A DNA stretch of 64,000 bases, from contig NZ_JH921518.1 in assembly GCF_000299035.1 (NCBI RefSeq), forward strand, positions 532,439-596,438, read 5' to 3'. This DNA comes from Bacillus bingmayongensis (GTDB lineage: Bacteria > Bacillota > Bacilli > Bacillales > Bacillaceae_G). Both the position numbers and the translations under genes were made by a program. The notes beneath the pieces were generated by a model. The model saw only the letters and a list, made by a program, of their open reading frames with translations. It did no database searches and was not told the DNA's origin. Positions 1 through 64,000 of the stretch are shown in pieces; positions within the stretch are counted from its first letter, which is position 1; each line of letters begins with the position of its first letter.

Positions 1-41
1 TTCTCATCATATCAAAACATCTCATATTATATCATATGTTA

Positions 42-227
42 CTAATGTTTCACAATAATATATACATTCTCTTGCAAACGATGAGCAATACCGTCTAAAA
101 TCGCTTCTAAATTATTTGCTACAAATTCCATTTCTTCTTTTGAGCCACAAATAAACAAAGGTGCTCCCCCAGCAAACTTTTCTGGCGTCGTTGTAATTAC
201 AGCAAGAATATAGCTTTCTAATATCAT
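42..227 (-). CDS. Small partner protein of the YIEGIA family membrane protein
   Basis: A 61-residue protein whose ATG overlaps the stop codon of the yphB gene by 4 bp (ATGA), so the two are probably translated together. It has no membrane segment or signal peptide; the N-terminal half reads like a short beta-rich domain. I recall small proteins annotated as a capping subunit for YIEGIA proteins beside yphB homologues, and position and size fit that. The assignment is by context more than by motif. It probably acts at the membrane with YphB, in the forespore or spore if YphB's sporulation role holds. Confidence 0.7.
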   Translation of the reverse strand: MILESYILAVITTTPEKFAGGAPLFICGSKEEMEFVANNLEAILDGIAHRLQENVYIIVKH

Positions 228-1117
228 CGCAGATCTCCCCTTCCTTTTGGGGCCTCTGATGACATATGAACCGCACTTTCTAATGTTGGTACATTTCCTA
301 TTACCGCAATCGCTTTTTTTACATCTTGATCTTGCGGGAGTACAAATACTCCTACTCTTCCATCTTCCAAATCACGCTTAGCTAATGGGACTAACGCCGG
401 GGTTCCAGAATCTCTAAATATGCCTAATGCAACTGAAACATCATGCAAAATTGCTTGTCGTTGTCCAAGATTAGAAATCGTTACCCTTGCGTCAATAGAC
501 TTAGGCTTTAAAATAAAACCCATTCCATACTTCATAATTTCTTCTTGCCTTGCTGGCAATCCAATATTCATAATATAAATATTATCAATATATAGTCCTG
601 CTCCTTCAAACCGGAGAGGAGCATGCTCAATGTCTACAAGATCACGTAACCTTTTACCAGACATCAATATTCTTGAAATAACGAATCCCGATATACCAGC
701 AACTACACCAGCAATCCACGAATGAAAACCTATATATATAAATGTTGTCACAAATGCTGTTAGCATCGCTAAATAGTTGCGACTTTCAAACACAAGAGCT
801 ATCCCCTCAATATATGTGTTTCCACGTGGTACAAGTTCATACCCATCTAATTGCTGCAGTGTATTTCTTTCCATATTTCGAACATCTCGGAATTGAGACG
901 CAGCCAACGTCAAGAAAGTAATCGCTGAAAAATCCTTCTTCAAAATAGACGGAATAGCAATCGCTCCTAAAGCTGCTGCAATTAATCCCATAGCAATGTG
1001 AATGATTTTTCCATGTAAACGTGTCGGATACTGCCTCGTATCTGTGCGAAGCATCAAAATTCGCGTTACTGTTCCAGCAATGACGCCACATAAAATGGCT
1101 GGTGTATATTCAGTCAT
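224..1117 (-). CDS. yphB: YIEGIA family membrane protein YphB (SeaA-like)
   Basis: A 297-residue protein carrying the family signature YIEGIA at residues 102-107. Hydrophobic segments lie at about 6-20, 40-58, 115-132 and 134-150, followed by a soluble C-terminal half. In B. subtilis the homologue yphB (also called seaA, spore envelope assembly, from memory) is linked to sporulation; the biochemical role is not clear. An AAGGAT Shine-Dalgarno stands before the ATG. It lies 3 bp downstream of yphA and overlaps the 61-residue partner by 4 bp, so yphA-yphB-partner look like one transcript. Confidence 0.85.
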   Translation of the reverse strand: MTEYTPAILCGVIAGTVTRILMLRTDTRQYPTRLHGKIIHIAMGLIAAALGAIAIPSILKKDFSAITFLTLAASQFRDVRNMERNTLQQLDGYELVPRGNTYIEGIALVFESRNYLAMLTAFVTTFIYIGFHSWIAGVVAGISGFVISRILMSGKRLRDLVDIEHAPLRFEGAGLYIDNIYIMNIGLPARQEEIMKYGMGFILKPKSIDARVTISNLGQRQAILHDVSVALGIFRDSGTPALVPLAKRDLEDGRVGVFVLPQDQDVKKAIAVIGNVPTLESAVHMSSEAPKGRGDLR

Positions 1118-1120
1118 GTA

Positions 1121-1720
1121 TTATCCTTGCCTTTCTTTTACATGTTTTTTTCTAAATTGTCCTCTATACGCCGATACTTTTACGATGTAAGACATCATCA
1201 TAACAAGTAGTGTAGAAACAGCAATGATATCAAAAAATGTCAAACTACCAATTTCATATGGAAAATGCAGCCTGCGAAAAATAAACGTTACCAATATTTC
1301 TCCTTGTAGCGCTCCAGCATATAAAGAACATAGACGTAATAAACGATCTCGATGTAATAAAATTGACGCGTATACAAGAGCACCACTTAACATAAAGGTT
1401 CGATCAATAATAATCCAAATCGGATCATACACCTCTAATAAATGAAAGCTTGTATATAGCATAGCAATAATAAGCGCTGACAATAAGGCGTACATTTTTT
1501 TCCATATAGAATATAGAGCAATCCCAAAAAATGAAATACTGCCGAGTATAAGTGCATTTATTGATACAATGAAAGAAGCAATAGATACGGTTATTTGTGA
1601 ACAAATAATAAATATTAGTATAATCGCACTAATTTTCCAGCGAACTTCATCTTTTTTCAAAAAAAATGTTGTAACAATCCAGCCCATCCACGCTAAAAAA
1701 TAAAAATAACTTCCATCCAT
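1121..1720 (-). CDS. yphA: YphA family integral membrane protein
   Basis: A 199-residue, very hydrophobic protein with about six or seven predicted membrane helices and almost no long loops. The start at 1720 (Met-Asp-Gly-Ser) is preferred over one eight codons upstream because TAGGAGGGG stands 6 nt before it; this length also equals that of B. subtilis YphA as I remember it. The function is unknown. It is first in the yphA-yphB-partner run and lies divergent from ypzI. Confidence 0.8.
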   Translation of the reverse strand: MDGSYFYFLAWMGWIVTTFFLKKDEVRWKISAIILIFIICSQITVSIASFIVSINALILGSISFFGIALYSIWKKMYALLSALIIAMLYTSFHLLEVYDPIWIIIDRTFMLSGALVYASILLHRDRLLRLCSLYAGALQGEILVTFIFRRLHFPYEIGSLTFFDIIAVSTLLVMMMSYIVKVSAYRGQFRKKHVKERQG

Positions 1721-1839
1721 ATTTTCCCCTCCTATCATTTCCATTATGGGAACTTTTTATGAAAACTAATCCTTTTCTTCTTTTTGCATAGTTTTTTCTT
1801 ATAACAGCAACACTTTCTATTGAGGGGGTGTAGATAACG

Positions 1840-1974
1840 ATGGGAAAAGACCGTCAAGAAAAGAAATTAAAACAATCACGCCGCGTTGAATCGGATCGTG
1901 ATCAATCATTGCAATATCCTGGTGCAACTAGTCTGGATACACCAGAGCAAGCTCGTCAACAAAATCAGCATTAA
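1840..1974 (+). CDS. ypzI: YpzI family small protein
   Basis: A 44-residue, charged, hydrophilic protein beginning MGKDRQEKKLKQSRRVES, with a GGGGGTG Shine-Dalgarno 9 nt before the ATG. The N-terminal half is basic, and the C-terminal half is rich in Gln, Pro and Asp. It matches the small YpzI protein that occupies the same place between yphA and fni in B. subtilis. Function is unknown; its composition resembles small spore-associated proteins, which is inference only. A strong terminator follows at 2067-2105. Confidence 0.8.
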   Translation: MGKDRQEKKLKQSRRVESDRDQSLQYPGATSLDTPEQARQQNQH

Positions 1975-2066
1975 ACTTAAAAACATCACTACTTTGCAAA
2001 GATTCAAAAGACAAGACCTAAAATTTAGCATGACATTAAATTCAATTTAACTCCTGATGGACACGA

Positions 2067-2105
2067 AAAAAGATGGTTTCGGTACAGCACCGAAACCATC
2101 TTTTA
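2067..2105 (+). terminator. Rho-independent terminator downstream of ypzI
   Basis: An inverted repeat (GATGGTTTCGGT, 5-nt loop, ACCGAAACCATC) is flanked by AAAA and TTTT. It is placed to stop ypzI transcription about 90 nt after the stop codon. Confidence 0.85.
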
Positions 2106-2175
2106 AACACTTAAATACAAAAAACTTTTCATTTAATTTTTAGATGTAGTGCATTTTCGCTAAACTGCTTGATTT

Positions 2176-2230
2176 TAACTAACTTTAGGTAAGAAAACTC
2201 CCACCTCTAAGCGCTAGCATAGGTGGTAAG
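2176..2230 (+). repeat. Short interspersed element with internal hairpin (copy 1)
   Basis: The stretch contains TAACTAACTTTAGG, then an inverted repeat CCACCT...AGGTGG around CTAAGCGCTAG, then GGTAAGTAGTTC. Both flanks recur at 37379-37415 with the middle missing, so this looks like a short mobile or degenerate repeat. It lies in the roughly 320 bp between the ypzI and fni terminators, where I see no gene. Confidence 0.45.
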
Positions 2231-2427
2231 TAGTTCCAATAACAAACATCTATTCAAAATACAGTTTTTTCGTTTCTGCATTATAAATCCTATCACTTTG
2301 GTAAGTGTCAATTAAAAGGCTTTTTCCTGTAACAAAAGTATATGATCTTTACATTTTTTCCAAACAAGTCACAATAAAATCTCTACCTGTACCAATGAAC
2401 TACATATTATATCTTGCATATACACAA

Positions 2428-2458
2428 AAGAAAAAACCAACCGAATGGTTGATTTTTT
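2428..2458 (-). terminator. Terminator downstream of fni
   Basis: A short stem (CAACC, GAAT loop, GGTTG) lies between an A-rich and a T-rich run and ends about 16 bp after the fni stop codon. On the minus strand it gives a U tract. The stem is short but correctly placed. Confidence 0.6.
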
Positions 2459-2473
2459 CATCTCCTATTAACC

Positions 2474-3535
<1,062 letters not shown>

Positions 3536-4684
3536 TTATTTCTTTAATTTTTTCAGTTGTTCACCAATAATATCACTAAATTGGAAAGTTGCAGATTCAG
3601 AAGTTGGCTCATATTGGCTGTAATCTTCTGTTTCATTATTTTCTTCAACAGCTTCTTTTATACTTAAAGAAATGCGTTTTTCTGCTGCATGTACTTCAAG
3701 TACTTTCACTTTCACTTCTTGTCCCATTTCTAATACTTCATTTGGATTTTTCACGTGGCGATTTGCAATTTGTGATACGTGCACAAGTCCTTCTACGCCG
3801 GGTAAAATTTCAACGAAAGCACCGAATGTAACAATACGCTTTACTATACCTTCTCGAACATCACCCGCTTTAACTTCAGCAGCAACATTTTCCCAAGGTC
3901 CTGGCTGAGCGGCTTTAATCGATAAAGAAATGCGCTGCGTATCTGCATCAACTGATAACACTTTGACTTTAACACTTTGTCCTTGTGTTAACACATCAGA
4001 AGGCTGTTCAACGCGATCATGAGAAATTTGTGAAATGTGTACTAAACCATCTACGCCACCAACATTCACAAAAGCACCGAAGTCAGTTAATCGTTGAACT
4101 GTACCTTCCACAACATCTCCTTCTTTTAAAGAAGAGATCGCTTCCTTTTTCTTCGATTCTAATTCTTGTTCTACAACTGCTTTATGTGAAAGAATAACAC
4201 GATTCTTTTCACGATCTAATTCAACGATTTTCACCGCTAATGTTTTTCCTTTATAATCAGTAAAATCTTCTACATAGTGCATTTCTACAAGTGAAGCTGG
4301 AATAAATCCGCGGACACCAAGATCCACAACTAAACCACCATTGACAATATCTTTTACAGTAACATCAAACACTTCACCTGAAGTGAATTTTCCTTGCAGC
4401 TCTACCCATGCTTTTTCTGCATCAACAGCACGTTTCGATAATACAAGATCATCATCTTCTAATTTAATAACTTTTAATTCAAGAGTTTGGTCTAATTCTA
4501 CAACATCGCTCGCTTTTTCAATATGAACGTTAGCTAATTCACTAATCGGAATAACGCCATCTGTTTTGTATCCAACATTTACAAGAACTTGTTTTTCTTC
4601 AACTTTCGTTACAGAACCTGTAACAACGTCACCCACTTGTAATGCTTTTGAATCCACAACTTCTTCATTCATTTTCTCTACCAT
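3536..4684 (-). CDS. ypfD: S1 RNA-binding repeat protein (YpfD, ribosomal S1 homologue)
   Basis: A 382-residue protein made of four S1 (OB-fold) RNA-binding repeats at about residues 17-85, 105-170, 190-255 and 275-345. Each has the GDVVEGTV-type start and the GLVHISQI or GLVHVSQI core. The tail is acidic and low in complexity. It is the short Gram-positive relative of ribosomal protein S1; B. subtilis YpfD is not essential and its role in translation is not settled. GGAGG stands 7 nt before the ATG. It is followed by fni. Confidence 0.92.
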
Positions 4685-4807
4685 GGAAATACCTCCCTAC
4701 AGAATTGACAAAGCTTTTTTATGTATATACGAAATGAAAACAAATGCTTTCATTTGCATGTTATAAGAAATTTTTAGCATATACTCACTTTCAATACATA
4801 GAGCAAC

Positions 4808-4990
4808 CTACTTTTTTCCATACACTTCATAGAAGATATAGAAACCTATATAAATAGTATACAGCAAAATCTCCTTGAATAAAGTATGTTTTAAAATATA
4901 ATAGCGAATATATTCTGACAGTTTCTCTTCTTTTACTAACTTCTTACAAATTGACTTATTTGTCAAGGAAAGCGTCTCACCATTCTCCAC
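4808..4990 (-). CDS. Doubtful 60-residue ORF between cmk and ypfD
   Basis: An open frame of 60 codons with a GTG start and no Shine-Dalgarno. It begins about 20 bp after the cmk terminator. The product would be Lys-, Tyr- and Ile-rich with one hydrophobic stretch near the C-terminus. I recognise no family. It lies in the 354-bp gap 4685-5038, which otherwise holds only the ypfD promoter region and the cmk terminator. It may be chance. Confidence 0.2.
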   Translation of the reverse strand: MENGETLSLTNKSICKKLVKEEKLSEYIRYYILKHTLFKEILLYTIYIGFYIFYEVYGKK

Positions 4991-5009
4991 TATGCTAATA
5001 TTTTTTAAA

Positions 5010-5038
5010 ATAAAAAAGAAAGGGGCTTCCCCCTTTCT
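5010..5038 (-). terminator. Terminator downstream of cmk
   Basis: An inverted repeat AAAGAAAGGGG, CTTC, CCCCTTTCTTT lies directly after the cmk stop codon. On the minus strand it ends in a T-rich tail (TTTTTTATTTT). Confidence 0.85.
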
Positions 5039-5716
5039 TTATTTTGCAAATGCTCCAGAAACAATATCCATAATTTTTTTGACAACCTCTTCAATTGATA
5101 AAGAAGTTGTATCTAATTCCAATGCATCATCCGCTTTTTTTAGCGGAGAAACTTCGCGCTCTGAATCTAGCTTATCACGCTCAGCAATCTCTTTTTTCAA
5201 TTGCTCTAAACTAGAAGCAAAACCTTTCTTCGTGTTTTCAAGATGTCTACGCTCCGCTCTCTCTTGAACAGAAGCAAGCATAAAAATTTTCACTTCCGCA
5301 TTAGGTAACACATGCGTACCAATATCACGACCGTCCATTACTACTCCGCCCTGTTCTGCTAGAGCTTGTTGGCGACGTACCATCTCTTCCCGAACAAGAC
5401 GATGCTTGGCAACAATTGATACGCGATTTGTTACATCCGGTGTACGAATCGCTTCAGATACATCCTCGCCATTTAAGAAAACTAGTTGTGTATTTTCACC
5501 TTGCTGAAACTCAATATTTACATTTTTTAAAACTTCCATTAGACTTTCTTCATTTTCAATATCCACATTTTGCTTAAGAGCAGCATATGTAAGCGTACGA
5601 TACATTGCACCTGTGTCAATATATACATAAGAAAGTTCTTTCGCAACAATCTTTGCGACCGTGCTTTTCCCAGCAGCTGCTGGACCATCTATCGCAATTG
5701 AAATTCGTTTTTCCAT
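5039..5716 (-). CDS. cmk: Cytidylate kinase
   Basis: A 225-residue nucleoside monophosphate kinase that phosphorylates CMP and dCMP with ATP. The P-loop [11 protein letters not shown] is at residues 9-19, the CMP-binding [15 protein letters not shown] follows, and DGRDIGT lies near residue 128. The [13 protein letters not shown] segment near residue 195 is the usual C-terminal Asp/Arg region. Length is standard. It is closed by its own terminator and preceded by ypfB on the same strand. Confidence 0.95.
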
Positions 5717-5849
5717 TGTAACACCTCATTTTTTTCACTTATATAACAAAATGAAAAGCAGGTACAAATTCCCTGCTTCTTCGTGTTTGTTTCATGTCGA
5801 TTAAATCCTCAATTATTGTAGCACAATCCTTACTATAAGAAAATGAAAA

Positions 5850-6023
5850 CTACTTATTCACTTGTAAAATATCCGTTGTGTTTTTACTTGTAACTCCTTC
5901 ATAATAAACGATTTTTGATAAATATTTTACTGTGGACTCTTGCATAAAGAGTAATTGAATAATGCACAGACAAATAAATTGAATCAATAATATACGAATT
6001 AAGACTCCCTCAATTTTTTTCAA
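5850..6023 (-). CDS. ypfB: YpfB-like small membrane protein (DUF5359 type)
   Basis: A 57-residue protein with a TTG start; AAGAGGA lies 8 nt upstream on the coding strand. It has a short basic N-terminus (MKKIEGVLIRI), one transmembrane helix at about residues 8-28 and a polar C-terminus. Position directly upstream of cmk and size fit B. subtilis YpfB. Function is unknown. The neighbouring ypfA gene, which encodes a PilZ protein in B. subtilis, is absent here. Confidence 0.6.
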   Translation of the reverse strand: MKKIEGVLIRILLIQFICLCIIQLLFMQESTVKYLSKIVYYEGVTSKNTTDILQVNK

Positions 6024-6232
6024 AAAAATATCCTCTTTTCATTTTTTCTCACTCATTCCAACAATTTACGATAGAAAAAATTAAAAAATCCGCTTACTTT
6101 AATTATTTCCAATATACAGTAGCTAACTTTATTTTCATTTCTGGTACAAACTTTTATACATTTCCATTGTCGAATCTAGCAAAAACATGGTATGTTCTAA
6201 ATGTATTTTTTGATTGGAAAGGGGTATAAGCA

Positions 6233-7207
6233 TTGAAAAAAATCCTAGTTTTACACACAGGTGGAACAATCGCAATGGAGGAAGATAAAGAAACTGGGGT
6301 TGTACAACCAGGGGAACAAAATCCTCTTTTAAAATTCATTCCTGATTTAGAGGATGATATTGATTTAATTGTTGAAGATGTCTTTCATCTTCCATCTCCT
6401 CATATGACTCCTAGCGAGATGTTACAATTACAAGTCATCATTGATGAAAGAGTTAAACATGAAGACATTCATGGTGTTGTCATTACACATGGTACAGATA
6501 CATTAGAAGAGACTGCCTATTTTTTAGATTTAACTGTACAAGCGAACATTCCAATCGTTGTAACAGGGGCAATGCGCTCTAGCAACGAATTAGGCGCTGA
6601 CGGTTTATATAACTTTTTATCTGCTGTAAAGGTTGCAAGTAGTAACGAAGCACTTGGAAAAGGTATTCTTGTCGTATTAAACGACGAAATTCACTGTGCA
6701 ACAAATGTAACAAAAACACATACAAGTAATGTTGCAACATTCCAAAGTCCTCAATACGGACCAATCGGTATGGTGACAAAACGTGGTGTTGTCTTCCATC
6801 ACGCTCTCGTACATCACGAAACATATATGGTCGGACAAATTTCTAAAAATGTGGTCGTGTTAAAAGCATACGCCGGTATGGATGATACATTATTAGCAGC
6901 AATTGAAACCCTTCCGGTAGATGGGATTGTAATCGAAGCACTCGGTCAAGGTAATTTACCACCACGAACGCTCCCTAGTTTACAGCGCTTAATGAATAAA
7001 GGAATTCCAATTGTTCTTGTTTCCCGCTGCTTTAACGGAATTGTCCAAGACGTATATTCCTATGAGGGTGGAGGAAAACAATTAAAAGATATTGGGATTG
7101 TCTTCACCTACGGTTTAAATGCCCAAAAAGCTCGTATTAAACTACTTGTGGCTTTAGAATGTGCTCAATCTCAAGAAAAAATTCAACAAATGTTTATGCA
7201 CGATTAA
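6233..7207 (+). CDS. ansA: L-asparaginase, type I (AnsA)
   Basis: A 324-residue cytoplasmic asparaginase hydrolysing L-asparagine to aspartate and ammonia. The first catalytic threonine is in HTGGTIAM (Thr12), and the second Thr/Asp pair is in THGTDT (residues 85-90). There is no signal peptide, which separates it from type II enzymes. The start is TTG with GAAAGGGG about 8 nt upstream. It stands alone, convergent with ypdA across a shared terminator. In B. subtilis this place holds the ypeB-sleB genes instead, so the gene is a local insertion in this lineage. Confidence 0.93.
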   Translation: MKKILVLHTGGTIAMEEDKETGVVQPGEQNPLLKFIPDLEDDIDLIVEDVFHLPSPHMTPSEMLQLQVIIDERVKHEDIHGVVITHGTDTLEETAYFLDLTVQANIPIVVTGAMRSSNELGADGLYNFLSAVKVASSNEALGKGILVVLNDEIHCATNVTKTHTSNVATFQSPQYGPIGMVTKRGVVFHHALVHHETYMVGQISKNVVVLKAYAGMDDTLLAAIETLPVDGIVIEALGQGNLPPRTLPSLQRLMNKGIPIVLVSRCFNGIVQDVYSYEGGGKQLKDIGIVFTYGLNAQKARIKLLVALECAQSQEKIQQMFMHD

Positions 7208-7243
7208 AAAATAAGCTGTCGAAATTCGACAGCTTATTTTTGT
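7207..7243. terminator. Bidirectional terminator between ansA and ypdA
   Basis: A long inverted repeat (AAATAAGCTGTCGA, 4 nt, TCGACAGCTTATTT) with A and T tracts on both sides. It overlaps the last codons of ypdA and serves both convergent genes. Confidence 0.9.
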
Positions 7244-8217
7244 TCTCTTGATACAACTGTTTGTGTAATTGCTCCGCCATGAAATCTTCCATTCTCAATA
7301 AAAATTTCATTCGCATTATTTCCAGCTGCAATAACACCCGCAATAAAGATATTCTCAACATTCGTTTCCATTGTTTCTTCCGTATACACCGGACGCCCTG
7401 TTTCTTTATCAATTTCTACTCCCATTTTTGTTAAGAAGCCATGATCTGGATGATATCCCGTCATTGCAAACACAAAATCATTTTGAATCGTAAATGATTC
7501 TCCATTACTTGTATACGTCAGTGTATGTTCGGTAATTTCTTTCACGTGAGCATGGAACCGCATTTGAATTGTACCATTACGCACTAATGCTTCAAATTCA
7601 GGTAAAATCCACGGCTTAATACTCTGTGAATATGCTTCCCCGCGATACAACACCGTTACACGTGCTCCAGCTTTTACAAGTTCTAGCGCTGCATCTACAC
7701 TTGAATTTTTTCCTCCTATTACAACTACATCACGGTCAAAATATGGATGTGCCTCTTTAAAGTAATGGGATACTTTTTCTAAATTTTCTCCAGGAACGTT
7801 CATATAGTTTGGATTATCATAATATCCCGTTGCCACTACAATATATTTCGCAGTATATGTCTCCTTATTACCATCACGCTTCGTTGTATTTACTCTAAAG
7901 AAGTTCCCGTCTTTTTGCACTTGTTCTACGCGTTCAAATGCATTTACACGCACTCCTTTACGCTTTACCACTTCACGATAATACGCAAGCGCTTGATTAC
8001 GAACTGGCTTACGATTTTCTGTAATAAAAGCAACATCACCAATCTCTAATTTTTCACTAGATGAAAAAAACGTTTGATGAGTTGGATAATGATAAATCGC
8101 ATTCACAATATTCCCTTTTTCAATTACTAGTGGATCGATTCCCTCTTGCTGTAGTGAAATCGCTGCTGCTAATCCACATGGTCCGCCCCCGATTATAATA
8201 ACTGTTTCTTTTTGCAT
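7234..8217 (-). CDS. ypdA: Bacillithiol disulfide reductase YpdA (Bdr)
   Basis: A 327-residue FAD/NADPH-dependent reductase that returns oxidised bacillithiol disulfide to the thiol. The FAD-binding IIGGGPCGLAAAI at the N-terminus includes Cys14, the cysteine reported as essential in this family. The NADPH motif VVIGGKNSSVDAALEL is near residue 160. The ATG at 8217 is chosen over a GTG ten codons upstream because TAGGAGTG stands 8 nt before it, and because this numbering places the cysteine at position 14. It points to bacillithiol as the low-molecular-weight thiol here. Confidence 0.92.
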   Translation of the reverse strand: MQKETVIIIGGGPCGLAAAISLQQEGIDPLVIEKGNIVNAIYHYPTHQTFFSSSEKLEIGDVAFITENRKPVRNQALAYYREVVKRKGVRVNAFERVEQVQKDGNFFRVNTTKRDGNKETYTAKYIVVATGYYDNPNYMNVPGENLEKVSHYFKEAHPYFDRDVVVIGGKNSSVDAALELVKAGARVTVLYRGEAYSQSIKPWILPEFEALVRNGTIQMRFHAHVKEITEHTLTYTSNGESFTIQNDFVFAMTGYHPDHGFLTKMGVEIDKETGRPVYTEETMETNVENIFIAGVIAAGNNANEIFIENGRFHGGAITQTVVSREQK

Positions 8218-8329
8218 ACTCGGTTCACTCCTAGTCTTCTGCTTCACTCTCTATTTATTACAAAACAAGAAAAAACCTACTTTCAGCAGTAGGCACCTAT
8301 CTTTATTGTATTCATTTTTCATATATTTG

Positions 8330-8860
8330 TCATCTAAACGATACGTACATTCGATAGACGTCCGCTAAAAACTGTCTAAATCTTATTCCTTGTTGTCCAA
8401 ATACATTTTCTGGATCAATCTTTCTCGTAGGATCAAGTGTTTTATGAGATACAATATCCGTTTTAGGATTTAAATTGAATGTATGACATAAATAAGCATG
8501 GTACCATGTAAACCGCGTGTAAGAGTCCCAAAAATTAACAGCTCCTCCATAACACATTTCAACACCAATTGCTGCTTTATTTGCATCATAACCAAACAAA
8601 TCGTTATCTGATGGTACACTATACCTTACGTGATATGCTACCTCATCAATTGGGATAATTTCTAAAATGGTTGTATCATCTACAAAAGTATGCGCCGATG
8701 CTTTTGGTTGCACTTCGTTAAAGTAATCACGATTTCCTATCGCATTGCTACCAGGATTCCCCGTATCATGACTTACAATAAATCTCACCTTTGAAAGGCG
8801 GATTCCTGGTCGTGAGCTTCCGTATCCAATATAATTTCGCTCTATAGGGAACATCACCAT
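8330..8860 (-). CDS. N-acetylmuramoyl-L-alanine amidase, Amidase_2 fold
   Basis: A 176-residue zinc amidase domain of the PGRP/Amidase_2 type. A zinc histidine lies in VSHDTG near the start, and VSHKTLDPTRKIDPE near the C-terminus supplies the later His and Asp ligands. It cleaves the bond between muramic acid and the stem peptide. There is no signal peptide and no wall-binding repeat, so export may depend on a holin, lysis or mother-cell release; phage and sporulation amidases often look like this. The ATG at 8860 is chosen because GGAG stands 9 nt upstream; a TTG at 8869 is possible. Confidence 0.85.
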   Translation of the reverse strand: MVMFPIERNYIGYGSSRPGIRLSKVRFIVSHDTGNPGSNAIGNRDYFNEVQPKASAHTFVDDTTILEIIPIDEVAYHVRYSVPSDNDLFGYDANKAAIGVEMCYGGAVNFWDSYTRFTWYHAYLCHTFNLNPKTDIVSHKTLDPTRKIDPENVFGQQGIRFRQFLADVYRMYVSFR

Positions 8861-8937
8861 GTTTATCAACTCCGCTCTAGAAAATTACCTTCTTCCTTAT
8901 ATATGTATTCAATCTCGATATCTATATAGCACATTTC

Positions 8938-9171
8938 TTACGCAAAGAGAAACTCAAAAATATTTGAAGTAAAGACCATAAATAATAAAATACTTACAGC
9001 CGTTCCATAAAACCCATAAAACCAAACACAGTCTTCTTTTGTATCTAAACCGAAAAATTTATTCACGGATTGTAACAAAGATGAACGTTTCACATGTTTT
9101 TTCCGTAAAACTTCTACCCGTTCCATAACATCTGTTGGCATCATAAATCTTTGGTCTGCTGTCATTTTCAT
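8938..9171 (-). CDS. Small one-helix membrane protein, function unknown
   Basis: A 77-residue protein with AAGGAGAG 8 nt before its ATG, so it is probably translated. The N-terminal half is basic and helical (ERVEVLRKKHVKRS); a hydrophobic segment at about residues 52-72 would anchor it in the membrane. I recognise no family. It lies between gudB and the amidase gene on the same strand, about 80 bp upstream of the latter. Confidence 0.6.
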   Translation of the reverse strand: MKMTADQRFMMPTDVMERVEVLRKKHVKRSSLLQSVNKFFGLDTKEDCVWFYGFYGTAVSILLFMVFTSNIFEFLFA

Positions 9172-9313
9172 TATTAATCTCTCCTTATTTTGTTTCCGTT
9201 TTGTTTATCTAAGGAAAGTATAGCACAAACGTTCGTACAGAACAAGCGTTCTTTTTATTTTTTTATAATCGAACATCCATTTTCAACATATTCCATCCCA
9301 TTAACAGTAACTA

Positions 9314-9426
9314 TTTATCCCGCTATTTGCGGACAGTAAGAAAGACCTCATCTCAAAATCCAGCGAAAACAAAGAAGTTAGGTGATGGATTAACTGCCTG
9401 TAAAAACCCGATTGATGAAACTTTAT
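9314..9426 (-). repeat. bcr1-like interspersed repeat, 113 bp, internally shortened
   Basis: Read on the minus strand it begins ATAAAGTTTCATCAATCGGG and ends GCAAATAGCGGGATAAA. Both ends match the full-length copy at 21263-21420; the 5' hairpin region (about 40 bp) is missing. It resembles the short bcr repeats of the B. cereus group (family number from memory). It occupies most of the 428-bp gap 9172-9599. Confidence 0.7.
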
Positions 9427-9547
9427 CCGATCCATTTTAAAAATAACATTATAATTCTCCATGCGATAGCTATCGATGCCCCAACAACGAACAACTCAAA
9501 TATTTCCAGTGTACCTACCTTTTCTATAATCCTTATTATTTCAATAA

Positions 9548-9582
9548 AAAACGTGGTTTCCCTGAAGGAAACCACGTTCTCT
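9548..9582 (-). terminator. Terminator downstream of gudB
   Basis: A perfect stem AACGTGGTTTCC, short loop, GGAAACCACGTT is followed on the minus strand by TTTTTTATT. It lies 20 bp past the gudB stop codon. Confidence 0.9.
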
Positions 9583-9599
9583 CTAAACTTTTTGTTCTA

Positions 9600-10883
9600 T
9601 TATACCCAACCTCTAAAGCGGCTAGCTTCTGCCATTTTACGTACACCAACCATATAAGCTGCTAAACGCATGTTCACTTTACGAACTTGTGATGTTTCAT
9701 AAATGGAATCGAATGATCTTACCATTACTTTTTCTAAGCGTTGTTCTACTTCTTCTTCTGACCAATAGTAACCTTGATTATTTTGTACCCATTCGAAGTA
9801 AGATACAGTAACACCACCAGCACTTGCTAATACGTCAGGAACAAGTAAAATACCGCGTTCTGTTAAAATTCTAGTTGCTTCTAATGTAGTTGGACCGTTT
9901 GCTGCTTCTACAACAATTTTCGCTTTAATATCCGCAGCATTCTCTTCTGTAATTTGGTTCTCGATTGCAGCTGGAACTAAAATATCACAATCAAGTTCTA
10001 ATAGCTCTTTGTTTGAAATTGTATTGTTAAACAATTTCGTTACTGTTCCGAAGCTGTCACGACGATCAAGTAAGTAGTCGATATCCAATCCATTTGGATC
10101 ATGTAGTGCACCGTAAGCATCAGAAATCGCAATTACTTTTGCACCAGCATCGTGCATAAATTTAGCTAAGAAGCTACCAGCGTTCCCAAACCCTTGGACA
10201 ACAACGCGAGCACCTTTAATGTCGATACCGCGTTTTTTCGCAGCTTCTCGAATACAGATTGTTACACCTTTTGCAGTCGCTGTTTCACGACCATGAGATC
10301 CACCTAATACAAGCGGTTTTCCTGTAATAAATCCAGGTGAATTGAATTCATCGATGCGGCTATATTCATCCATCATCCATGCCATAATTTGTGAGTTTGT
10401 AAATACATCTGGAGCAGGAATATCTTTTGTTGGACCAACAATCTGACTAATTGCTCGTACATATCCACGGCTTAATCTTTCTAATTCACGGAAAGACATT
10501 TCTCGTGGATCACAAATGATCCCACCTTTACCTCCACCATATGGTAAATCAACAATACCACATTTTAAACTCATCCAAATAGAAAGTGCTTTCACTTCGT
10601 TTTCTGTTACGTTTGGATGGAAGCGAATTCCACCTTTCGTTGGACCAACAGCATCATTGTGCTGTGCGCGATACCCTGTAAATATTTTAACAGTCCCGTC
10701 ATCCATACGAACTGGAATTTTCACTGTCATCATACGAATTGGTTCTTTAAGTAATTCATATACCTCGTTTGGATAACCCAATTTTTCTAGTGCTTCACTA
10801 ATAACAATTTGTGTTGAATTTAACAATTCAAAGTGTTGTTCCCTTTGTTGTGTTTGTGTTTGAGCTCCCTTTTCGGCTACCAT
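9600..10883 (-). CDS. gudB: Glutamate dehydrogenase (NAD-dependent type)
   Basis: A 427-residue hexameric-type enzyme that deaminates glutamate to 2-oxoglutarate and ammonia. The substrate region MSLKCGIVDLPYGGGKGGI holds the conserved lysines; a Rossmann segment VQGFGNAGSFLAKFMHDAG follows near residue 225. Length is standard, and I see no in-frame duplication like the one that silences gudB in some B. subtilis strains. The place between ypdA and mecB is that of gudB. GGGGGT stands 9 nt before the ATG. Two cre-like sites upstream suggest CcpA control, which in B. subtilis is a property of rocG, so this gene may do the work of both. Confidence 0.93.
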   Translation of the reverse strand: MVAEKGAQTQTQQREQHFELLNSTQIVISEALEKLGYPNEVYELLKEPIRMMTVKIPVRMDDGTVKIFTGYRAQHNDAVGPTKGGIRFHPNVTENEVKALSIWMSLKCGIVDLPYGGGKGGIICDPREMSFRELERLSRGYVRAISQIVGPTKDIPAPDVFTNSQIMAWMMDEYSRIDEFNSPGFITGKPLVLGGSHGRETATAKGVTICIREAAKKRGIDIKGARVVVQGFGNAGSFLAKFMHDAGAKVIAISDAYGALHDPNGLDIDYLLDRRDSFGTVTKLFNNTISNKELLELDCDILVPAAIENQITEENAADIKAKIVVEAANGPTTLEATRILTERGILLVPDVLASAGGVTVSYFEWVQNNQGYYWSEEEVEQRLEKVMVRSFDSIYETSQVRKVNMRLAAYMVGVRKMAEASRFRGWV

Positions 10884-10933
10884 AGTAAGTAAACCCCCTG
10901 TAATTTCACTTGTTTAGTAAACCTTCATTGCCT

Positions 10934-11013
10934 AGTATACACCGTTAAATTTGGAATGCAATAGAAAACGCTAACAAATATATACAAATGATTTTTTATT
11001 GCAAGCGTTTTCA
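10934..11013 (-). promoter_or_regulatory. gudB promoter with two cre-like (CcpA) sites
   Basis: On the minus strand TTGCAT (10956-10961), 16 bp and TATACT (10934-10939) form a plausible SigA promoter about 50 bp before gudB. Directly upstream lies TGTTAGCGTTTTCT (10963-10976, read on the minus strand). TGCAAGCGTTTTCA (11000-11013) differs from the cre consensus at one position. The promoter match is moderate and the second cre is the better one. Confidence 0.55.
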
Positions 11014-11120
11014 CTATCATTATAGTCCTTTTATCACTTTTAGAAAAGTAAAATACTTAAATATTTAAATGTTTTTTATACTACAATGTATTTTAATCTC
11101 TTTAATATCGCAAAACACCA

Positions 11121-11157
11121 ACAAAACCTCAGCTATTTATATTAGCTGAGGTTTTGT
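11121..11157 (-). terminator. Terminator at the 3' end of mecB
   Basis: The inverted repeat AAAACCTCAGCTA, 7 nt, TAGCTGAGGTTTT includes the last codons and stop codon of mecB. The minus-strand tail is TTTTGTTGG. Confidence 0.75.
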
Positions 11158-11744
11158 TTTAAGATAAAATACTTGTATATTTGCTGAATTGCTTGAGAAT
11201 CCATTAATTCTTTTCCATATTCCATAATACGATAAATTGTCACTGTAGAAGAATTACCGTATTCCGCTAAAATCGCAATAATATCTGCCTTTAATAATGC
11301 TGTTTCTTCTTCCATCCAAAGATAAAAACGTCCATCCCATGTATAAAGTTTCCCTCCGGTTACACCGAGATTATACAAACGATTTGCCAAAGTAATCACA
11401 TCTTCAAACGTTGCAAATTCATACAATATATGTTCACTCTCATCTAGAGTTACTTGCATTTCAATAAACTCATCACGAAACTCATCTTCTGTATCGGTTT
11501 CATGATTTTCTTTTGTAACAATCACAACCATTCCTTGTGCCTGTAAAGAAAAAACTTCAACTGCAATTGGACCATCTGCTTCAAATCCAAGTTCCTTATT
11601 TGCTTCTTGCATCATATCGCGAAATAACTGTTGCACTTTCGGAGCATTTTTCCATAAATCCTCCTTCGTCAATCCTCGCTCAGATAAATCGTCAAACGTT
11701 AGGAAAATTTTAATTTTATTATAATTCAAACGTTCCAACCTCAT
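11142..11744 (-). CDS. mecB: MecA-type ClpC adaptor protein MecB (YpbH)
   Basis: A 200-residue adaptor of the MecA family. The N-terminal MRLERLNYNKIKIFLTFDDL segment is the substrate-binding domain, an acidic linker lies at about residues 80-95, and the C-terminal domain (about 100-195) contacts ClpC. In B. subtilis MecB/YpbH is the second MecA and affects competence and sporulation. GGAGG stands 7 nt before the ATG. It lies upstream of gudB, as in B. subtilis. The mecA paralogue is not in the window. Confidence 0.88.
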   Translation of the reverse strand: MRLERLNYNKIKIFLTFDDLSERGLTKEDLWKNAPKVQQLFRDMMQEANKELGFEADGPIAVEVFSLQAQGMVVIVTKENHETDTEDEFRDEFIEMQVTLDESEHILYEFATFEDVITLANRLYNLGVTGGKLYTWDGRFYLWMEEETALLKADIIAILAEYGNSSTVTIYRIMEYGKELMDSQAIQQIYKYFILKQNLS

Positions 11745-11821
11745 CTTGTAACCTCCCTACGTAACCGTTGTATCTAATTTTTATTATATGAAATAGAAAA
11801 TAGATGGTTCTTTTCGAACAA

Positions 11822-12721
11822 CTATTCCGACACTTTTAACCATTCATCCCATTCTTTTTTTGTATCGCCAATGAATATATTTTGAAGTTCAGCCTTGTCA
11901 TCATCTGAAACAAACTGGCTTGCAAACCCAACAAGTCCAGTGCGGATCTTTGGATTGTGACTTTGCAACTGCTTAATCAAATTCAGCGCGTCTTTCAAAT
12001 ATCGCTCTTTTGAACATGATATAAACACATATTTAGGTGCAAATCGCTTGATGGCTATATGAATCTCATCTTCCTCTAGGCCTGTCCCCAAATACGTTGC
12101 TTGATAGCCTTTCAAACGTAAATATATCGTAAAAACAAAAAGATGTAATGCACTCAATTCTCCTGGTACACATATAGCCAAAGCTTTTGGCAAAATAAAA
12201 TTAGTATGCGTATTATGATAAATCATTCCAATGCGTGAGCATAAAAATGACTCTACATACCGCTCTTGTACAGCTGTTATCTCATCATTTCTCCGCATTG
12301 TTTCTAATTTATCAACAATCAGAACAAATATATGAGTGATTACTTTTTCCATTGTATAAATAACAAATGCCTCGTTTAATAATTCACGGGCATGTATTTC
12401 ATCAAATTTTAACAAATAACGAAGGATATCGTCCACTAAAAATACTTCTTTACTGTACGTCATCTCAGCTGAATTGTGATTTTGCAATCGATTGCTCTCT
12501 AATAACTGGACTGCTTGACCAATTGTAAACCCTTCATTTACTTTATTCATTAACCATTTTAAGATTCTAACATGCTCTTCTGTATATAGGCGATACCCAG
12601 CATCATTGCGCTTTGGAGCAATAATATGATATCGTCTCTCCCAAGCCCGCAGTGTACTTGGCTGAATTCCAAGCATATTCGAAACTGCTTTTATATTATA
12701 CTTTCCTTTTAAAGTTGGCAT
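11822..12721 (-). CDS. MerR family regulator with cobalamin-binding-like C-terminal domain
   Basis: A 299-residue protein. The MerR winged helix occupies residues 1-75 (NIKAVSNMLGIQPSTLRAWERRY, then GYRLYTEEHVRIL). A helical domain of about 90-170 and a Rossmann-like domain of about 175-290 follow, as in the CarH group of B12-dependent light-sensing repressors. I do not find the usual His-x-x-Gly B12-ligand motif: the equivalent segment reads PGELSALHLF. It may therefore bind another ligand or none. It is inserted between mecB and ypbG, which adjoin in B. subtilis. GGTGGGG stands before the ATG. Confidence 0.75.
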   Translation of the reverse strand: MPTLKGKYNIKAVSNMLGIQPSTLRAWERRYHIIAPKRNDAGYRLYTEEHVRILKWLMNKVNEGFTIGQAVQLLESNRLQNHNSAEMTYSKEVFLVDDILRYLLKFDEIHARELLNEAFVIYTMEKVITHIFVLIVDKLETMRRNDEITAVQERYVESFLCSRIGMIYHNTHTNFILPKALAICVPGELSALHLFVFTIYLRLKGYQATYLGTGLEEDEIHIAIKRFAPKYVFISCSKERYLKDALNLIKQLQSHNPKIRTGLVGFASQFVSDDDKAELQNIFIGDTKKEWDEWLKVSE

Positions 12722-12750
12722 ATTTTCCCCACCTTTAAACCGAATATCTC

Positions 12751-13527
12751 TTAATTTTTTCCTTGCAACGTAATTAAGTGCGTTTGAGCTGGAGCTCGAA
12801 AACGTAACGGTATAAATGTAGTTCCATACCCGTTACTCACAAGTAAAGTTGTATTGGGATACTCATATACGCCACCTTTTAAATAACGTTTAGAATGAAA
12901 TAAACGAATTTGCCCTCCATGAGTATGCCCACTTAATACGAGGGAAATTTGTTCTTGTCCAGACATTTTGTTTACAATAGCAGGATTGTGGCTAATAAGA
13001 ATACGAAAACCATTTTCTTGACAATCTGCCAGCGCCAAGTCTAAACGATCTCGTTCTAATCCAACATCATCCACCCCTAATAAGCAAAGCTTGTCGCCAC
13101 ACTCTGATTCAAACAGCACTCGTGTATTATCTAAAATTTTCACACCATGTTCTAGTAACAACGCATCTAATTCATGATAGTCAATTTCATAATCGTTATT
13201 TCCCCATACAAAATATATAGGACCAATTTCACTTAATGTTTGAACATTAGCAGCAATTTGTGATAACGATACACCTTTCTCAGCTAAATCACCACCAATA
13301 ATAACAAAATCAGCATTTCCTTTTACATTTTCAATTAAAGAAGGTGAAATAACTCTCCTATGAATATCTGAAATGAAAAATATCCTGACTTTTCCAAAGC
13401 TTTCCGGGAAATTTACAAATGATAAAGTATGCTCTAACAATGTATTACGCAATGCTTCTTTATACATCATAAAAAGACAAATGAAGCCAATACATATGAA
13501 TGTGCCACCTAATCCAATCCATAACAT
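12751..13527 (-). CDS. ypbG: Membrane-anchored metallophosphoesterase YpbG
   Basis: A 258-residue calcineurin-like phosphoesterase with one N-terminal membrane helix (residues 2-22). All the metal-binding blocks are present: FISDIH near 52, GGDLAE near 78, GNND near 110, SHNP near 180 and SGHTHGG near 200. The substrate is unknown. It corresponds by order to B. subtilis ypbG. ypbF, next to it in B. subtilis, is absent. The upstream 139 bp (13528-13666) hold no gene that I can see. Confidence 0.85.
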   Translation of the reverse strand: MLWIGLGGTFICIGFICLFMMYKEALRNTLLEHTLSFVNFPESFGKVRIFFISDIHRRVISPSLIENVKGNADFVIIGGDLAEKGVSLSQIAANVQTLSEIGPIYFVWGNNDYEIDYHELDALLLEHGVKILDNTRVLFESECGDKLCLLGVDDVGLERDRLDLALADCQENGFRILISHNPAIVNKMSGQEQISLVLSGHTHGGQIRLFHSKRYLKGGVYEYPNTTLLVSNGYGTTFIPLRFRAPAQTHLITLQGKN

Positions 13528-13666
13528 ATACTTTTCTCAACTTCCCTCTCAACAAAATATAATCCCATCAAACTATATTGTCATAAAGGTAAATAAAACC
13601 TTATCTGATATTAAAGGCTTCATTCACCTTTTTCAATTCACTCATACAATAATCATTTTACTGCTG

Positions 13667-14161
13667 CTATTCCTTCTCCGCTTTTTCTTTAACAGGAATT
13701 TTCAATTCTTTTCCTACCTCTAACTGACCATCTTGTAAATTGTTATAGTTTTTTATAATTGTAGCCCCATCTTCATTCGGATAATACTGTTTTCCAATAC
13801 TTTCGAATGTCTCTCCCTCTTTTACAATGTGTGTTTCAAATTTCTCTGACTGTTTCTTTTCTCCTTCACCATGTTTATTTGAATCGAAAAAAATCACTTC
13901 AAACGCATTTTTTCCAGAGACCTCATCCTTGTTTGCACTTTTTACTTCGATATACTTATCCGTATACCATAAAATACTAAGCGGTAACAAAATAAATAAA
14001 AATGTTAAAACCCGAACGAAAAAGTGATTAATCTTAAATTTAGATTTTTTCTTCTCATTATTTCTATGAATCTCACTTCGCGGCGGTAAACCTTCTTCTG
14101 TTTGCTCTTCTTCCAACTCTTCTTCCAGCTCTTCTTCAAAATCGGGAATTTGTTTTCTCAT
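13667..14161 (-). CDS. ypbE: LysM-domain membrane protein YpbE
   Basis: A 164-residue single-pass protein. An acidic cytoplasmic head is rich in Glu (residues 5-25), a transmembrane helix lies at about 45-66, and a LysM peptidoglycan-binding domain at the C-terminus (about 112-160; THIVKEGETFESIGKQYY...LKIPV) faces the wall. The ATG at 14161 is chosen because AAGGTGGTG stands about 8 nt upstream; GTG codons just before it are part of that site. It lies 22 bp after ypbD in the same transcript. Confidence 0.85.
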   Translation of the reverse strand: MRKQIPDFEEELEEELEEEQTEEGLPPRSEIHRNNEKKKSKFKINHFFVRVLTFLFILLPLSILWYTDKYIEVKSANKDEVSGKNAFEVIFFDSNKHGEGEKKQSEKFETHIVKEGETFESIGKQYYPNEDGATIIKNYNNLQDGQLEVGKELKIPVKEKAEKE

Positions 14162-14183
14162 GCTGTTCACCACCACCTTCCAC

Positions 14184-14750
14184 TTATTTTCTTAATTGAA
14201 GTCCCATTATAAAATCAACAAGAAAGTGTGCAAATATTGTTATAAACAAATTTCCTGTCCATTGAAATACATATCCAAACAGAAAACTAATCATACATAC
14301 AAAGCAAAATAGAAATGGCTTCCTCACATATCGAATATGCAGAACAGCAAAAATAAGGCTTGCAATTACAAGTCCAAAATGCGTCTGTAATACACCTCGA
14401 AATAAAAACTCTTCAGCAAATCCAATAACAAACGTAATAACTAATAATTGTATTACAGAAGTTCCTCGGAACATTCGATCATTAATTCCACCATCATCAA
14501 ACCACGATTCTGGCAACACTTGCATTGCAATATAATCAAATAAAATAACACTGCCCGCAACCACGCTGCCTATTACAAGAATGGAAATGGGCTCCCATTT
14601 CCACAAATCATAAAATTCATTCCTATTTGGAAATAATATATAGGCTAACACGCAACCAACACCAATAATTATTAATTGTGTTATATAGAGATTAAGCCGT
14701 ATTTCTTTCGGACCTATGTCTTCAATACTACGCCTTTGAATGCTCATCAT
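14184..14750 (-). CDS. ypbD: CPBP family intramembrane protease YpbD
   Basis: About 188 residues, with several membrane helices and the CAAX/Abi (CPBP) motifs: EEFLFRGVLQ near residue 115 with the Glu-Glu and Arg, HIRYV, and FAHFLVDFIMG near the C-terminus. Such enzymes are intramembrane proteases or their inactive relatives. The start is at one of two adjacent ATG codons (14750 or 14747) immediately after CGGAGGA; an upstream open frame to 14867 overlaps recS and lacks a ribosome site. The gene overlaps the end of recS by about 20 bp, so translation is probably coupled. Confidence 0.85.
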   Translation of the reverse strand: MMSIQRRSIEDIGPKEIRLNLYITQLIIIGVGCVLAYILFPNRNEFYDLWKWEPISILVIGSVVAGSVILFDYIAMQVLPESWFDDGGINDRMFRGTSVIQLLVITFVIGFAEEFLFRGVLQTHFGLVIASLIFAVLHIRYVRKPFLFCFVCMISFLFGYVFQWTGNLFITIFAHFLVDFIMGLQLRK

Positions 14751-16275
14751 TCCTCCGTTCTCCCATACCAAAGAGCAATTGTAGCTCCGCTTCCCAATTA
14801 TAGTCGAAATTTGATTGTCTTGCTCGTCTTTTTTTGTAATCTTCTTTTGAAATACCACAGTAATCACAGCAGTTTTTTATCCAGGCTTCCTTCTTATATC
14901 CAAAATGATGTAGCATCTGTTCCCGCCTACATCCTTTATACTGTAGCCACGATTTCATATTTTCTAATTGACTATATTTATTCCGAAGACGCCCATCTAC
15001 TTCTAACATTAATTTTTCCATTGTCTCATCTGACAAGGATTCCATAATGAGCTTCTTCTGTTGTATGATTTTCATCTTTTCTAAATGATAACGTATAAAA
15101 CGCCAATGTTGCTCACTAAACCTTGCAGCATTATAACAAATTTCTTCCACATCTTCTATTGGCAATACTTTCGTTTGAAACATCTTTTCTTGTAGTAAAG
15201 AAAATAAAAATTGAATTTGTTGTTTATTTGGCAATTCATCCTCAATGATAGAAACTGGTAGATCATGATCCAAAGGACTACAAAGTAGAATTGCAATGCT
15301 TTCCTCTCCATCTCTCCCAGCCCTACCAATCTCTTGTAAATAAGAAGCAATATTTGCTGGATAATGAAAATGAATAATATACCTTGTATTCGGCTTGTTT
15401 ACACCCATACCAAATGCGCTTGTACATATAACAAGCTGCAGTTGATCATTCATAAATTGCTGCTGAATTAGCATCCGCTCTTCATGTTCCATTCCACCAT
15501 GATAAAATGCAACACCTACTATACCTTTACTCCTTAAATATTCTGTCAAGCGCTCCGTCCAAGCTCTGCTAGAACAATAAATGATTCCTGGCCCTTGTAA
15601 ATAAGTAACATGCGTGAGAAGTGCTTCCTTTTTTTCTTCTATCGTTTGGACAAATTGTACCTCCATTGCAATATTCGGGCGGTCAATCGAATACAAATGC
15701 TCGGCTACATTTGTAAGTTTTAAACTGTTTATAATATCTCGTAATACTTCTTCTGTTGCAGTAGCTGTTAATGCCAATACAGGAGGGTGCCCAATAGCCG
15801 CTATAACTTGATCTAATTTTTTATAGTCCGTTCGAAAATCGTAGCCCCATTGCGAAATACAATGTGCTTCGTCTACAACAAATAGCGAAATATGAATCTT
15901 TTTTAGTTCTCTTACTATTACTTCAGATTGCAACATTTCAGGCGAGACAAAAACAAATTTATAAGAAGATAATCTTTTTATCGCTTTCTTTTTTTCAATT
16001 AATGTACGAAAACTATTAAACGCGATCACACGGTCCTTCACTACATATTTGAGCTGTGCTACCTGATCTTCCATTAAGGATAGTAATGGAGAAACAATTA
16101 GTACTGTTCCATCTTGCATAAGGCCTGGAAGCTGATAACACATTGATTTTCCTCTTCCAGTTGGAAGCATTGCTACAACATCTTTTCCTTGTAATAAATC
16201 TGCAATAACCCCTTTCTGTCCTTGACGAAATTCGGTATAACCAAACCACTTATACAAATAATCCTCAAGCCTCAT
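14728..16275 (-). CDS. recS: RecQ-family DNA helicase RecS
   Basis: A 515-residue 3'-5' helicase. Motif I is LPTGRGKSMCYQLP near residue 40, motif II VVDEAHCISQWGYDFR near 135, and motif VI QEIGRAGRDG near 318. A zinc-binding region with CRREQMLHHFG and CCDYCG lies near 455-480. The HRDC domain of full RecQ is missing, as in the shorter B. subtilis RecS (YpbC), which has the same neighbours. It overlaps ypbB by 11 bp upstream and ypbD by about 20 bp downstream. Confidence 0.92.
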   Translation of the reverse strand: MRLEDYLYKWFGYTEFRQGQKGVIADLLQGKDVVAMLPTGRGKSMCYQLPGLMQDGTVLIVSPLLSLMEDQVAQLKYVVKDRVIAFNSFRTLIEKKKAIKRLSSYKFVFVSPEMLQSEVIVRELKKIHISLFVVDEAHCISQWGYDFRTDYKKLDQVIAAIGHPPVLALTATATEEVLRDIINSLKLTNVAEHLYSIDRPNIAMEVQFVQTIEEKKEALLTHVTYLQGPGIIYCSSRAWTERLTEYLRSKGIVGVAFYHGGMEHEERMLIQQQFMNDQLQLVICTSAFGMGVNKPNTRYIIHFHYPANIASYLQEIGRAGRDGEESIAILLCSPLDHDLPVSIIEDELPNKQQIQFLFSLLQEKMFQTKVLPIEDVEEICYNAARFSEQHWRFIRYHLEKMKIIQQKKLIMESLSDETMEKLMLEVDGRLRNKYSQLENMKSWLQYKGCRREQMLHHFGYKKEAWIKNCCDYCGISKEDYKKRRARQSNFDYNWEAELQLLFGMGERRNDEHSKA

Positions 16276-17326
16276 TTACAACCCCCATCTGTGCTAACAC
16301 AAGACGAATTTCAAAATAAGAAACCGCTTCCCCTACCGCTTGCTTTAACACGCGTAACTTACGTGTTTCTAATGTTTCAATAACGCGCTGCACATGCTTG
16401 ATTTTATTTTTTTCCATAAACATTTCAATAGAAAAATCTCTTTCTCGTAATGCAATTTCAACAAAATGATCTTCTATTGTTGCAACCTTTAAATTTCTAA
16501 TTGTTGCAATTTCATCTAAAGAACGCCCTTGTCTCCAAAGTTGATATGTTTTCTGTGTTGATACACTAAACAAATCTGATCTTTCATTCGGATAAGAAAT
16601 AATCTTTGTTAATAATGGAAAGTCGTTTTTATTATCCCGAACAGATTGAATAAAGAAATGAATAGTACCCCAAAATAAAAGATATACACGAAATACATCT
16701 TGGTTTGTAATTTCTGCAAGTTGCTTTAATGTATATCCAATCCGTTTATACCCAGTTAGCCGATATGTAAAAATTGTTGCTTCAATCGGCAAAGTATCTT
16801 GTAGCAGCATATGCATCTCTTTCCATAAACTTTTCGCAAGTTCACTCCTTGCATACGGTATCCCGATGAGAAACTGCTTAACCCACATCATTACCTCTGT
16901 ATCTTGTTGAATTGGAATAAACTTGGCATTTTGCTGTTGTAAATTTGACACAGTTTGAATAATTAATGAAAGTCGTTTCCAAAAGATTTCACCAAGATCA
17001 CCATAGTGCAAACCGTGTAAATACTGCGGAAAAGAACGTGTTTTTTCCCAAGTTTCCAGTTGATCCATTCCAGTATCAGTTAAAATGTACGTATTTTCAT
17101 GCACACTCTGAATCCATTCTTTATGTAATACACGTTCAATTTCCTGATCATAATCAGAACGTTGTAATGATTTGTATATTCCAAATAGAAAAGAAATGTG
17201 AAATATATTTCCGTCTTGTAATGTTTGTGAAGAACGTTTCCCTTTTAAAAGGTGATAAATGGAAGAAACAGTTCGTTCACCATTTAATTGTTTTATACAA
17301 TATAGTAAAGTATATTGTAACTGCAT
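16265..17326 (-). CDS. ypbB: Helix-turn-helix domain protein YpbB
   Basis: A 353-residue protein. Most of it is helical with no recognised fold; a C-terminal helix-turn-helix segment at about 270-310 (YQLWRQGRSLDEIATIRNLK) resembles the HTH_40 domain often found on or beside RecQ helicases. It is always next to recS in Bacillus, so a role in DNA repair with RecS is likely but unproven. The ATG at 17326 is chosen over a GTG four codons upstream because GAAAGGTGG stands 8 nt before it. Confidence 0.82.
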   Translation of the reverse strand: MQLQYTLLYCIKQLNGERTVSSIYHLLKGKRSSQTLQDGNIFHISFLFGIYKSLQRSDYDQEIERVLHKEWIQSVHENTYILTDTGMDQLETWEKTRSFPQYLHGLHYGDLGEIFWKRLSLIIQTVSNLQQQNAKFIPIQQDTEVMMWVKQFLIGIPYARSELAKSLWKEMHMLLQDTLPIEATIFTYRLTGYKRIGYTLKQLAEITNQDVFRVYLLFWGTIHFFIQSVRDNKNDFPLLTKIISYPNERSDLFSVSTQKTYQLWRQGRSLDEIATIRNLKVATIEDHFVEIALRERDFSIEMFMEKNKIKHVQRVIETLETRKLRVLKQAVGEAVSYFEIRLVLAQMGVVNEA

Positions 17327-17425
17327 CACTGCTTCCACCTTTCAATTACATTTATATTTTCTATTGTATCAAACTGTACAGCATTTAGGCATTTTGAAAA
17401 TCTTGTGAAATAAATCAAAAATAAG

Positions 17426-17460
17426 TTGACACTCTAATTGATAAGCATTATCATTATAAT
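17426..17460 (+). promoter_or_regulatory. fer promoter with overlapping Fur box
   Basis: TTGACA (17426-17431), 17 bp and TATCAT (17449-17454) form a good SigA promoter. TGATAAGCATTATCA (17439-17453) matches the 7-1-7 Fur box TGATAATNATTATCA at 14 of 15 positions and covers the spacer and most of the -10. Iron-bound Fur would therefore block this promoter. A second possible -10 (TATAAT) farther down could give Fur-independent transcription. Confidence 0.75.
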
Positions 17461-17497
17461 TTTATGTTGAAAAGTTTGAAAAACCGTTTTACAATAA

Positions 17498-17803
<306 letters not shown>

Positions 17804-17818
17804 TCTTTTTATTAACTT

Positions 17819-17856
17819 CAAAAAATCCCCCTCATTTTTATGAGGGGGATTTTTTG
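17819..17856 (+). terminator. Terminator downstream of fer
   Basis: A strong stem AAAAAATCCCCCTCAT, short loop, ATGAGGGGGATTTTTT lies 15 bp after the fer stop codon. Confidence 0.93.
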
Positions 17857-17879
17857 TTATTTCTCTCACTTACAATTTT

Positions 17880-17916
17880 AAAAGCCATCAGCAGTATATT
17901 TACCTCTGATGGCCAA
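17880..17916 (-). terminator. Terminator downstream of ribU
   Basis: GCCATCAG and CTGATGGC are separated by 14 nt and followed on the minus strand by CTTTTAAAATT. It lies just past the ribU stop codon. Confidence 0.75.
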
Positions 17917-17921
17917 AATTT

Positions 17922-18500
17922 CTATGCATTTTTCATTTTTGCAAATACCCATACTTTCAAACGTGAAAACAGCGCTACAAACACAACTGTTACAACAATC
18001 CCTTTAATTAAATTAAATGGTAGAATTGCCGCTACAATCATTTGCCTCATACTAGCGCTAGACATAGCAGGCTGATTTAAAAACCAAGTGTAAGCTGGTA
18101 AAATGATGAAATAATTTAACACACTCATAATTACCGCCATAGTAACCGTCCCTAACATTAACCCTGTTGTTAAACTTTTTACTGTGCGATACTTCCGGAA
18201 TAGGAAAGCTGCTGGCCCAATAAATAGACACCCTGCAATAAAGTTTGCTATTTCTCCAACCGGAACCCCCGTTAAACTCCCTTGAATTCCGTAGTGAAGA
18301 ATATTTTTTATCGCTTCTACAACTACACCTGCAATCGGACTAAAAATAATCGCTGCAATTAAAGCTGGCACATCACTAAAGTCAATTTCTAAAAACGGTG
18401 GAAGTCCTGGAAATGGGAAATCCAACATCATAAGCAAGTACGCAATGCTACTAAGCATCGCTACGCTCACCATTTGTACTACACTGTTTTTTTGTTTCAT
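17922..18500 (-). CDS. ribU: Riboflavin transporter, ECF substrate-binding subunit RibU
   Basis: A 192-residue membrane protein with about six helices. The segment MLDFPFPGLPPFLEIDFSD near residue 30 is the riboflavin-binding signature of RibU (FmnP). It works with the shared ECF energising module, encoded elsewhere. The ATG at 18500 is chosen because AAGGAGAG stands 6 nt before it; the open frame extends nine codons upstream without a ribosome site. Control is by the FMN riboswitch and attenuator directly upstream. Confidence 0.93.
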   Translation of the reverse strand: MKQKNSVVQMVSVAMLSSIAYLLMMLDFPFPGLPPFLEIDFSDVPALIAAIIFSPIAGVVVEAIKNILHYGIQGSLTGVPVGEIANFIAGCLFIGPAAFLFRKYRTVKSLTTGLMLGTVTMAVIMSVLNYFIILPAYTWFLNQPAMSSASMRQMIVAAILPFNLIKGIVVTVVFVALFSRLKVWVFAKMKNA

Positions 18501-18574
18501 CCTTCTCTCTCCTTTTCCATCGATCATCTCATGGAAAGTGGAAAGGTTCTGCTATACCTACTTTTTTCTATCAT

Positions 18575-18608
18575 GAAAAAAAACCTTTGTGTTTTACACA
18601 AAGGGAGA
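18575..18608 (-). terminator. Attenuator of the FMN riboswitch
   Basis: On the minus strand CTCCCTTTGTGTAAAACACA folds into a stem (CCTTTGTGT with ACACAAAGG) followed by TTTTTTTT. It lies between the riboswitch aptamer and ribU and is the premature terminator expected when FMN is bound. Confidence 0.88.
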
Positions 18609-18663
18609 ATTTTTAGGCACATCAAACAGACGTTCAAATACTTATCTTTTTTGAACGCTTGAA

Positions 18664-18804
18664 CCTCCATCTTCTCCCATCCAGACTGTACTGTCGGCTT
18701 TGGAATCTCACCAAATCCTGCCTTAGCGGCTCGCGGGCTTAGAACGAAAAGTAACTGTTCATCACCGCCGGTCGGGATTTTCACCCTGCCCCGAAGATAG
18801 ACCG
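18664..18804 (-). promoter_or_regulatory. FMN riboswitch (RFN element)
   Basis: On the minus strand the RFN landmarks appear in order: TTCGGGGCAGGGTGAAAATC, CCCGACCGGCGGTGATG, AGCCCGCGAGC, GGCAGGATTTGGTGAGATTC, and CCGACAGTACAGTCTGGATG with GGGAGAAGATGG. It senses FMN and turns off ribU when flavin is ample, through the attenuator at 18575-18608. Confidence 0.97.
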
Positions 18805-18905
18805 ATATTCTATTTTCTCCACCATTATACAACATCATCATACAGTTGTGAATAAAAATGTTTATAACTTACGAATAGTAAGTTATGTTTTTATATGAAT
18901 ACCAC

Positions 18906-19015
18906 ATAAAATGAAACTTTAATCAGTGGGGGGGTTCTTCATCCCCCACCTATCTTCTTTGCTTTCGCTGAATTTTGATATGGGGATCTTACTACCCCTT
19001 AATACGGGATTAAAA
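18906..19015 (+). repeat. bcr1-like interspersed repeat, 110 bp, shortened
   Basis: It begins ATAAAATGAAACTTTAATCA and ends TTAATACGGGATTAAAA. It keeps the 5' GTGGGGGGG/TCCCCCAC hairpin and the 3' TTGATATGGGG and TCTTACTACCC parts of the copy at 21263-21420, but lacks about 40 bp in between. It lies in the gap between the ribU leader and the gene at 19160. The rest of that gap shows nothing else. Confidence 0.7.
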
Positions 19016-19159
19016 CAGCTATTGGATTACTTGACAACACAATCCATATTTTTGACAATTCGACTTTTTCCTTCATAATTCCCTAGTCATCCATACAGAA
19101 AAGTGATAAGATATTGAATTGTTAAGATAAGAGCATTTTCTTAATACGGAGGAAATGTC

Positions 19160-19846
19160 ATGAGAAAAGAAAAAAGACACTCTATTCAAGAAACAATGAA
19201 AAAAAACTTAAGAAAAGAATACTTTTATTTAAAAAAGGAATTACTTTTCTACTGTCCAATTGATTTAGGTGCATTTTCAAGAGAAACATACTACGCTACT
19301 TTTGATGAAGAAGGAATTAGTGTTTATCAGTATGATAAAACAACAGAAAGTAAACTAAAGCTATGTGAGCGTCATCCATGGAACAGTTGGGATAAAGTAA
19401 AAATTGATCACTATTTAACAACATCGCAATTTATTTTCCAAGGAAAGCGTAATTGGATTCTCTCTCTCTTTCATAAAGGAAAAGAAGCGCAAAAAATAAT
19501 AGAAGAACATACTTCTTTACAAACAGAAGTTGTTTCTCGATCCTTTTTGAAAAAACTTCCTGGTTTTCGTTCTAATACAATTTTAAACAAATACATTGGC
19601 AGCATCTGTTATACTGCACTTATTGCATTTTTATTAAAATGGATTATTCCATTCCAACAAATACAAGTTGCCTTGTATTCTTTTTCTATCGGTTGTATGC
19701 TCCTTGGTTTACTTTGCTTGACAATTGGACTAATCGAACCAACCATTGTATTATTTCGAACGCAGGAAAAAACGAGGGCAAAGGTCTTTTATTATTATAG
19801 CTATTTAGCTATTTCTGGGTTTATATGTGTCTTTATTTTTTGGTAA
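19160..19846 (+). CDS. Two-helix membrane protein, YcxB-like arrangement, function unknown
   Basis: A 228-residue protein with CGGAGGAAA before its ATG. Residues 1-140 are soluble and contain a beta-rich stretch (YYATFDEEGISVYQYD, then the basic segments around HPWNSWDKVKIDHY). Two or three membrane helices lie at about 148-168, 172-195 and 208-226. The order of charged N-terminus, small beta domain and helices recalls YcxB-type proteins, but I do not recognise the family with certainty. It is a single gene closed by its own terminator. Confidence 0.7.
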   Translation: MRKEKRHSIQETMKKNLRKEYFYLKKELLFYCPIDLGAFSRETYYATFDEEGISVYQYDKTTESKLKLCERHPWNSWDKVKIDHYLTTSQFIFQGKRNWILSLFHKGKEAQKIIEEHTSLQTEVVSRSFLKKLPGFRSNTILNKYIGSICYTALIAFLLKWIIPFQQIQVALYSFSIGCMLLGLLCLTIGLIEPTIVLFRTQEKTRAKVFYYYSYLAISGFICVFIFW

Positions 19847-19876
19847 AAAAGAGCTAGTTCTGCTAGCTCTTTTTTT
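19842..19876. terminator. Terminator between the 228-residue protein gene and the M23 gene
   Basis: The inverted repeat AAAAAAGAGCTAG, TTCTG, CTAGCTCTTTTTTT has A and T tracts on both sides, so it can serve both convergent genes. Confidence 0.9.
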
Positions 19877-20489
19877 AATTTATATATAATTTTTGATTTG
19901 GGTAAATTTGATCTTGCCGCAACGCGTTTTTCACTTTTATCTCATAAACAGTCATACCAAACTTACGAGCAATACTAACGAGCGTGTCCCCTTTTTGCAC
20001 AATATATATCGATGATGAAGCCACTTGGTTTCTTTCTTCATTTAAAACAAGCAATGGATTCATTGCATTTCTTTTCCCAAACGTCCAAGCACCTTTATGA
20101 ACTTCTAAGTGCAGATGCGCTCCTCTTGATTCACCTGTGTTGCCCACTTCACCAATTACCTCACCTCTTGCGATGCGCTCCCCTTGAAGTACATATCTCT
20201 TATTTAGATGAGCGTAAACAGCCTCATATTCTCCATGTTTAATAAACACTACATGTCCATAACTATTTGAAAAATAGGATTTCGTTACCGTTCCACCTCG
20301 AATCGCTGCAACCGGCGTTCCGATTGAGGCAGCTATATCAATACCATAGTGTTTTCCATTTCTTGTTCCAAAATAGTCACTAATTCTTCCATCTACAGGC
20401 CATGTCCATCGCCCGTCCTCAGCATAAGCGTATACTTGAGAACTAAAAATCAATCCAAAGACAAGTATCCCGATTTTTAAGCCTTTCAT
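19875..20489 (-). CDS. Secreted M23 peptidase with C-terminal LysM domain
   Basis: A 204-residue exported protein. A signal peptide ends near VYAYAE (about residue 22). An M23 (LytM-type) domain at about 28-135 has HYGIDIA with the first His and Asp and GAHLHLEV with the HxH pair. A LysM domain lies at about 158-203 (YIVQKGDTLVSIARKFGM). It should cut peptide cross-links in the wall while bound to glycan. The ATG at 20489 lies 6 nt after GGAGG; an ATG two codons upstream abuts that site. Similar proteins act in cell separation or sporulation. Confidence 0.87.
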   Translation of the reverse strand: MKGLKIGILVFGLIFSSQVYAYAEDGRWTWPVDGRISDYFGTRNGKHYGIDIAASIGTPVAAIRGGTVTKSYFSNSYGHVVFIKHGEYEAVYAHLNKRYVLQGERIARGEVIGEVGNTGESRGAHLHLEVHKGAWTFGKRNAMNPLLVLNEERNQVASSSIYIVQKGDTLVSIARKFGMTVYEIKVKNALRQDQIYPNQKLYIN

Positions 20490-20572
20490 ATACATCCTCC
20501 GTTTTTTAATAACCGTCACACTTTCTCTATTGTGGGATATTACGGAAAAAAGTATACAAAAAAGAAAGTGAA

Positions 20573-21154
20573 TTATTCCACTTCCTTCTCTTCTTTATTA
20601 CGAAAAACAATTGCACTTCGTTTATATTCGACGTCGTTCACATTAAGACGAGCGTTTATCACTCTAGCAATTGCAAATAAATAATCAGATAATCGATTGA
20701 CATATTGTAATACAACTTCATTTATTTCTTCTTGCTTTCCTAACGATACAATATGGCGCTCAGCTCTCCTCGTTACCGTACGTGCAACATGAATCATAGC
20801 AGACGCTGAGCTCCCACCAGGCAAAATAAAACGCTCTAGCGGCGGAGCTTCTTCTATGTAGCGATCAATTCGTTCTTCTAAATATATAACCATCTCTTCC
20901 GTTACTGTATACGGTAACTTTTGCTGTACAATTGCTAAATCTCCACCGCAATCAAACAACTCATGCTGAATCTTTTCAAGCTCATCATATATGTCTTGAA
21001 AGCGTTCTTCTTGAATCATAGTCATCGCATATCCAATATGAGAATTCGCCTCATCAATTGTTCCATACGCTTCTACACGAATATGATTTTTATCAACTCG
21101 CCCACCAACAATACTCGTTTGTCCTTTATCTCCTGTTTTCGTATATAGTTTCAA
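20573..21154 (-). CDS. Cob(I)alamin adenosyltransferase, PduO type
   Basis: A 193-residue ATP:corrinoid adenosyltransferase making adenosylcobalamin. The N-terminal KLYTKTGDKGQTSIVGG is the ATP-binding signature; the helix containing RTVTRRAERHIV (about residues 126-137) carries conserved arginines, and NRLSDYLFAIAR (about 154-165) is the usual C-terminal block. The start is TTG with AGAGGTG 8 nt before it. It stands alone. The B12-like fold of the MerR protein at 11.8 kb is the only other hint of cobalamin in the window. Confidence 0.92.
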   Translation of the reverse strand: MKLYTKTGDKGQTSIVGGRVDKNHIRVEAYGTIDEANSHIGYAMTMIQEERFQDIYDELEKIQHELFDCGGDLAIVQQKLPYTVTEEMVIYLEERIDRYIEEAPPLERFILPGGSSASAMIHVARTVTRRAERHIVSLGKQEEINEVVLQYVNRLSDYLFAIARVINARLNVNDVEYKRSAIVFRNKEEKEVE

Positions 21155-21262
21155 ATATTCTACACCTCTCTTTTTAATGTTTACTCATTACACTAACTAT
21201 CACAAGTATGATATGAAATTGTAAGTAACAAGGAGTATCTGCTTTCACCCATGCATGGAGAG

Positions 21263-21420
21263 ATAAAGTGAAACTTTAATCAGTTGGGTTTTCTCCATCC
21301 CCCACTGATTATTAGCCCTCACCAATCAGGCTTTTACGGGCCGTTGTCCCCCACCTACCTTTCTCGTTTCTCTTTGAACCTTGGGGTAAAGGTCTTACTG
21401 CCCACAAATAGCGGGATAAA
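21263..21420 (+). repeat. bcr1-like interspersed repeat, full length (158 bp)
   Basis: It begins ATAAAGTGAAACTTTAATCA and ends CACAAATAGCGGGATAAA, so ATAAA stands at both ends in direct orientation. Inside are a G-rich/C-rich hairpin, CCAATCAGGCTTTTACGGGC, CCCCCACCTACCTTTCTC and GGTCTTACTGCCC. I take it as a complete copy of a B. cereus group bcr repeat (bcr1, from memory). It fills most of the 391-bp gap 21155-21545. Confidence 0.75.
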
Positions 21421-21545
21421 ACAAAAAGCTCTAATATTCTTTATTCCATTGAGAAAATATTATAAACTCAAAACAGAATAAAAATACTAGAACTTTTGTA
21501 TCCTTTGTTAATGAATAACACCGTATTCACTTACAATAATATCAC

Positions 21546-23321
21546 TTATATTGACTGATCTGGTAAATATACAGAGAATGTTGTCCCTTCTCCAACAACA
21601 CTTGATATAGAGATTTTCCCATCATGACCTTGCACAATGTTTTTAGCAATCGCAAGCCCTAAACCAGTCCCACCTGTTTTCCCACGTGTTCTTGCTTTAT
21701 CAGCTTTATAGAAACGATCAAATAAGAACGGAATATCTTCTTCAGGGATACCTGCACCTGAATCTTGTACTTCAAAGACTACTCCATTATTTTTCGTATC
21801 AATAACAAGCTTAACATGACCACCTGCATTTGTATGCCTAATTGCATTATCAATTAAGTTCGTTAATACTTGTTCCATACGATCCGGATCAAACGGATGT
21901 TGCTCAACCTGGTTACGGAAATCAACGGTTAGCTGCACTTCTTTATCCTGCGCAATTCCTTGGAATTTACGGCCAATTTTCTCAACAAACGGATGAATAT
22001 CCACTTCAGATATATGCAATTCTACATGACCACTTTCCATCCGAGCTAAATCTAAAAGTTCATTTACAAGGCGTCCTAAACGAACAGATTCATCATAAAT
22101 AATTTGTACAAACTCGTTTATTTCTTCTTTCGTTTGAACAACATCATCTAAGATCGCCTCACTATACCCTTGAAGCATAACCATCGGAGTACGCAATTCA
22201 TGGGACACATTTGCAATAAAATCTTTACGCATTTTTTCAAGACGGCGTTCTTCTGTCATATCTCGAAGAACTGCGACAGCACCACGAATTTTCGTTTGAT
22301 TATATAGTGGAGTCATAAGGACAACGTAGTTACCCTTTTGTAAATTAATTTCAATAACTTGCTGTTGCTCACTCTCTACTACAAGATGGAACAACTCAAC
22401 AAGCTCAGGTGGTAAATTCCTACTTAACTCTAACTCTTTTTCTTCTTGCCAAACTTGTAAAAAGCGCTCCGCTGGCGGATTGATAACAACAACTTCACCC
22501 TCTTGATCCAGCGTTACAACCCCATCTGCCATACTGCTTAAAATACTAGAAAGTTGTTCTTTTTCTTGTTGCAGCGCATTAATATTAAACTTTAATTGTT
22601 TTCCCATTTGATTTAACGCCGTTGCTAGCTCTCCTATTTCATCTTGCGAAACCATAGGTGCTTTCGTATCAAATTTCCCGCGTGCTACTTCAAAGGCCAC
22701 TTCACGCATTTTACGAAGTGGAGCTGTAATTCGTGTCGATAAGAAAAATGCAAAGAACGTTGTTAAAATAATTGCAATTCCCGCTGATAGAAAAATAAAA
22801 TCTGTCGCTTTTTCCATACCTTGTTTCGGAACTTGCAATGATTGATACACAAACACCGCACTATGGTTTGATGATTGCAGTGGCTTACCAACAATCATAA
22901 TATCATTTTCGGAATTTTTGTTCTTTTTGTCGTTAGACACTTTTTTTATTTTTTCTTTATTTTCTTTTTTATCTATAAAAACAGCTGCTAAATCTTTATC
23001 CTTTTTCAGATCTTCTATTGTAAGATCTACCAGCCCTTCTTGTTTCGGTGAAGAAGAAACCTCATGATCCCCTTTCACAATAATAATTCGTGAGAGTGGA
23101 TCAGCAAACTTATAGGCGATATTCTCAATCGTCTTTTCGTCTGCACCTTCTTCAATTAATTCCGAAACGCTTGTCGCTACTTTTGTAAGCCTTGTTTCAC
23201 TCATTTCAATATAGTAATTGTCAAAAAACTGTGAAAGCAAAATGGCAACAAAGCCAAGAACAAATGAAACAAGAAGCAATATTGTCATCCATAGCTTTCC
23301 TACTACACTTCTCCAAAGCAT
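21546..23321 (-). CDS. resE: Sensor histidine kinase ResE
   Basis: A 591-residue membrane kinase responding to low oxygen or nitric oxide, probably through the menaquinone pool. Membrane helix 1 is at about 10-30, an extracellular domain with a very charged patch follows (about 100-150), and membrane helix 2 lies at about 165-185. HAMP is at 190-240 and PAS at 255-350. HisKA has the phosphorylated His374 in NVSHELRTPM. The ATPase lobe has NLIDNAIRHT, DSGAGIPEED and GTGLGLAIAKNI. The ATG overlaps the resD stop (TGATG). Confidence 0.95.
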   Translation of the reverse strand: MLWRSVVGKLWMTILLLVSFVLGFVAILLSQFFDNYYIEMSETRLTKVATSVSELIEEGADEKTIENIAYKFADPLSRIIIVKGDHEVSSSPKQEGLVDLTIEDLKKDKDLAAVFIDKKENKEKIKKVSNDKKNKNSENDIMIVGKPLQSSNHSAVFVYQSLQVPKQGMEKATDFIFLSAGIAIILTTFFAFFLSTRITAPLRKMREVAFEVARGKFDTKAPMVSQDEIGELATALNQMGKQLKFNINALQQEKEQLSSILSSMADGVVTLDQEGEVVVINPPAERFLQVWQEEKELELSRNLPPELVELFHLVVESEQQQVIEINLQKGNYVVLMTPLYNQTKIRGAVAVLRDMTEERRLEKMRKDFIANVSHELRTPMVMLQGYSEAILDDVVQTKEEINEFVQIIYDESVRLGRLVNELLDLARMESGHVELHISEVDIHPFVEKIGRKFQGIAQDKEVQLTVDFRNQVEQHPFDPDRMEQVLTNLIDNAIRHTNAGGHVKLVIDTKNNGVVFEVQDSGAGIPEEDIPFLFDRFYKADKARTRGKTGGTGLGLAIAKNIVQGHDGKISISSVVGEGTTFSVYLPDQSI

Positions 23322-24037
23322 CAGTCGCTCACAACCTCAAACTTATAACCAACACCCCATACAGTTACAATCATCTTCGCTGCATCAGATGATTTTTTAC
23401 TTAATTTTTCACGTAAACGCTTTACGTGCGTATCTACTGTACGTAAGTCTCCAAAGAATTCATATTGCCATACCTCTTTTAATAATTGCTCACGATCAAA
23501 TACTTTATCAGGAGCCTTTGCTAAAAATAGTAACAATTCATATTCCTTTGGTGTTAAATTGACTTCATCACCATCAGCTGTAACGCGATGCGCATCATTA
23601 TCAATTGTTAAATGCGGGAATACAATAACATCTTTTGTTGTTGTATCTTGTGTAAAGAATGTTGTTGTCACAGAACGTCGTAGTACCGCTTTTACACGAA
23701 GAACTACTTCACGTGGACTAAACGGCTTTACAATATAATCATCCGAACCAACTTCAAATCCTTGCACTCTGTTTACTTCTTCACCTTTAGCTGTCAGCAT
23801 AATAATTGGTGTTGCTTTTTTCTCACGAATCCCTTTACACACTTCAATTCCATCTTTTCCAGGCATCATGATATCTAATAAGATTAAATCATAGTCAGTT
23901 TGCAATGCTTTTTCTAGAGCGACATCACCATTATCAGCCTCATCGATTGTATATTGTTCTCTTTCTAAATACATTTTTAATAAACGACGAATACGATCTT
24001 CATCATCCACAATTAAAATTCTTGGTTCATTTTCCAT
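23321..24037 (-). CDS. resD: Response regulator ResD
   Basis: A 238-residue OmpR-type regulator. The receiver domain is residues 1-120 (VDDEDRIRRLL, phosphorylated Asp in LILLDIMMPG, Lys in VKPFSPREV). The winged-helix DNA-binding domain is residues 140-235 (DLRTVDTHVKRLREKL). ResD activates resABC, ctaA, nitrate and nitrite respiration genes and, in B. subtilis, hmp. The ATG at 24037 gives the usual N-terminus before ILIVDDE; the open frame runs ten codons farther without a good ribosome site. resD and resE are translationally coupled. Confidence 0.95.
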   Translation of the reverse strand: MENEPRILIVDDEDRIRRLLKMYLEREQYTIDEADNGDVALEKALQTDYDLILLDIMMPGKDGIEVCKGIREKKATPIIMLTAKGEEVNRVQGFEVGSDDYIVKPFSPREVVLRVKAVLRRSVTTTFFTQDTTTKDVIVFPHLTIDNDAHRVTADGDEVNLTPKEYELLLFLAKAPDKVFDREQLLKEVWQYEFFGDLRTVDTHVKRLREKLSKKSSDAAKMIVTVWGVGYKFEVVSD

Positions 24038-24304
24038 TGCTTCCCGCTGCCCGTAAAAACATGACAACGGTTCACACCTACCTTTCTACAATGTAATACT
24101 GTTTTTACTCTTATCTCATAATTGACAATTCTAAAGTATTAGGCTTACACCTTAGACATTATGCTTCACAAGAATAATAAAGTTTGTTCATTTCTTTTCC
24201 AAAAATATGTATTTTTTTTGAACAGGGCATTTAGGCCTCGACATCATTTTACAAAATCAACCTTTACTTTGCCATGTTTTTCTCAAAAAAGAAAAGAAAT
24301 TGAC

Positions 24305-24343
24305 AAAAATAAAATAGGAAAGTGTCAACCACTTTCCTATTTT
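24305..24343 (-). terminator. Terminator between resC and resD
   Basis: AAAATAGGAAAGTG, TCAAC, CACTTTCCTATTTT lies 50 bp after the resC stop codon. It separates resABC from resDE, so resDE must rely on its own promoter or on read-through. I see nothing else in the rest of the 354-bp gap (24038-24391). Confidence 0.85.
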
Positions 24344-24391
24344 ATCATGCTTAGCTGAACAGTATGCTCCCTCTAAAAAAGAGATAAAACC

Positions 24392-25549
24392 TTACGCGTA
24401 TGAGTGTAAACCAGCAATAATTAAGTTCACGGCTATAAAGTTAAACATGATAATGGCAAATCCAATTACCGCAAGCCATGCCGACTTCTCACCGTGCCAT
24501 CCTTTAGATAGACGTAAATGTAAAACTGCAGCATAAAAGAGCCAGGTAATGAGTGCCCACACCTCTTTTGGATCCCACCCCCAAAAACGCGTCCATGCAA
24601 TTTGCGCCCAAATCATCGCAAAAATTAACGCTCCTAACGTAAAGACTGGGAATCCAATCGCAATAGAGCGGTATCCAATTTCATCAAGTAAATCACTGTT
24701 AACGTTTTTCACTACTGGCTGAAGGGCCGCTGATACTCTTTTTCGTAAAATTAATCTTAATACAATATAAAGTCCTATTCCAATAAACAATGACCAAATC
24801 ACTGTGTTTAATTTCTTTGCATTTATGATAGCAGGCATTTCTGCAATAGGTTCAAGTTTTCCAGTTGTTAGCAACTTCCCTTCATGCGGCCCAACTAGCG
24901 CGGGAAGATTATATTTCATCTCGACTTTTTGTTCGTTTTTATCTACCCATTGAAACTTCGCTTCATATTTCGTTGCCGAATAAACTGTTGTTACCGCTAT
25001 GAATCCAACCGCACAAACAAGTGTAAAAACAACTGTTTCCAGCGAAAATGTCCGTTTTGTCCGTTTTGACTGATCTACATTTTTAAGCAGATACATAACA
25101 CCTGTAATAAAACTAATTGCTAAAATAGCTTGTCCAGCTGCTGCCGTTGTTACATGAATATGTAGCCAATTACTTTTCAGCGATGGAATAAGCGGGGAAA
25201 TCTCTCTTGGAAACATACTTGCATATGCAATTAATAATAGGGCTACTGGTAAAGCGAATAATCCGACTATACTTACACGATACATGAAATACATGACAAT
25301 AAAAGCCCCAACAAGCATCATGCCGAAGAATGTACCAAACTCAAAGAAGTTACTTACTGGCGCATGGCCTGAAGCTATCCACCTTGTTACAAAGTATACA
25401 GTTTGAGCGACAAATCCTAAAATTGTTATGGTTATACCTATATTCGCCCACTTCCGTCCTTTTTCTTTAATTGCTCCTCCGAAGAACAGTGTTGCAATTA
25501 AATACAAGATGAAAGCGGCAAATAGGAAATTACTGCTTATTTGCACCAT
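24392..25549 (-). CDS. resC: Cytochrome c synthase subunit ResC (CcsA/CcsB type)
   Basis: A 385-residue integral membrane haem handler of the system II cytochrome c maturation complex. It has about eight helices. The tryptophan-rich WWD-like segment [14 protein letters not shown] near residue 315 binds haem, and conserved histidines flank it ([13 protein letters not shown], and His near 130 in [13 protein letters not shown]). With ResB it ligates haem to apocytochromes outside the membrane. GGTGGGGAG precedes the ATG. resB lies 14 bp upstream. Confidence 0.93.
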
Positions 25550-25563
25550 ATATTCTCCCCACC

Positions 25564-27195
25564 TTAACTAATTTTTTGATCATTTACTTTGTCATATGGT
25601 TGTGGAATTGTTGTTCCTTCAAGTACTTTTTCAATATCTTTCCGCAAGCCAAACCAGTTTTTATTTGTATGGCCAGCAATCCACCATTCATCTTTAACAC
25701 GTTGTATCCAGATACGGCGATGATTCCAATACATCCCTTGAATCACACCAACCATGAAGATAAATCCTCCAATTCCAAGAATCCACAGTGTCAAATCTTT
25801 TCTTACGACAAGCCCTGTTGCATTGCGCATTTCTACTCCTGCAAAGGTCATTTTATATTGATTGTTTCCTTCTGGTTCTATGTTTTGTTGTATACCTACA
25901 AAACTCACTTCCCCTTCTGGCGCCTCTGGTGTAAACATTTTAAAAACAAAAGCTGGGTTGTTTGGAAGTTTTGTTTTTGTATTCGGCTGGCTATTCTCAT
26001 CAAAATAAAAATCAGGAAAATAACTTAATAATTTTATAGAGTATCCGTCTCCTAAATCATATGTTTCTTTTGGATTTTCTAAGTTGACTTTAATAGGTTT
26101 CCATTTTTGCTGATTGTCTTTTTTCTGTAAAGAAAAAGACATACTCTTAAATTCATTTTCTTTAAAATCTAGTTGATATAGAGCAAACTGATCAAATTTA
26201 AGCGGTTCATTTACTCTAATTTCACTTTCCTTTACCTTCTCTAACTTTGGTTTTTGTCCCGCAACATTTTCTCCTATAGTTTTGTATAATACGGCGTTCG
26301 TTTGATAGTTTTTGGCAATCATTTTATCGCCCACACGATCAATTGCATCATTAAATACTTTATCATCTTTACTTTTGTCATAAACTTCTTTTATAAACTT
26401 TTCATTCTTCAAATAATATTTTCCATCTGTTCCTGGTATTTCTTTCACTTCTCCATCACGTATCCATAGTGTTTCATCCACATACATGCTTGGAAGAAAC
26501 CGTAGCATTGCTCCAAATAGAAAAATAATAAGACCAATATGATTCACATATGGACCCCAGCGAGAGAATCTACCTTTTTCTGCTAAAATATTTTCGCCCT
26601 CTACTCTTACATTGTAATTTTTTTTCTTTAAATTGGCTTGAATCTGCTCTAGATCCCCCTCTTTCGGAGAGCCTGTCCCATACAACCGTTGTCTCTTTAA
26701 AAAACTTGGGTGTCTTTTTACCCCCTGCTTTTTTAAAGCTTTATAAAGTGGTATTACACGATCTAAACTACATATCACAAGCGATACACCAATCGACGCA
26801 ATTAAAATCATATACCACCATGAGCTATATAAATTATTAAAACCTAATTGGTAATATAGTTGTCCAAGAAAACCATATTCCTGTTCATAATATTCACTTG
26901 GTGTAACACCTGGAGGTATGTACATTTCTTGCGGAAATATGGTTCCAACTGCTGATGCTAATAGAGTAATGACAATGAGCCATACCCCTACCTTTACAGA
27001 AGAAAAAAAACTCCAAACCTTATCTACGATTGTTTTCGTATGAGTTAGAGAGCGCCGGGCACTCCCCTCATATCGCATATCTAATAATCTCGTACCTTCC
27101 TTATTTTCAAAAGGTTTCCCGCAAGCTTCACAAAAAATTGTGCCTATTGGATTTACATGTCCACATTCACACTTTATCTGTTCCAATATTCTCAC
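25564..27195 (-). CDS. resB: Cytochrome c biogenesis protein ResB
   Basis: A 543-residue partner of ResC. An N-terminal zinc-ribbon-like segment has two Cys pairs ([18 protein letters not shown], residues 9-26). Membrane helices lie at about 72-92, 120-145, 215-235 and 455-475, with a large external domain between the last two. The start is given as the GTG at 27195; a TTG three codons later (27186) is nearly as good, because the G-rich AGAGGCGGTGAG lies across both. The zinc ribbon is on the cytoplasmic side. Confidence 0.92.
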
Positions 27196-27339
27196 CGCCT
27201 CTTGTTTCTATATATCATTGTATCTTCCAAGCACAAGTTACCGCAATACTCAGAATTTTCAAGAGAGGTACTAAGACGAAGCAAAGCACCTCCATCTAAC
27301 AAACACTTTTACTATTACGTTATGTAAAGGCTTTCTTTA

Positions 27340-27861
27340 TTAAGGAGTAATTTTCTTTAAATATTCCTCCATTTGCTCCTTCGTTTGTGTACCCGTAATT
27401 TTCTCGATTACATTTCCTTCTTTATCAATCAAAAATGTTGTTGGCAGTGGTCCAACGCCATATGTACCGATTATTTCTTGCCCTTTATCAATTGCAACTG
27501 GGAACTTTAATCCGTATTGATTCACAAAATTTTTCACCGCAATATTCGTTTCATCTGCATCTAACGCGATGATTTCAACACCTTTTTCTTTATATTTAGG
27601 ATATAATTCATTCATGTAAGGCATCTCTTTTTCACACGGTTTGCACCACGTTCCCCAAAAGTTTAAAAATACACCTTTTCCTTTCAGATCCTTTAACTCG
27701 ATTTTCTTTCCTTCTAAATCTGTAACAACAAAGTTAGGTGCTTTTTTCCCGATTTGCATTTTTTCCTTATCAACAAAAAAACCTTGATAAAGTGTAAACC
27801 CTACTGCCACGCTTAAAATAAGCAAAATAAGAATGCGAAATAGTAAGCGATTCTTCTTCAT
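27340..27861 (-). CDS. resA: Thiol-disulfide oxidoreductase ResA
   Basis: A 173-residue membrane-anchored thioredoxin-like protein that reduces the haem-binding cysteines of apocytochrome c. One N-terminal helix (about residues 8-27) anchors it outside; the active site is Cys73-Lys-Pro-Cys76 in [12 protein letters not shown]. cis-Pro is in GPLPTTFLI. The ATG at 27861 is chosen because AGAGGGGAG stands about 5 nt upstream; an upstream frame to 27909 lacks a ribosome site. It is first in resABC. Confidence 0.93.
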
Positions 27862-27977
27862 ACTTGCTCCCCTCTCTTTGATGAATTTATATGTAAACAA
27901 TTTCTGCAACTACTAACTTGTCCCTTACTTCAAGCATTCGTTCCTTTTCGTATATATGTCTCCCTAACTACTCGCAA

Positions 27978-28042
27978 AAAGGTTGGTTTAACTAACCATC
28001 CGTGCGGAGATAACACTCCCCACGGATGGAAGTTTCACTTTA
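27978..28042 (-). terminator. Tandem-hairpin terminator of rluB, repeat-like
   Basis: Read on the minus strand it starts AAAGTGAAACTTCCATCCGT, folds CCATCCGTG with CACGGATGG, then GGTTAG with the following CCAACC, and ends in CTTTTT. The opening AAAGTGAAACTT is the same as the 5' end of the bcr1-like copies, so this may be a mobile terminator module. It lies 5 bp past the rluB stop codon. Confidence 0.7.
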
Positions 28043-28046
28043 CCAC

Positions 28047-28775
28047 TTATCGCGGTTTTGTAGAAGCAAGCGCACGTAGTTGTTTTACTTCATGAGGCGA
28101 TAACTCTCTCGCATCACCAGGGCGTAAGCTTCCTGCTTCTAAGAACGCATAACGTTCACGTTTTAATTTCATTACTTTACAGCCAAGTGCTTCAAACATG
28201 CGACGAACTTGACGGTTACGTCCTTCATGAATCGTTAATTGTACAATTGCCATCTCTTTGCGTTTATCCCAAGAAATAATTTTCACACGTGCTGGCGCTG
28301 TCTTTCCATCTTCTAATACAACACCTTTTTCTAACATGCGAATTTTCTCCCCTGTTAATGGTCCTTTTACTTTTGCAACATACGTTTTCTCAACTTTATA
28401 TTTTGGATGCATTAATATATTTGCAAAATCACCATCGTTTGTCATAAGTAATACACCAGACGTATCATAGTCTAAACGTCCAATTGGGAATAGACGCTGT
28501 GTGATTTCAGGGAAAAAGTCTGTAACAACTTTTCTTCCTTTGTCATCTGACACACTGGAAATGACGCCAGTTGGTTTATATAGCAAGAAATAAACAGGTT
28601 CTTCTTTTTCAAGAGGGATATTATTTACTTCTACTTTATCTTGAGGAGTTACCTTCGTCCCTAACTCAGTCACTACTTTACCGTTAACTTTCACTTTACC
28701 TTGCTGAATAAGTTCTTCAGCTTTTCTTCTTGATGCAATTCCAGCTTGTGCAATCACTTTTTGTAATCGTTCCAT
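28047..28775 (-). CDS. rluB: Ribosomal large-subunit pseudouridine synthase RluB
   Basis: A 242-residue enzyme that converts a 23S rRNA uridine to pseudouridine. An S4 RNA-binding domain is at residues 1-60 (RLQKVIAQAGIASRRKAEEL). The catalytic Asp is in GRLDYDTSGVLLMTNDG near residue 100. RNRQVRRMFEALGCKVMKL lies near residue 185. Length is normal. The gene sits between spmB and resA, as in B. subtilis. The 288-bp gap upstream (28776-29063) holds the spmB terminator and a GC-rich imperfect inverted repeat near 28815-28855, and otherwise nothing. Confidence 0.93.
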   Translation of the reverse strand: MERLQKVIAQAGIASRRKAEELIQQGKVKVNGKVVTELGTKVTPQDKVEVNNIPLEKEEPVYFLLYKPTGVISSVSDDKGRKVVTDFFPEITQRLFPIGRLDYDTSGVLLMTNDGDFANILMHPKYKVEKTYVAKVKGPLTGEKIRMLEKGVVLEDGKTAPARVKIISWDKRKEMAIVQLTIHEGRNRQVRRMFEALGCKVMKLKRERYAFLEAGSLRPGDARELSPHEVKQLRALASTKPR

Positions 28776-28983
28776 TTCCTTTATTCACCTCAAATTTATC
28801 TTACCTTCATTAGAAGGAGTTGGCAACCGCCAGAGCATATGGCAGCCAGCCTAACATATCGTAAACAACATAGCTATGTTTCTAAACTTATAAAGGCCAA
28901 ATTTGGTTTCAATTCTTTATTATTGTTTACCCTCATATAGTTGTTCACAACAAAAGTTCATTATTTTGTCAAAAATACTCCAC

Positions 28984-29020
28984 AAAAAAACCACTATTAA
29001 GCCTACCCTTAATAGCGGTC
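28984..29020 (-). terminator. Terminator downstream of spmB
   Basis: On the minus strand ACCGCTATTAA, 8 nt, TTAATAGTGGT is followed by TTTTTTTG. It lies about 45 bp past the spmB stop. Confidence 0.85.
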
Positions 29021-29063
29021 GTATACGTATTATAAGCGAATTGACTCAAAAAATGAATACCGA

Positions 29064-29594
29064 TTACTGAAACAATAAAGAAACAAACACAATAGAACAA
29101 ATAATCCCAATCAAATCAGCAAATAACCCTACCTTTAAGGCATCTCCCATTTTACGAATACCAACAGCTCCGAAGTACACTGTTAAAATATAAAACGTTG
29201 TATCTGTACTTCCTTGCATCGTGGAAGCAAGCCTACCGATAAATGAATCCGGTCCATATGTAGCAATTAAATCTGTAGTAATACTTAATCCTGCCGAACC
29301 AGAAATGGGACGTATGAGCGCAAGTGGCACAATCTCTGCTGGAACATGAATCATATCTAGTACTGGCTTCATGACAGAAATCATAGCATCTAGCGCACCC
29401 GATGCCCTAAAAATAGAAATGGATACAAGCATCCCTACCATAAATGGCAAAATAGAAATAGCAATTTGGATCCCTTCTTTCCCACCTTCTACAAATGATT
29501 CGTACGTTGGCACCTTTTTTATCGTTCCATATAATAATATAAAGCCAATGACACACGGAATTACCCATAATGAAATCATATTAACAATACTCAC
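29064..29594 (-). CDS. spmB: Spore maturation protein SpmB
   Basis: A 176-residue membrane protein with about five helices, of the nucleoside-recognition (Gate) domain family. The GSAGLSITTDLIATYGPDSF segment near residue 100 is characteristic. With SpmA and DacB it is needed for full core dehydration and heat resistance of spores. Its start codon overlaps the spmA stop by 4 bp. It is last of the dacB-spmA-spmB unit and is followed by a terminator. Confidence 0.92.
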   Translation of the reverse strand: MSIVNMISLWVIPCVIGFILLYGTIKKVPTYESFVEGGKEGIQIAISILPFMVGMLVSISIFRASGALDAMISVMKPVLDMIHVPAEIVPLALIRPISGSAGLSITTDLIATYGPDSFIGRLASTMQGSTDTTFYILTVYFGAVGIRKMGDALKVGLFADLIGIICSIVFVSLLFQ

Positions 29595-30187
29595 TTTTTC
29601 CGCCCCTTTCTACTCCGTCTCCGGTAAAAATAGCGGTCAATCCAAATAGCTCCAATCATCGATAATACTTGTGCAATAAACGTAACACCAACAATTTCAG
29701 TCGGATTCGCTGATTCATACGTCATCCGAATTGAAATTACAGTAGTCGGTATCAATGTAATTGCAGATGTATTCAAAGCCAAAAATGTCACCATAGAACG
29801 ACTTGCCGAATCCTTTCCCCCATTCAGTTCCTTAAGCTGTTCCATAGCTTTAATCCCAAGTGGCGTCGCTGCATTTCCTAATCCAAAAAAGTTTGCCATC
29901 ATATTCGATAAAATAAATCCCATCGAAGGATGGTCTTTTGGTACTTCTGGAAACAACCTTTTTACAACTGGCATAAAAAATGAGACTAATTTCTTTAATA
30001 AGCCTGCTTCTTCAGCAATTTTCATTAAACCGAGCCAAAAGACTAAAACACTAATCAGCCCAATACAAATTGTTACTGCATCTTTTGACCCTTCAAAGAC
30101 TGCTTTATTCACTTCCTCCATCGTTCCGTTCACCATCGCATATACAATTCCAATGACCGCCATCGCCACCCATACGAGGTTAACCAT
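29591..30187 (-). CDS. spmA: Spore maturation protein SpmA
   Basis: A 198-residue membrane protein with a Gate domain (FFGLGNAATPLGIKAMEQL near residue 110) and about five helices. It partners SpmB in spore core dehydration. The ATG at 30187 is chosen because AGGTG stands about 9 nt upstream and this gives the usual length; a GTG at 30199 is also open. It overlaps the end of dacB by a few bases, indicating coupled translation. Confidence 0.9.
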   Translation of the reverse strand: MVNLVWVAMAVIGIVYAMVNGTMEEVNKAVFEGSKDAVTICIGLISVLVFWLGLMKIAEEAGLLKKLVSFFMPVVKRLFPEVPKDHPSMGFILSNMMANFFGLGNAATPLGIKAMEQLKELNGGKDSASRSMVTFLALNTSAITLIPTTVISIRMTYESANPTEIVGVTFIAQVLSMIGAIWIDRYFYRRRSRKGRKK

Positions 30188-31301
30188 TTGTTCCAACACC
30201 TAACATATGAGAAAAGATTTCTCTCACATCATTCCAATATACTCCAGTTGTAGCAACTAACTTTCGCTTGCTATAAAACAAATTACGTTCCCCTACTTTT
30301 TCTTCATTAATATAAACAATTGTCTTCCCCACTTTTTCTCCATCTACTAATTTTGCACTCCTATCAAGTTCAATCTTTAACATAACTTGCTTTTTCTCAT
30401 CTTTCGTTAGCGGTATAGAGAAGTCGTTTTTTGTATAAACATGATTTGCATATTTTTTTTCCTGCAGTCCAGAGAGTGCTCCTTGCCCTAGAATCTTCGT
30501 TAACTTATATTGTTTAAATCCTTGGTCAAATAAATACATATGGTCGTCCCAATCATTAGATGCATTCAGTGTCACTACAATTAAATCTAAGCCATCTTTC
30601 GAGGCTGTTGTAACAAGTGTACGCCCAGCTTTTTTTGTAAATCCCGTCTTTCCTCCTGTTGCAAATTCATAATAAGAGGTTACAAGTTTATGCTTGTTTT
30701 TCCATGGATAATCCCATGCTGTCGATTGATATGTTTTTGTTCCGAAAATTTTCCGAAACGTTTCATTTCCCATTGCATAGCGTGTTAAAAGTGCCATATC
30801 ATATGCAGACGAATAATGCGTACCGTCCCCATCTAAACCATGTGGATTTGAAAAATGTGTATCTTTCATTCCGATTTGTTTTGCCTTTTCGTTCATCAAA
30901 TAAACAAATCCCTCTATGCTTCCCCCAATATTTTCAGCAATTGCTTGTGCTGCATCATTACCTGAACGAAGCATTAAACCATAAACTAAATCCTCTAGCG
31001 GTACTTTTTTTCCAGGTTTTAAATAAATTGCCGAACCCTCTACTCGAACAGCCTTATCACTAATAGGTACAGCTTCTTTCATTCTCCCTGATTCAGCAGC
31101 GAGTAAGGCGGTCATAATTTTTGTGATGCTAGCAATCTTTTGTGATTCGTGTTCTAACTTTCCATATAACACACGTCCTGAATGTTCTTCCATCATTATG
31201 GCATTATGGGCGCTTACATCATTCATTTGTGCATATGTATGAGTCGGTATAATACTTGCACACATTACAATAAGTGCAATTACAATCCAATTTCGTCTCA
31301 T
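30180..31301 (-). CDS. dacB: D-alanyl-D-alanine carboxypeptidase DacB
   Basis: A 373-residue low-molecular-weight PBP (S11) that trims pentapeptides and sets spore cortex cross-linking. The signal peptide ends at about residue 24 (THTYA). Catalytic motifs are SITK at 58-61, RSGNDAA near 118 and GGKTGFTKKAG near 225. A beta-rich C-terminal domain follows. The ATG at 31301 with GGGGGAAT before it is the first with both a ribosome site and a signal peptide; the frame runs 54 codons upstream without either. In B. subtilis the operon is expressed in the mother cell by SigE. Confidence 0.92.
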   Translation of the reverse strand: MRRNWIVIALIVMCASIIPTHTYAQMNDVSAHNAIMMEEHSGRVLYGKLEHESQKIASITKIMTALLAAESGRMKEAVPISDKAVRVEGSAIYLKPGKKVPLEDLVYGLMLRSGNDAAQAIAENIGGSIEGFVYLMNEKAKQIGMKDTHFSNPHGLDGDGTHYSSAYDMALLTRYAMGNETFRKIFGTKTYQSTAWDYPWKNKHKLVTSYYEFATGGKTGFTKKAGRTLVTTASKDGLDLIVVTLNASNDWDDHMYLFDQGFKQYKLTKILGQGALSGLQEKKYANHVYTKNDFSIPLTKDEKKQVMLKIELDRSAKLVDGEKVGKTIVYINEEKVGERNLFYSKRKLVATTGVYWNDVREIFSHMLGVGTNG

Positions 31302-31387
31302 ATTCCCCCACGTCCTTTTGGCACTTTTTGTACAAGTGTATGCTTGGCCCCTTAAAATATGAACGAAATATTCTTTTCTATACCAGC

Positions 31388-31413
31388 AAAAAAGACGCAC
31401 AAATATGCGTCTA
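31388..31413 (-). terminator. Terminator of the superoxide dismutase gene
   Basis: On the minus strand GACGCATATTTGTGCGTC is followed by TTTTTTG, overlapping the stop codon of the gene. Confidence 0.8.
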
Positions 31414-32325
31414 ATACGGTGTCCACTCAAGTTGTTTCGCTCTTTCAAATCGCTTTTCCACATCGGGCCAATTCACAACATTCCACCAATTTTTAATGTA
31501 CTCATCTTTTCGATTTTGGTACTGCAAGTAATATGCGTGTTCCCATACATCAAGCACAAGTAACGGTATCGTATCCCACTGTGTAAATAATTGATGAAGG
31601 GTACTTTGTAAAATTTCTAACCTTCCCGAACGAGGTACCCACACAAGAATCGCCCAGCCAGATCCTTCTACCTTCGATGCAGCTTCTGTGAAATGTTTTT
31701 GAAAACGTAAAAAACTTCCAAAATCTTTCTCGATTTCTCGAGATAATGCACCTCTTGGACTTCCGCCCCCATCCTTTTTCATGTTATTCCAAAATATCGT
31801 GTGTAAATAATGGCCTGAACCATGAAAAGCCGCTTCTCTTTCCCAATGCTTTATTAAATCAAATTTGTTTGTTTTCCTTGCTTCTTCCATCATTTTTTCT
31901 GCTTTATTCAGCCCTTCCACATAACTATGATGATGTTTATCATGATGTAGCATCATAATTTCTCGAGAAATATATGGTTCCAGCGCATTGTATGGATAGG
32001 GTAACGGAGGAAGCGTGTGGCCCCCAATTGGAACAGATCGCTCAGTATACGCTCTTTCATACAATTCATATTGTTCATTTTCTTGCATAAATACTTCTTG
32101 TAAGTGGTTCTGAATGTGTTCCACATCATCACTTATCTCATACAGTAATTCAGCATCTGTTTCATACTCATTTTCTTTCATACGGTCTAGTAGCATTTGA
32201 ATTTTATAAGCAAGCATATGGACGTCATAAACTTCAGTTGCACGACTATCTAATACTTGAAGAACACTTTCACACCAACTTTCTACTTCATGAAAGTAAT
32301 CTGTAAATACGCTTTGCTGGTTCAT
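31411..32325 (-). CDS. sodF: Fe/Mn superoxide dismutase with N-terminal extension (SodF-like)
   Basis: A 304-residue protein. Residues 1-100 form an acidic helical extension not found in ordinary SodA. The SOD domain follows: PYNALEPYISREIMMLHHDK with the first metal His, HGSGHYLHTIFWNN with the second, and DVWEHAYYLQYQN with the Asp and His near residue 260. It removes superoxide. B. subtilis SodF has a similar extended form. AAGGAGGTG stands 9 nt before the ATG at 32325; the frame extends 26 codons upstream without a ribosome site. It lies between dacB and ypuI, where B. subtilis has nothing. Confidence 0.88.
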   Translation of the reverse strand: MNQQSVFTDYFHEVESWCESVLQVLDSRATEVYDVHMLAYKIQMLLDRMKENEYETDAELLYEISDDVEHIQNHLQEVFMQENEQYELYERAYTERSVPIGGHTLPPLPYPYNALEPYISREIMMLHHDKHHHSYVEGLNKAEKMMEEARKTNKFDLIKHWEREAAFHGSGHYLHTIFWNNMKKDGGGSPRGALSREIEKDFGSFLRFQKHFTEAASKVEGSGWAILVWVPRSGRLEILQSTLHQLFTQWDTIPLLVLDVWEHAYYLQYQNRKDEYIKNWWNVVNWPDVEKRFERAKQLEWTPY

Positions 32326-32391
32326 ACAACGCGACACCTCCTTGATGCTATCCACTTTAACTATATTCAGCACTCGCATCGTATATACCGT

Positions 32392-32433
32392 ACAAAAAAG
32401 CAAAAGAAGCTAGTCTTTCTCTAGCTTCTTTGA
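32392..32433 (-). terminator. Inverted repeat with T tract between ypuI and sodF
   Basis: AAAGAAGCTAG, TCTTT, CTAGCTTCTTT, with TTTTTTG on the minus strand. It probably ends the ypuI transcript before the sodF promoter. Confidence 0.7.
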
Positions 32434-32532
32434 GTATTCTCTAACACTTATATAAAACATATACTGGAACTATTCATCCTTACATGCAAGGACAGTAGTA
32501 TCCTCATCTTATTATATATCCTTTCTGATTTT

Positions 32533-32670
32533 TCAACATACAAGTCACTGCTATGAAATCAAAAGAAGACCCCCACTCATTTTCTCCTTTTGGTTTCACT
32601 TGGCATGGGGCTCAAAAAAGATCTGACCGCTTCTATCCACGACCGGATCCTCTCTCCCTCCTAAAAAATA
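32533..32670 (+). repeat. Interspersed repeat Z, copy 1
   Basis: About 138 bp sharing, in order, AAGTCACTGCTATGAAA, CACTCATTTTCTCCTTTTGG, TTTCACTTGGCATGGGGC, GATCTGACCGCTTCTAT and GGATCCTCTCTCCC with copies at 44111-44260 and 56790-56979. It has no open frame common to the copies. It lies in the 256-bp gap between the ypuI and sodF genes. Confidence 0.75.
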
Positions 32671-32689
32671 GTTTTCTTCCAATCTTATA

Positions 32690-33181
32690 TTAATATTTGT
32701 GTAACATCTTTGTTTGATAGTCCGTTTCGTAATACTCCAGCTCCTCACGCATTGTTTGAAACTTACCTTCTAATTCTTGCATTACTTTTTCAATTGAGCG
32801 AGGTGGTACTTGTTGAAAAGCAATGGAATTTTTCCCTGTATATGCCGAGCGACTATTTTCATACCACTGATCACTTTTTGGTGAGAAAAATTCAGCAATT
32901 ACTTGATGATAGATTTTATATAATGTTTTTTCGGCAGCCGTTTTTCGAAATGGTTGACTACTCAATAAAACAAGGCACGCATCCAATCCTTCTTCGCAAA
33001 ATACAAGTAATCGTCTTAAAGATGATAATAAACCTTCATAATAATATTTATTACCTCCTGGTGACTCTTCTAATAAAGAAGGTAATGTATGATAATTTAC
33101 AAAATCAGTCATTAAAGCAATAACTCCTTCTAAAAATTCAGAAACTTGATGGGTTTGATTTTCAACCATTGAATTAGACAT
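32690..33181 (-). CDS. ypuI: DUF3907 protein YpuI
   Basis: A 163-residue soluble protein, mostly helical, with no membrane segment. Position next to dacB-spmA-spmB and size agree with B. subtilis YpuI. The biochemical function is unknown. AAGGAGAG stands before the ATG. It follows the frameshifted gene at 33205-33593 by about 23 bp on the same strand, so the two were probably a transcription unit. Confidence 0.78.
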   Translation of the reverse strand: MSNSMVENQTHQVSEFLEGVIALMTDFVNYHTLPSLLEESPGGNKYYYEGLLSSLRRLLVFCEEGLDACLVLLSSQPFRKTAAEKTLYKIYHQVIAEFFSPKSDQWYENSRSAYTGKNSIAFQQVPPRSIEKVMQELEGKFQTMREELEYYETDYQTKMLHKY

Positions 33182-33204
33182 ATCCTTTTCTCTCCTTTGC
33201 CATT

Positions 33205-33593
33205 TTACGCTATTTCTACTTTTTTATTTTTATGTAACTCAGCCATTATGTTTTGTACTTTTACCACTGTTTTATCATCAAAATATTTTTGAAAATCCTC
33301 TATTACATTAATATATACACGTTTTTGTCCACGAAGTTCTTTATTTTTAACAAAACAAGCTAATGCAACGATATCACGTAAATATATGTCTTGTTCTTCT
33401 ATTTTAAAAACTGGATTTCCTTCAAACAGAGTAATTTCTTGTAAAATTTCTTCAAAATAACGGACATATAATACAGAAAATGTTTTTTTTGTTCACCCAA
33501 AATATAAGTTACTTCAGATCGATTAAAGAAATCTTCTGATGTATTAGGTTGTGCTTTTTCTAGCTCATAGCCTGCGTAACCTATTATAACCAT
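33205..33593 (-). pseudogene. Frameshifted small gene upstream of ypuI
   Basis: The ATG at 33593 opens a frame that reads MVIIGYAGYELEKAQPNTSE and so on, then breaks at a run of eight A residues (33483-33490 on the minus strand) and stops 25 codons later. In the next frame good coding sequence resumes at once (TFSVLYVRYFEEILQEITLF) and continues to TAA at 33205, ending VQNIMAELHKNKKVEIA. Nine or six A residues would join the parts into a protein of about 128 residues. I do not recognise the family. It may be a real null allele, a sequence error, or a gene read by slippage on the A run. Confidence 0.7.
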
Positions 33594-33807
33594 CCACTTT
33601 CCCTCTCTTCCTTATTTTGTTTTATTTTAACGCATTTTTCTGAATAAACAAAACTTTAATCCTTCATTAATTCTTAACAAAATATGATATTTCCATATTT
33701 ATATAAAAAATAGTTTTTATATCCTGCGATTTACCTTTTTATTTTTCATGAAGTTTGTCATAATAAGAATATTGTCTCAGTTTTCTTATGCAAGGAGAGT
33801 TGTATTT

Positions 33808-36384
33808 ATGTCGTTTTCGTGGAAACGTTTCTTACAAGTTGGAAAAATTATTTTCCCATTTGTTGTCTTGACAATTGTATTCTTTCAAGCTCGGAAAGAA
33901 TTGTCAGGTATTTCATTTCGAGAAGCAATTGAAACAATTAAAAACATTCCGACTGGAGGAGTCTTTTTATCTATTACGCTCGGTGCATTTGCTGTTTCAA
34001 CAATGTTCTTTTATGACTTTGTTATGCTCCGCTATTTAAAAGCAGATGTACCTGTTCAAAAGATTTTTCGTGTTTCATGGACTGCCAACACTTTAAATGG
34101 ATTTCTTGGCTTTGGTGGCCTTGTTGGAGCGGGTGTACGAACAATGTTATATCGGCCCCACGTAAAAGAGAATGGTAAACTTATCAAAAGTATCGCTTGG
34201 ATGACAACCGCCTTTATTAATGGATTAGCTCTTCTCTCATTCCTCGGTCTTATCGGAATACTAGATACACGTTTTATTCTGCATGAAAAGCCTTGGCTAT
34301 GGCCTGTACTCGTCTTCTTCGCTCTTTTTGTACCGATATATATCGGGTTTTCTAAACTGAAAAATCGAAAACAAAAAACCGTAGAAGGACAAGAGGAAGA
34401 GAAAAACCCAACCGTTTTATACTCCATTGTTTCTTTAGTGGAATGGCTATCTGCCGGTATCGTCATGTATGTTATTTTAATGTTATTTGGAATTGAGATT
34501 GATTTCCGGAAGTTTTTAGGGGTTTATGTCATTGCGGCTTTAGCTGGCGTTGTTAGTCTTGTACCAGGTGGCCTTGGTTCATTTGATCTTGTCTTTTTGA
34601 CTGGTTTAGGACAATACGGTATTGATACAGGCGTATTACTACCCGCTATGTTACTATACCGCCTTGTATACTATATTTTACCATTTTGCCTCGGTTTAAT
34701 TTTTGCAGCTTTTGAAATGACAGGAGCCGCTCTTAAAAAGATTGAAGATAAGCCATTTATCGCACCTGCTTTAGAAACAACAGGTGTCATTTGGACATTG
34801 CAACGTGATTTTTTAGGAAAACTAGGATCATGGGCATCCGCTGCATTAACTGTTTTTGCCGGCTTAATGGTTATCTTATCCACCATTTTACCGACAAGTA
34901 TAAACCGTGCTCACGCGTTACATATTTTAGCTCCAAAACATCTCATTCAATTTTCTTTTAGTTTATCTTTAACATTTGGTATCCTTCTTCTTATTCTATC
35001 AAGAGGGATTTACTACGGAACGAAACGCTCCTACTATATGACAATTATTTCTTTAAGTGGAGCAGCAATCTTTAACACATTAAAAGGAATTGATATTGAA
35101 GAGACTTTTATTTTATTAATTGTACTTGCAGTATTATATATGCTTCGCAAAAGATTTGTGCGTGAGAAAATGGAAGTGTCACTCTCTGATGTAGTCAAAG
35201 TATTTATATTTTTACTATTAACATTATACTTGTACAAAAACTTAGGCATCCTATTCGCAGGAGCAAAAGAAGCTTTTAAACCGGACTTTGTTGTTCGTAA
35301 CATTACACAAGTAAAACGCAGTGCACTTGCAGCTGCTTTCTTTGTCCCAACCTTTTTACTTATCGGTTCCCTTATTGCGAATCGCTACCGTAGCGTATTT
35401 CCTGGGCAACCAGCAAACGATAAACGTTTGCAAAACTTCTTAGATGAATATGGTGGAAATGTACTAAGTCATTTAGGTTTTTTAGGAGATAAACAATTCT
35501 TCTTCAGTAGTGATGGAAAAGCACTTCTTTTATTTTCAACAACAGGAAAACGACTTGTGGTACTTGGCGATCCAATTGGAGATCCGTCTTCTTTCCGCAT
35601 AGTACTACAAGAATTTTTAGCTGAAGCAGATCGATTCGGATATATTTGCGTTTTCTATCAAATTGAAAGCAAATGGATGAGCTTATATCATGATTTTGGC
35701 TATAACTTCTTTAAACTGGGTGAAGAGGCTGTTGTTGATTTAAATACGTTTACTATATCAGGTAAAAAACGTGCTGGATTACGTGCAACTTTTAACCGTT
35801 TTGAGCGTGAAGGTTATACATTTTCCATTCATCAACCACCATTTTCAGACGAGTTATATGAGGAATTAAAAAAAGTTTCAGATGCTTGGCTTGGAGGAAA
35901 AAAAGAAAAAAGCTTTTCTCTTGGATACTTTGATTGTAACTATATAAATCGTGCCCCTATTGCAACTTTATCTGATGCTGAAGGAAAAATCATCGCATTT
36001 ACCACATTTATGCCCGTTTACCAAACTGGTGAACTTTCTGTTGATTTAATGCGCTATTACCCGGGTGCACCCGGTGGGATTATGGATGCGATTTTCATCC
36101 ATTTATTCCAATGGGCAAAAGAAAACGATTATCATTCTTTCAATATCGGTATGGCTCCGCTCTCTAATGTTGGTTTATCCACACAATCCTTCTGGTCTGA
36201 GCGCGTCGCTGCAGCAATTTTCAATAATGTTCGTTATACGTATAGTTTTAGCGGTTTACGGCATTTTAAAGAAAAATATAAACCAACTTGGAGCGGGAAA
36301 TATTTAGCATTCCGAAAAAATCATTCCTTGCCAATTACAATGCTTGCCGTAACAAAATTAATAGGAAAACGAAAAAGCAGTTAG
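33808..36384 (+). CDS. mprF: Phosphatidylglycerol lysyltransferase/flippase MprF
   Basis: An 858-residue bifunctional membrane protein. The N-terminal flippase has about 14 helices (residues 10-520); the C-terminal GNAT-like synthase domain is at about 540-850 (LDEYGGNVLSHLGFLGDKQ, then GKKRAGLRATFNRFEREG and YPGAPGGIMDAIFIHLFQWA). It adds lysine (or another amino acid) from tRNA to phosphatidylglycerol and flips the product outward, lowering surface negative charge and protecting from cationic peptides. The ATG at 33808 is chosen for AAGGAGAG upstream; a frame 20 codons longer has none. It is a single gene, full length. Confidence 0.95.
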   Translation: MSFSWKRFLQVGKIIFPFVVLTIVFFQARKELSGISFREAIETIKNIPTGGVFLSITLGAFAVSTMFFYDFVMLRYLKADVPVQKIFRVSWTANTLNGFLGFGGLVGAGVRTMLYRPHVKENGKLIKSIAWMTTAFINGLALLSFLGLIGILDTRFILHEKPWLWPVLVFFALFVPIYIGFSKLKNRKQKTVEGQEEEKNPTVLYSIVSLVEWLSAGIVMYVILMLFGIEIDFRKFLGVYVIAALAGVVSLVPGGLGSFDLVFLTGLGQYGIDTGVLLPAMLLYRLVYYILPFCLGLIFAAFEMTGAALKKIEDKPFIAPALETTGVIWTLQRDFLGKLGSWASAALTVFAGLMVILSTILPTSINRAHALHILAPKHLIQFSFSLSLTFGILLLILSRGIYYGTKRSYYMTIISLSGAAIFNTLKGIDIEETFILLIVLAVLYMLRKRFVREKMEVSLSDVVKVFIFLLLTLYLYKNLGILFAGAKEAFKPDFVVRNITQVKRSALAAAFFVPTFLLIGSLIANRYRSVFPGQPANDKRLQNFLDEYGGNVLSHLGFLGDKQFFFSSDGKALLLFSTTGKRLVVLGDPIGDPSSFRIVLQEFLAEADRFGYICVFYQIESKWMSLYHDFGYNFFKLGEEAVVDLNTFTISGKKRAGLRATFNRFEREGYTFSIHQPPFSDELYEELKKVSDAWLGGKKEKSFSLGYFDCNYINRAPIATLSDAEGKIIAFTTFMPVYQTGELSVDLMRYYPGAPGGIMDAIFIHLFQWAKENDYHSFNIGMAPLSNVGLSTQSFWSERVAAAIFNNVRYTYSFSGLRHFKEKYKPTWSGKYLAFRKNHSLPITMLAVTKLIGKRKSS

Positions 36385-36404
36385 CATCACTAGCTGCTTT
36401 TTCG
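36373..36404. terminator. Terminator between mprF and the 255-residue protein gene
   Basis: AAAAAGCAGCTAG and its partner around GTTAGCATCACTAGCTGC, with A and T runs at both ends, overlap the stop codons of both convergent genes. Confidence 0.75.
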
Positions 36405-37157
36405 TTTCTGAACTTGGAGTATAAACTCTTTTCCATACTTTTTTCCGTTTATATAAAATGTGCCCCATATTTTATACGTCCCTTCTTCTGGGAATGTAAT
36501 ACGATATTGCAGTTCCTCTTCTTCATTTACAGGGACTGCATATAAAAAATGTTCTCGTTTTTCATCGACTATATAAAGTGACCCCTGTTCTCCAGTGCCC
36601 GAGCTAAATTTCACACTTTCTCCTTTCTTCATTTGCAGGTGAAATGTCAGTGTAGCTGCTTCATTTGGATGTAACGCTCCAAATAATAACGACATTTGGT
36701 AATCGCCAATTTTTTTTGTAAGCACTGTGTCTTCTATTAAATTCTTTTGCTTCTTCTCTTTTTCCTCTCCCCCAAAATTCTTCTTAGAAAAAGACCGTTC
36801 TGTTTTACCATGATCCTCATATAAGAAAACTGTATAAGCTTTATCTTTCGTTCCGCTTGAAGACAGCTTATAAGAACCCTTTCCAGCAAATGCAGGGGTG
36901 ATTTGCTGAATTCCCTTTAACTGCTCGTCCACAATAATAGCTCTAATACGATCATTAACTCCACGAATTTCGTTGTTATTCTTATTAAACAGTTGAAATG
37001 TAATATCTGTTTTTTCATTTCCCTTTCTATTTTTTATATCCCATTTTACTTCTTGAATGTTCCCTGCTGTTTCTGTCGTTCCTTTATACTTTTGCATGTA
37101 AAAACCACCAGCTACAATAAGTAGTAAAGCAATTAGCCCAATGACAAGATTTTTCAA
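36390..37157 (-). CDS. Membrane-anchored extracytoplasmic protein, function unknown
   Basis: A 255-residue protein with an uncleaved-looking N-terminal helix (residues 4-21, without a lipobox Cys) followed by an all-beta-like external region. Residues 26-110 and 170-250 look like two Ig-like or FixH/YtkA-like modules (AALTFHLQMKKGESVKF-type strands, EGTYKIWGTFYINGKKYGKEF at the end). A Lys/Glu-rich linker lies at about 118-138. It resembles secreted YtkA/copper-associated proteins in general form only. It is a single gene, convergent with mprF. Confidence 0.65.
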   Translation of the reverse strand: MKNLVIGLIALLLIVAGGFYMQKYKGTTETAGNIQEVKWDIKNRKGNEKTDITFQLFNKNNNEIRGVNDRIRAIIVDEQLKGIQQITPAFAGKGSYKLSSSGTKDKAYTVFLYEDHGKTERSFSKKNFGGEEKEKKQKNLIEDTVLTKKIGDYQMSLLFGALHPNEAATLTFHLQMKKGESVKFSSGTGEQGSLYIVDEKREHFLYAVPVNEEEELQYRITFPEEGTYKIWGTFYINGKKYGKEFILQVQKRKSS

Positions 37158-37378
37158 ACAATCACCTGCCGTACTTTTTATAAATCATGAGACAATTATT
37201 ACACCTATCCCTGTAAACGGAATATTGTTATGAATCCATTCTATGTTTTGTATAAGAATCCTCTATAAAATAAAGGAAAACGTTCACCAAAAGAAAAATT
37301 CACCATAAATAGTGAATTAAATAACAAACTATTGAAAACAGTATATCCTGTATATACTACAAACAAGAAAAAGATTTT

Positions 37379-37440
37379 AACTAACTTTGGATTAACTTAG
37401 GTGGTGAGTAGTTCACTTGGTAGGATTCCTAGTGTATAAT
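37379..37440 (+). promoter_or_regulatory. deoD promoter within a short repeat (copy 2)
   Basis: TTCACT (37412-37417), 17 bp and TATAAT (37435-37440) form a SigA-like promoter 45 bp before deoD. Its upstream part, TAACTAACTTTGG...TTAGGTGGTGAGTAGTTC (37379-37415), matches both flanks of the repeat at 2176-2230 without the central hairpin, so the -35 lies within repeat DNA. In the 328-bp gap 37158-37485 I see nothing else. Confidence 0.5.
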
Positions 37441-37485
37441 GCAAATGATGTTGATTTATATCTATACATAACAAGGAGGATTTTT

Positions 37486-38193
37486 ATGAGCGTTCATATT
37501 GAAGCAAAACAAGGTGAAATTGCTGAATCTATCTTACTACCTGGCGATCCACTACGCGCAAAATATATTGCAGAAACATTTTTAGAGGATGTAACTTGCT
37601 ATAACAATGTACGGGGTATGTTAGGGTTCACTGGAACTTATAAAGGAAAACGCGTCTCTGTTCAAGGGACAGGCATGGGTGTTCCTTCTATTTCTATTTA
37701 TGTCAACGAATTAATCCAAAGCTATGGAGTGAAAAATTTAATTCGCGTAGGTACATGTGGCGCAATTCAAAAAGATGTAAAAGTACGTGACGTAATTATT
37801 GCAATGACGGCTTGTACAGACTCTAACATGAACCGTTTAACATTCCCTGGATTTGATTTTGCACCAGCTGCAAACTTTGATCTTTTAAAGAAAGCATATG
37901 ATGCAGGAACAGCAAAAGGACTACACGTTCGTGTTGGTAATGTTTTAACGGCAGATGTATTCTATCGTGAAAGCATGGACATGGTGAAAAAACTTGGCGA
38001 ATACGGTGTTTTAGCTGTAGAAATGGAAACAACTGCTCTTTACACATTAGCAGCGAAATACGGTGTAAATGCATTATCTGTATTAACAGTAAGTGATCAC
38101 ATCTTCACTGGAGAAGAGACAACATCTGAAGAACGTCAAACTACATTTAACGAAATGATTGAAATCGCTTTAGACGCGGCAATTCAACAATAA
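37486..38193 (+). CDS. deoD: Purine nucleoside phosphorylase DeoD
   Basis: A 235-residue hexameric (family 1) phosphorylase splitting purine (deoxy)nucleosides to base and (deoxy)ribose 1-phosphate. [14 protein letters not shown] near residue 20 binds phosphate, [16 protein letters not shown] lies near residue 87, and [12 protein letters not shown] near 180 and TVSDHI near 203 complete the active site. The ATG at 37486 follows AAGGAGGA by 5 nt; the frame runs 23 codons upstream without one. It is a single gene. Confidence 0.95.
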
Positions 38194-38381
38194 TACATAA
38201 AAGGACTTGTCATACGTCTGGCGAGTTCTTTTCTATTGTTTTCTAAATTAAATAATTACCTTATATGACTTTTTATAAAAAACTCCTCCAGATAGAGACA
38301 GATTTTCAGTCTCTACTTTCTTTTATCGTTTGTTATAATAAAGAAAATATTTATGCTAGTATTCTTTTGTGAGGTGAAGAA

Positions 38382-40196
38382 GTGAAAAAAAGAAGTATTG
38401 TCTTTAAACTATTTTTATTAACATCAACATTATTTACTGTTACCTTCCTCCTTTTTTTCCTTGGACAATCATTGTTTTTAGAAAAATTTTATATCAATAA
38501 AAAAGTTCAAACCGTCCAAACTGCTTTTGAAAAGTTTATATCAAGTTATGAAAAGAGTAACGGGACATTTGAGGAAATAAGAAAACTCAAACAAGAATTT
38601 CACGAAAAAACAAATGCTGAGGTCGTTTTATTAGATCCAAATGGAATTATAAAAGATGAAAATAATTACTATATTGAAATTGTAGATGAATCCAATAAAT
38701 CGTATTCCATTCCACTGAACAATATTTTAACGAACGATGAATATACTAAATTTATGAATTTACAGTTAAAAAATAATGATATCATTCTTATAGATGGAAT
38801 TTTAAAAAAAGACGTAATTATACCTGTTACCATTACGACACGTTATAATTCATGGCAAAATGATAACATCATCTCTGACTTTAAATTATTCGATATTGAT
38901 TGGGCAAGCGCTAAGAAAAACAAATATGTAAAAGATACAAGACTTGGCATCCATACATTTAAGGGGGTTGTATCAAAAATACACCTTCCTTCCAAAAACG
39001 ACCTTCGTCTCGCAAATAATTTAGAAACATTACAAGGCATTCAGCACTGGGAACTATCCGTAATGCTAGGTAAAACAAATTCAAATGAATTAACAACATT
39101 TACAATCGGAGAAGAGGAAAATGGAAAAAGCCAAATTTTTGTAAAGCCAGTCATCGAAAACCGTAAAGTTAAAGAATTTGCTTTTGCGATGACCTCCTTA
39201 CAGCCTGTTAATGAAGCAATGCTCGTTTTAAAAGATTATTACGTCTATGCTTTAATTATCGTATTTCTTGTTATTATTTTATTATCCTTTTATTATTCAA
39301 AAATTATTGTTAAACCGCTTATTAAAATGAATCGAGTTACAAAAAAAATGGCTAATTTTGATTTCACTGAAAAGTTACCAGTTTCAGCAGATGATGAAAT
39401 TGGCGGTTTATCTAGCAGTATCAATACATTATCTGTAAACTTAAAAGATCGAATAGATCGATTAAACGTTGCAAATACAAAATTACAACAAGATATTGAA
39501 CGTGAACGCCAATTAGAAAAGACTCGAAAAGAATTTATTTCTGGTGTATCCCATGAATTAAAAACACCACTAAGTGTTATTAGAAGCTTTGCAGAAGGTA
39601 TTAAAGATGGCGTCAGCAAAGATAACACATACTATACAGATGTTATTTTAGAGGAAACTGAAAACATGAATCGACTCATCGTCGAAATGCTAGAACTGGC
39701 GAAACTAGAATCTGGCACGTATAAATTAGAGATGGACCCTTTTTCACTTGGTGAGCTTGTTCAACAAGTATATACAAAGCTTTTATTTAGTATGGAAGAA
39801 AAACAATTACAAGTAGAAATCGATGCAAATCCTTCTATATATGTCAAAGCAAATCGCAACCGCATTGAACAAGTTGTTGTGAATTTACTCAGCAACGCAA
39901 TTCGCTATACACCTGACGGGAAAGAAATTCGTATTCGTGTTATAGAACATGAAGACAAAGTAAAAGTAGAAATTGAGAACACTGGTAATCCAATCCCAGA
40001 TGAAAGTTTACAAAAAATATGGGATCGCTTCTACCGTCTAGATGCCTCCCGTAGCCGTCATACTGGGGGTACCGGACTTGGTCTATCGATTGTCAAAAAC
40101 ATTTTAGAGCTTCATCACGCCGAATATGGTGTGTATAATACCAATGATAGTGTCGTTTTTTATTTTGATTTACAAAAAGTAAAAGAAGTCAAATAA
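38382..40196 (+). CDS. Membrane sensor histidine kinase without an adjacent regulator
   Basis: A 604-residue kinase. Helix 1 is at about 9-29, an external sensor domain of about 255 residues follows, and helix 2 lies at about 285-305. HAMP is at 306-360. HisKA carries His391 in SGVSHELKTPLSVIRS. The ATPase lobe has NLLSNAIRYT, a Gly/Asn-poor N2 block (IENTGNPIP) and TGGTGLGLSIVKNI. The start is GTG with GAGGTGAAG before it. No response regulator lies next to it, so its partner is elsewhere. The external domain is not recognised. Confidence 0.87.
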   Translation: MKKRSIVFKLFLLTSTLFTVTFLLFFLGQSLFLEKFYINKKVQTVQTAFEKFISSYEKSNGTFEEIRKLKQEFHEKTNAEVVLLDPNGIIKDENNYYIEIVDESNKSYSIPLNNILTNDEYTKFMNLQLKNNDIILIDGILKKDVIIPVTITTRYNSWQNDNIISDFKLFDIDWASAKKNKYVKDTRLGIHTFKGVVSKIHLPSKNDLRLANNLETLQGIQHWELSVMLGKTNSNELTTFTIGEEENGKSQIFVKPVIENRKVKEFAFAMTSLQPVNEAMLVLKDYYVYALIIVFLVIILLSFYYSKIIVKPLIKMNRVTKKMANFDFTEKLPVSADDEIGGLSSSINTLSVNLKDRIDRLNVANTKLQQDIERERQLEKTRKEFISGVSHELKTPLSVIRSFAEGIKDGVSKDNTYYTDVILEETENMNRLIVEMLELAKLESGTYKLEMDPFSLGELVQQVYTKLLFSMEEKQLQVEIDANPSIYVKANRNRIEQVVVNLLSNAIRYTPDGKEIRIRVIEHEDKVKVEIENTGNPIPDESLQKIWDRFYRLDASRSRHTGGTGLGLSIVKNILELHHAEYGVYNTNDSVVFYFDLQKVKEVK

Positions 40197-40303
40197 TTTG
40201 TCTTAATTTCACGAGGAGTTCACATGAAATTCACACTCTCCCTTTATAGTAGTAAACAAGTTAATCCTTTCCTTTACACATATAACAGAGGAGAGTGCGT
40301 GAA

Positions 40304-40834
40304 ATGAAACAAGCAGGACAACCTATTCAAAACGAAAAACAATTAGAAAAAATCAAAAATATACTTTTACAATCTTCGAAACGTGATGGCTTATTATTCG
40401 TATTAGCTGTAAATTCTGGCCTAAAAGTAAGTGAGATTTTACAATTAAAAGTCGGTGATGTCATCGATGAAAATGAGAATGTTCGTCACTCCATTTTATT
40501 TTACAATGAAAAAGTAAAAAAACATAAATGGTTTGCTGTAAACGAAGACTTACAGCATGCAATCGAAGATTACATGAGAGAACGTAAAACGTGGAAACGA
40601 AGTGAACCATTGTTAAAGTCACAAAAAGGAACAAAATCCATTACAAGACAGCATGCATGGTATATTTTAAACAAAGCTGCAAAAGAAGTTGGTTTAGAAG
40701 GGATTAGCTCACATACACTTCGAAAAACTTGGGGATATTGTGCATACAAATCTGGTGTTGATATTGCATTTTTACAACACTTCTTTGATCATAGTACCCC
40801 ATCAAAAACTTTAAAATATATCGGTATTGCATAA
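40304..40834 (+). CDS. Small tyrosine-recombinase-like protein with Lys for catalytic Arg
   Basis: A 176-residue protein that is only the catalytic half of a phage-integrase-type recombinase, without the N-terminal core-binding domain. HTLR (137-140) gives the His and second Arg, His163 is in DHSTPSKT, and Tyr172 is in LKYIGIA near the end. The first catalytic Arg, normally in the GLRVSEL motif, is Lys41 (SGLKVSEIL). It may be inactive as a recombinase or act as a DNA-binding protein. The ATG at 40304 lies after GAGGAGAG; a GTG at 40295 is open too. No attachment site or element border is visible nearby. Confidence 0.8.
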   Translation: MKQAGQPIQNEKQLEKIKNILLQSSKRDGLLFVLAVNSGLKVSEILQLKVGDVIDENENVRHSILFYNEKVKKHKWFAVNEDLQHAIEDYMRERKTWKRSEPLLKSQKGTKSITRQHAWYILNKAAKEVGLEGISSHTLRKTWGYCAYKSGVDIAFLQHFFDHSTPSKTLKYIGIA

Positions 40835-40856
40835 AAAACAAGTATGGTTCTTATAC

Positions 40857-40898
40857 ATAAAAAAGGTTACCAAGTTTAAAGTTGGTAACCTTTTTTAT
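40857..40898 (+). terminator. Terminator downstream of the integrase-like gene
   Basis: AAAAAAGGTTACCAA, 8 nt, TTGGTAACCTTTTTT is a strong symmetrical hairpin 25 bp past the stop. Confidence 0.92.
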
Positions 40899-40965
40899 GT
40901 TTCATTTTCTCTTTCCTTGTTTCTCCTATTTTGTAGTGGTACTCTAGTAATAAGGGGGAGAAATT

Positions 40966-41160
40966 ATGAACACATTAACAATTGAATTACCAAAAGAAAC
41001 GGTAGAAAAGCTTGGATTGTTAAAACAAGCCTATCAAAAGAAAACAGGTGCTACCATTTCAGAAAGTACACTCGTTCAATCTCTTATCTCAAGAGAGTTT
41101 ATTCAAGAAATAACTCCATTTGATTTACAACAATATGTAACTGAAAAAGAACAGCTCTAG
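40966..41160 (+). CDS. Small ribbon-helix-helix-like protein
   Basis: A 64-residue protein. An N-terminal beta strand (MNTLTIELPKETVEKL) is followed by two helices, the pattern of a ribbon-helix-helix DNA-binding dimer such as antitoxins of the CopG/Arc type. There is no toxin gene beside it. AAGGGGGAG stands 6 nt before the ATG. Single gene, closed by its own terminator that includes the stop codon. Function is inferred from the fold pattern only. Confidence 0.65.
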   Translation: MNTLTIELPKETVEKLGLLKQAYQKKTGATISESTLVQSLISREFIQEITPFDLQQYVTEKEQL

Positions 41161-41178
41161 TAGCTGTTCTTTTTCAAT
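41141..41178 (+). terminator. Terminator of the ribbon-helix-helix gene
   Basis: AAAAAGAACAGCT, CTAGT, AGCTGTTCTTTTT overlaps the stop codon. Confidence 0.88.
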
Positions 41179-41295
41179 TTCTTCTCTTTCTGCATTCATA
41201 ATCCATTATATATTACTCTCACTTCTTATCTAGATTCTTATTTTCATTTACATCTGCAGAATTAAATACTTTTTTATTTTATTTCTGAAAAACCA

Positions 41296-41324
41296 TTGAC
41301 AATGATAATGATAACCATTATCAT
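41296..41324 (+). promoter_or_regulatory. Fur-controlled promoter of a short non-coding transcript
   Basis: TTGACA (41296-41301), 17 bp and TATCAT (41319-41324) form a SigA promoter with the same -35, spacing and -10 as the fer promoter. TGATAACCATTATCA (41309-41323) matches the 7-1-7 Fur box at 14 of 15 positions, and TGATAATGATAACCA just upstream overlaps as a second, weaker unit. Transcription should begin near 41331. No gene with a ribosome site follows; the transcript runs into a terminator. Confidence 0.8.
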
Positions 41325-41330
41325 TTATTA

Positions 41331-41440
41331 TGAAGCCAACAATTGATGAATCAACCAAACGCTCAGTAACATTGTTACCCCTCTTTTTCATATAGAAAAA
41401 CACTGTACATTCCCCCTGTTTGTACAGTGTTTTTCTTTTT
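41331..41440 (+). ncRNA. Candidate Fur-regulated small RNA (FsrA-like design)
   Basis: A transcript of about 110 nt is predicted between the Fur promoter and a strong terminator. Its 5' part can fold AACAAT with ATTGTT, and GTAAC-ATT-GTTAC (41366-41378). A single-stranded CCCCTCTTTTT stretch follows. The terminator stem AACACTGTACA/TGTACAGTGTT (to 41434) encloses an 11-nt loop, TTCCCCCTGTT, and ends in CTTTTT. C-rich unpaired stretches are the pairing elements of FsrA, the iron-sparing sRNA of B. subtilis, which is also released by loss of Fur. Whether this is the FsrA of this group or a second one I cannot tell. Confidence 0.65.
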
Positions 41441-41491
41441 ATCCCGCTATTCGTGAACAGTAATCCTCCACTGATTAAAGTTTCAATTTAT
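41438..41491 (-). repeat. Minimal bcr1-like relic, 54 bp (both ends only)
   Basis: Read on the minus strand it begins ATAAATTGAAACTTTAATCA, passes GTGGAGGATTACTG and ends CGAATAGCGGGATAAA. Both ends of the 158-bp copy at 21263-21420 are present and about 100 bp of the middle is gone. It abuts the U tract of the sRNA terminator and ends 3 bp before the DUF72 stop codon. Confidence 0.65.
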
Positions 41492-41493
41492 AT

Positions 41494-42339
41494 TTATTCA
41501 AATAAATTGAGCTGTTCCGGCTTTGGTTCTCCATATGTAATATTCATCATTTCCATGAGTTGCTTTGCATTATCCGCAGCATCTCCGCCTGAATTATTGT
41601 TAAATAATACATATATGTTCTTTGTCTTCTTCTGTAATTTCTCTAATCGTTCCACCCATTCTTCAAGCTCTTTTTTATTGTAGCGATATAAGCAGCGAAC
41701 TGCTCGCCAATTTTCTCCTTTATCAAGCCATCCATGAATATTGCGACCATGAAAGCGTATCAGTGCCATTTCAGAATGTGTTGCTTCTAATACAAGTGGA
41801 ACAGAACCAATTCCAGCTTGTGGTTCATCACAAATCGTATGAATCCATTTTTCCTGTTCTAAAAATTGTAATGTTTTATCATGCATATTGGGATTAAACC
41901 ACGTTTGATTTCGGAATTCTATGGCACACGGCAATTCTTCCATTTTTTCTTTTGTATAACGAAGTAAATCTACATTTTTCTTCTGACAATCAAACCAAGG
42001 TGGGTATTGGAATAATATCGTCTTTAATTTATGTGCTTCTTGAAGCGGAACAATCGATTGTTTAAATGTTTCAAACATCTCATCAATATTTGAAAATGGA
42101 ATCTCTCCTTGCATATGTCCCGTCATCCCTTGATACGCTTTAACAACAAACGAAAAATCTTTTGGTGTTTCCGTGGCCCATTTCATATAATTTCGAACTG
42201 GTTGCATGGCATAAAACGAACTATCGACTTCAACAATAGGAAAATATTCACTATATGTTCGCAATTTATTTCTATTTTCATAGGAATCTGTATATAAAGA
42301 ATCGTGATCTCCCCAACCTGTTAAACCAATTGAAATCAA
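41494..42339 (-). CDS. DUF72 family protein
   Basis: A 281-residue TIM-barrel-like protein of the DUF72 (YecE/YunF) family: YFPIVEVDSSFYAMQP near residue 35, FSFVVKAYQGMTGH near 63, LKTILFQYPPWF near 108, AIEFRNQTWF near 140, LIRFHGRN near 195 and YVLFNNNSGGDAADNA near 250. The reaction is unknown. The start is TTG with AAGGAGGA about 6 nt upstream. Single gene, divergent from the PAS kinase. Confidence 0.88.
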   Translation of the reverse strand: MISIGLTGWGDHDSLYTDSYENRNKLRTYSEYFPIVEVDSSFYAMQPVRNYMKWATETPKDFSFVVKAYQGMTGHMQGEIPFSNIDEMFETFKQSIVPLQEAHKLKTILFQYPPWFDCQKKNVDLLRYTKEKMEELPCAIEFRNQTWFNPNMHDKTLQFLEQEKWIHTICDEPQAGIGSVPLVLEATHSEMALIRFHGRNIHGWLDKGENWRAVRCLYRYNKKELEEWVERLEKLQKKTKNIYVLFNNNSGGDAADNAKQLMEMMNITYGEPKPEQLNLFE

Positions 42340-42500
42340 CTTTATTCCTCCTTATCTCGTTTCTGTCAATCAGTACATACCTAATTAGCGAAAACAAATA
42401 CTTCAGCCTACTTAACAAAGTTTCAACTTTCTTCAAGAGCATCTTTATAAAATATGATATACTAGATGGAAGAATTTTTAAATTGAGGAGTTATTTATTT

Positions 42501-43754
42501 ATGATTCAAGAGGATACTACTTTATCTCATGAAAAGCAAATAAAAAAATTAGAAAAAAAAGTACAGTTTTATGAGCAGTTGGTCAATCAATTACCACATC
42601 ATTTTACATATGAAAACTCACAACTAGGTTTACAGTTACATAAAAAAGGGACTTCTCATTCCATTAATCGCATACCACAAAAAGATATAGAACCAAATTT
42701 TGTACTAACTTGCGATTCCTTATTTCTATTTGAGCAACTTGAAAAGCACTTTGTTCATATTTTTGATGCATTTTCACATCATGTCACTTTCATTGACAAT
42801 AGAGGTATTATTACATTATGCAACCAATCTGCAGCAGATGATTTCGGAATATCACGGAGCGATATCATTGGCAAACCAATTCAAAAGTTATTAAACTTAC
42901 CTGAAGAAAAAATTAAAGCTTTAGAAACATTACGGAGTGGAAAAGAAATCTATAATGAAGAAGTTCTAGATCAGAACTATGGGATTTGCAATAATCGTAT
43001 CATTCGCGATTACAACGGAGAAATTTTCCGTGTTATCAGTGTTTTTCATTATCTAAATACCGAGCGTGATGCTGAAAAACTCGCATTAGCTGGTCGAATT
43101 GCAGCTGGAATTGCACATGAAGTTCGTAATCCACTTACAACAGTACGTGGTTATTTACAATTTTTACAAGAAAGTGTTTCACCTTCTAATAAAGAACTTT
43201 TTCAAAATCTACTCATTCCTGAACTAGATCGTGCAAATAGTATTATCACTAAATTTTTATCTATTTCAAAAGCACACAAATTTAAAAGAGAACCGTTTCC
43301 CATCAATACTTTTTTACGTGAATATATCCAACAGCTTCTAGCTAGTGAAGTATTTTTGCATAACATTTCTATTGAATATAAATTATCTCCCGAATTAGAA
43401 GACATACTAGTGAATATTGATCGACATGAGCTCATTCAAGTTTTCCTAAACTTATTTCAAAATGCTGTTGATGCAAAAAGTGATAAACCTTTATCTATCC
43501 AAATCACTAGTCATCGCTTAGATAATTTTGCTCGCATTACTTTTCAAGATAATGGAACCGGTATTCCTCCAGCGATTCAAGAATATATATTTGATCCATT
43601 CTTCTCTACAAAAGATGCAGGAACTGGACTCGGATTATCCGTAACAAGAAAAATCATTCAAAATCACAATGGAACTTTAAAAGTTTCTAGTAATGAAAAT
43701 GGTACAACATTTATCATCTCAATTCCATTAACACAAAAAAGGGCGGGCTTATAG
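42501..43754 (+). CDS. Cytosolic PAS-domain sensor histidine kinase (sporulation-kinase type)
   Basis: A 417-residue soluble kinase. A coiled-coil N-terminus (about 8-35) leads to a PAS domain at 90-190 (HVTFIDNRGIITLCNQSAAD). HisKA has His206 in IAAGIAHEVRNPLTTVRGY, the form typical of KinA-E phosphorelay kinases. The ATPase lobe includes NLFQNAVDAK, DNGTGIPPA and GTGLGLSVTRKI. No regulator gene is adjacent, which again suits a phosphorelay kinase feeding Spo0F. The ATG at 42501 follows GAGGAG by 10 nt; the longer frame from 42255 overlaps the opposite DUF72 gene and has no ribosome site. Confidence 0.88.
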   Translation: MIQEDTTLSHEKQIKKLEKKVQFYEQLVNQLPHHFTYENSQLGLQLHKKGTSHSINRIPQKDIEPNFVLTCDSLFLFEQLEKHFVHIFDAFSHHVTFIDNRGIITLCNQSAADDFGISRSDIIGKPIQKLLNLPEEKIKALETLRSGKEIYNEEVLDQNYGICNNRIIRDYNGEIFRVISVFHYLNTERDAEKLALAGRIAAGIAHEVRNPLTTVRGYLQFLQESVSPSNKELFQNLLIPELDRANSIITKFLSISKAHKFKREPFPINTFLREYIQQLLASEVFLHNISIEYKLSPELEDILVNIDRHELIQVFLNLFQNAVDAKSDKPLSIQITSHRLDNFARITFQDNGTGIPPAIQEYIFDPFFSTKDAGTGLGLSVTRKIIQNHNGTLKVSSNENGTTFIISIPLTQKRAGL

Positions 43755-43769
43755 TATTTTCCTAAAAGT

Positions 43770-43815
43770 AAAGGGAAACTTCCATCAGTGGGGATGAAGC
43801 CCCACTGATATAATT
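43770..43815 (+). terminator. Hairpin downstream of the PAS kinase, bcr-like
   Basis: AAAGGGAAACTTCCATCAGT opens it; ATCAGTGGGG, ATGAAG, CCCCACTGAT form the stem and TATAATT follows. The opening resembles the AAAGTGAAACTT terminus of the bcr-like repeats. The U tract is poor, so termination is likely but not certain. Confidence 0.55.
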
Positions 43816-43872
43816 AAGTTAATATATTTAAAATATACAATTCATTAACTTTCAGCACACTTCCTAAGCTCT

Positions 43873-44104
43873 TCACCAATCGGTCCCCTCGCCACTATGT
43901 ATTACAATTCCTTTTCCTCTTTCATGAGAAATACCATAAAACTTCATTAGGTTCGATGTCTCTTCAACTGTTTCACTTCTTTCAATATATCAATATAACC
44001 ACTCTAGCTGTAAGCGCACGCTTACACAATGTCTCTTCCTCTATTCCAAACTCAGTATACACAGTAAGAAATAACTAGCGACTATCCATTCTATATATAT
44101 TCAT
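43873..44104 (-). pseudogene. Decayed small gene with a stop codon and two frameshifts
   Basis: On the minus strand an ATG at 44104 reads MNIYRMDSR, then an in-frame TAG, then LFLTVYTEFGIEEETLCKRA. Coding sense then moves to another frame (YIDILKEVKQLKRH) and again to a third (ETSNLMKFYGISHERGKG...IVIHSGEGTDW) that ends at TGA 43873. Joined, they would give about 75 residues. I do not recognise the family. It occupies the 640-bp gap 43755-44394 together with a bcr-like hairpin and repeat Z; the rest of the gap shows nothing. Confidence 0.45.
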
Positions 44105-44110
44105 TTTGAT

Positions 44111-44260
44111 TTTCCGACATATAAGTCACGGCTATGAAAATAAAAAGAGATTTCCACTCGTTTTCTCCTTTTGGTTTCACACGGCATGGGGCTAAAAAAG
44201 GAACTGACCGCTTCTATGCATGGACGGATACTCTCTCCCACCTAAAAGGAAAGGTTTTAT
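44111..44260 (+). repeat. Interspersed repeat Z, copy 2
   Basis: 150 bp sharing GACATATAAGTCACGGCTAT, TTTTCTCCTTTTGGTTTCAC, GGCATGGGGCTAAAAAAGG, CTGACCGCTTCTATGCAT and CTCTCTCCCACCT with the copies at 32533 and 56790. It ends in GGTTTTAT. An open frame through it on the plus strand is not shared by the other copies and is taken as chance. Confidence 0.75.
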
Positions 44261-44394
44261 CTCGGTTTTTCAATCTGTCTATATGTGAAATACTTAATTT
44301 CCTTCTTTACGTTTCTTTACTTCAAATTTACTCTAGCTTAACGCTTATTTTGTATGATAGATAATGAAGACAATGATATGAAAGAGGGATGAAA

Positions 44395-44829
44395 ATGAAA
44401 GTCTTATTATCAATACGCTTTTGGATCGCCCTTATGTCATGCATAATTTTATGTTCAGGACTCTTTTTGACTTTAGAATACACTACTACATCAAAAGCAG
44501 CAGAAAATAGTGATATAGCTCCATATGAGCTATTATATGCAAAACCAAATACAGTACCCCAATCATCTTTGTCATCTAAAGAAAAAAGAGTTATCAAAGG
44601 AATGATTATTACAGAAGCTTCTTCCCATCATGATCTGGATCGGATTGCAAAAAAAATTAAAGAACAGTATAAAAACCAGAAAATCGATGAAATCATATTA
44701 TCGATTCACAACAAAAATACTGGAAAATACGAAGAAGACCTACCTTATGAGCCACTCAGCAAAGGAACAATTTCCATTATTTATAATTCACAATCTCATT
44801 CCAACGCAATCGTTCGTCTCAATGAATAG
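44395..44829 (+). CDS. Membrane-anchored small extracytoplasmic protein, unknown
   Basis: A 144-residue protein. An N-terminal helix (about residues 5-26) is an anchor or signal, followed by TTTSKAAENSD and a soluble domain of about 110 residues with alternating strands and helices (EKRVIKGMIITEA, DRIAKKIKEQYKNQKIDEI, GTISIIYNSQSH). I recognise no family. The ATG at 44395 is used because AAAGAGGG stands 6 nt before it; an ATG two codons earlier abuts that site. It is a single gene, convergent with the PBP gene. Confidence 0.65.
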   Translation: MKVLLSIRFWIALMSCIILCSGLFLTLEYTTTSKAAENSDIAPYELLYAKPNTVPQSSLSSKEKRVIKGMIITEASSHHDLDRIAKKIKEQYKNQKIDEIILSIHNKNTGKYEEDLPYEPLSKGTISIIYNSQSHSNAIVRLNE

Positions 44830-44870
44830 TACTACACCTACTGAAAAAAGTTTCACTTTATAAAAAATCG

Positions 44871-44906
44871 AGGCCACTGAAAAACTTACGTTTTTCAGTG
44901 GCCTTA
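44871..44906. terminator. Hairpin between convergent genes at 44.9 kb
   Basis: AGGCCACTGAAAAAC, TTA, GTTTTTCAGTGGCCT is a long perfect stem between the end of the 144-residue protein gene and the PBP gene. The T tracts are short, so it may be a bidirectional terminator or only an mRNA-end stabiliser. A solitary TTTCACTTTAT (44851-44861), a bcr-type terminus, lies just before it. Confidence 0.7.
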
Positions 44907-44929
44907 TAATCATTCGCCTCTTTTGATTT

Positions 44930-46948
44930 TTACAAAAATGGAATCCACTCTTTTACTTTATCAACCCACTCTTTCTGTTGTTCTCTTCTCTGTTTTTCTT
45001 CCTCTTTTCTTCTTTTTTCTTCTGCAATAGTCTTTAATTGTTTTGAATAGTCAGCCTCTGAGATAAGTGACAAATGAAATGCTTTTTGAGTAGGATTTCC
45101 GGTAGCTTTTTTCATAATATCTCGAAACATTGTCGTTGTAATTTGACTACCACCTGGAACGTAATGCTCGCTATCTGTTTTATCATATCCTACCCAAATT
45201 GCGCCAACAAGATCCGGAGTATAACCAACAAACCATGAGTCTTTTGCTCCGCTGCTTGGACCATCTACAAGCTGCGTGGTTCCTGTTTTCCCAGCAGTAT
45301 CAATATTTTTCACCTTTGCTTTTTCGCCTGTTCCTTTTTCAACAACGCCTTTTAATAAATACGTCATTTTTTGAGCAACCTTTTCACTTGTTACACGGGT
45401 TTCTTTTTTATACCATTTCCCTACTATTTCTCCTTCAGCATTCTGTATTTCACGAATTGCATGCCCTTCAATTTGTACTCCATCATTTGCAAGTGTTGCA
45501 TAAGCCTGAGCCATTACAAATGGAGAAGTTCCATTATGCATTCCCCCTAAAGCAATAGGGAGCGTACGGTCTTCTTCCTGCAAGGGAATACCGAAACGCT
45601 CTAATGACTTCAAACCTTTTTCTAATCCAATTTGTTCTAACAGCCAAACAGCTGAGACGTTATAAGACCTTGCAACCGCTTCATACATGGTAACATCCCC
45701 ATGAAAAGTATGATCACTATTTTGAGGCGTATAATCCTTTATATGAAGTGGCTCATCTTTTAAAATATCATACACTTCATAGCCTTGCTCTAGTGCTGGT
45801 ACATATACTGCAAGAGGTTTTAATGTTGAACCAGGTTGTCTTTTTAATTGCGTTGCATGATTAAATTGTAGAAATTGATACGTCCCTCTCCCGCCGACTA
45901 GTGCGGGTACACCACCAGTTTTCGGGTCCATCAAAACAATTCCTGTTTGCATAAGCTGATCAGCATTACTTCCTTGGAAATACTTATCGTTATTCACAAC
46001 ATCTTCTACTGCTTGTTGCTTTTTTGGATCCAGTTCTGTATAAATACGATATCCACCAGCTAAAATTTCATTTTGGGTCAATTCATATTTCTCCATTGCC
46101 TCTCGGACAATATAATCTACATACTGTGAATATTCCCCTTTATATTTATCATCAACACCTCGGCGTAATACAAGGCCTGTTTCTTGCTCCTTCTTGTATT
46201 GATTTTCTGTAATATAACCTTGCTCTTTCATTAAAGCTAAAACAACATTACGTCTTTCAATTGACTTATTAAAATTTTTATATGGTGAATAGGTTGATGG
46301 TGCCTTAATTAATCCTGCTATTGTCGCCGCTTCTGCTATTGTTAAATCCTTTACTTCTTTATCGAAATATGATTTAGCCGCTTTTTTTACACCCCAAGCT
46401 CCTTCACCAAAATAAATTTGATTCATATACATTTCAATAATTTCATCTTTTGTATACGTACGTTCTATTTTTTTTGTAAGAAAATACTCTTTAAATTTGC
46501 GCGAGAATGTACGTTCTTGCGTTAAAAACACATTTTTGGCAAGCTGTTGTGTAATCGTGCTACCTCCAGCCACCACTTCCCCAGCAGTAATATTCTTTAT
46601 TATTGCACTCATAATCCCACTATAGTAAATACCACGGTGACTATAAAATTTCTTATCCTCTACTGCTACAATCGCTTGAATCATAATATCAGGGATATCT
46701 TTTCTTTTAATCCCTTCCGTCTTGGAAGAAGATAGCTTTGCTGCCACTTCTTTATTTGCATCATAAATAAGTGTTGGCTGCGGAACAGCCTGTTTTAATG
46801 CAGATATGTCTTGAATGGAGATCATTATATTTACCGCAATAAATAGGGTAACGAAAAAAACGCCAAAAATTAATAATATATTGCGCAGTTTTTTCCTCTT
46901 GTTGAACCACTCAAGCATTTTCTTGAAATGAGTGTTGTTCAATTTCAT
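44930..46948 (-). CDS. Class A penicillin-binding protein (PBP1A family)
   Basis: A 672-residue bifunctional peptidoglycan synthase. A membrane helix is at about 20-42. The glycosyltransferase domain (about 60-235) has EDKKFYSHRG and GGSTITQQLAKN with the catalytic Glu. The transpeptidase domain (about 310-600) has STLK in RQPGSTLKPL, SYN in RSYNVSAVW and KTGTT. A Lys/Glu-rich tail (about 625-665) follows. In length and layout it is close to PbpF/PbpG of B. subtilis, which act in sporulation and germ wall synthesis; the exact orthologue is not clear. GAAGGAAGTG precedes the ATG. Confidence 0.92.
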   Translation of the reverse strand: MKLNNTHFKKMLEWFNKRKKLRNILLIFGVFFVTLFIAVNIMISIQDISALKQAVPQPTLIYDANKEVAAKLSSSKTEGIKRKDIPDIMIQAIVAVEDKKFYSHRGIYYSGIMSAIIKNITAGEVVAGGSTITQQLAKNVFLTQERTFSRKFKEYFLTKKIERTYTKDEIIEMYMNQIYFGEGAWGVKKAAKSYFDKEVKDLTIAEAATIAGLIKAPSTYSPYKNFNKSIERRNVVLALMKEQGYITENQYKKEQETGLVLRRGVDDKYKGEYSQYVDYIVREAMEKYELTQNEILAGGYRIYTELDPKKQQAVEDVVNNDKYFQGSNADQLMQTGIVLMDPKTGGVPALVGGRGTYQFLQFNHATQLKRQPGSTLKPLAVYVPALEQGYEVYDILKDEPLHIKDYTPQNSDHTFHGDVTMYEAVARSYNVSAVWLLEQIGLEKGLKSLERFGIPLQEEDRTLPIALGGMHNGTSPFVMAQAYATLANDGVQIEGHAIREIQNAEGEIVGKWYKKETRVTSEKVAQKMTYLLKGVVEKGTGEKAKVKNIDTAGKTGTTQLVDGPSSGAKDSWFVGYTPDLVGAIWVGYDKTDSEHYVPGGSQITTTMFRDIMKKATGNPTQKAFHLSLISEADYSKQLKTIAEEKRRKEEEKQRREQQKEWVDKVKEWIPFL

Positions 46949-47209
46949 TTATTCACTTCCTTCATTTATTTACACTTCCGTTAGAAAAAGGAAGAAACTC
47001 TCTCCTTTTAAATTTATTATAATAACGCAATAGTTCGTCAAGTGTAAAGTATTTCTTTCACATTCATACTTTTTACAAGAAGAGGACATTCTACAAGTAA
47101 GATATTCATTAGTCTTTAGTAATATTATTAATGCATCAATATGTATTATGTTAAGTTTTTGTAAACTTTTCGATAAAATGTTTTAAAAAACGACAGTTTT
47201 TTGTTAGAA

Positions 47210-47238
47210 TTGACTAGCCAATATATTTTACATATATT
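47210..47238 (+). promoter_or_regulatory. Promoter of the ykaA-pit operon
   Basis: TTGACT (47210-47215), 17 bp and TATATT (47233-47238) form a good SigA promoter about 20 bp before the ykaA ribosome site. The divergent 313-bp gap 46949-47261 otherwise shows only AT-rich sequence for the PBP promoter. Confidence 0.65.
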
Positions 47239-47261
47239 ACTTTATCGTGGGGGTAACAATA

Positions 47262-47882
47262 ATGGTCTTTAAATCTAAAAAAGATAAATTTTCTGAAATG
47301 TTAATGAATGTTTCTGAAAATTTAAAAGAAGGCGCGCAGTTTTTCGTGGAGTATAAAATTAAAAATGCTAGCGATTTAAAAGAATTTTCTATGCGCATGA
47401 AAGAATATGAGTCAAAAGGTGACTCGTTTATTCACGAAATCATTATGGAGCTAAACAAAGCGTTTATTACTCCTATTGAACGTGAAGACATCCTACAGCT
47501 TGCAATGAGTATGGATGATGTATTAGACGGATTAGATCACAGTGCTGGTCTATTCGAAATGTATTCTATTACAGAAGCTGATGAATACATGATTAAATTC
47601 GTAGAAGCAATTAATCAATGTGCGATTGAAATTGCAAACTCTGTTGAACTAATGTCTAACAAAAAATTAGTCGACATTCGTACAAATGCGATTAAGATTA
47701 AGGATTACGAGTCACAATGTGATGATATTCGTCGTCATGCGATTAAGCACTTATTCTCTCGTGAAAAAGATCCGATTAAAATTATTCAATTTAAAGAGAT
47801 TTACGAAGAGCTTGAAGAAGTAGCTGATAGCTGTCAAAGCGTTGCAAACGTATTAGAAACAATTATTATGAAGAACGCGTAA
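47262..47882 (+). CDS. ykaA: DUF47/PhoU-like protein YkaA (Pit accessory)
   Basis: A 206-residue all-helical PhoU-like protein (VFKSKKDKFSEMLMNVSENL at the start, GDSFIHEIIMELNKAFITPIEREDI near residue 50). Such proteins are found next to low-affinity phosphate transporters and are thought to tune Pit activity. The ATG at 47262 follows GTGGGGGT by 6 nt; a start five codons upstream has no site. The pit gene begins 12 bp after its stop. Confidence 0.9.
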   Translation: MVFKSKKDKFSEMLMNVSENLKEGAQFFVEYKIKNASDLKEFSMRMKEYESKGDSFIHEIIMELNKAFITPIEREDILQLAMSMDDVLDGLDHSAGLFEMYSITEADEYMIKFVEAINQCAIEIANSVELMSNKKLVDIRTNAIKIKDYESQCDDIRRHAIKHLFSREKDPIKIIQFKEIYEELEEVADSCQSVANVLETIIMKNA

Positions 47883-47893
47883 GGAGTTTGATC

Positions 47894-48892
47894 ATGGATA
47901 CACTCTTGATACTGACTGTTTTAGTAGTCATTTGCGCTTTAGCTTTTGACTTTATCAATGGATTTCACGATACAGCAAACGCTATTGCAACAGCTGTTTC
48001 GACGAAAGCTCTAAAGCCTAGACATGCAATTATTATGGCAGCTATTATGAACTTTTTAGGTGCAATGACATTTACAGGTGTAGCAAAAACGATTACAAAA
48101 GATATCGTTGACCCATTTGCCTTACCAAATGGCTCCCTTGTAATTTTAGCTGCTTTGCTTGCGGCAATAGCTTGGAATTTGATCACTTGGTATTATGGTA
48201 TTCCAAGTAGTTCTTCGCATGCAATCATTGGCTCAATCGCAGGTGCAGCAATTGCTGCTGCTGGTTTTAGCTCGTTAAATTTTAAAGGGTTCATAAAAAT
48301 TCTTGAAGCTTTAATCATTTCACCAATCGTTGCATTTGTTATTGGTTTTATCGTGTATAGTATTTTTAAAGTTGTCTTTAAAAACTTTAACTTAACGAAA
48401 ACAAATCAAAATTTCCGTTTATTCCAAGTGTTTACCGCAGCATTACAAGCTTATACACATGGTACGAATGATGCACAAAAAGCAATGGGAATCATTACGA
48501 TGGCTCTTATGGCAAATAACTATCATACTTCTAGCGATATCCCGTTCTGGGTACAATTATCTTGTGCGATCGCAATGGGGCTTGGTACTTCTGTCGGTGG
48601 ATGGAAAATTATTAAAACTGTCGGTGGACAAATTATGAAAATTCGTCCTGTAAACGGGGTAGCTGCCGATTTATCATCATCACTTGTTATTTTTGGCGCA
48701 ACATTTATTCATTTACCAGTTAGTACAACGCACGTTATCTCTTCTTCTATTTTAGGGGTAGGTGCATCACATCGTGTAAAAGGTGTAAAATGGGGAACTG
48801 CAAAACGTATGTTAATTACATGGGTAATTACACTTCCAATTTCAGCTTCTTTAGCTGCTTTATTCTATTACCTATTACATTTAATTTTCTAA
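47894..48892 (+). CDS. pit: Low-affinity inorganic phosphate transporter Pit
   Basis: A 332-residue transporter with about ten helices in two halves. Both carry the family signature: GFHDTANAIATAVST near residue 24 and AYTHGTNDAQKAMGI near residue 190. SSSHAIIGSI near 110 and STTHVISSSI near 280 are the matching inner repeats. It imports metal-phosphate with protons. The ATG at 47894 follows AAGGAG by 7 nt. Operon with ykaA; a strong terminator follows. Confidence 0.95.
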   Translation: MDTLLILTVLVVICALAFDFINGFHDTANAIATAVSTKALKPRHAIIMAAIMNFLGAMTFTGVAKTITKDIVDPFALPNGSLVILAALLAAIAWNLITWYYGIPSSSSHAIIGSIAGAAIAAAGFSSLNFKGFIKILEALIISPIVAFVIGFIVYSIFKVVFKNFNLTKTNQNFRLFQVFTAALQAYTHGTNDAQKAMGIITMALMANNYHTSSDIPFWVQLSCAIAMGLGTSVGGWKIIKTVGGQIMKIRPVNGVAADLSSSLVIFGATFIHLPVSTTHVISSSILGVGASHRVKGVKWGTAKRMLITWVITLPISASLAALFYYLLHLIF

Positions 48893-48937
48893 TCAAAAGT
48901 CGTCTTCCTTATTTTTCTAGGAAGACGACTTTTTTGT
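48893..48937 (+). terminator. Terminator downstream of pit
   Basis: AAAAGTCGTCTTCCT, 9 nt, AGGAAGACGACTTTTTT is a strong hairpin directly after the stop. Confidence 0.93.
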
Positions 48938-49009
48938 GAACAATCTTATTTCCTTTCAAAAAGTGTGTATAATAAATGTTGTATTAGTTATACAGGGGAG
49001 TTGGCAATT

Positions 49010-49810
49010 TTGGAATACATCATGTTACTTTTCATTGGATTAATCGCAGGAACAGTCGGAAGCCTAGTAGGACTTGGTGGGGGAATTATCATTGTACCTT
49101 TACTGATTGGACTGCATAGTTTATCACCACAGCTCGCAGTTGGAACATCAATGGTGACCGTAGTTTTCACTGGTCTCTCCTCTACTCTTACTTATATGAA
49201 ACATAAGCGAGTAGATTATAAAAGTGGACTTATTTTATTTGTAGGGAGCGGTCCTGGAGGTATTATTGGATCGTGGGCAAACAAATTTTTGAATCAGGAT
49301 TCTTTCTCTTTATACTTTGGAATTTTCCTTATTTTTGTATCTATTCTTCTCTTGTTACGTGATAAATTGAAACCTCTTTCCCTCTCAAATGCAACTGTTA
49401 TTAAACGAACTTTCACAGATGCTGAAGGTAAAACTGTTCATTATCAATTCCCACCGTTTCTCTCCATTATTATCGCATTTGCAGTTGGTTTCATATCTGG
49501 ATTATTTGGAATTGGTGGCGGTGCACTGCTCGTTCCAGCAATGATGCTTCTTTTTGTATTTCCTGCACAAATTGCTGTTGCAACTTCAATGTTTATTGTC
49601 TTTTTATCAGCAATTGTAAGTTCTTTGACTCATATTTCTCTTGGAAATGTTAGCTGGATCTATGCATTGATTCTTATTCCAGGTGCTTGGATTGGTGGAA
49701 AAATCGGAGCTTACATTAATACAAAATTAAGCGGTAATGCGATTATTAATTTATTACGTATTACATTGATTATTCTTGGAACTAGATTAATTATTACTTC
49801 ATTTCTATAA
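49010..49810 (+). CDS. TauE/SafE family sulfite or sulfonate exporter-like membrane protein
   Basis: A 266-residue permease with about eight helices in two repeats. Each repeat has the family Gly-rich loop: GSLVGLGGGIIIVPLL near residue 20 and GLFGIGGGALLVPAMML near 170. Substrate is not evident; relatives move sulfite, sulfoacetate or other sulfur-containing anions. The TTG at 49010 is used because GGGGAG stands 9 nt before it; an ATG four codons later is the alternative, and a longer frame from 48965 has no site. Single gene. Confidence 0.85.
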   Translation: MEYIMLLFIGLIAGTVGSLVGLGGGIIIVPLLIGLHSLSPQLAVGTSMVTVVFTGLSSTLTYMKHKRVDYKSGLILFVGSGPGGIIGSWANKFLNQDSFSLYFGIFLIFVSILLLLRDKLKPLSLSNATVIKRTFTDAEGKTVHYQFPPFLSIIIAFAVGFISGLFGIGGGALLVPAMMLLFVFPAQIAVATSMFIVFLSAIVSSLTHISLGNVSWIYALILIPGAWIGGKIGAYINTKLSGNAIINLLRITLIILGTRLIITSFL

Positions 49811-49838
49811 CGCGTTCTTTTTAGAATGCGTTTTTTTA
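49809..49838 (+). terminator. Terminator downstream of the TauE gene
   Basis: AACGCGTTCT, TTTT, AGAATGCGTT with TTTTTT directly after the stop codon. Confidence 0.8.
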
Positions 49839-49928
49839 TACGCAAGAATATAAAAATGTCCCTAACACGACACATAATACTGCACACACACATAACAACA
49901 TTAAATTTGAAATATTTAATCTGTTCAA
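49836..49928 (-). CDS. Candidate 30-residue membrane microprotein
   Basis: A TTG start is preceded by AGGAG with 8-nt spacing. The frame encodes 30 residues: MNRLNISNLM, then a run of hydrophobic residues rich in Leu, Val and Cys (LLCVCAVLCVVLGTFLYSCV) up to TAA. It would be a single membrane helix with four Cys. No family is recognised. The ribosome site and clean hydrophobicity favour translation; the short length leaves real doubt. Confidence 0.4.
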   Translation of the reverse strand: MNRLNISNLMLLCVCAVLCVVLGTFLYSCV

Positions 49929-50075
49929 GTTGATCACTCCTATAGCTGTGGCTGTTATTCCTATCATAGCGAAAAAATAGAGACTTTGCCGTTACAAAGT
50001 GCTAACAATGCAAAAGCAATTATTACAACTCTCATCCATTTATTACATGAATTCGTATAATCTATCGATTTAACA

Positions 50076-50106
50076 AAAAAAGATGTCATATTGACATCTT
50101 TTTAGT
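50076..50106 (-). terminator. Terminator downstream of the 74-residue protein gene
   Basis: AAAAAGATGTCA, TAT, TGACATCTTTTT, with a T run on the minus strand, overlaps the end of the gene. Confidence 0.85.
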
Positions 50107-50326
50107 GAAGGAGTGACCATCCCATAAAATCTTCATGTACTTGACGTGCTCGTTTATCATTTCTATCATACAATTCAGCATAACTATCCGTTTCTTCGTC
50201 ATAAGCCATTGTATAGATAATTTGACCATCTATTTCAACTGATAGAACGACTCCACCTTTCATCTCTTCCACATGTATTACCGCATTAGCTGGAATTTTC
50301 ATATCAGTCATTTTCGCATCTAACAA
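50102..50326 (-). CDS. Small soluble protein, function unknown
   Basis: A 74-residue protein with a TTG start and GGGGG about 9 nt upstream; an ATG five codons later is an alternative. A beta-rich centre (VIHVEEMKGGVVLSVEIDGQIIYTMAYDEE split over residues 17-46) and a helical C-terminus are apparent. There is no membrane segment. I recognise no family. It is divergent from the Crp-family gene by about 200 bp. Confidence 0.6.
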   Translation of the reverse strand: MLDAKMTDMKIPANAVIHVEEMKGGVVLSVEIDGQIIYTMAYDEETDSYAELYDRNDKRARQVHEDFMGWSLLH

Positions 50327-50522
50327 TATACTAAACCCCCTACAGCGTATTCATTGCTAGTACTATTACACACTAAGTAGTATACTACTGTAATAGCATA
50401 CATTTCGTCAATAAAATTGCTGTTTTGCGAGCTTATCTTCTTCTATATGTATATTTTTAATACGGAAACACTATAAATCTGTTAAAATGAACCAATAGGA
50501 ATGCTTAAATGAGGTGCTAACA

Positions 50523-51035
50523 TTGATTTTACATAAAGGAGACATATTATTCCGTCAAGGTGAGGAAGGACCTTTATATTTTATTAAAACTGGTCTATTG
50601 AAAGTCGTTCGGTTACAAGAAGACGGAACACCATTTTTATTTAACATTATCGTACCCGGTGAGACAATCCCTCACCATTCTTTAATTTCACCGAAAGAAT
50701 ATCATGGTACAGCCATCGCTTTAATTAAAACAGAGGTCGAGCCCATTGTATGTAATACATGGTACGAAAAACTACAAGAGAATCCAGAATTATATGCTGA
50801 TATCGCCATGCAACTACAAACGAAATTACGAATGATGCAGCAGCGAATCGATCAATTAACAACTGTTTCTCCAAAAGAACGTCTACATCGTTTACAAGAG
50901 TGGTTTGCACTATATTTAGGGGGCATTCCCATCTACGAAATATTAACACAAACCGAAATTGGACAACTTATCGGTGTACGTCGCGAAACAGTAAATCGCT
51001 TGTTACGAGAACAAATAAAAAACGAGGTGAACTAA
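50523..51035 (+). CDS. Crp/Fnr family transcriptional regulator
   Basis: A 170-residue protein, shorter than Crp. A cyclic-nucleotide-binding-type beta barrel is at about 1-95 (FRQGEEGPLYFIKTGLLKVV), a dimer helix at about 100-125, and the winged helix at about 125-170 with recognition helix RRETVNRLL. Only one Cys is present, so no FNR-type iron-sulfur cluster. The recognition helix has the Arg-Glu...Arg pattern that reads TGTGA half-sites. The TTG at 50523 follows GAGGTG by 6 nt. It is convergent with hmp, whose promoter carries a TGTGA-N6-TCACT box. Confidence 0.85.
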   Translation: MILHKGDILFRQGEEGPLYFIKTGLLKVVRLQEDGTPFLFNIIVPGETIPHHSLISPKEYHGTAIALIKTEVEPIVCNTWYEKLQENPELYADIAMQLQTKLRMMQQRIDQLTTVSPKERLHRLQEWFALYLGGIPIYEILTQTEIGQLIGVRRETVNRLLREQIKNEVN

Positions 51036-51048
51036 CACCTCGTTTTTT
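51019..51048. terminator. Terminator between the Crp-family gene and hmp
   Basis: AAAACGAGGTG, 6 nt, CACCTCGTTTTTT overlaps the stop codon of the Crp-family gene and has runs for both directions. Confidence 0.85.
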
Positions 51049-51055
51049 ATTTGCC

Positions 51056-52264
51056 TTATGCTAAGCTTGCTGCTGGTCCAAAAAATTCATAATGAATGCG
51101 TTCAGGTGAAACGCCCCATTCTACTAAAGCCTTATTAATATGCTTCATAAATGGTACTGGGCCGCAGAAATAAAATTCCGCTTCATTTGTAGGAATAATC
51201 GATTGTAACCAATCTAAATCAATGAAACCTTCTTTATCAAAGTTTTGTGCTTGTAGATCTTGTTCTGTCGGTGAAGAGTAACAAGTGTATGCTTCTACTT
51301 GCTCATAGTCGCTCTCTACTTGATGCATGTGCTCTTTCATCGCATGCACTTTGCTATTTAATGCTGCATGAACAAAGTATACCTTACGATTTGAAGCTTG
51401 CTCAATTAATGTATTTAACATACTCATCATCGGCGTAATACCAACGCCACCACTGATTAGCACAACCGGTAGATTTGAATCCATATTTAATACAAAGTCT
51501 CCCGCTGGTGCACTTAGTGGCAGGATATCTCCCTCCTGAATATGATCATGTAAATAATTAGATACCTTTCCATCCGGTGTCTCAGCACCTGTTTCTCGTT
51601 TCACACTAATGCGATAGTAGCCTTTTCCAGGAGCATCTGATAAGCTGTACTGACGATTATGTGTATATGTTTCACTATTTATTTTTATTTGAACCGTTAC
51701 ATACTGACCTGGTAAGAATGAAGATAACTCTTCTCCATCTTCTGGTTTTAAATAAAACGATGTAATTACGTCGCTTTCTTGCTCTTTTTTCGAAACGACA
51801 AAGTTACGGAAATCTCTCCAGCCACCCTCTTTTTTCGCTGCTTCGTCATACATTTCTGCTTCAACACTAATAAATGCATCAGCAATCACACCGTACGCTT
51901 CTCCCCAAGCATTTAACACTTCTTCTGGAGCTCCTGCAACCTCTTTAATTGCTTGTAGTAAACATGTACCTACAATTGGATAATGTTCTGCTTTAATCCC
52001 TAAACTTCTATGTTTATGAGCAATTTGTTTTACAACAGGGATAATAGCTTCTAAATTATCAATATACATCGCTGCGGCATAAACAGCATTTGCCAGTGCC
52101 TGTTGCTGTCTTCCTTTTTTCTGATTTGCATGGTTAAAAATATTTAATAACTCAGGATGTTCCGAGAACATAATTTGATAAAAGCGCGTCGTAATTTCAA
52201 CACCTTTTTCTTGTAATAATGGTACTGTTGATTTTACAATTTCAATTGTTTTTTCACTTAACAT
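51056..52264 (-). CDS. hmp: Flavohaemoglobin (nitric oxide dioxygenase)
   Basis: A 402-residue enzyme that oxidises nitric oxide to nitrate with O2 and NAD(P)H. The globin domain at 1-140 has proximal His in IAHKHRSLGIKAEHYPIVG. The FAD domain at about 150-260 has RQYSLSDAPG, and the NAD domain at about 265-400 has ISGGVGITPMMSML and FCGPVPFM. The ATG at 52264 follows GAGGAGTGG by about 6 nt; the frame runs 17 codons upstream without a site. It has its own promoter with an FNR/Crp-type box. Confidence 0.96.
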   Translation of the reverse strand: MLSEKTIEIVKSTVPLLQEKGVEITTRFYQIMFSEHPELLNIFNHANQKKGRQQQALANAVYAAAMYIDNLEAIIPVVKQIAHKHRSLGIKAEHYPIVGTCLLQAIKEVAGAPEEVLNAWGEAYGVIADAFISVEAEMYDEAAKKEGGWRDFRNFVVSKKEQESDVITSFYLKPEDGEELSSFLPGQYVTVQIKINSETYTHNRQYSLSDAPGKGYYRISVKRETGAETPDGKVSNYLHDHIQEGDILPLSAPAGDFVLNMDSNLPVVLISGGVGITPMMSMLNTLIEQASNRKVYFVHAALNSKVHAMKEHMHQVESDYEQVEAYTCYSSPTEQDLQAQNFDKEGFIDLDWLQSIIPTNEAEFYFCGPVPFMKHINKALVEWGVSPERIHYEFFGPAASLA

Positions 52265-52298
52265 TGAATTCCACTCCTCTATTTCCTTGTCTATTGTT

Positions 52299-52339
52299 AT
52301 TGTAAATGAAGCCAAGATGGAAGGTTGTGATTTTAATCA
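52299..52339 (-). promoter_or_regulatory. hmp promoter with FNR/Crp-type box at about -40
   Basis: On the minus strand AGTGATTAAAATCACA (52324-52339) is TGTGA-N6-TCACT read from the other side, one base from the ideal TGTGA-N6-TCACA. TACAAT at 52299-52304 is a good -10, putting +1 near 52292 and the box centre near -40, the class II activator position. No good -35 is present, which suits activator dependence. Confidence 0.65.
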
Positions 52340-52460
52340 CTATAAACATGGTGTTTTTGTGAAAAATGTATGAACGATTTAGATTTAACCTTCATTACGT
52401 ACTAGTAAAACACTGATTAAATGTTCACTTTATTTATTTTCCTATCTTTCCCAAAAAAAA

Positions 52461-52497
52461 AAAAATAAACTAGCCAATATTTTAGCTAGCTTATTAC
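52461..52497 (-). terminator. Terminator downstream of the 169-residue protein gene
   Basis: AATAAACTAGC, 13 nt, GCTAGCTTATT. On the minus strand it is followed by a long T run (from 52453). Confidence 0.75.
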
Positions 52498-52502
52498 TAG
52501 AT

Positions 52503-53012
52503 TTATAAAATTTGTTCAATCACTTTTACATCTTTTCCATTTCCAAACTCTGTATATCCCCATATATTTGTTTCACCCGTATATTTATTTACTAAAATAT
52601 CCAAGTCGTGATAAACACGATGAGCATAAACTACATATTCAATCTTCCGAACCTCTATGCCTTTTTTCAATATTTCATAACTTCGTTTTACATCTTGTTT
52701 TATCTTCTCATTTTTTATCTCCCTATGTATATCTTTTAAAGACGGTTCTTGTTCTTGAAACCACTGCACTAAATGATTCCAATCCCCTTCCGTATATCTC
52801 TCAGCTTTTCCATAATTTAAGAGATTGTTATAATCTTCGTGTGTCGTGTGGATGAATTGTAATACTTTTTTCTTTTCTTCCACATTTTCTACTTGCGGCA
52901 GTGCAGATACTCCAACAGGTTTACTCGCATAATGTAACACTACTCTCATTAAACTATAGCTTGTAATGCCCATCACAATAACAATTCCAAGTATCGCCCA
53001 CACTCTCTTCAT
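52503..53012 (-). CDS. Membrane-anchored protein, function unknown
   Basis: A 169-residue protein with one N-terminal helix (about residues 5-27) and a mostly helical, charged external domain (EEKKKVLQFIHTTHEDYNNL and following), ending in a small beta-rich part. AAAAGGAG stands 8 nt before the ATG. No family is recognised. Single gene. Confidence 0.65.
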   Translation of the reverse strand: MKRVWAILGIVIVMGITSYSLMRVVLHYASKPVGVSALPQVENVEEKKKVLQFIHTTHEDYNNLLNYGKAERYTEGDWNHLVQWFQEQEPSLKDIHREIKNEKIKQDVKRSYEILKKGIEVRKIEYVVYAHRVYHDLDILVNKYTGETNIWGYTEFGNGKDVKVIEQIL

Positions 53013-53164
53013 ATACCAAACTCCTTTTCTACCATGAATGTTACATCTATTTCTATATAACTCCTTTTTTCAATTGGTACTTATATATACTGTTATATTT
53101 GTAACATTCTCTTGCAGAAACAGAATTCCTGTATAAATACTTCCTATCATTTCGACACTTTTTT

Positions 53165-54262
53165 CTACACATTTCGCTGCGGCAGGTGATCTTGCAAAAC
53201 AGCATACCCTTCATAAGCAGCATAACTAAGTATCGCAAGTAAGCCAATATAACAAGCAAACACTATCCATCTTGTTTTTGCATCCACTTTATAGTAGTCT
53301 TCTTGCTGTTTCTTTTCTTTTTTCCATTCGTTCATTTTTCTTTCTGATACCTCTAGTGCTTCTTTTATACGAATAGAATGCTCTTCTTTTTCATCTTCAT
53401 ATGGTACATAGTCAAGCGGCTCAAATTTTGGTAGTAAGTACTCTAATACTTCAATCTTTTTTCGCTCTCCTATTTCTAATTTATTCTCTTTTTCTCTTTT
53501 CTTTAGTAAATTCATTTCATGATGGATCATATAGATTGTTCGGTGAACAGCTTCTGTTTCTTGGAGCTCTTCTTGAAATTTCACAAGGTAAACCTTCATC
53601 ACATCTATTTTATATCCTAATTCTTCAATTGGTTTATTTCGCTTCATTACCCTATACAGCTCCATACAACCGATTATAAAGATGAATCCCCCCATAATAC
53701 TCTTAAAGAAAATAGAATATCCAAGTAATACAGCTAGACCCAATATCCAAATTTTTGTACTTACAACAGAAATAATTCGTCCCCCGTCTAGCGGAGAAAC
53801 TGGAATCAAGTTAAAAAAGTTCAACATACTTCCAAGTAAAATAACAAGAGCCCAAAAGGGTTCCTTTGTTATCATATAGAGCGGAATTGCTGGTAAAAAT
53901 GATAACAGTCCAAAAAAAGGACCCATATAAGCAAGGTAAGCTTCATCCTTTGCGCTTTTTGGCATCTCTTTCATTCCAATAAGGGCACCCATAAATGGAA
54001 TAAAGATTGCTGGAGACGTAGGTATACCTTTTCGTTTCGCTGCCCACAAATGTCCCATTTCATGAACAAAAAGCAGATAAATCAGCGCTACACCAAATTT
54101 CCATCCATATATAGCAGCATATGCCCCAAGTGATAATAGCATACTCAATACTGTTGAGAACTTTGCGAATTTAAAAATCGCAAATACCCATTTCAACTTA
54201 GAAAGCAGAAATATTCCCACTGCCGCTACAATTCCCCATAACCCTTTTGTATTATTTTTCAT
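53165..54262 (-). CDS. M50 site-2 protease family protein
   Basis: A 365-residue intramembrane zinc metalloprotease-like protein. The HEMGH motif (VHEMGHLWAA) lies near residue 68 in a membrane helix, and the third ligand is in PVSPLDGGRI near residue 150. About six helices fill residues 1-200. A long charged helical region (about 225-320) and a final helix (about 330-350) extend the C-terminus beyond the basic fold, possibly for substrate binding. GGAAGGAGAG precedes the ATG. Substrate unknown. Confidence 0.85.
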   Translation of the reverse strand: MKNNTKGLWGIVAAVGIFLLSKLKWVFAIFKFAKFSTVLSMLLSLGAYAAIYGWKFGVALIYLLFVHEMGHLWAAKRKGIPTSPAIFIPFMGALIGMKEMPKSAKDEAYLAYMGPFFGLLSFLPAIPLYMITKEPFWALVILLGSMLNFFNLIPVSPLDGGRIISVVSTKIWILGLAVLLGYSIFFKSIMGGFIFIIGCMELYRVMKRNKPIEELGYKIDVMKVYLVKFQEELQETEAVHRTIYMIHHEMNLLKKREKENKLEIGERKKIEVLEYLLPKFEPLDYVPYEDEKEEHSIRIKEALEVSERKMNEWKKEKKQQEDYYKVDAKTRWIVFACYIGLLAILSYAAYEGYAVLQDHLPQRNV

Positions 54263-54378
54263 CTCTCTCTCCTTCCATTTTCTTTTGCTCTTTTATGCCA
54301 TATTTTTCTTTCATTGGAAACCACGTTTATTTTATCCAATTTTAGCCAAAACTAATAACGAAAGGAGGTAGAGAAAAA

Positions 54379-54576
54379 ATGACATTACAATCTTTCATAA
54401 TTAGCACCCTTTCCTTTTTAGCTTCGGCATTAATCTTTTATACCGTTGGCTATGTCTTGCTATTAGATTTGTTACCAAAGCATCTATTTATTATTCTTAT
54501 TATTCTTTCTGCTCTTATGATTTCCTATCTTATTACACGAAAATCACTAAATGAGCCGTCTACAAGAACAAAATAA
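54379..54576 (+). CDS. Small two-helix membrane protein
   Basis: A 65-residue hydrophobic protein with two helices (about 6-28 and 33-52) and a polar tail (KSLNEPSTRTK). AAAGGAGG stands 10 nt before the ATG, so it is probably translated. It is divergent from the M50 gene and closed by its own terminator. No family is recognised. Confidence 0.65.
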   Translation: MTLQSFIISTLSFLASALIFYTVGYVLLLDLLPKHLFIILIILSALMISYLITRKSLNEPSTRTK

Positions 54577-54612
54577 TAGAGTGGACCTTTTAGGTTCACT
54601 CTATTATCATTT
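54570..54612 (+). terminator. Terminator downstream of the 65-residue protein gene
   Basis: AATAGAGTGGACC, 5 nt, GGTTCACTCTATT is a strong stem; the following T tract is weak (ATCATTTCC). Confidence 0.75.
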
Positions 54613-54629
54613 CCTAGGAAAGAGTTTAG

Positions 54630-55481
54630 CTATCTTTGCAAATTCATTTTTTCACCATAATCTTTTACAATTTGAATAATATTTTGAAACACGCCTACTT
54701 TTTCTTCTTTATGATTTAATACTTGTAAATCATAATCATCGTAATAAGTTTCTAATGCTTTTATTTGAGAAGCTGATACATGCTCTATTGGTACAACAAT
54801 ACTCACTTCATATTTTTTATATCCCTCTCTCACTTTCTCACCTTTCATCACTTCACTTGTTTTCTTTCCAATTATTTGTTGTACTTTAGCAGGAAAAGTC
54901 AATTGAAAATAGTACTCTTTTTCTTTTTCCAATGTTTTATATAAAGAATCCGAAATTGTATAAAATACTGTATAATTTATGTGCTTTTCATTTGCTTTAA
55001 TGTGAAAAGCAGTAATTTGCAAATCCTTTTTTGTCACTTCTGTTAATACATTCTCTTTCGCATCATCGCTTATTGATTCAGGGACAATCGGAAGTATAGA
55101 TAAAAGTTGTTCTGTATCAGATTTTGTAAGCATATACGTGTCCTTTTCATCTTGTAGCCAACCTTGGCGATCTTCTCCTCTTAACCATGCACGATATATT
55201 TTCTTCTTTCCATTGTTCTCAATTTGAATTTCGTACTCTGGCTCTCCAAAACTCCCTGTTATTTTTTGTTTCTCAGCCCTATCAATAATATCGACTACTT
55301 TTTTTGCTTCCTCTTGTTTTAAAACCTTTTCGAGCTTTCCTTTCTGCATAATTATTACTTGCATACTTTCCTGCATAGTATTCACCGTCTCTTCTACTTG
55401 TTTTTTCTCCTTTTTTTGTTCAACTTGACTACAAGATGCTAATAAAAAAAGGAATATAATTAGCAAATACTTTCTGCTCAC
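54630..55481 (-). CDS. Lipoprotein, function unknown
   Basis: A 283-residue lipoprotein: signal peptide with lipobox LLASC at residues 13-17, then a Lys/Glu/Gln-rich linker (VEQKKEKKQVEETV). The mature part has two soluble domains, about 35-130 (with a Trp-rich YRAWLRGEDRQGWLQDE segment) and 140-270. GTG start with TAGGAGG about 7 nt upstream. I recognise no family. Single gene, divergent from the methyltransferase. Confidence 0.7.
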   Translation of the reverse strand: MSRKYLLIIFLFLLASCSQVEQKKEKKQVEETVNTMQESMQVIIMQKGKLEKVLKQEEAKKVVDIIDRAEKQKITGSFGEPEYEIQIENNGKKKIYRAWLRGEDRQGWLQDEKDTYMLTKSDTEQLLSILPIVPESISDDAKENVLTEVTKKDLQITAFHIKANEKHINYTVFYTISDSLYKTLEKEKEYYFQLTFPAKVQQIIGKKTSEVMKGEKVREGYKKYEVSIVVPIEHVSASQIKALETYYDDYDLQVLNHKEEKVGVFQNIIQIVKDYGEKMNLQR

Positions 55482-55592
55482 TCCAAATCCTCCTATCTAG
55501 AACAATAAGAAAAGCTTATTGTCCTTGAAAATGAAACAAAAACGTTATGTATGATGAAATGAGATATACTAAACACGAAGGGAGATTTTCAT

Positions 55593-56369
55593 ATGTCCAT
55601 TAATTTTCATGATGCTACTAATAAATACACCTACGCTGCGCGAAAAGCAGATTTTTCTTGGTGTGAAATGATCCAAAATATAATTGATGTGAGTGGTAAA
55701 AACATAATCGATATTGGCTGCGGTGGTGGTATTTATACGAAAGAACTGGCTCTTATGGGAGCTAGCAACGTCGTTGGCTTCGATTTCTCAAAAAAGATGT
55801 TGCAAGCAGCGGCAGAAAATTGCGCTTCCTTCCAAAACATCTCATTCATTCACGGTGATGCCCACCATATGCCGTTTGCTAATGAAGCTTTTGATATTGT
55901 GATTTCTCGTGCTGTTATCCATCATTTACAAGACATCCCGAAATTTTTACAAGAGGCCTCACGTATCTTAAAGAAAAATGGAATGCTTATTCTTCAAGAT
56001 CGCACCATCGAAGATTGTACAACTCCCGGAAGCCCAGAACATATTCGTGGATATTTCTTCTCCGTCCATCCTAAGCTCCTTCAAATAGAGGAAAAGCGAA
56101 GACCGAAAGCAACGCACATACTACAATTAATAGCACAACACGGCATGCACCCACTTCCACTTCAAACAATGTGGGAAGTACGAAAAATCCATGATTCCAT
56201 TGAAACACTACTACAAGATTTATCACCACGAACAGGCCGATCTATTTTATACGAATTAACGGACAATGAACTTTCTCAGCTTCTACATCATATTCATACT
56301 GAGCTACACAACATAGCTCCGATTATCGAACAAGATTGCTGGACCATTTGGAGTGCCACAAAATCTTAA
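55593..56369 (+). CDS. Class I SAM-dependent methyltransferase
   Basis: A 258-residue methyltransferase of the Methyltransf_11 type. Motif I is IIDIGCGGGIYTKEL near residue 37, the acidic residue binding ribose is in VVGFDFSKKML near 60, motif II is FIHGDAHHMPF near 87, and VISRAVIHHL near 105. The substrate is unknown; the form is that of small-molecule methylases such as UbiE-like enzymes. GAAGGGAG precedes the ATG. Single gene. Confidence 0.85.
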   Translation: MSINFHDATNKYTYAARKADFSWCEMIQNIIDVSGKNIIDIGCGGGIYTKELALMGASNVVGFDFSKKMLQAAAENCASFQNISFIHGDAHHMPFANEAFDIVISRAVIHHLQDIPKFLQEASRILKKNGMLILQDRTIEDCTTPGSPEHIRGYFFSVHPKLLQIEEKRRPKATHILQLIAQHGMHPLPLQTMWEVRKIHDSIETLLQDLSPRTGRSILYELTDNELSQLLHHIHTELHNIAPIIEQDCWTIWSATKS

Positions 56370-56403
56370 GAAAGCCTCACATAATTATGTGAGGCTTCTT
56401 CTT
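56367..56403. terminator. Terminator between the methyltransferase and the zinc-ribbon gene
   Basis: AGAAAGCCTCACATAATTATGTGAGGCTTCTT-type symmetrical stem (AGCCTCACATA, A, TTATGTGAGGCT) lies between the two stop codons. Confidence 0.88.
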
Positions 56404-56613
56404 TCATAACCTAATTTTGCAACACTCTTGATATCCTCCACTTCTGGCCTGTGCACTTCCACACCTTGGACATACTAAATATCTAGATTGACTTGTCAAC
56501 AAACTACCTTTTTGTAAGAGTAACACTTCTGCTTGTTTAAACGAACGCGAATAATATAACCATATGAAACCACAAATTACTATAATTCCAAACAATACAC
56601 CCATCGCAAGCAT
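56404..56613 (-). CDS. Small membrane protein with C-terminal zinc-ribbon-like motif
   Basis: A 69-residue protein. A membrane helix lies at about residues 2-22. The C-terminal CPRCG...ECC pattern (VCPRCGSAQARSGGYQECC) could hold a metal. The ATG at 56613 follows GAGGTGACGG; the frame extends 12 codons upstream without a site. No family recognised. Downstream it faces the methyltransferase gene. Confidence 0.6.
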   Translation of the reverse strand: MLAMGVLFGIIVICGFIWLYYSRSFKQAEVLLLQKGSLLTSQSRYLVCPRCGSAQARSGGYQECCKIRL

Positions 56614-56789
56614 TTCCGTCACCTCTTTTTGGTTTGTTCTTTCCATCAAGTGGATTGTAGTATTATTCTCTATTGATAAAAAAGATTCCTGCCTTCCTGT
56701 TTTTAATTGTCATATTTCTCAAAAAAATTTACATTTCTTCTATACTTTTACGTACTTTTTACAAAAGATTCCCTCCCACTCCTCATACA

Positions 56790-56979
56790 ATAAAGTGAAA
56801 CTTCCATCAATGTAGGTTTTCTCCATTTCCCAACATATAAATTGCTGCTATGAAAGACCAAAAGGAACCCATACTCATTTTCTCCCTTTGTTTTCACTTC
56901 GCATCGGGCAGGAAAAGGATCTGACCGCTTCTATGCATAGTCGGATCCTCTCTCCCATCTAAAAAGAATGATTTCATGT
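56790..56979 (+). repeat. Interspersed repeat Z, copy 3, with bcr-type 5' end
   Basis: About 190 bp. It begins ATAAAGTGAAACTTCCATCA, the terminus seen in the bcr1-like copies, then continues AACATATAAATTGCTGCTAT and TCATTTTCTCCC, with CTGACCGCTTCTATGCAT and GGATCCTCTCTCCC. GGATCTGAC can pair with GTCGGATCC around a 14-nt loop. It fills much of the 482-bp gap 56614-57095, where I see no gene. Confidence 0.75.
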
Positions 56980-57095
56980 CGTTTTTTAATTTATATGTAT
57001 ATAGTTAAATGATTACTATCCATCCGTGCAAAAGAAATACACGATCAACCAGTGAAATCCACACCTTAAAATAAGTTTAATAGAGGAGTGTCAAT

Positions 57096-58634
57096 ATGAA
57101 CTATTTCTTATTACTCTCTTTTCTTATCAAACTGATTTTTTCCGCTCTATTCTCTCCTTCTCCACCTACCGATGTATCCGTGCAAATTCTCGGCCTCAAT
57201 GATTTTCACGGCCAATTAAATACCACTTCAACATTGCACGGTAAGGCCGTAGGACGCGCTGATTACGTAGCCGCTTATATTGAATCCTACCGAGATAAAA
57301 ACCATAACACCCTACTTGTTCATACAGGAGATATGATTGGCGGGAGTCCTCCGATTTCAGCACTGTTTCATGATGAACCAACAATGGAATTTTTAAATAA
57401 TCTTCAATTTGATGTCGGTACAATAGGAAATCACGAGTTTGATAGAGGCCCTGATGCTCTGCAACAATTGATTAGTGGTCACTCCTCTACAGAAGCAAAT
57501 TCGTTTTCAGGCAGTTCATTTCCTTATGTATGTGCCAATGTTTTAGATAGTAGCACGAAACAGACTCTCTTCCCTCCCTATACAATTAAATGGATTGATG
57601 GTATTCCAATTGCCTTCATTGGTGTCGTTACAAAAGATACCCCCTTTTTAACGATGCATACCGATATGTCCTCTGTTCTCTTTTTGGATGAAGCTTCTTC
57701 CATTAATTCCTATGTACATCAACTACAAAAGAAAGGTATTCATGCATTTGTTATTCTTGCCCATCTTGGCGGTAATACAACAGGAGGTAACACTAACGGC
57801 GCTTTAGCTGCTTTGGCAAATCAGTTAGATACTGACGTTGATATTATATTTGGTGGGCATAGCCACTCTTATATAAACGGCAATGTAAACGGAAAACTAC
57901 TTGTTCAAGCGTATTCATATGGAAAAGCCTTTTCAAACGTAACTGTTACATTAAATCATCAAACGAAAGATATTACGAAGAAATATGCAACAATTGTCCC
58001 TGTTTATCAAAATGCAATTTCTCCTGATTTACACACAAAAAACTGGATAGATTCTTACGCCTCAAAAATCCAATCTAAAGTAGATGAACAACTGGGAGTA
58101 ACCGAATATGAGTTAACACGGAATCAAAATGAACACGGCGAATCAAAATTGGGAACCTTTCTTGCGATAGCTCAGCGTCAAACTATGCAAGCGGATATTT
58201 CTTTTGTAAATCCTGGAAGCATCCGACATAATTTACAAAAAGGAAAAATTACGTGGGAAGATACTTTCCTCATACAACCATTCGGCAATCCATTAATAAA
58301 AATGGAGTTATCCGGAAAAGAAATTCGAAACGTCTTGCAAGAGCAATGGCAAGGAGAAACTCGCATACTACAAGTTTCAGGCATTCGCTATAGTTGGAAA
58401 AATAACGTTATCCAAACAATTTCATTAGAGAACGGGAGACCTTTACAAGACGATCAAACATACTCTGTTGTGGTCAACTCTTTTTTAGCAAATGGGGGAG
58501 ATAAATTTATAACTTTCAAAACAGGAAGAAATCGTATAAAAGGCCCGACAGATCAAGAAGCTTTTGCAGACTTTATTCGTTCCACTTCTCATATAAATAC
58601 ACTTCCCCAAAACTTTATTCAAAAAAACTATTGA
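57096..58634 (+). CDS. Secreted 5'-nucleotidase / metallophosphatase
   Basis: A 512-residue protein with an N-terminal signal or anchor helix (about 1-20). The metallophosphoesterase domain at about 28-290 has NDFHGQLN, HTGDMIGGSPP, GNHEFDRG, LAHLGG and GGHSHS. The 5'-nucleotidase C-terminal substrate domain is at about 320-490 (NPGSIRHNL, QPFGNPL, NSFLANGGDKF). It would dephosphorylate extracellular nucleotides. There is no sortase signal, so it is released or held by the N-terminal helix. GAGGAG precedes the ATG. Confidence 0.92.
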   Translation: MNYFLLLSFLIKLIFSALFSPSPPTDVSVQILGLNDFHGQLNTTSTLHGKAVGRADYVAAYIESYRDKNHNTLLVHTGDMIGGSPPISALFHDEPTMEFLNNLQFDVGTIGNHEFDRGPDALQQLISGHSSTEANSFSGSSFPYVCANVLDSSTKQTLFPPYTIKWIDGIPIAFIGVVTKDTPFLTMHTDMSSVLFLDEASSINSYVHQLQKKGIHAFVILAHLGGNTTGGNTNGALAALANQLDTDVDIIFGGHSHSYINGNVNGKLLVQAYSYGKAFSNVTVTLNHQTKDITKKYATIVPVYQNAISPDLHTKNWIDSYASKIQSKVDEQLGVTEYELTRNQNEHGESKLGTFLAIAQRQTMQADISFVNPGSIRHNLQKGKITWEDTFLIQPFGNPLIKMELSGKEIRNVLQEQWQGETRILQVSGIRYSWKNNVIQTISLENGRPLQDDQTYSVVVNSFLANGGDKFITFKTGRNRIKGPTDQEAFADFIRSTSHINTLPQNFIQKNY

Positions 58635-58683
58635 CTTCATAAAAAAACATGTGAAAATACTGTCAGAATACTTAAACAAAATT

Positions 58684-58955
58684 CATTAACGAGAACGAGT
58701 ACGTTATAGGGCTGTTCCCCAGAGAGTTGGCATCTTGCTGAAAGTCAATGTTCAGTGCGTAACCGAAAATCATCTCCGAGAAGTAGAACCGAACGATGTA
58801 GTAAGTTCTTACCGGCTGTCCCCCGTTACAAGGAACACGTATCATGTTGTACATTGCAAAGCCGCATACATATAGATGTATTTCTACGTGTATGAACTAG
58901 GGTGGTATCGCGGGTAAATATAACTCGTCCCTTTTTAAGGGGCGAGTTTTTTGTG
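58684..58955 (+). promoter_or_regulatory. T-box leader (isoleucine specifier) of brnQ
   Basis: Stem I has AGTA (58698-58701) facing GAAA-ATC-A (58765-58772), so the specifier codon is ATC, isoleucine; GTTA/TAAC closes it above and GAGA/TCTC below. GAGAGTTGGCATCTTGCTG lies in the upper stem. The T-box AGGGTGGTATCGCGGG is at 58899-58914, with the TGGT that pairs with the uncharged tRNA end. The terminator AACTCGTCCC/AGGGGCGAGTT with TTTTTT ends at 58954. Uncharged tRNA-Ile should allow brnQ transcription. Confidence 0.92.
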
Positions 58956-58992
58956 TTCTTACAAATGAATTTTTATAAAAGGAGGAAAAACA

Positions 58993-60348
58993 ATGAACAC
59001 CGTATCAAAAAAACATGTTTTTTCCACAGGTCTTATGCTATTTTCTTTATTTTTTGGAGCAGGTAATTTAATTTTCCCTCCAATGCTTGGACAAAATGCT
59101 GGTGAACACTTTTGGCCAGCGATATTTGGATTTTTACTAACAGGGGTTGGCTTACCACTATTAACTGTTATTGCCATCTCTCTTTCAGGTAATGGAATGC
59201 AACAACTTGCAAGTCATGTTCACCCAATGTTCGGAATTTTCTTTACAGTTATTGTCTATATTGCCATTGGCCCATCTATGGGAATTCCGCGTGTTGCTAA
59301 CGTCGCTTATGAAATGGGTGTTAGTTCTTTCCTACCAGCAACAATTCAAACAAGTAGCTTAGCTTTATTTCTTTATACAGTTATTTTCTTCGCTATCGTA
59401 TATTGGCTCAGCTTAAATCCTTCTAAACTAGTAGATCGAATCGGAAATGTGTTAACACCTATTTTATTACTTTCTATTTTCATATTATTTGTAAAAAGTG
59501 TATTTACACCACTTGGACAATCCGGTCCAGCAATGCAAGAGTATCAGACTTCTCCAATTTTCAAAGGATTTATGGAAGGTTATTTAACAATGGATACAAT
59601 TTCGGCTCTGGCATTTGGAATTATCGTCGTGAATGCAATCCGCTCAAAAGGTGTAGAAGATCGCAAGGCAGTTGCAATCGCAACGACAAAAGCAGGACTT
59701 ATTGCAGCCACAGGACTCGTACTCGTATATGGGGCACTTGGCTGGCTAGGCGTAACTAGCGTTTCACTTGGATATGCAAAAAATGGTGGTCAATTACTTA
59801 CAGTTATCGTTCAACAACTATTCGGTCCATATGGTCTTTCCTTATTAGCACTCATTGTAACACTTGCTTGTTTAACAACATGCGTTGGACTTGTATCAGC
59901 ATGTAGCCAATATTTCTCAACATTATTTACAAAATTTTCATACAAAAGTTTAGCTGGCACAATTTGTGCACTAGGACTTTTAGTAGCAAACTTAGGCTTA
60001 ACAAAAATTATTACAATCTCTGTACCAATTTTACTTGTTGTATATCCCATTGCTATCGTACTTGTACTACTATCACTACTTCATAAATATTTCGGTGGTT
60101 ATCGTTCTGTTTATGTCGGCTCTTTAATTGGAGCTGCAGTCGTAAGTATATTTGATGGATTAAAACAAGGGAATGTGCCGGTGACATTCATTACTTCTTA
60201 CTTTGAATTTATTCCATTCTATAACGAAGGAATCGGCTGGGTCTTACCTGCATTAGCTGGTGCAATCATCGGCCTTGTAGTCGCAAAGTTAAAAGGTACA
60301 AAACCAGTACCACTAATGGAAACCTCTTCTGAACCTAAAGTATCCTAG
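58993..60348 (+). CDS. brnQ: Branched-chain amino acid transporter BrnQ
   Basis: A 451-residue LIVCS-family sodium/branched-chain amino acid carrier with about 12 helices. The N-terminal LFFGAGNLIFPPMLGQNAG (about residues 18-36) is the family signature, and PSMGIPRVANVAYEMG near 95 is conserved. GGAGGA precedes the ATG. Control is by the isoleucine T-box upstream. Monocistronic, followed by a terminator. Confidence 0.95.
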   Translation: MNTVSKKHVFSTGLMLFSLFFGAGNLIFPPMLGQNAGEHFWPAIFGFLLTGVGLPLLTVIAISLSGNGMQQLASHVHPMFGIFFTVIVYIAIGPSMGIPRVANVAYEMGVSSFLPATIQTSSLALFLYTVIFFAIVYWLSLNPSKLVDRIGNVLTPILLLSIFILFVKSVFTPLGQSGPAMQEYQTSPIFKGFMEGYLTMDTISALAFGIIVVNAIRSKGVEDRKAVAIATTKAGLIAATGLVLVYGALGWLGVTSVSLGYAKNGGQLLTVIVQQLFGPYGLSLLALIVTLACLTTCVGLVSACSQYFSTLFTKFSYKSLAGTICALGLLVANLGLTKIITISVPILLVVYPIAIVLVLLSLLHKYFGGYRSVYVGSLIGAAVVSIFDGLKQGNVPVTFITSYFEFIPFYNEGIGWVLPALAGAIIGLVVAKLKGTKPVPLMETSSEPKVS

Positions 60349-60382
60349 TAAAAAAACTCCCATTTCAGGGAGTTTTTTTCAC
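60348..60382. terminator. Terminator between brnQ and the 87-residue protein gene
   Basis: AAAAAAACTCCC, ATTTCA, GGGAGTTTTTTT with runs in both directions. Confidence 0.9.
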
Positions 60383-60642
60383 ACTTGATAAGAAGTATGA
60401 TTAAAACTACTTACTTTATATGCTTTCGTATAATACTCAAGATTCGTATCAACTGTTTCTACTTTCACAACATCATAGCTATCTTTTTGTTTTATTAGAA
60501 ATAAATAATATTCTTCTGTCGCTTCAATTATCGCAATACGCTCTGTTTCAATATCATATTGCTCCTTAAGTGATTGCAATGCATTCACATAACTTCCTAA
60601 GTTTTTACTTTTCCCCATTTCAAATACTGTTTGAACTAACAT
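60379..60642 (-). CDS. Small soluble protein, function unknown
   Basis: An 87-residue protein with GGGGGAG about 6 nt before the ATG. An N-terminal helix (SYVNALQSLKEQYDIE) is followed by beta strands (RIAIIEATEEYYLFLIKQK...YDVVKVETV). No membrane segment and no recognised family. Single gene, convergent with brnQ. Confidence 0.6.
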   Translation of the reverse strand: MLVQTVFEMGKSKNLGSYVNALQSLKEQYDIETERIAIIEATEEYYLFLIKQKDSYDVVKVETVDTNLEYYTKAYKVSSFNHTSYQV

Positions 60643-60715
60643 ACATTCTCCCCCTTTGTATGTACTGTTTCTAATTAAATGATAACGCTTTCAAATAAAT
60701 ACGTCAATAAAGAAA

Positions 60716-60757
60716 ACTTCCACCAATGAAACAAGTCATATCCAGTGGAAGTCTCAC
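60716..60757 (-). terminator. Terminator downstream of liaR
   Basis: On the minus strand ACTTCCACTGG, about 17 nt, TTGGTGGAAGT is followed by TTTCTTTATT. The opening ATAAGGTGAGACTTCCA weakly resembles the bcr-type terminus. Confidence 0.7.
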
Positions 60758-60758
60758 C

Positions 60759-61391
60759 TTATTTCGTTAATTGGTGTCGAAACGCATAAATAACCGCCTG
60801 CGTACGATCACTTACATTTAATTTGTTTAAAATATTACTCACATGCGTCTTCACTGTTTTAAGTGCAATAAATAATTCATCTGCAATTTCTTGATTACTT
60901 TTTCCCTCTGCAATTAATAATAAAATTTCAAACTCTCGTTCTGTTAAATCTTCATGAAGTGGCTGCTCTTTCTTTTGGCGCATACGAGACATCATTTTTC
61001 CAGTGACTTTCGGCTCGAGTACTGTTTCCCCATCGTAAGTCGCTCGTACTGCATCTGCGATATCACTCGCTCTTGATGTTTTTAATAAATAGCTCGTTGC
61101 ACCTGCTTCAATGACAGGATATAGTTTTTCATCATCTAGAAAACTTGTGACGACTACAATTTTTGCTTCAGGCCATTCTTGAATAATTGCACGGGTTGCC
61201 TCAACACCATCCATTTCATCCATCACAAGGTCCATTAAAATAATATCTGGCTTTAATGCTAATGCTAATTCTGAACCTTTTCTTCCATTTTCAGCTTCTC
61301 CGACTACTTCGATATCTGGTTGAGTCGATAGATATGCAGATACACCCATTCGAACCATTTCATGATCATCAACAAGCAATACTTTAATCAC
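60759..61391 (-). CDS. liaR: Response regulator LiaR
   Basis: A 210-residue NarL-type regulator. The receiver is residues 1-120 (phosphorylated Asp in [13 protein letters not shown] near residue 53). The LuxR-type helix-turn-helix is at about 145-205 ([22 protein letters not shown], split, then [14 protein letters not shown]). It activates the cell-envelope stress genes, mainly liaH. GTG start with GGGGGAG before it; liaS ends 1 bp before. Last of liaFSR. Confidence 0.93.
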
Positions 61392-61392
61392 A

Positions 61393-62445
61393 CTACTCCC
61401 CCTCTCTCTCTATCATAATTGGTACTTTCACTTCAATTTGTGTACCTTTACTCGGAAAACTTAATACCTTTAATGTTCCACCAATTTCATGGACACGCTC
61501 TTGAATAGATCTTAGACCATATGATCCAGCTTTATTGACACCTACTTCAAACCCAACACCATCATCAATGATTTTTAAAATTGCATATTGATCAATTTGA
61601 CGAAGACGAACTTCAGTTTTCTTTGCTTTGGCATGTCGCAATGTATTAGACAATGCTTCTTGTACAATACGGAATAAATGATCTTCCACACCTTTTTTTA
61701 ATTGGATTGGCTCAATCAACCATTCAATTTTCATATGTTGTTTTCTTGAAAGCTCTGTTAACAATTCTTCTATACCTTCTGTTAATTTTTTACCCTCTAA
61801 TTGCACAGGACGCAAATGAAGAAGCAATGCCCGCATTTCTGATTGTGCATTGACAACCATATTTTCCACAAGCTGCAATTGCTTTTTTGTTGTTTCTGGA
61901 ATTTGATCTACCTGCTCGTTAATCGCTGACATCATCATGGACATTGCAAAAAGCTGCTGACTCACTGAATCATGCAGTTCCCTTGCTAATCGATGCCTTT
62001 CTTGAGAAATAGCTTCTTGCCTCATTTCTTCATTCCAATGAGCTCGTTCATTCGTTACTTTTTGAAATAACCCGGCCTGTTCCTCTAACCTTCGAGCCAG
62101 CGCGATGACTTTTCGCTCTACTTCATGAAATTCATCTTCCGCAGTAAACGAAACATCCTTTGGAAAATTTCCGCGCTCTACCTCAAACAAGAAAGTATTT
62201 AAGCCTTGGATACGCTGCTGCATATAATAGCCAATTGCATACCCTACAATTCCTCCAATAAGAAGACTTGTACTCATAATTAACAAACCGATTGGAACAG
62301 AAGCAATGGATTCTTTCCACAATAAAGCATATACATCTTGCCCGCTTTTCCATACATATACAATCGTACAAATAAGTGCGATACTAACAGAAGATAACAT
62401 AGAGTAACGAATATACATCCATGAAATATTTCCTTGTTTTTTCAT
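61393..62445 (-). CDS. liaS: Sensor histidine kinase LiaS
   Basis: A 350-residue intramembrane-sensing kinase. Two helices at about 14-30 and 47-70 enclose a very short outside loop. HAMP follows to about 120. The HisKA_3 domain has [19 protein letters not shown] with the phosphorylated His near residue 157, and the ATPase lobe has [21 protein letters not shown] and GLRSIQERV. It responds to lipid II-binding antibiotics when released by LiaF. It overlaps the liaF stop (TAATG). Confidence 0.93.
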
Positions 62446-63185
62446 TATACTTTCCTCACTTCCGTATCGCCTACGACAAGCGAAGAAATGATTTTAATAC
62501 GACGAGGAGCTTCTTTATACTGTTCTGTTTTGAATGTAACATTTCGATTAAATCCTGTCTCTTCATGTCCTGGAAGTAGTACTCTACCAACAATAACAGA
62601 ATGGTTTAAAGATAATTCAATATCATACGGGACATACAAGCGAATGTTACCAATGACACCTCGAATAACAATAACTGTTTCTCCTTCTGGAATCATTGCC
62701 GTCGTCAAATCAATTTCAACATCACCGACTCCGTACTGGACATTAATATCTTCTAACTCATAAATATGATCCATCATTCTTATGTTACCAGCCATTATAT
62801 TCTTAAGGTATGGTTCTGTACGATAGATTTGTTTTTCTTCATCTATATATCCTTTTTCCTTAATTTCTACTTGTACAGTTTTTGGTTTCTGCTGTCCCTG
62901 AATAAGCTGATAACCAATGAAAGCTAAACAAGCAAATACAACGAGTACGAAGGCCGCTGATGAAAACAGGAAGAATAAAAAAACAATCCCCCCGACAAAT
63001 AAAAACACATTCCCTCTCACATAACGATTCTTTTTTCGATAGTGCCTTCCGAACATAATCATAATAAACGCAAAAATAAGGGCACCCGGTTCAAAATGTC
63101 CGAGAACCATATCAAGAAAAAGACCAAATCCAAATATGATGAGGAGCATCCCCACTAATTGTGATTTTGAAAATTGTTTCTTCAT
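62445..63185 (-). CDS. liaF: LiaF, membrane inhibitor of LiaS
   Basis: A 246-residue protein. Four helices fill residues 8-90, and a C-terminal DUF2154-type beta domain (about 125-240; NIRMMDHIYELEDINVQYG, GNIRLYVPYDIELSLNHS, NVTFKTEQYKEAPRRIKII) faces the cytoplasm. LiaF holds LiaS off without envelope stress. GGGGGGAG precedes the ATG. It is first in liaF-liaS-liaR. Confidence 0.92.
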   Translation of the reverse strand: MKKQFSKSQLVGMLLIIFGFGLFLDMVLGHFEPGALIFAFIMIMFGRHYRKKNRYVRGNVFLFVGGIVFLFFLFSSAAFVLVVFACLAFIGYQLIQGQQKPKTVQVEIKEKGYIDEEKQIYRTEPYLKNIMAGNIRMMDHIYELEDINVQYGVGDVEIDLTTAMIPEGETVIVIRGVIGNIRLYVPYDIELSLNHSVIVGRVLLPGHEETGFNRNVTFKTEQYKEAPRRIKIISSLVVGDTEVRKV

Positions 63186-63221
63186 TTCAGCTCCCCCCTT
63201 CTTGTTACATATAAATAGAAG

Positions 63222-63254
63222 AAAAAGGTATTGCTTTCCAACACCTTTTCTCCT
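63222..63254 (-). terminator. Partial terminator between liaH and liaF
   Basis: On the minus strand AAAAGGTGTTG, GAAAG, CAATACCTTTTTC. It lies in the 107-bp liaH-liaF gap and should let a stress-induced liaH transcript end while some read-through supplies liaFSR. Confidence 0.8.
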
Positions 63255-63292
63255 ATCACTATATTATAAGCTCGTTTTATAATATACTACAA

Positions 63293-63955
63293 TTATTTTA
63301 TTACTTCTTTGTCTAAAGATACTTCATTTTTTTCTTTCATTTCACGTTCAAGTTTTGCAATTTTCATATCAAATGTATCACGCTCATGCTCTTCATTCAT
63401 GCGAAGCTCTAAATCACGAATGTGATCTTCAATTTCTTCGAATCGTAAGAATGGATTATTCTCATCCATTTTATGAAGAGCTGTATTCATACGACGATTC
63501 GCATGGGCCATGTTTTCGCGTGCCATTAATTCCATACGCTTTGCATTCATTTCTTTTAGCTTATTTTTCATTTCAGAAAGGCGGCGTTCTAACTCATCAA
63601 TTTGCTCCACTACACCTGCATACATTTCTTCTAAGCGAGCTACTTGCCCTTCATAGTATGCTACTTCTTCTAATGCACGTTCATGCAATTGTATTTCCCC
63701 TGCTTCTTGCGCAATTACAGCTTGCTTTGATCGCTTATTTACGAAATAACGAGCTTGCTCAAGTTCACGAGCAAAGTTAGATTTTAATGTTTTATGACGC
63801 TGAATTAATTTTTCAATTTTTGTTACTTCACGCTCGCTATCACGTAAATATTGATTTAACATAGCGATTGGATTTTTTCTTTCTTTCTCATCTAAAACAT
63901 TGTGAAAATCTGCTAAAATTGCATCGCGTACACGTCCGAATAAAGATTGTTTCAT
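63293..63955 (-). CDS. liaH: PspA/IM30 family envelope-stress protein LiaH
   Basis: A 220-residue phage-shock-protein-A homologue, almost wholly coiled coil: a short amphipathic start (FGRVRDAILADFHNVLDE) and four helices to about residue 190. It assembles into large rings or rods at stressed membranes. Length is typical. GAAGAGAGGAAG precedes the ATG. It heads the lia cluster here; liaI, which precedes liaH in B. subtilis, would lie beyond the window edge if present. Confidence 0.92.
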   Translation of the reverse strand: MKQSLFGRVRDAILADFHNVLDEKERKNPIAMLNQYLRDSEREVTKIEKLIQRHKTLKSNFARELEQARYFVNKRSKQAVIAQEAGEIQLHERALEEVAYYEGQVARLEEMYAGVVEQIDELERRLSEMKNKLKEMNAKRMELMARENMAHANRRMNTALHKMDENNPFLRFEEIEDHIRDLELRMNEEHERDTFDMKIAKLEREMKEKNEVSLDKEVIK

Positions 63956-64000
63956 TATAATCTTCCTCTCTTCTACTTTATGATTTAAATTATTTTATAT

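What the first reader, a model, noticed from the sequence alone, without database searches (positions are those of the whole stretch)
41296..41440. Candidate iron-stress small RNA driven by a Fur-box promoter
A promoter (TTGACA, 17 bp, TATCAT) with a 14/15 Fur box across its spacer and -10 leads, within 110 nt, to a strong intrinsic terminator. No ribosome site or convincing ORF lies between. The predicted RNA has two C-rich unpaired stretches, CCCCTCTTTTT and a CCCCC loop in the terminator hairpin. In B. subtilis the Fur-regulated sRNA FsrA uses C-rich stretches to pair with G-rich ribosome sites of iron-using proteins. The sequence shows the promoter, box, stretches and terminator; the sRNA role and any link to FsrA are inference.
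Basis: partly seen in the sequence, partly recalled or inferred. Interest (0 to 1): 0.75.

Follow-up and report, generated by a model that had tools for sequence, protein, structure and literature searches.

The report
Iron-starvation small RNA with aconitase-matching loop
A short stretch of DNA in a Bacillus cereus-like bacterium probably makes a small RNA when iron runs out, and in close relatives the loop of that RNA is an exact or near-exact match to the ribosome-landing site of the aconitase gene, an iron-using enzyme, which suggests it shuts that enzyme down to save iron.

Summary
Window 41296-41440 has a near-consensus promoter with a Fur box over its -10, then a ~110-nt non-coding stretch ending in a 16-bp terminator hairpin. 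It is conserved as a unit: the same promoter and C-rich hairpin loop lie beside the same DUF72 gene in Ectobacillus panaciterrae, Bacillus sp. 165 and three unnamed relatives.

It is not FsrA by the formal test. Rfam FsrA does not match even at E 10, neighbours differ, and beyond the promoter similarity is not significant. The promoter is nearly the same as FsrA's.

New evidence for function: the loop U(U/C)CCCCCUGUU is complementary to the citB (aconitase) Shine-Dalgarno site AACAGGGGGGA. That site is in 5 of 5 genomes with this RNA and in 0 of 15 citB leaders from genomes where it was not found. 0-1 of 676 background sites bind the loop as well; whole-RNA energies are less telling (11-122 of 676).

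Most likely this is a lineage-specific Fur-repressed iron-sparing RNA that works like FsrA. Transcription, Fur binding and pairing are untested; the window's own citB is not held.

The parts
41296..41301 (+). -35 hexamer TTGACA
41309..41323 (+). Fur box TGATAACCATTATCA (1 mismatch), overlapping spacer and -10
   Evidence: same register in all six aligned sequences
41319..41324 (+). -10 hexamer TATCAT
41331..41440 (+). predicted sRNA, about 110 nt (start inferred from the -10)
   Evidence: fold z -5.46; homologues in L002, L001, L097, L101, L102
41378..41384 (+). single-stranded C-rich stretch CCCCTCT; the letters ACCCCTCT also occur in L002 and in FsrA
   Evidence: likeness to FsrA is not above chance for the RNA body as a whole; absent in L101 and L102
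41394..41436 (+). terminator hairpin, 16-bp stem, 11-nt loop, followed by a U-rich tail
   Evidence: 3 pairs with changes on both sides among 4 sequences
41410..41420 (+). hairpin loop UUCCCCCUGUU, proposed seed for the citB Shine-Dalgarno site
   Evidence: measured in relatives, not in the window's own genome
41494..42339 (-). convergent neighbour, DUF72 protein (PF01904), conserved neighbour of the sRNA
40966..41160 (+). upstream neighbour, DUF3924 protein (PF13062); a terminator-like hairpin lies at 41142-41176

Best explanation
A Fur-repressed, trans-acting base-pairing sRNA of the Bacillus cereus-group / Ectobacillus lineage that works like FsrA. With iron, Fur sits on the box over the -10 and silences it. 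Without iron, a ~110-nt RNA is made. Its terminator-hairpin loop U(U/C)CCCCCUGUU pairs with the aconitase (citB) Shine-Dalgarno region AACAGGGGGGA and blocks translation; the upstream CCCCTCT stretch and the loop may add further G-rich targets such as sdhC. Shown here: the promoter, box, terminator, their conservation, and the complementarity in five relatives. Inferred: transcription, Fur binding, repression, the iron-sparing role, and the same citB site in the window's own genome.
For: Conservation: matches over the whole query, E 1.5e-28 (G002, Ectobacillus panaciterrae) and 2.1e-11 (G001, Bacillus sp. 165), in 2 of 13 genomes (10 further genomes matched only short pieces). In that family 14 of 19 genomes matched, and on reading 5 of 19 carry this type. 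DUF72 is the neighbour in all five. Stem: 93.8% of cells paired (4 of 500 shuffles as high), 3 pairs changed on both sides (6 of 500), though further pair types are not unusual (125 of 500). Targets: citB perfect runs of 16, 9, 12, 11 and 11 nt in G001, G002, G014, G015, G016; background start regions with runs as long: 0, 32, 0, 2 and 1 of 676. Loop alone (13 nt): 0, 0, 0, 1 and 1 of 676 bind as strongly. Same-genome samples by loop energy: none of 311 as strong in G001; second of 338 in G016, citB itself included. AACAGGGGGGA at citB in 5 of 5 carriers and 0 of 15 other citB leaders; 1 of 676 background regions holds AACAGGGGGRA. sdhC in G016: 12-nt run, 1 of 676.
Against: No expression data. 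The window's own genome and citB are not held. The five carriers are one clade, so 5 of 5 is not five independent events. By whole-RNA duplex energy citB is less special: 11, 20, 122, 18 and 61 of 676 background regions are as strong in G001, G002, G014, G015, G016. In G002 the Watson-Crick run is only 9 nt (11 with one G-U pair). By run length 4 of 338 G016 regions, citB included, reach 11. leuC and the CCG-domain genes showed no consistent match; sdhC stands out only in G016 (loop: 117, 92, 41, 63 and 8 of 676 as strong in G001, G002, G014, G015, G016) and modestly in G002 with the CCCCTCT stretch (13 of 676). G002's second aconitase gene (L161) lacks the site. G-rich ribosome sites bind C-rich RNAs generically.
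Confidence: 0.7

Rival explanations
1. It is a highly diverged true FsrA orthologue: one ancestral Fur-sRNA gene kept its promoter while the RNA body and location drifted.
For: Near-identical promoter and Fur-box register; FsrA-like RNAs of the Ectobacillus family (L098, L100, L111) are similar to FsrA (z 3.1-6.6) and slightly to the window RNA (z 1.0-2.5); RF02273 was over cut-off in neither G001 nor G002 and its 7 hits in 299 genomes include no carrier.
Against: RF02273 gives no match at E 10; body similarity of window-type RNAs to FsrA z -0.4 to 3.3; different neighbours.
Confidence: 0.35
2. The Fur promoter is real, but the RNA has no trans target; the hairpin is mainly a two-way terminator for it and the convergent DUF72 gene.
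For: The hairpin matches the terminator model on both strands (window 43.6 bits on the minus strand) and lies 57 bp past the DUF72 stop.
Against: The loop sequence is among the most conserved parts, beyond what a terminator needs, and it matches citB.
Confidence: 0.13
3. It encodes a leaderless small protein (21 codons from 41330).
For: An ATG sits at the expected start in the window and L002; GTG in L101 and L102.
Against: No start codon there in L001 or L097, and the frames share no common peptide across the six sequences.
Confidence: 0.03

Closest known systems
FsrA of Bacillus subtilis (Rfam RF02273)
   Same: Fur box over the -10 in the same register, C-rich single-stranded stretches, terminator with a C-rich loop, similar size; citB leader complementarity in FsrA-bearing genomes. 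FsrA is reported to repress citB, sdhC and others (passages of PMC8464778, PMC12871923, PMC8216469).
   Different: Not recognised by the Rfam model; other genomic neighbours (gene names ykuI and Mn-catalase recalled); its citB match lies in GATCAAGATC, not the terminator loop.
IsrR of Staphylococcus (passages of PMC9410917, PMC11257911)
   Same: Fur-controlled, C-rich regions pairing with ribosome sites of iron-enzyme mRNAs, C-rich stretches in hairpin loops.
   Different: Different genus and structure per those passages; not compared by sequence here.
LhrC, SurA, RsaE/RoxS (Rfam)
   Same: Firmicute sRNAs with weak hits in the permissive scan (SurA E 0.0017, LhrC 0.87, RsaE 2).
   Different: All far below their gathering scores: 20.3 of 100, 20.5 of 110 and 16.9 of 79 bits.

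Membership tests
FsrA (RF02273) | Match to the Rfam covariance model | tested here: not met
   No FsrA row among 12 matches at E <= 10 over 41150-41500
FsrA (RF02273) | Fur box over the promoter, FsrA register | tested here: met
   Fits the 32-bp pattern with 0 mismatches; the pattern was written from these same promoters, so the fit is by construction, but read backwards it gives 0 in 299 genomes
FsrA (RF02273) | Sequence likeness of the RNA body | tested here: not met
   Local alignment z 1.1-2.0 for the window against 100 shuffles
FsrA (RF02273) | Same genomic neighbours | tested here: not met
FsrA (RF02273) | Help from Fbp proteins on some targets | not tested
   Fbp genes not searched; mentioned in passages of PMC8464778
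Fur-controlled iron-sparing sRNAs (functional class) | Complementarity to ribosome sites of iron-enzyme mRNAs | tested here: met
   citB in 5 of 5 relatives; not leuC or CCG genes; sdhC in part; window's own genome not testable
Fur-controlled iron-sparing sRNAs (functional class) | Induced by iron limitation via Fur | not testable with these tools
   Needs RNA measurement

The most novel reading that the evidence does not exclude
In Bacillales the Fur promoter of the iron-sparing sRNA is kept almost letter for letter while the RNA behind it is repeatedly rebuilt, each lineage evolving its own seed against its own aconitase leader; in the cereus/Ectobacillus lineage the seed has moved into the terminator loop and co-diversified with the citB Shine-Dalgarno site.
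Probability: 0.33. Interest if true: 0.72.

Novelty: new variant of a known kind. Interest (0 to 1): 0.58.

Why it matters
Iron-sparing sRNAs are described in B. subtilis and Staphylococcus. The listings of my nine paper searches (open-licence papers only, some lists cut) showed none for the cereus group. This gives a concrete candidate with a predicted target site. It also gives several sequence types behind one promoter, in which sRNA-target co-diversification could be measured.

Tried and rejected
FsrA membership via Rfam: negative; RF02273 over cut-off in 0 of 13 relatives and 7 of 299 order genomes. A terminator-only model R1 hit 74 of 397 genomes at E <= 0.001 but is unspecific: only G001 and G002 score over 66 bits, the next 44. 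Of its 20 fetched loci (L248-L267), Fur boxes with 0 or 1 mismatch lie within 300 nt only in the three from known carriers (G001, G002, G014). G016 scores 32.1 bits and is a carrier by reading. So the distribution rests, not on R1. Plasmid, phage and viral-contig searches found no homologue (the one plasmid hit, a B. velezensis record, covers query 39-82, the promoter).

Window's own genes: 2 of 56 start regions have an 11-nt run (IPP isomerase 2474-3523 and a TIGR00153 protein 47247-47882), but 12 of 676 background do too, so no enrichment.

Rows dropped or mended: the G002 sdhC row used a wrong ORF; corrected TIR, run 7. Of 20 CCG loci, 14 were entered: 4 had no closed ORF, L177 and L182 gave a wrong ORF, 8 were used. 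The G010 citB locus was not fetched, hence 15 outgroup leaders. Start sites were chosen by my script (best ribosome-site score). The z-scores used 100 shuffles although its printed header says 200.

Full report
What is there. Window 41296-41440 carries a near-perfect promoter (TTGACA, 17 bp, TATCAT), a Fur box with one mismatch over the -10, and about 70 nt further on a 16-bp hairpin with an 11-nt loop and a U-rich tail. Fur boxes this good are rare: 2 in the window, 0.09 expected, 2 of 100 shuffles with as many. The RNA is far more stable than shuffles, z -5.46, mostly through the terminator. The window is cereus-group-like: its DeoD differs at two positions from PDB 2ac7 in the alignment shown (the species of 2ac7 and 1xe3 are recalled). 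No genome is held for it, and no near-identical copy turned up.

It is conserved as a unit. A search with the neighbouring DUF72 protein found 334 relatives, of which 80 loci were kept. In the two closest, Bacillus sp. 165 (L001) and Ectobacillus panaciterrae (L002), the same promoter, C-rich loop and terminator lie at the same place beside DUF72. DNA searches gave matches over the whole query in 2 of 13 genomes. In the Ectobacillus family 14 of 19 genomes matched, most by the promoter only; on reading, 5 of 19 carry this type: G001, G002, G014, G015, G016. All five have DUF72 next door. The G014 and G016 versions are shorter and lack the CCCCTCT stretch but keep the promoter and the CCCCCCUGUU loop. 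In the four alignable hairpins the loop side is nearly invariant while three stem pairs change on both sides; four sequences is a small sample.

Relation to FsrA. The promoter is nearly the same, and both RNAs contain ACCCCTCT and a CCCCC loop. But the Rfam model does not match, the neighbours differ, and outside the promoter the similarity of window-type RNAs to FsrA is not significant (z -0.4 to 3.3, window itself 1.1-2.0). FsrA-like RNAs in other genomes of the Ectobacillus family (L098, L100, L111) are similar to FsrA (z 3.1-6.6) and bridge the two only weakly (1.0-2.5 to the window). A 32-bp promoter pattern, written from these promoters, has 57 places in 55 of 299 genomes of the order, with 0 for the pattern read backwards. 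Of the 30 of 57 places fetched, by eye 19 lead into C-rich, mostly terminator-ended stretches of several unlike types (7 FsrA, 3 window type, 9 other), and 11 lead into coding genes or other sequence.

Target test. I looked at four groups in relatives: citB and leuC, sdhC and CCG-domain genes. Only citB stood out in every carrier. The citB leaders of all five contain AACAGGGGGGA at the ribosome site, the complement of the hairpin loop. The perfect run is 16 nt in G001, 12 in G014, 11 in G015 and G016, and 9 in G002 (11 with one G-U pair). Background start regions from the 80 loci and the window reach those lengths in 0, 0, 2, 1 and 32 of 676. Using the loop alone, 0, 0, 0, 1 and 1 of 676 bind as well (G001, G002, G014, G015, G016). 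Whole-RNA duplex energies are less telling: 11, 20, 122, 18 and 61 of 676 in the same order. Against samples from the same genomes, no region of 311 beats citB in G001, and citB is second of 338 in G016, where the first is an uncharacterised membrane-protein gene. Genome-wide the 11-mer AACAGGGGGRA occurs 5 to 13 times per carrier, the sRNA included, no clear excess over the reversed control (3 to 13). I read 30 of its 38 places. In G001, where all five were read, citB is the only gene with it at a start site, so no other gene can have it in all five. Fifteen citB leaders from genomes where this RNA was not found all lack it.

Specificity. A matrix of 11 sRNAs by 20 citB leaders is roughly block-shaped. 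Window-type RNAs match their clade's citB at 9-16 nt and others at 6-9. FsrA matches citB of the two FsrA-bearing genomes at 10-11 through GATCAAGATC and others at 5-8. The L107/L109 type matches its own group's citB at 9-10 and others at 5-9, a weak contrast. The L100 type shows no preference (7 for its own, up to 9 elsewhere). Clades are not independent samples, so this is about two clear contrasts, one weak and one absent.

How it likely works. With iron replete, Fur covers the -10; on iron loss the RNA is made, and the loop, held open on a strong stem, pairs with the citB ribosome site and blocks translation. sdhC is a possible second target (12 nt in G016; 13 of 676 for the CCCCTCT stretch in G002). 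The last step for the window itself is an extrapolation, since its citB is not held.

Literature. I read passages only, of PMC12871923, PMC9938188, PMC4059632, PMC11257911, PMC9410917, PMC8464778, PMC8216469, PMC3987803, PMC7843513 and PMC10989752. They describe FsrA in B. subtilis, IsrR in Staphylococcus, plasmid sRNAs of B. anthracis, and an unrelated dual-function RNA of B. thuringiensis. PMC12871923 states that FsrA homologues occur in Bacilli, Staphylococci and Listeria; the passages seen give no cereus-group sequence. The original FsrA paper was not held. The listings of nine searches (several lists cut) showed no Fur-controlled sRNA in the cereus group. Subscription papers are not covered, so it may be published elsewhere.

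Noticed in passing
window 17426-17454: Second one-mismatch Fur box (17439-17453) over a TTGACA/TATCAT promoter in the same register as the sRNA promoter, about 100 bp upstream of a ferredoxin-like ORF starting at 17556 (identity judged by eye): an iron-sulfur protein apparently under Fur.
   Followed up: no
L119-L122, L142-L145, L104-L107, L109-L110: Several unlike types of Fur-promoter, C-rich, terminator-ended RNA candidates in other Bacillales. G017, G025 and G029 each gave two promoter hits; in G025 (L098, L110) and G029 (L107, L111) both look sRNA-like.
   Followed up: partly
window 41394-41436, minus strand: The hairpin also scores as a terminator on the minus strand, so the DUF72 transcript may end in a stretch antisense to the sRNA and could act as a sponge.
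   Followed up: no
L198 (G014) and L211 (G016), near 1500: An uncharacterised membrane-protein gene has AACAGGGGGGA at its ribosome site in two carriers: a possible further target.
   Followed up: no
window 18665-18802 (-) and 58677-58935 (+): FMN riboswitch and T-box leader.
   Followed up: no
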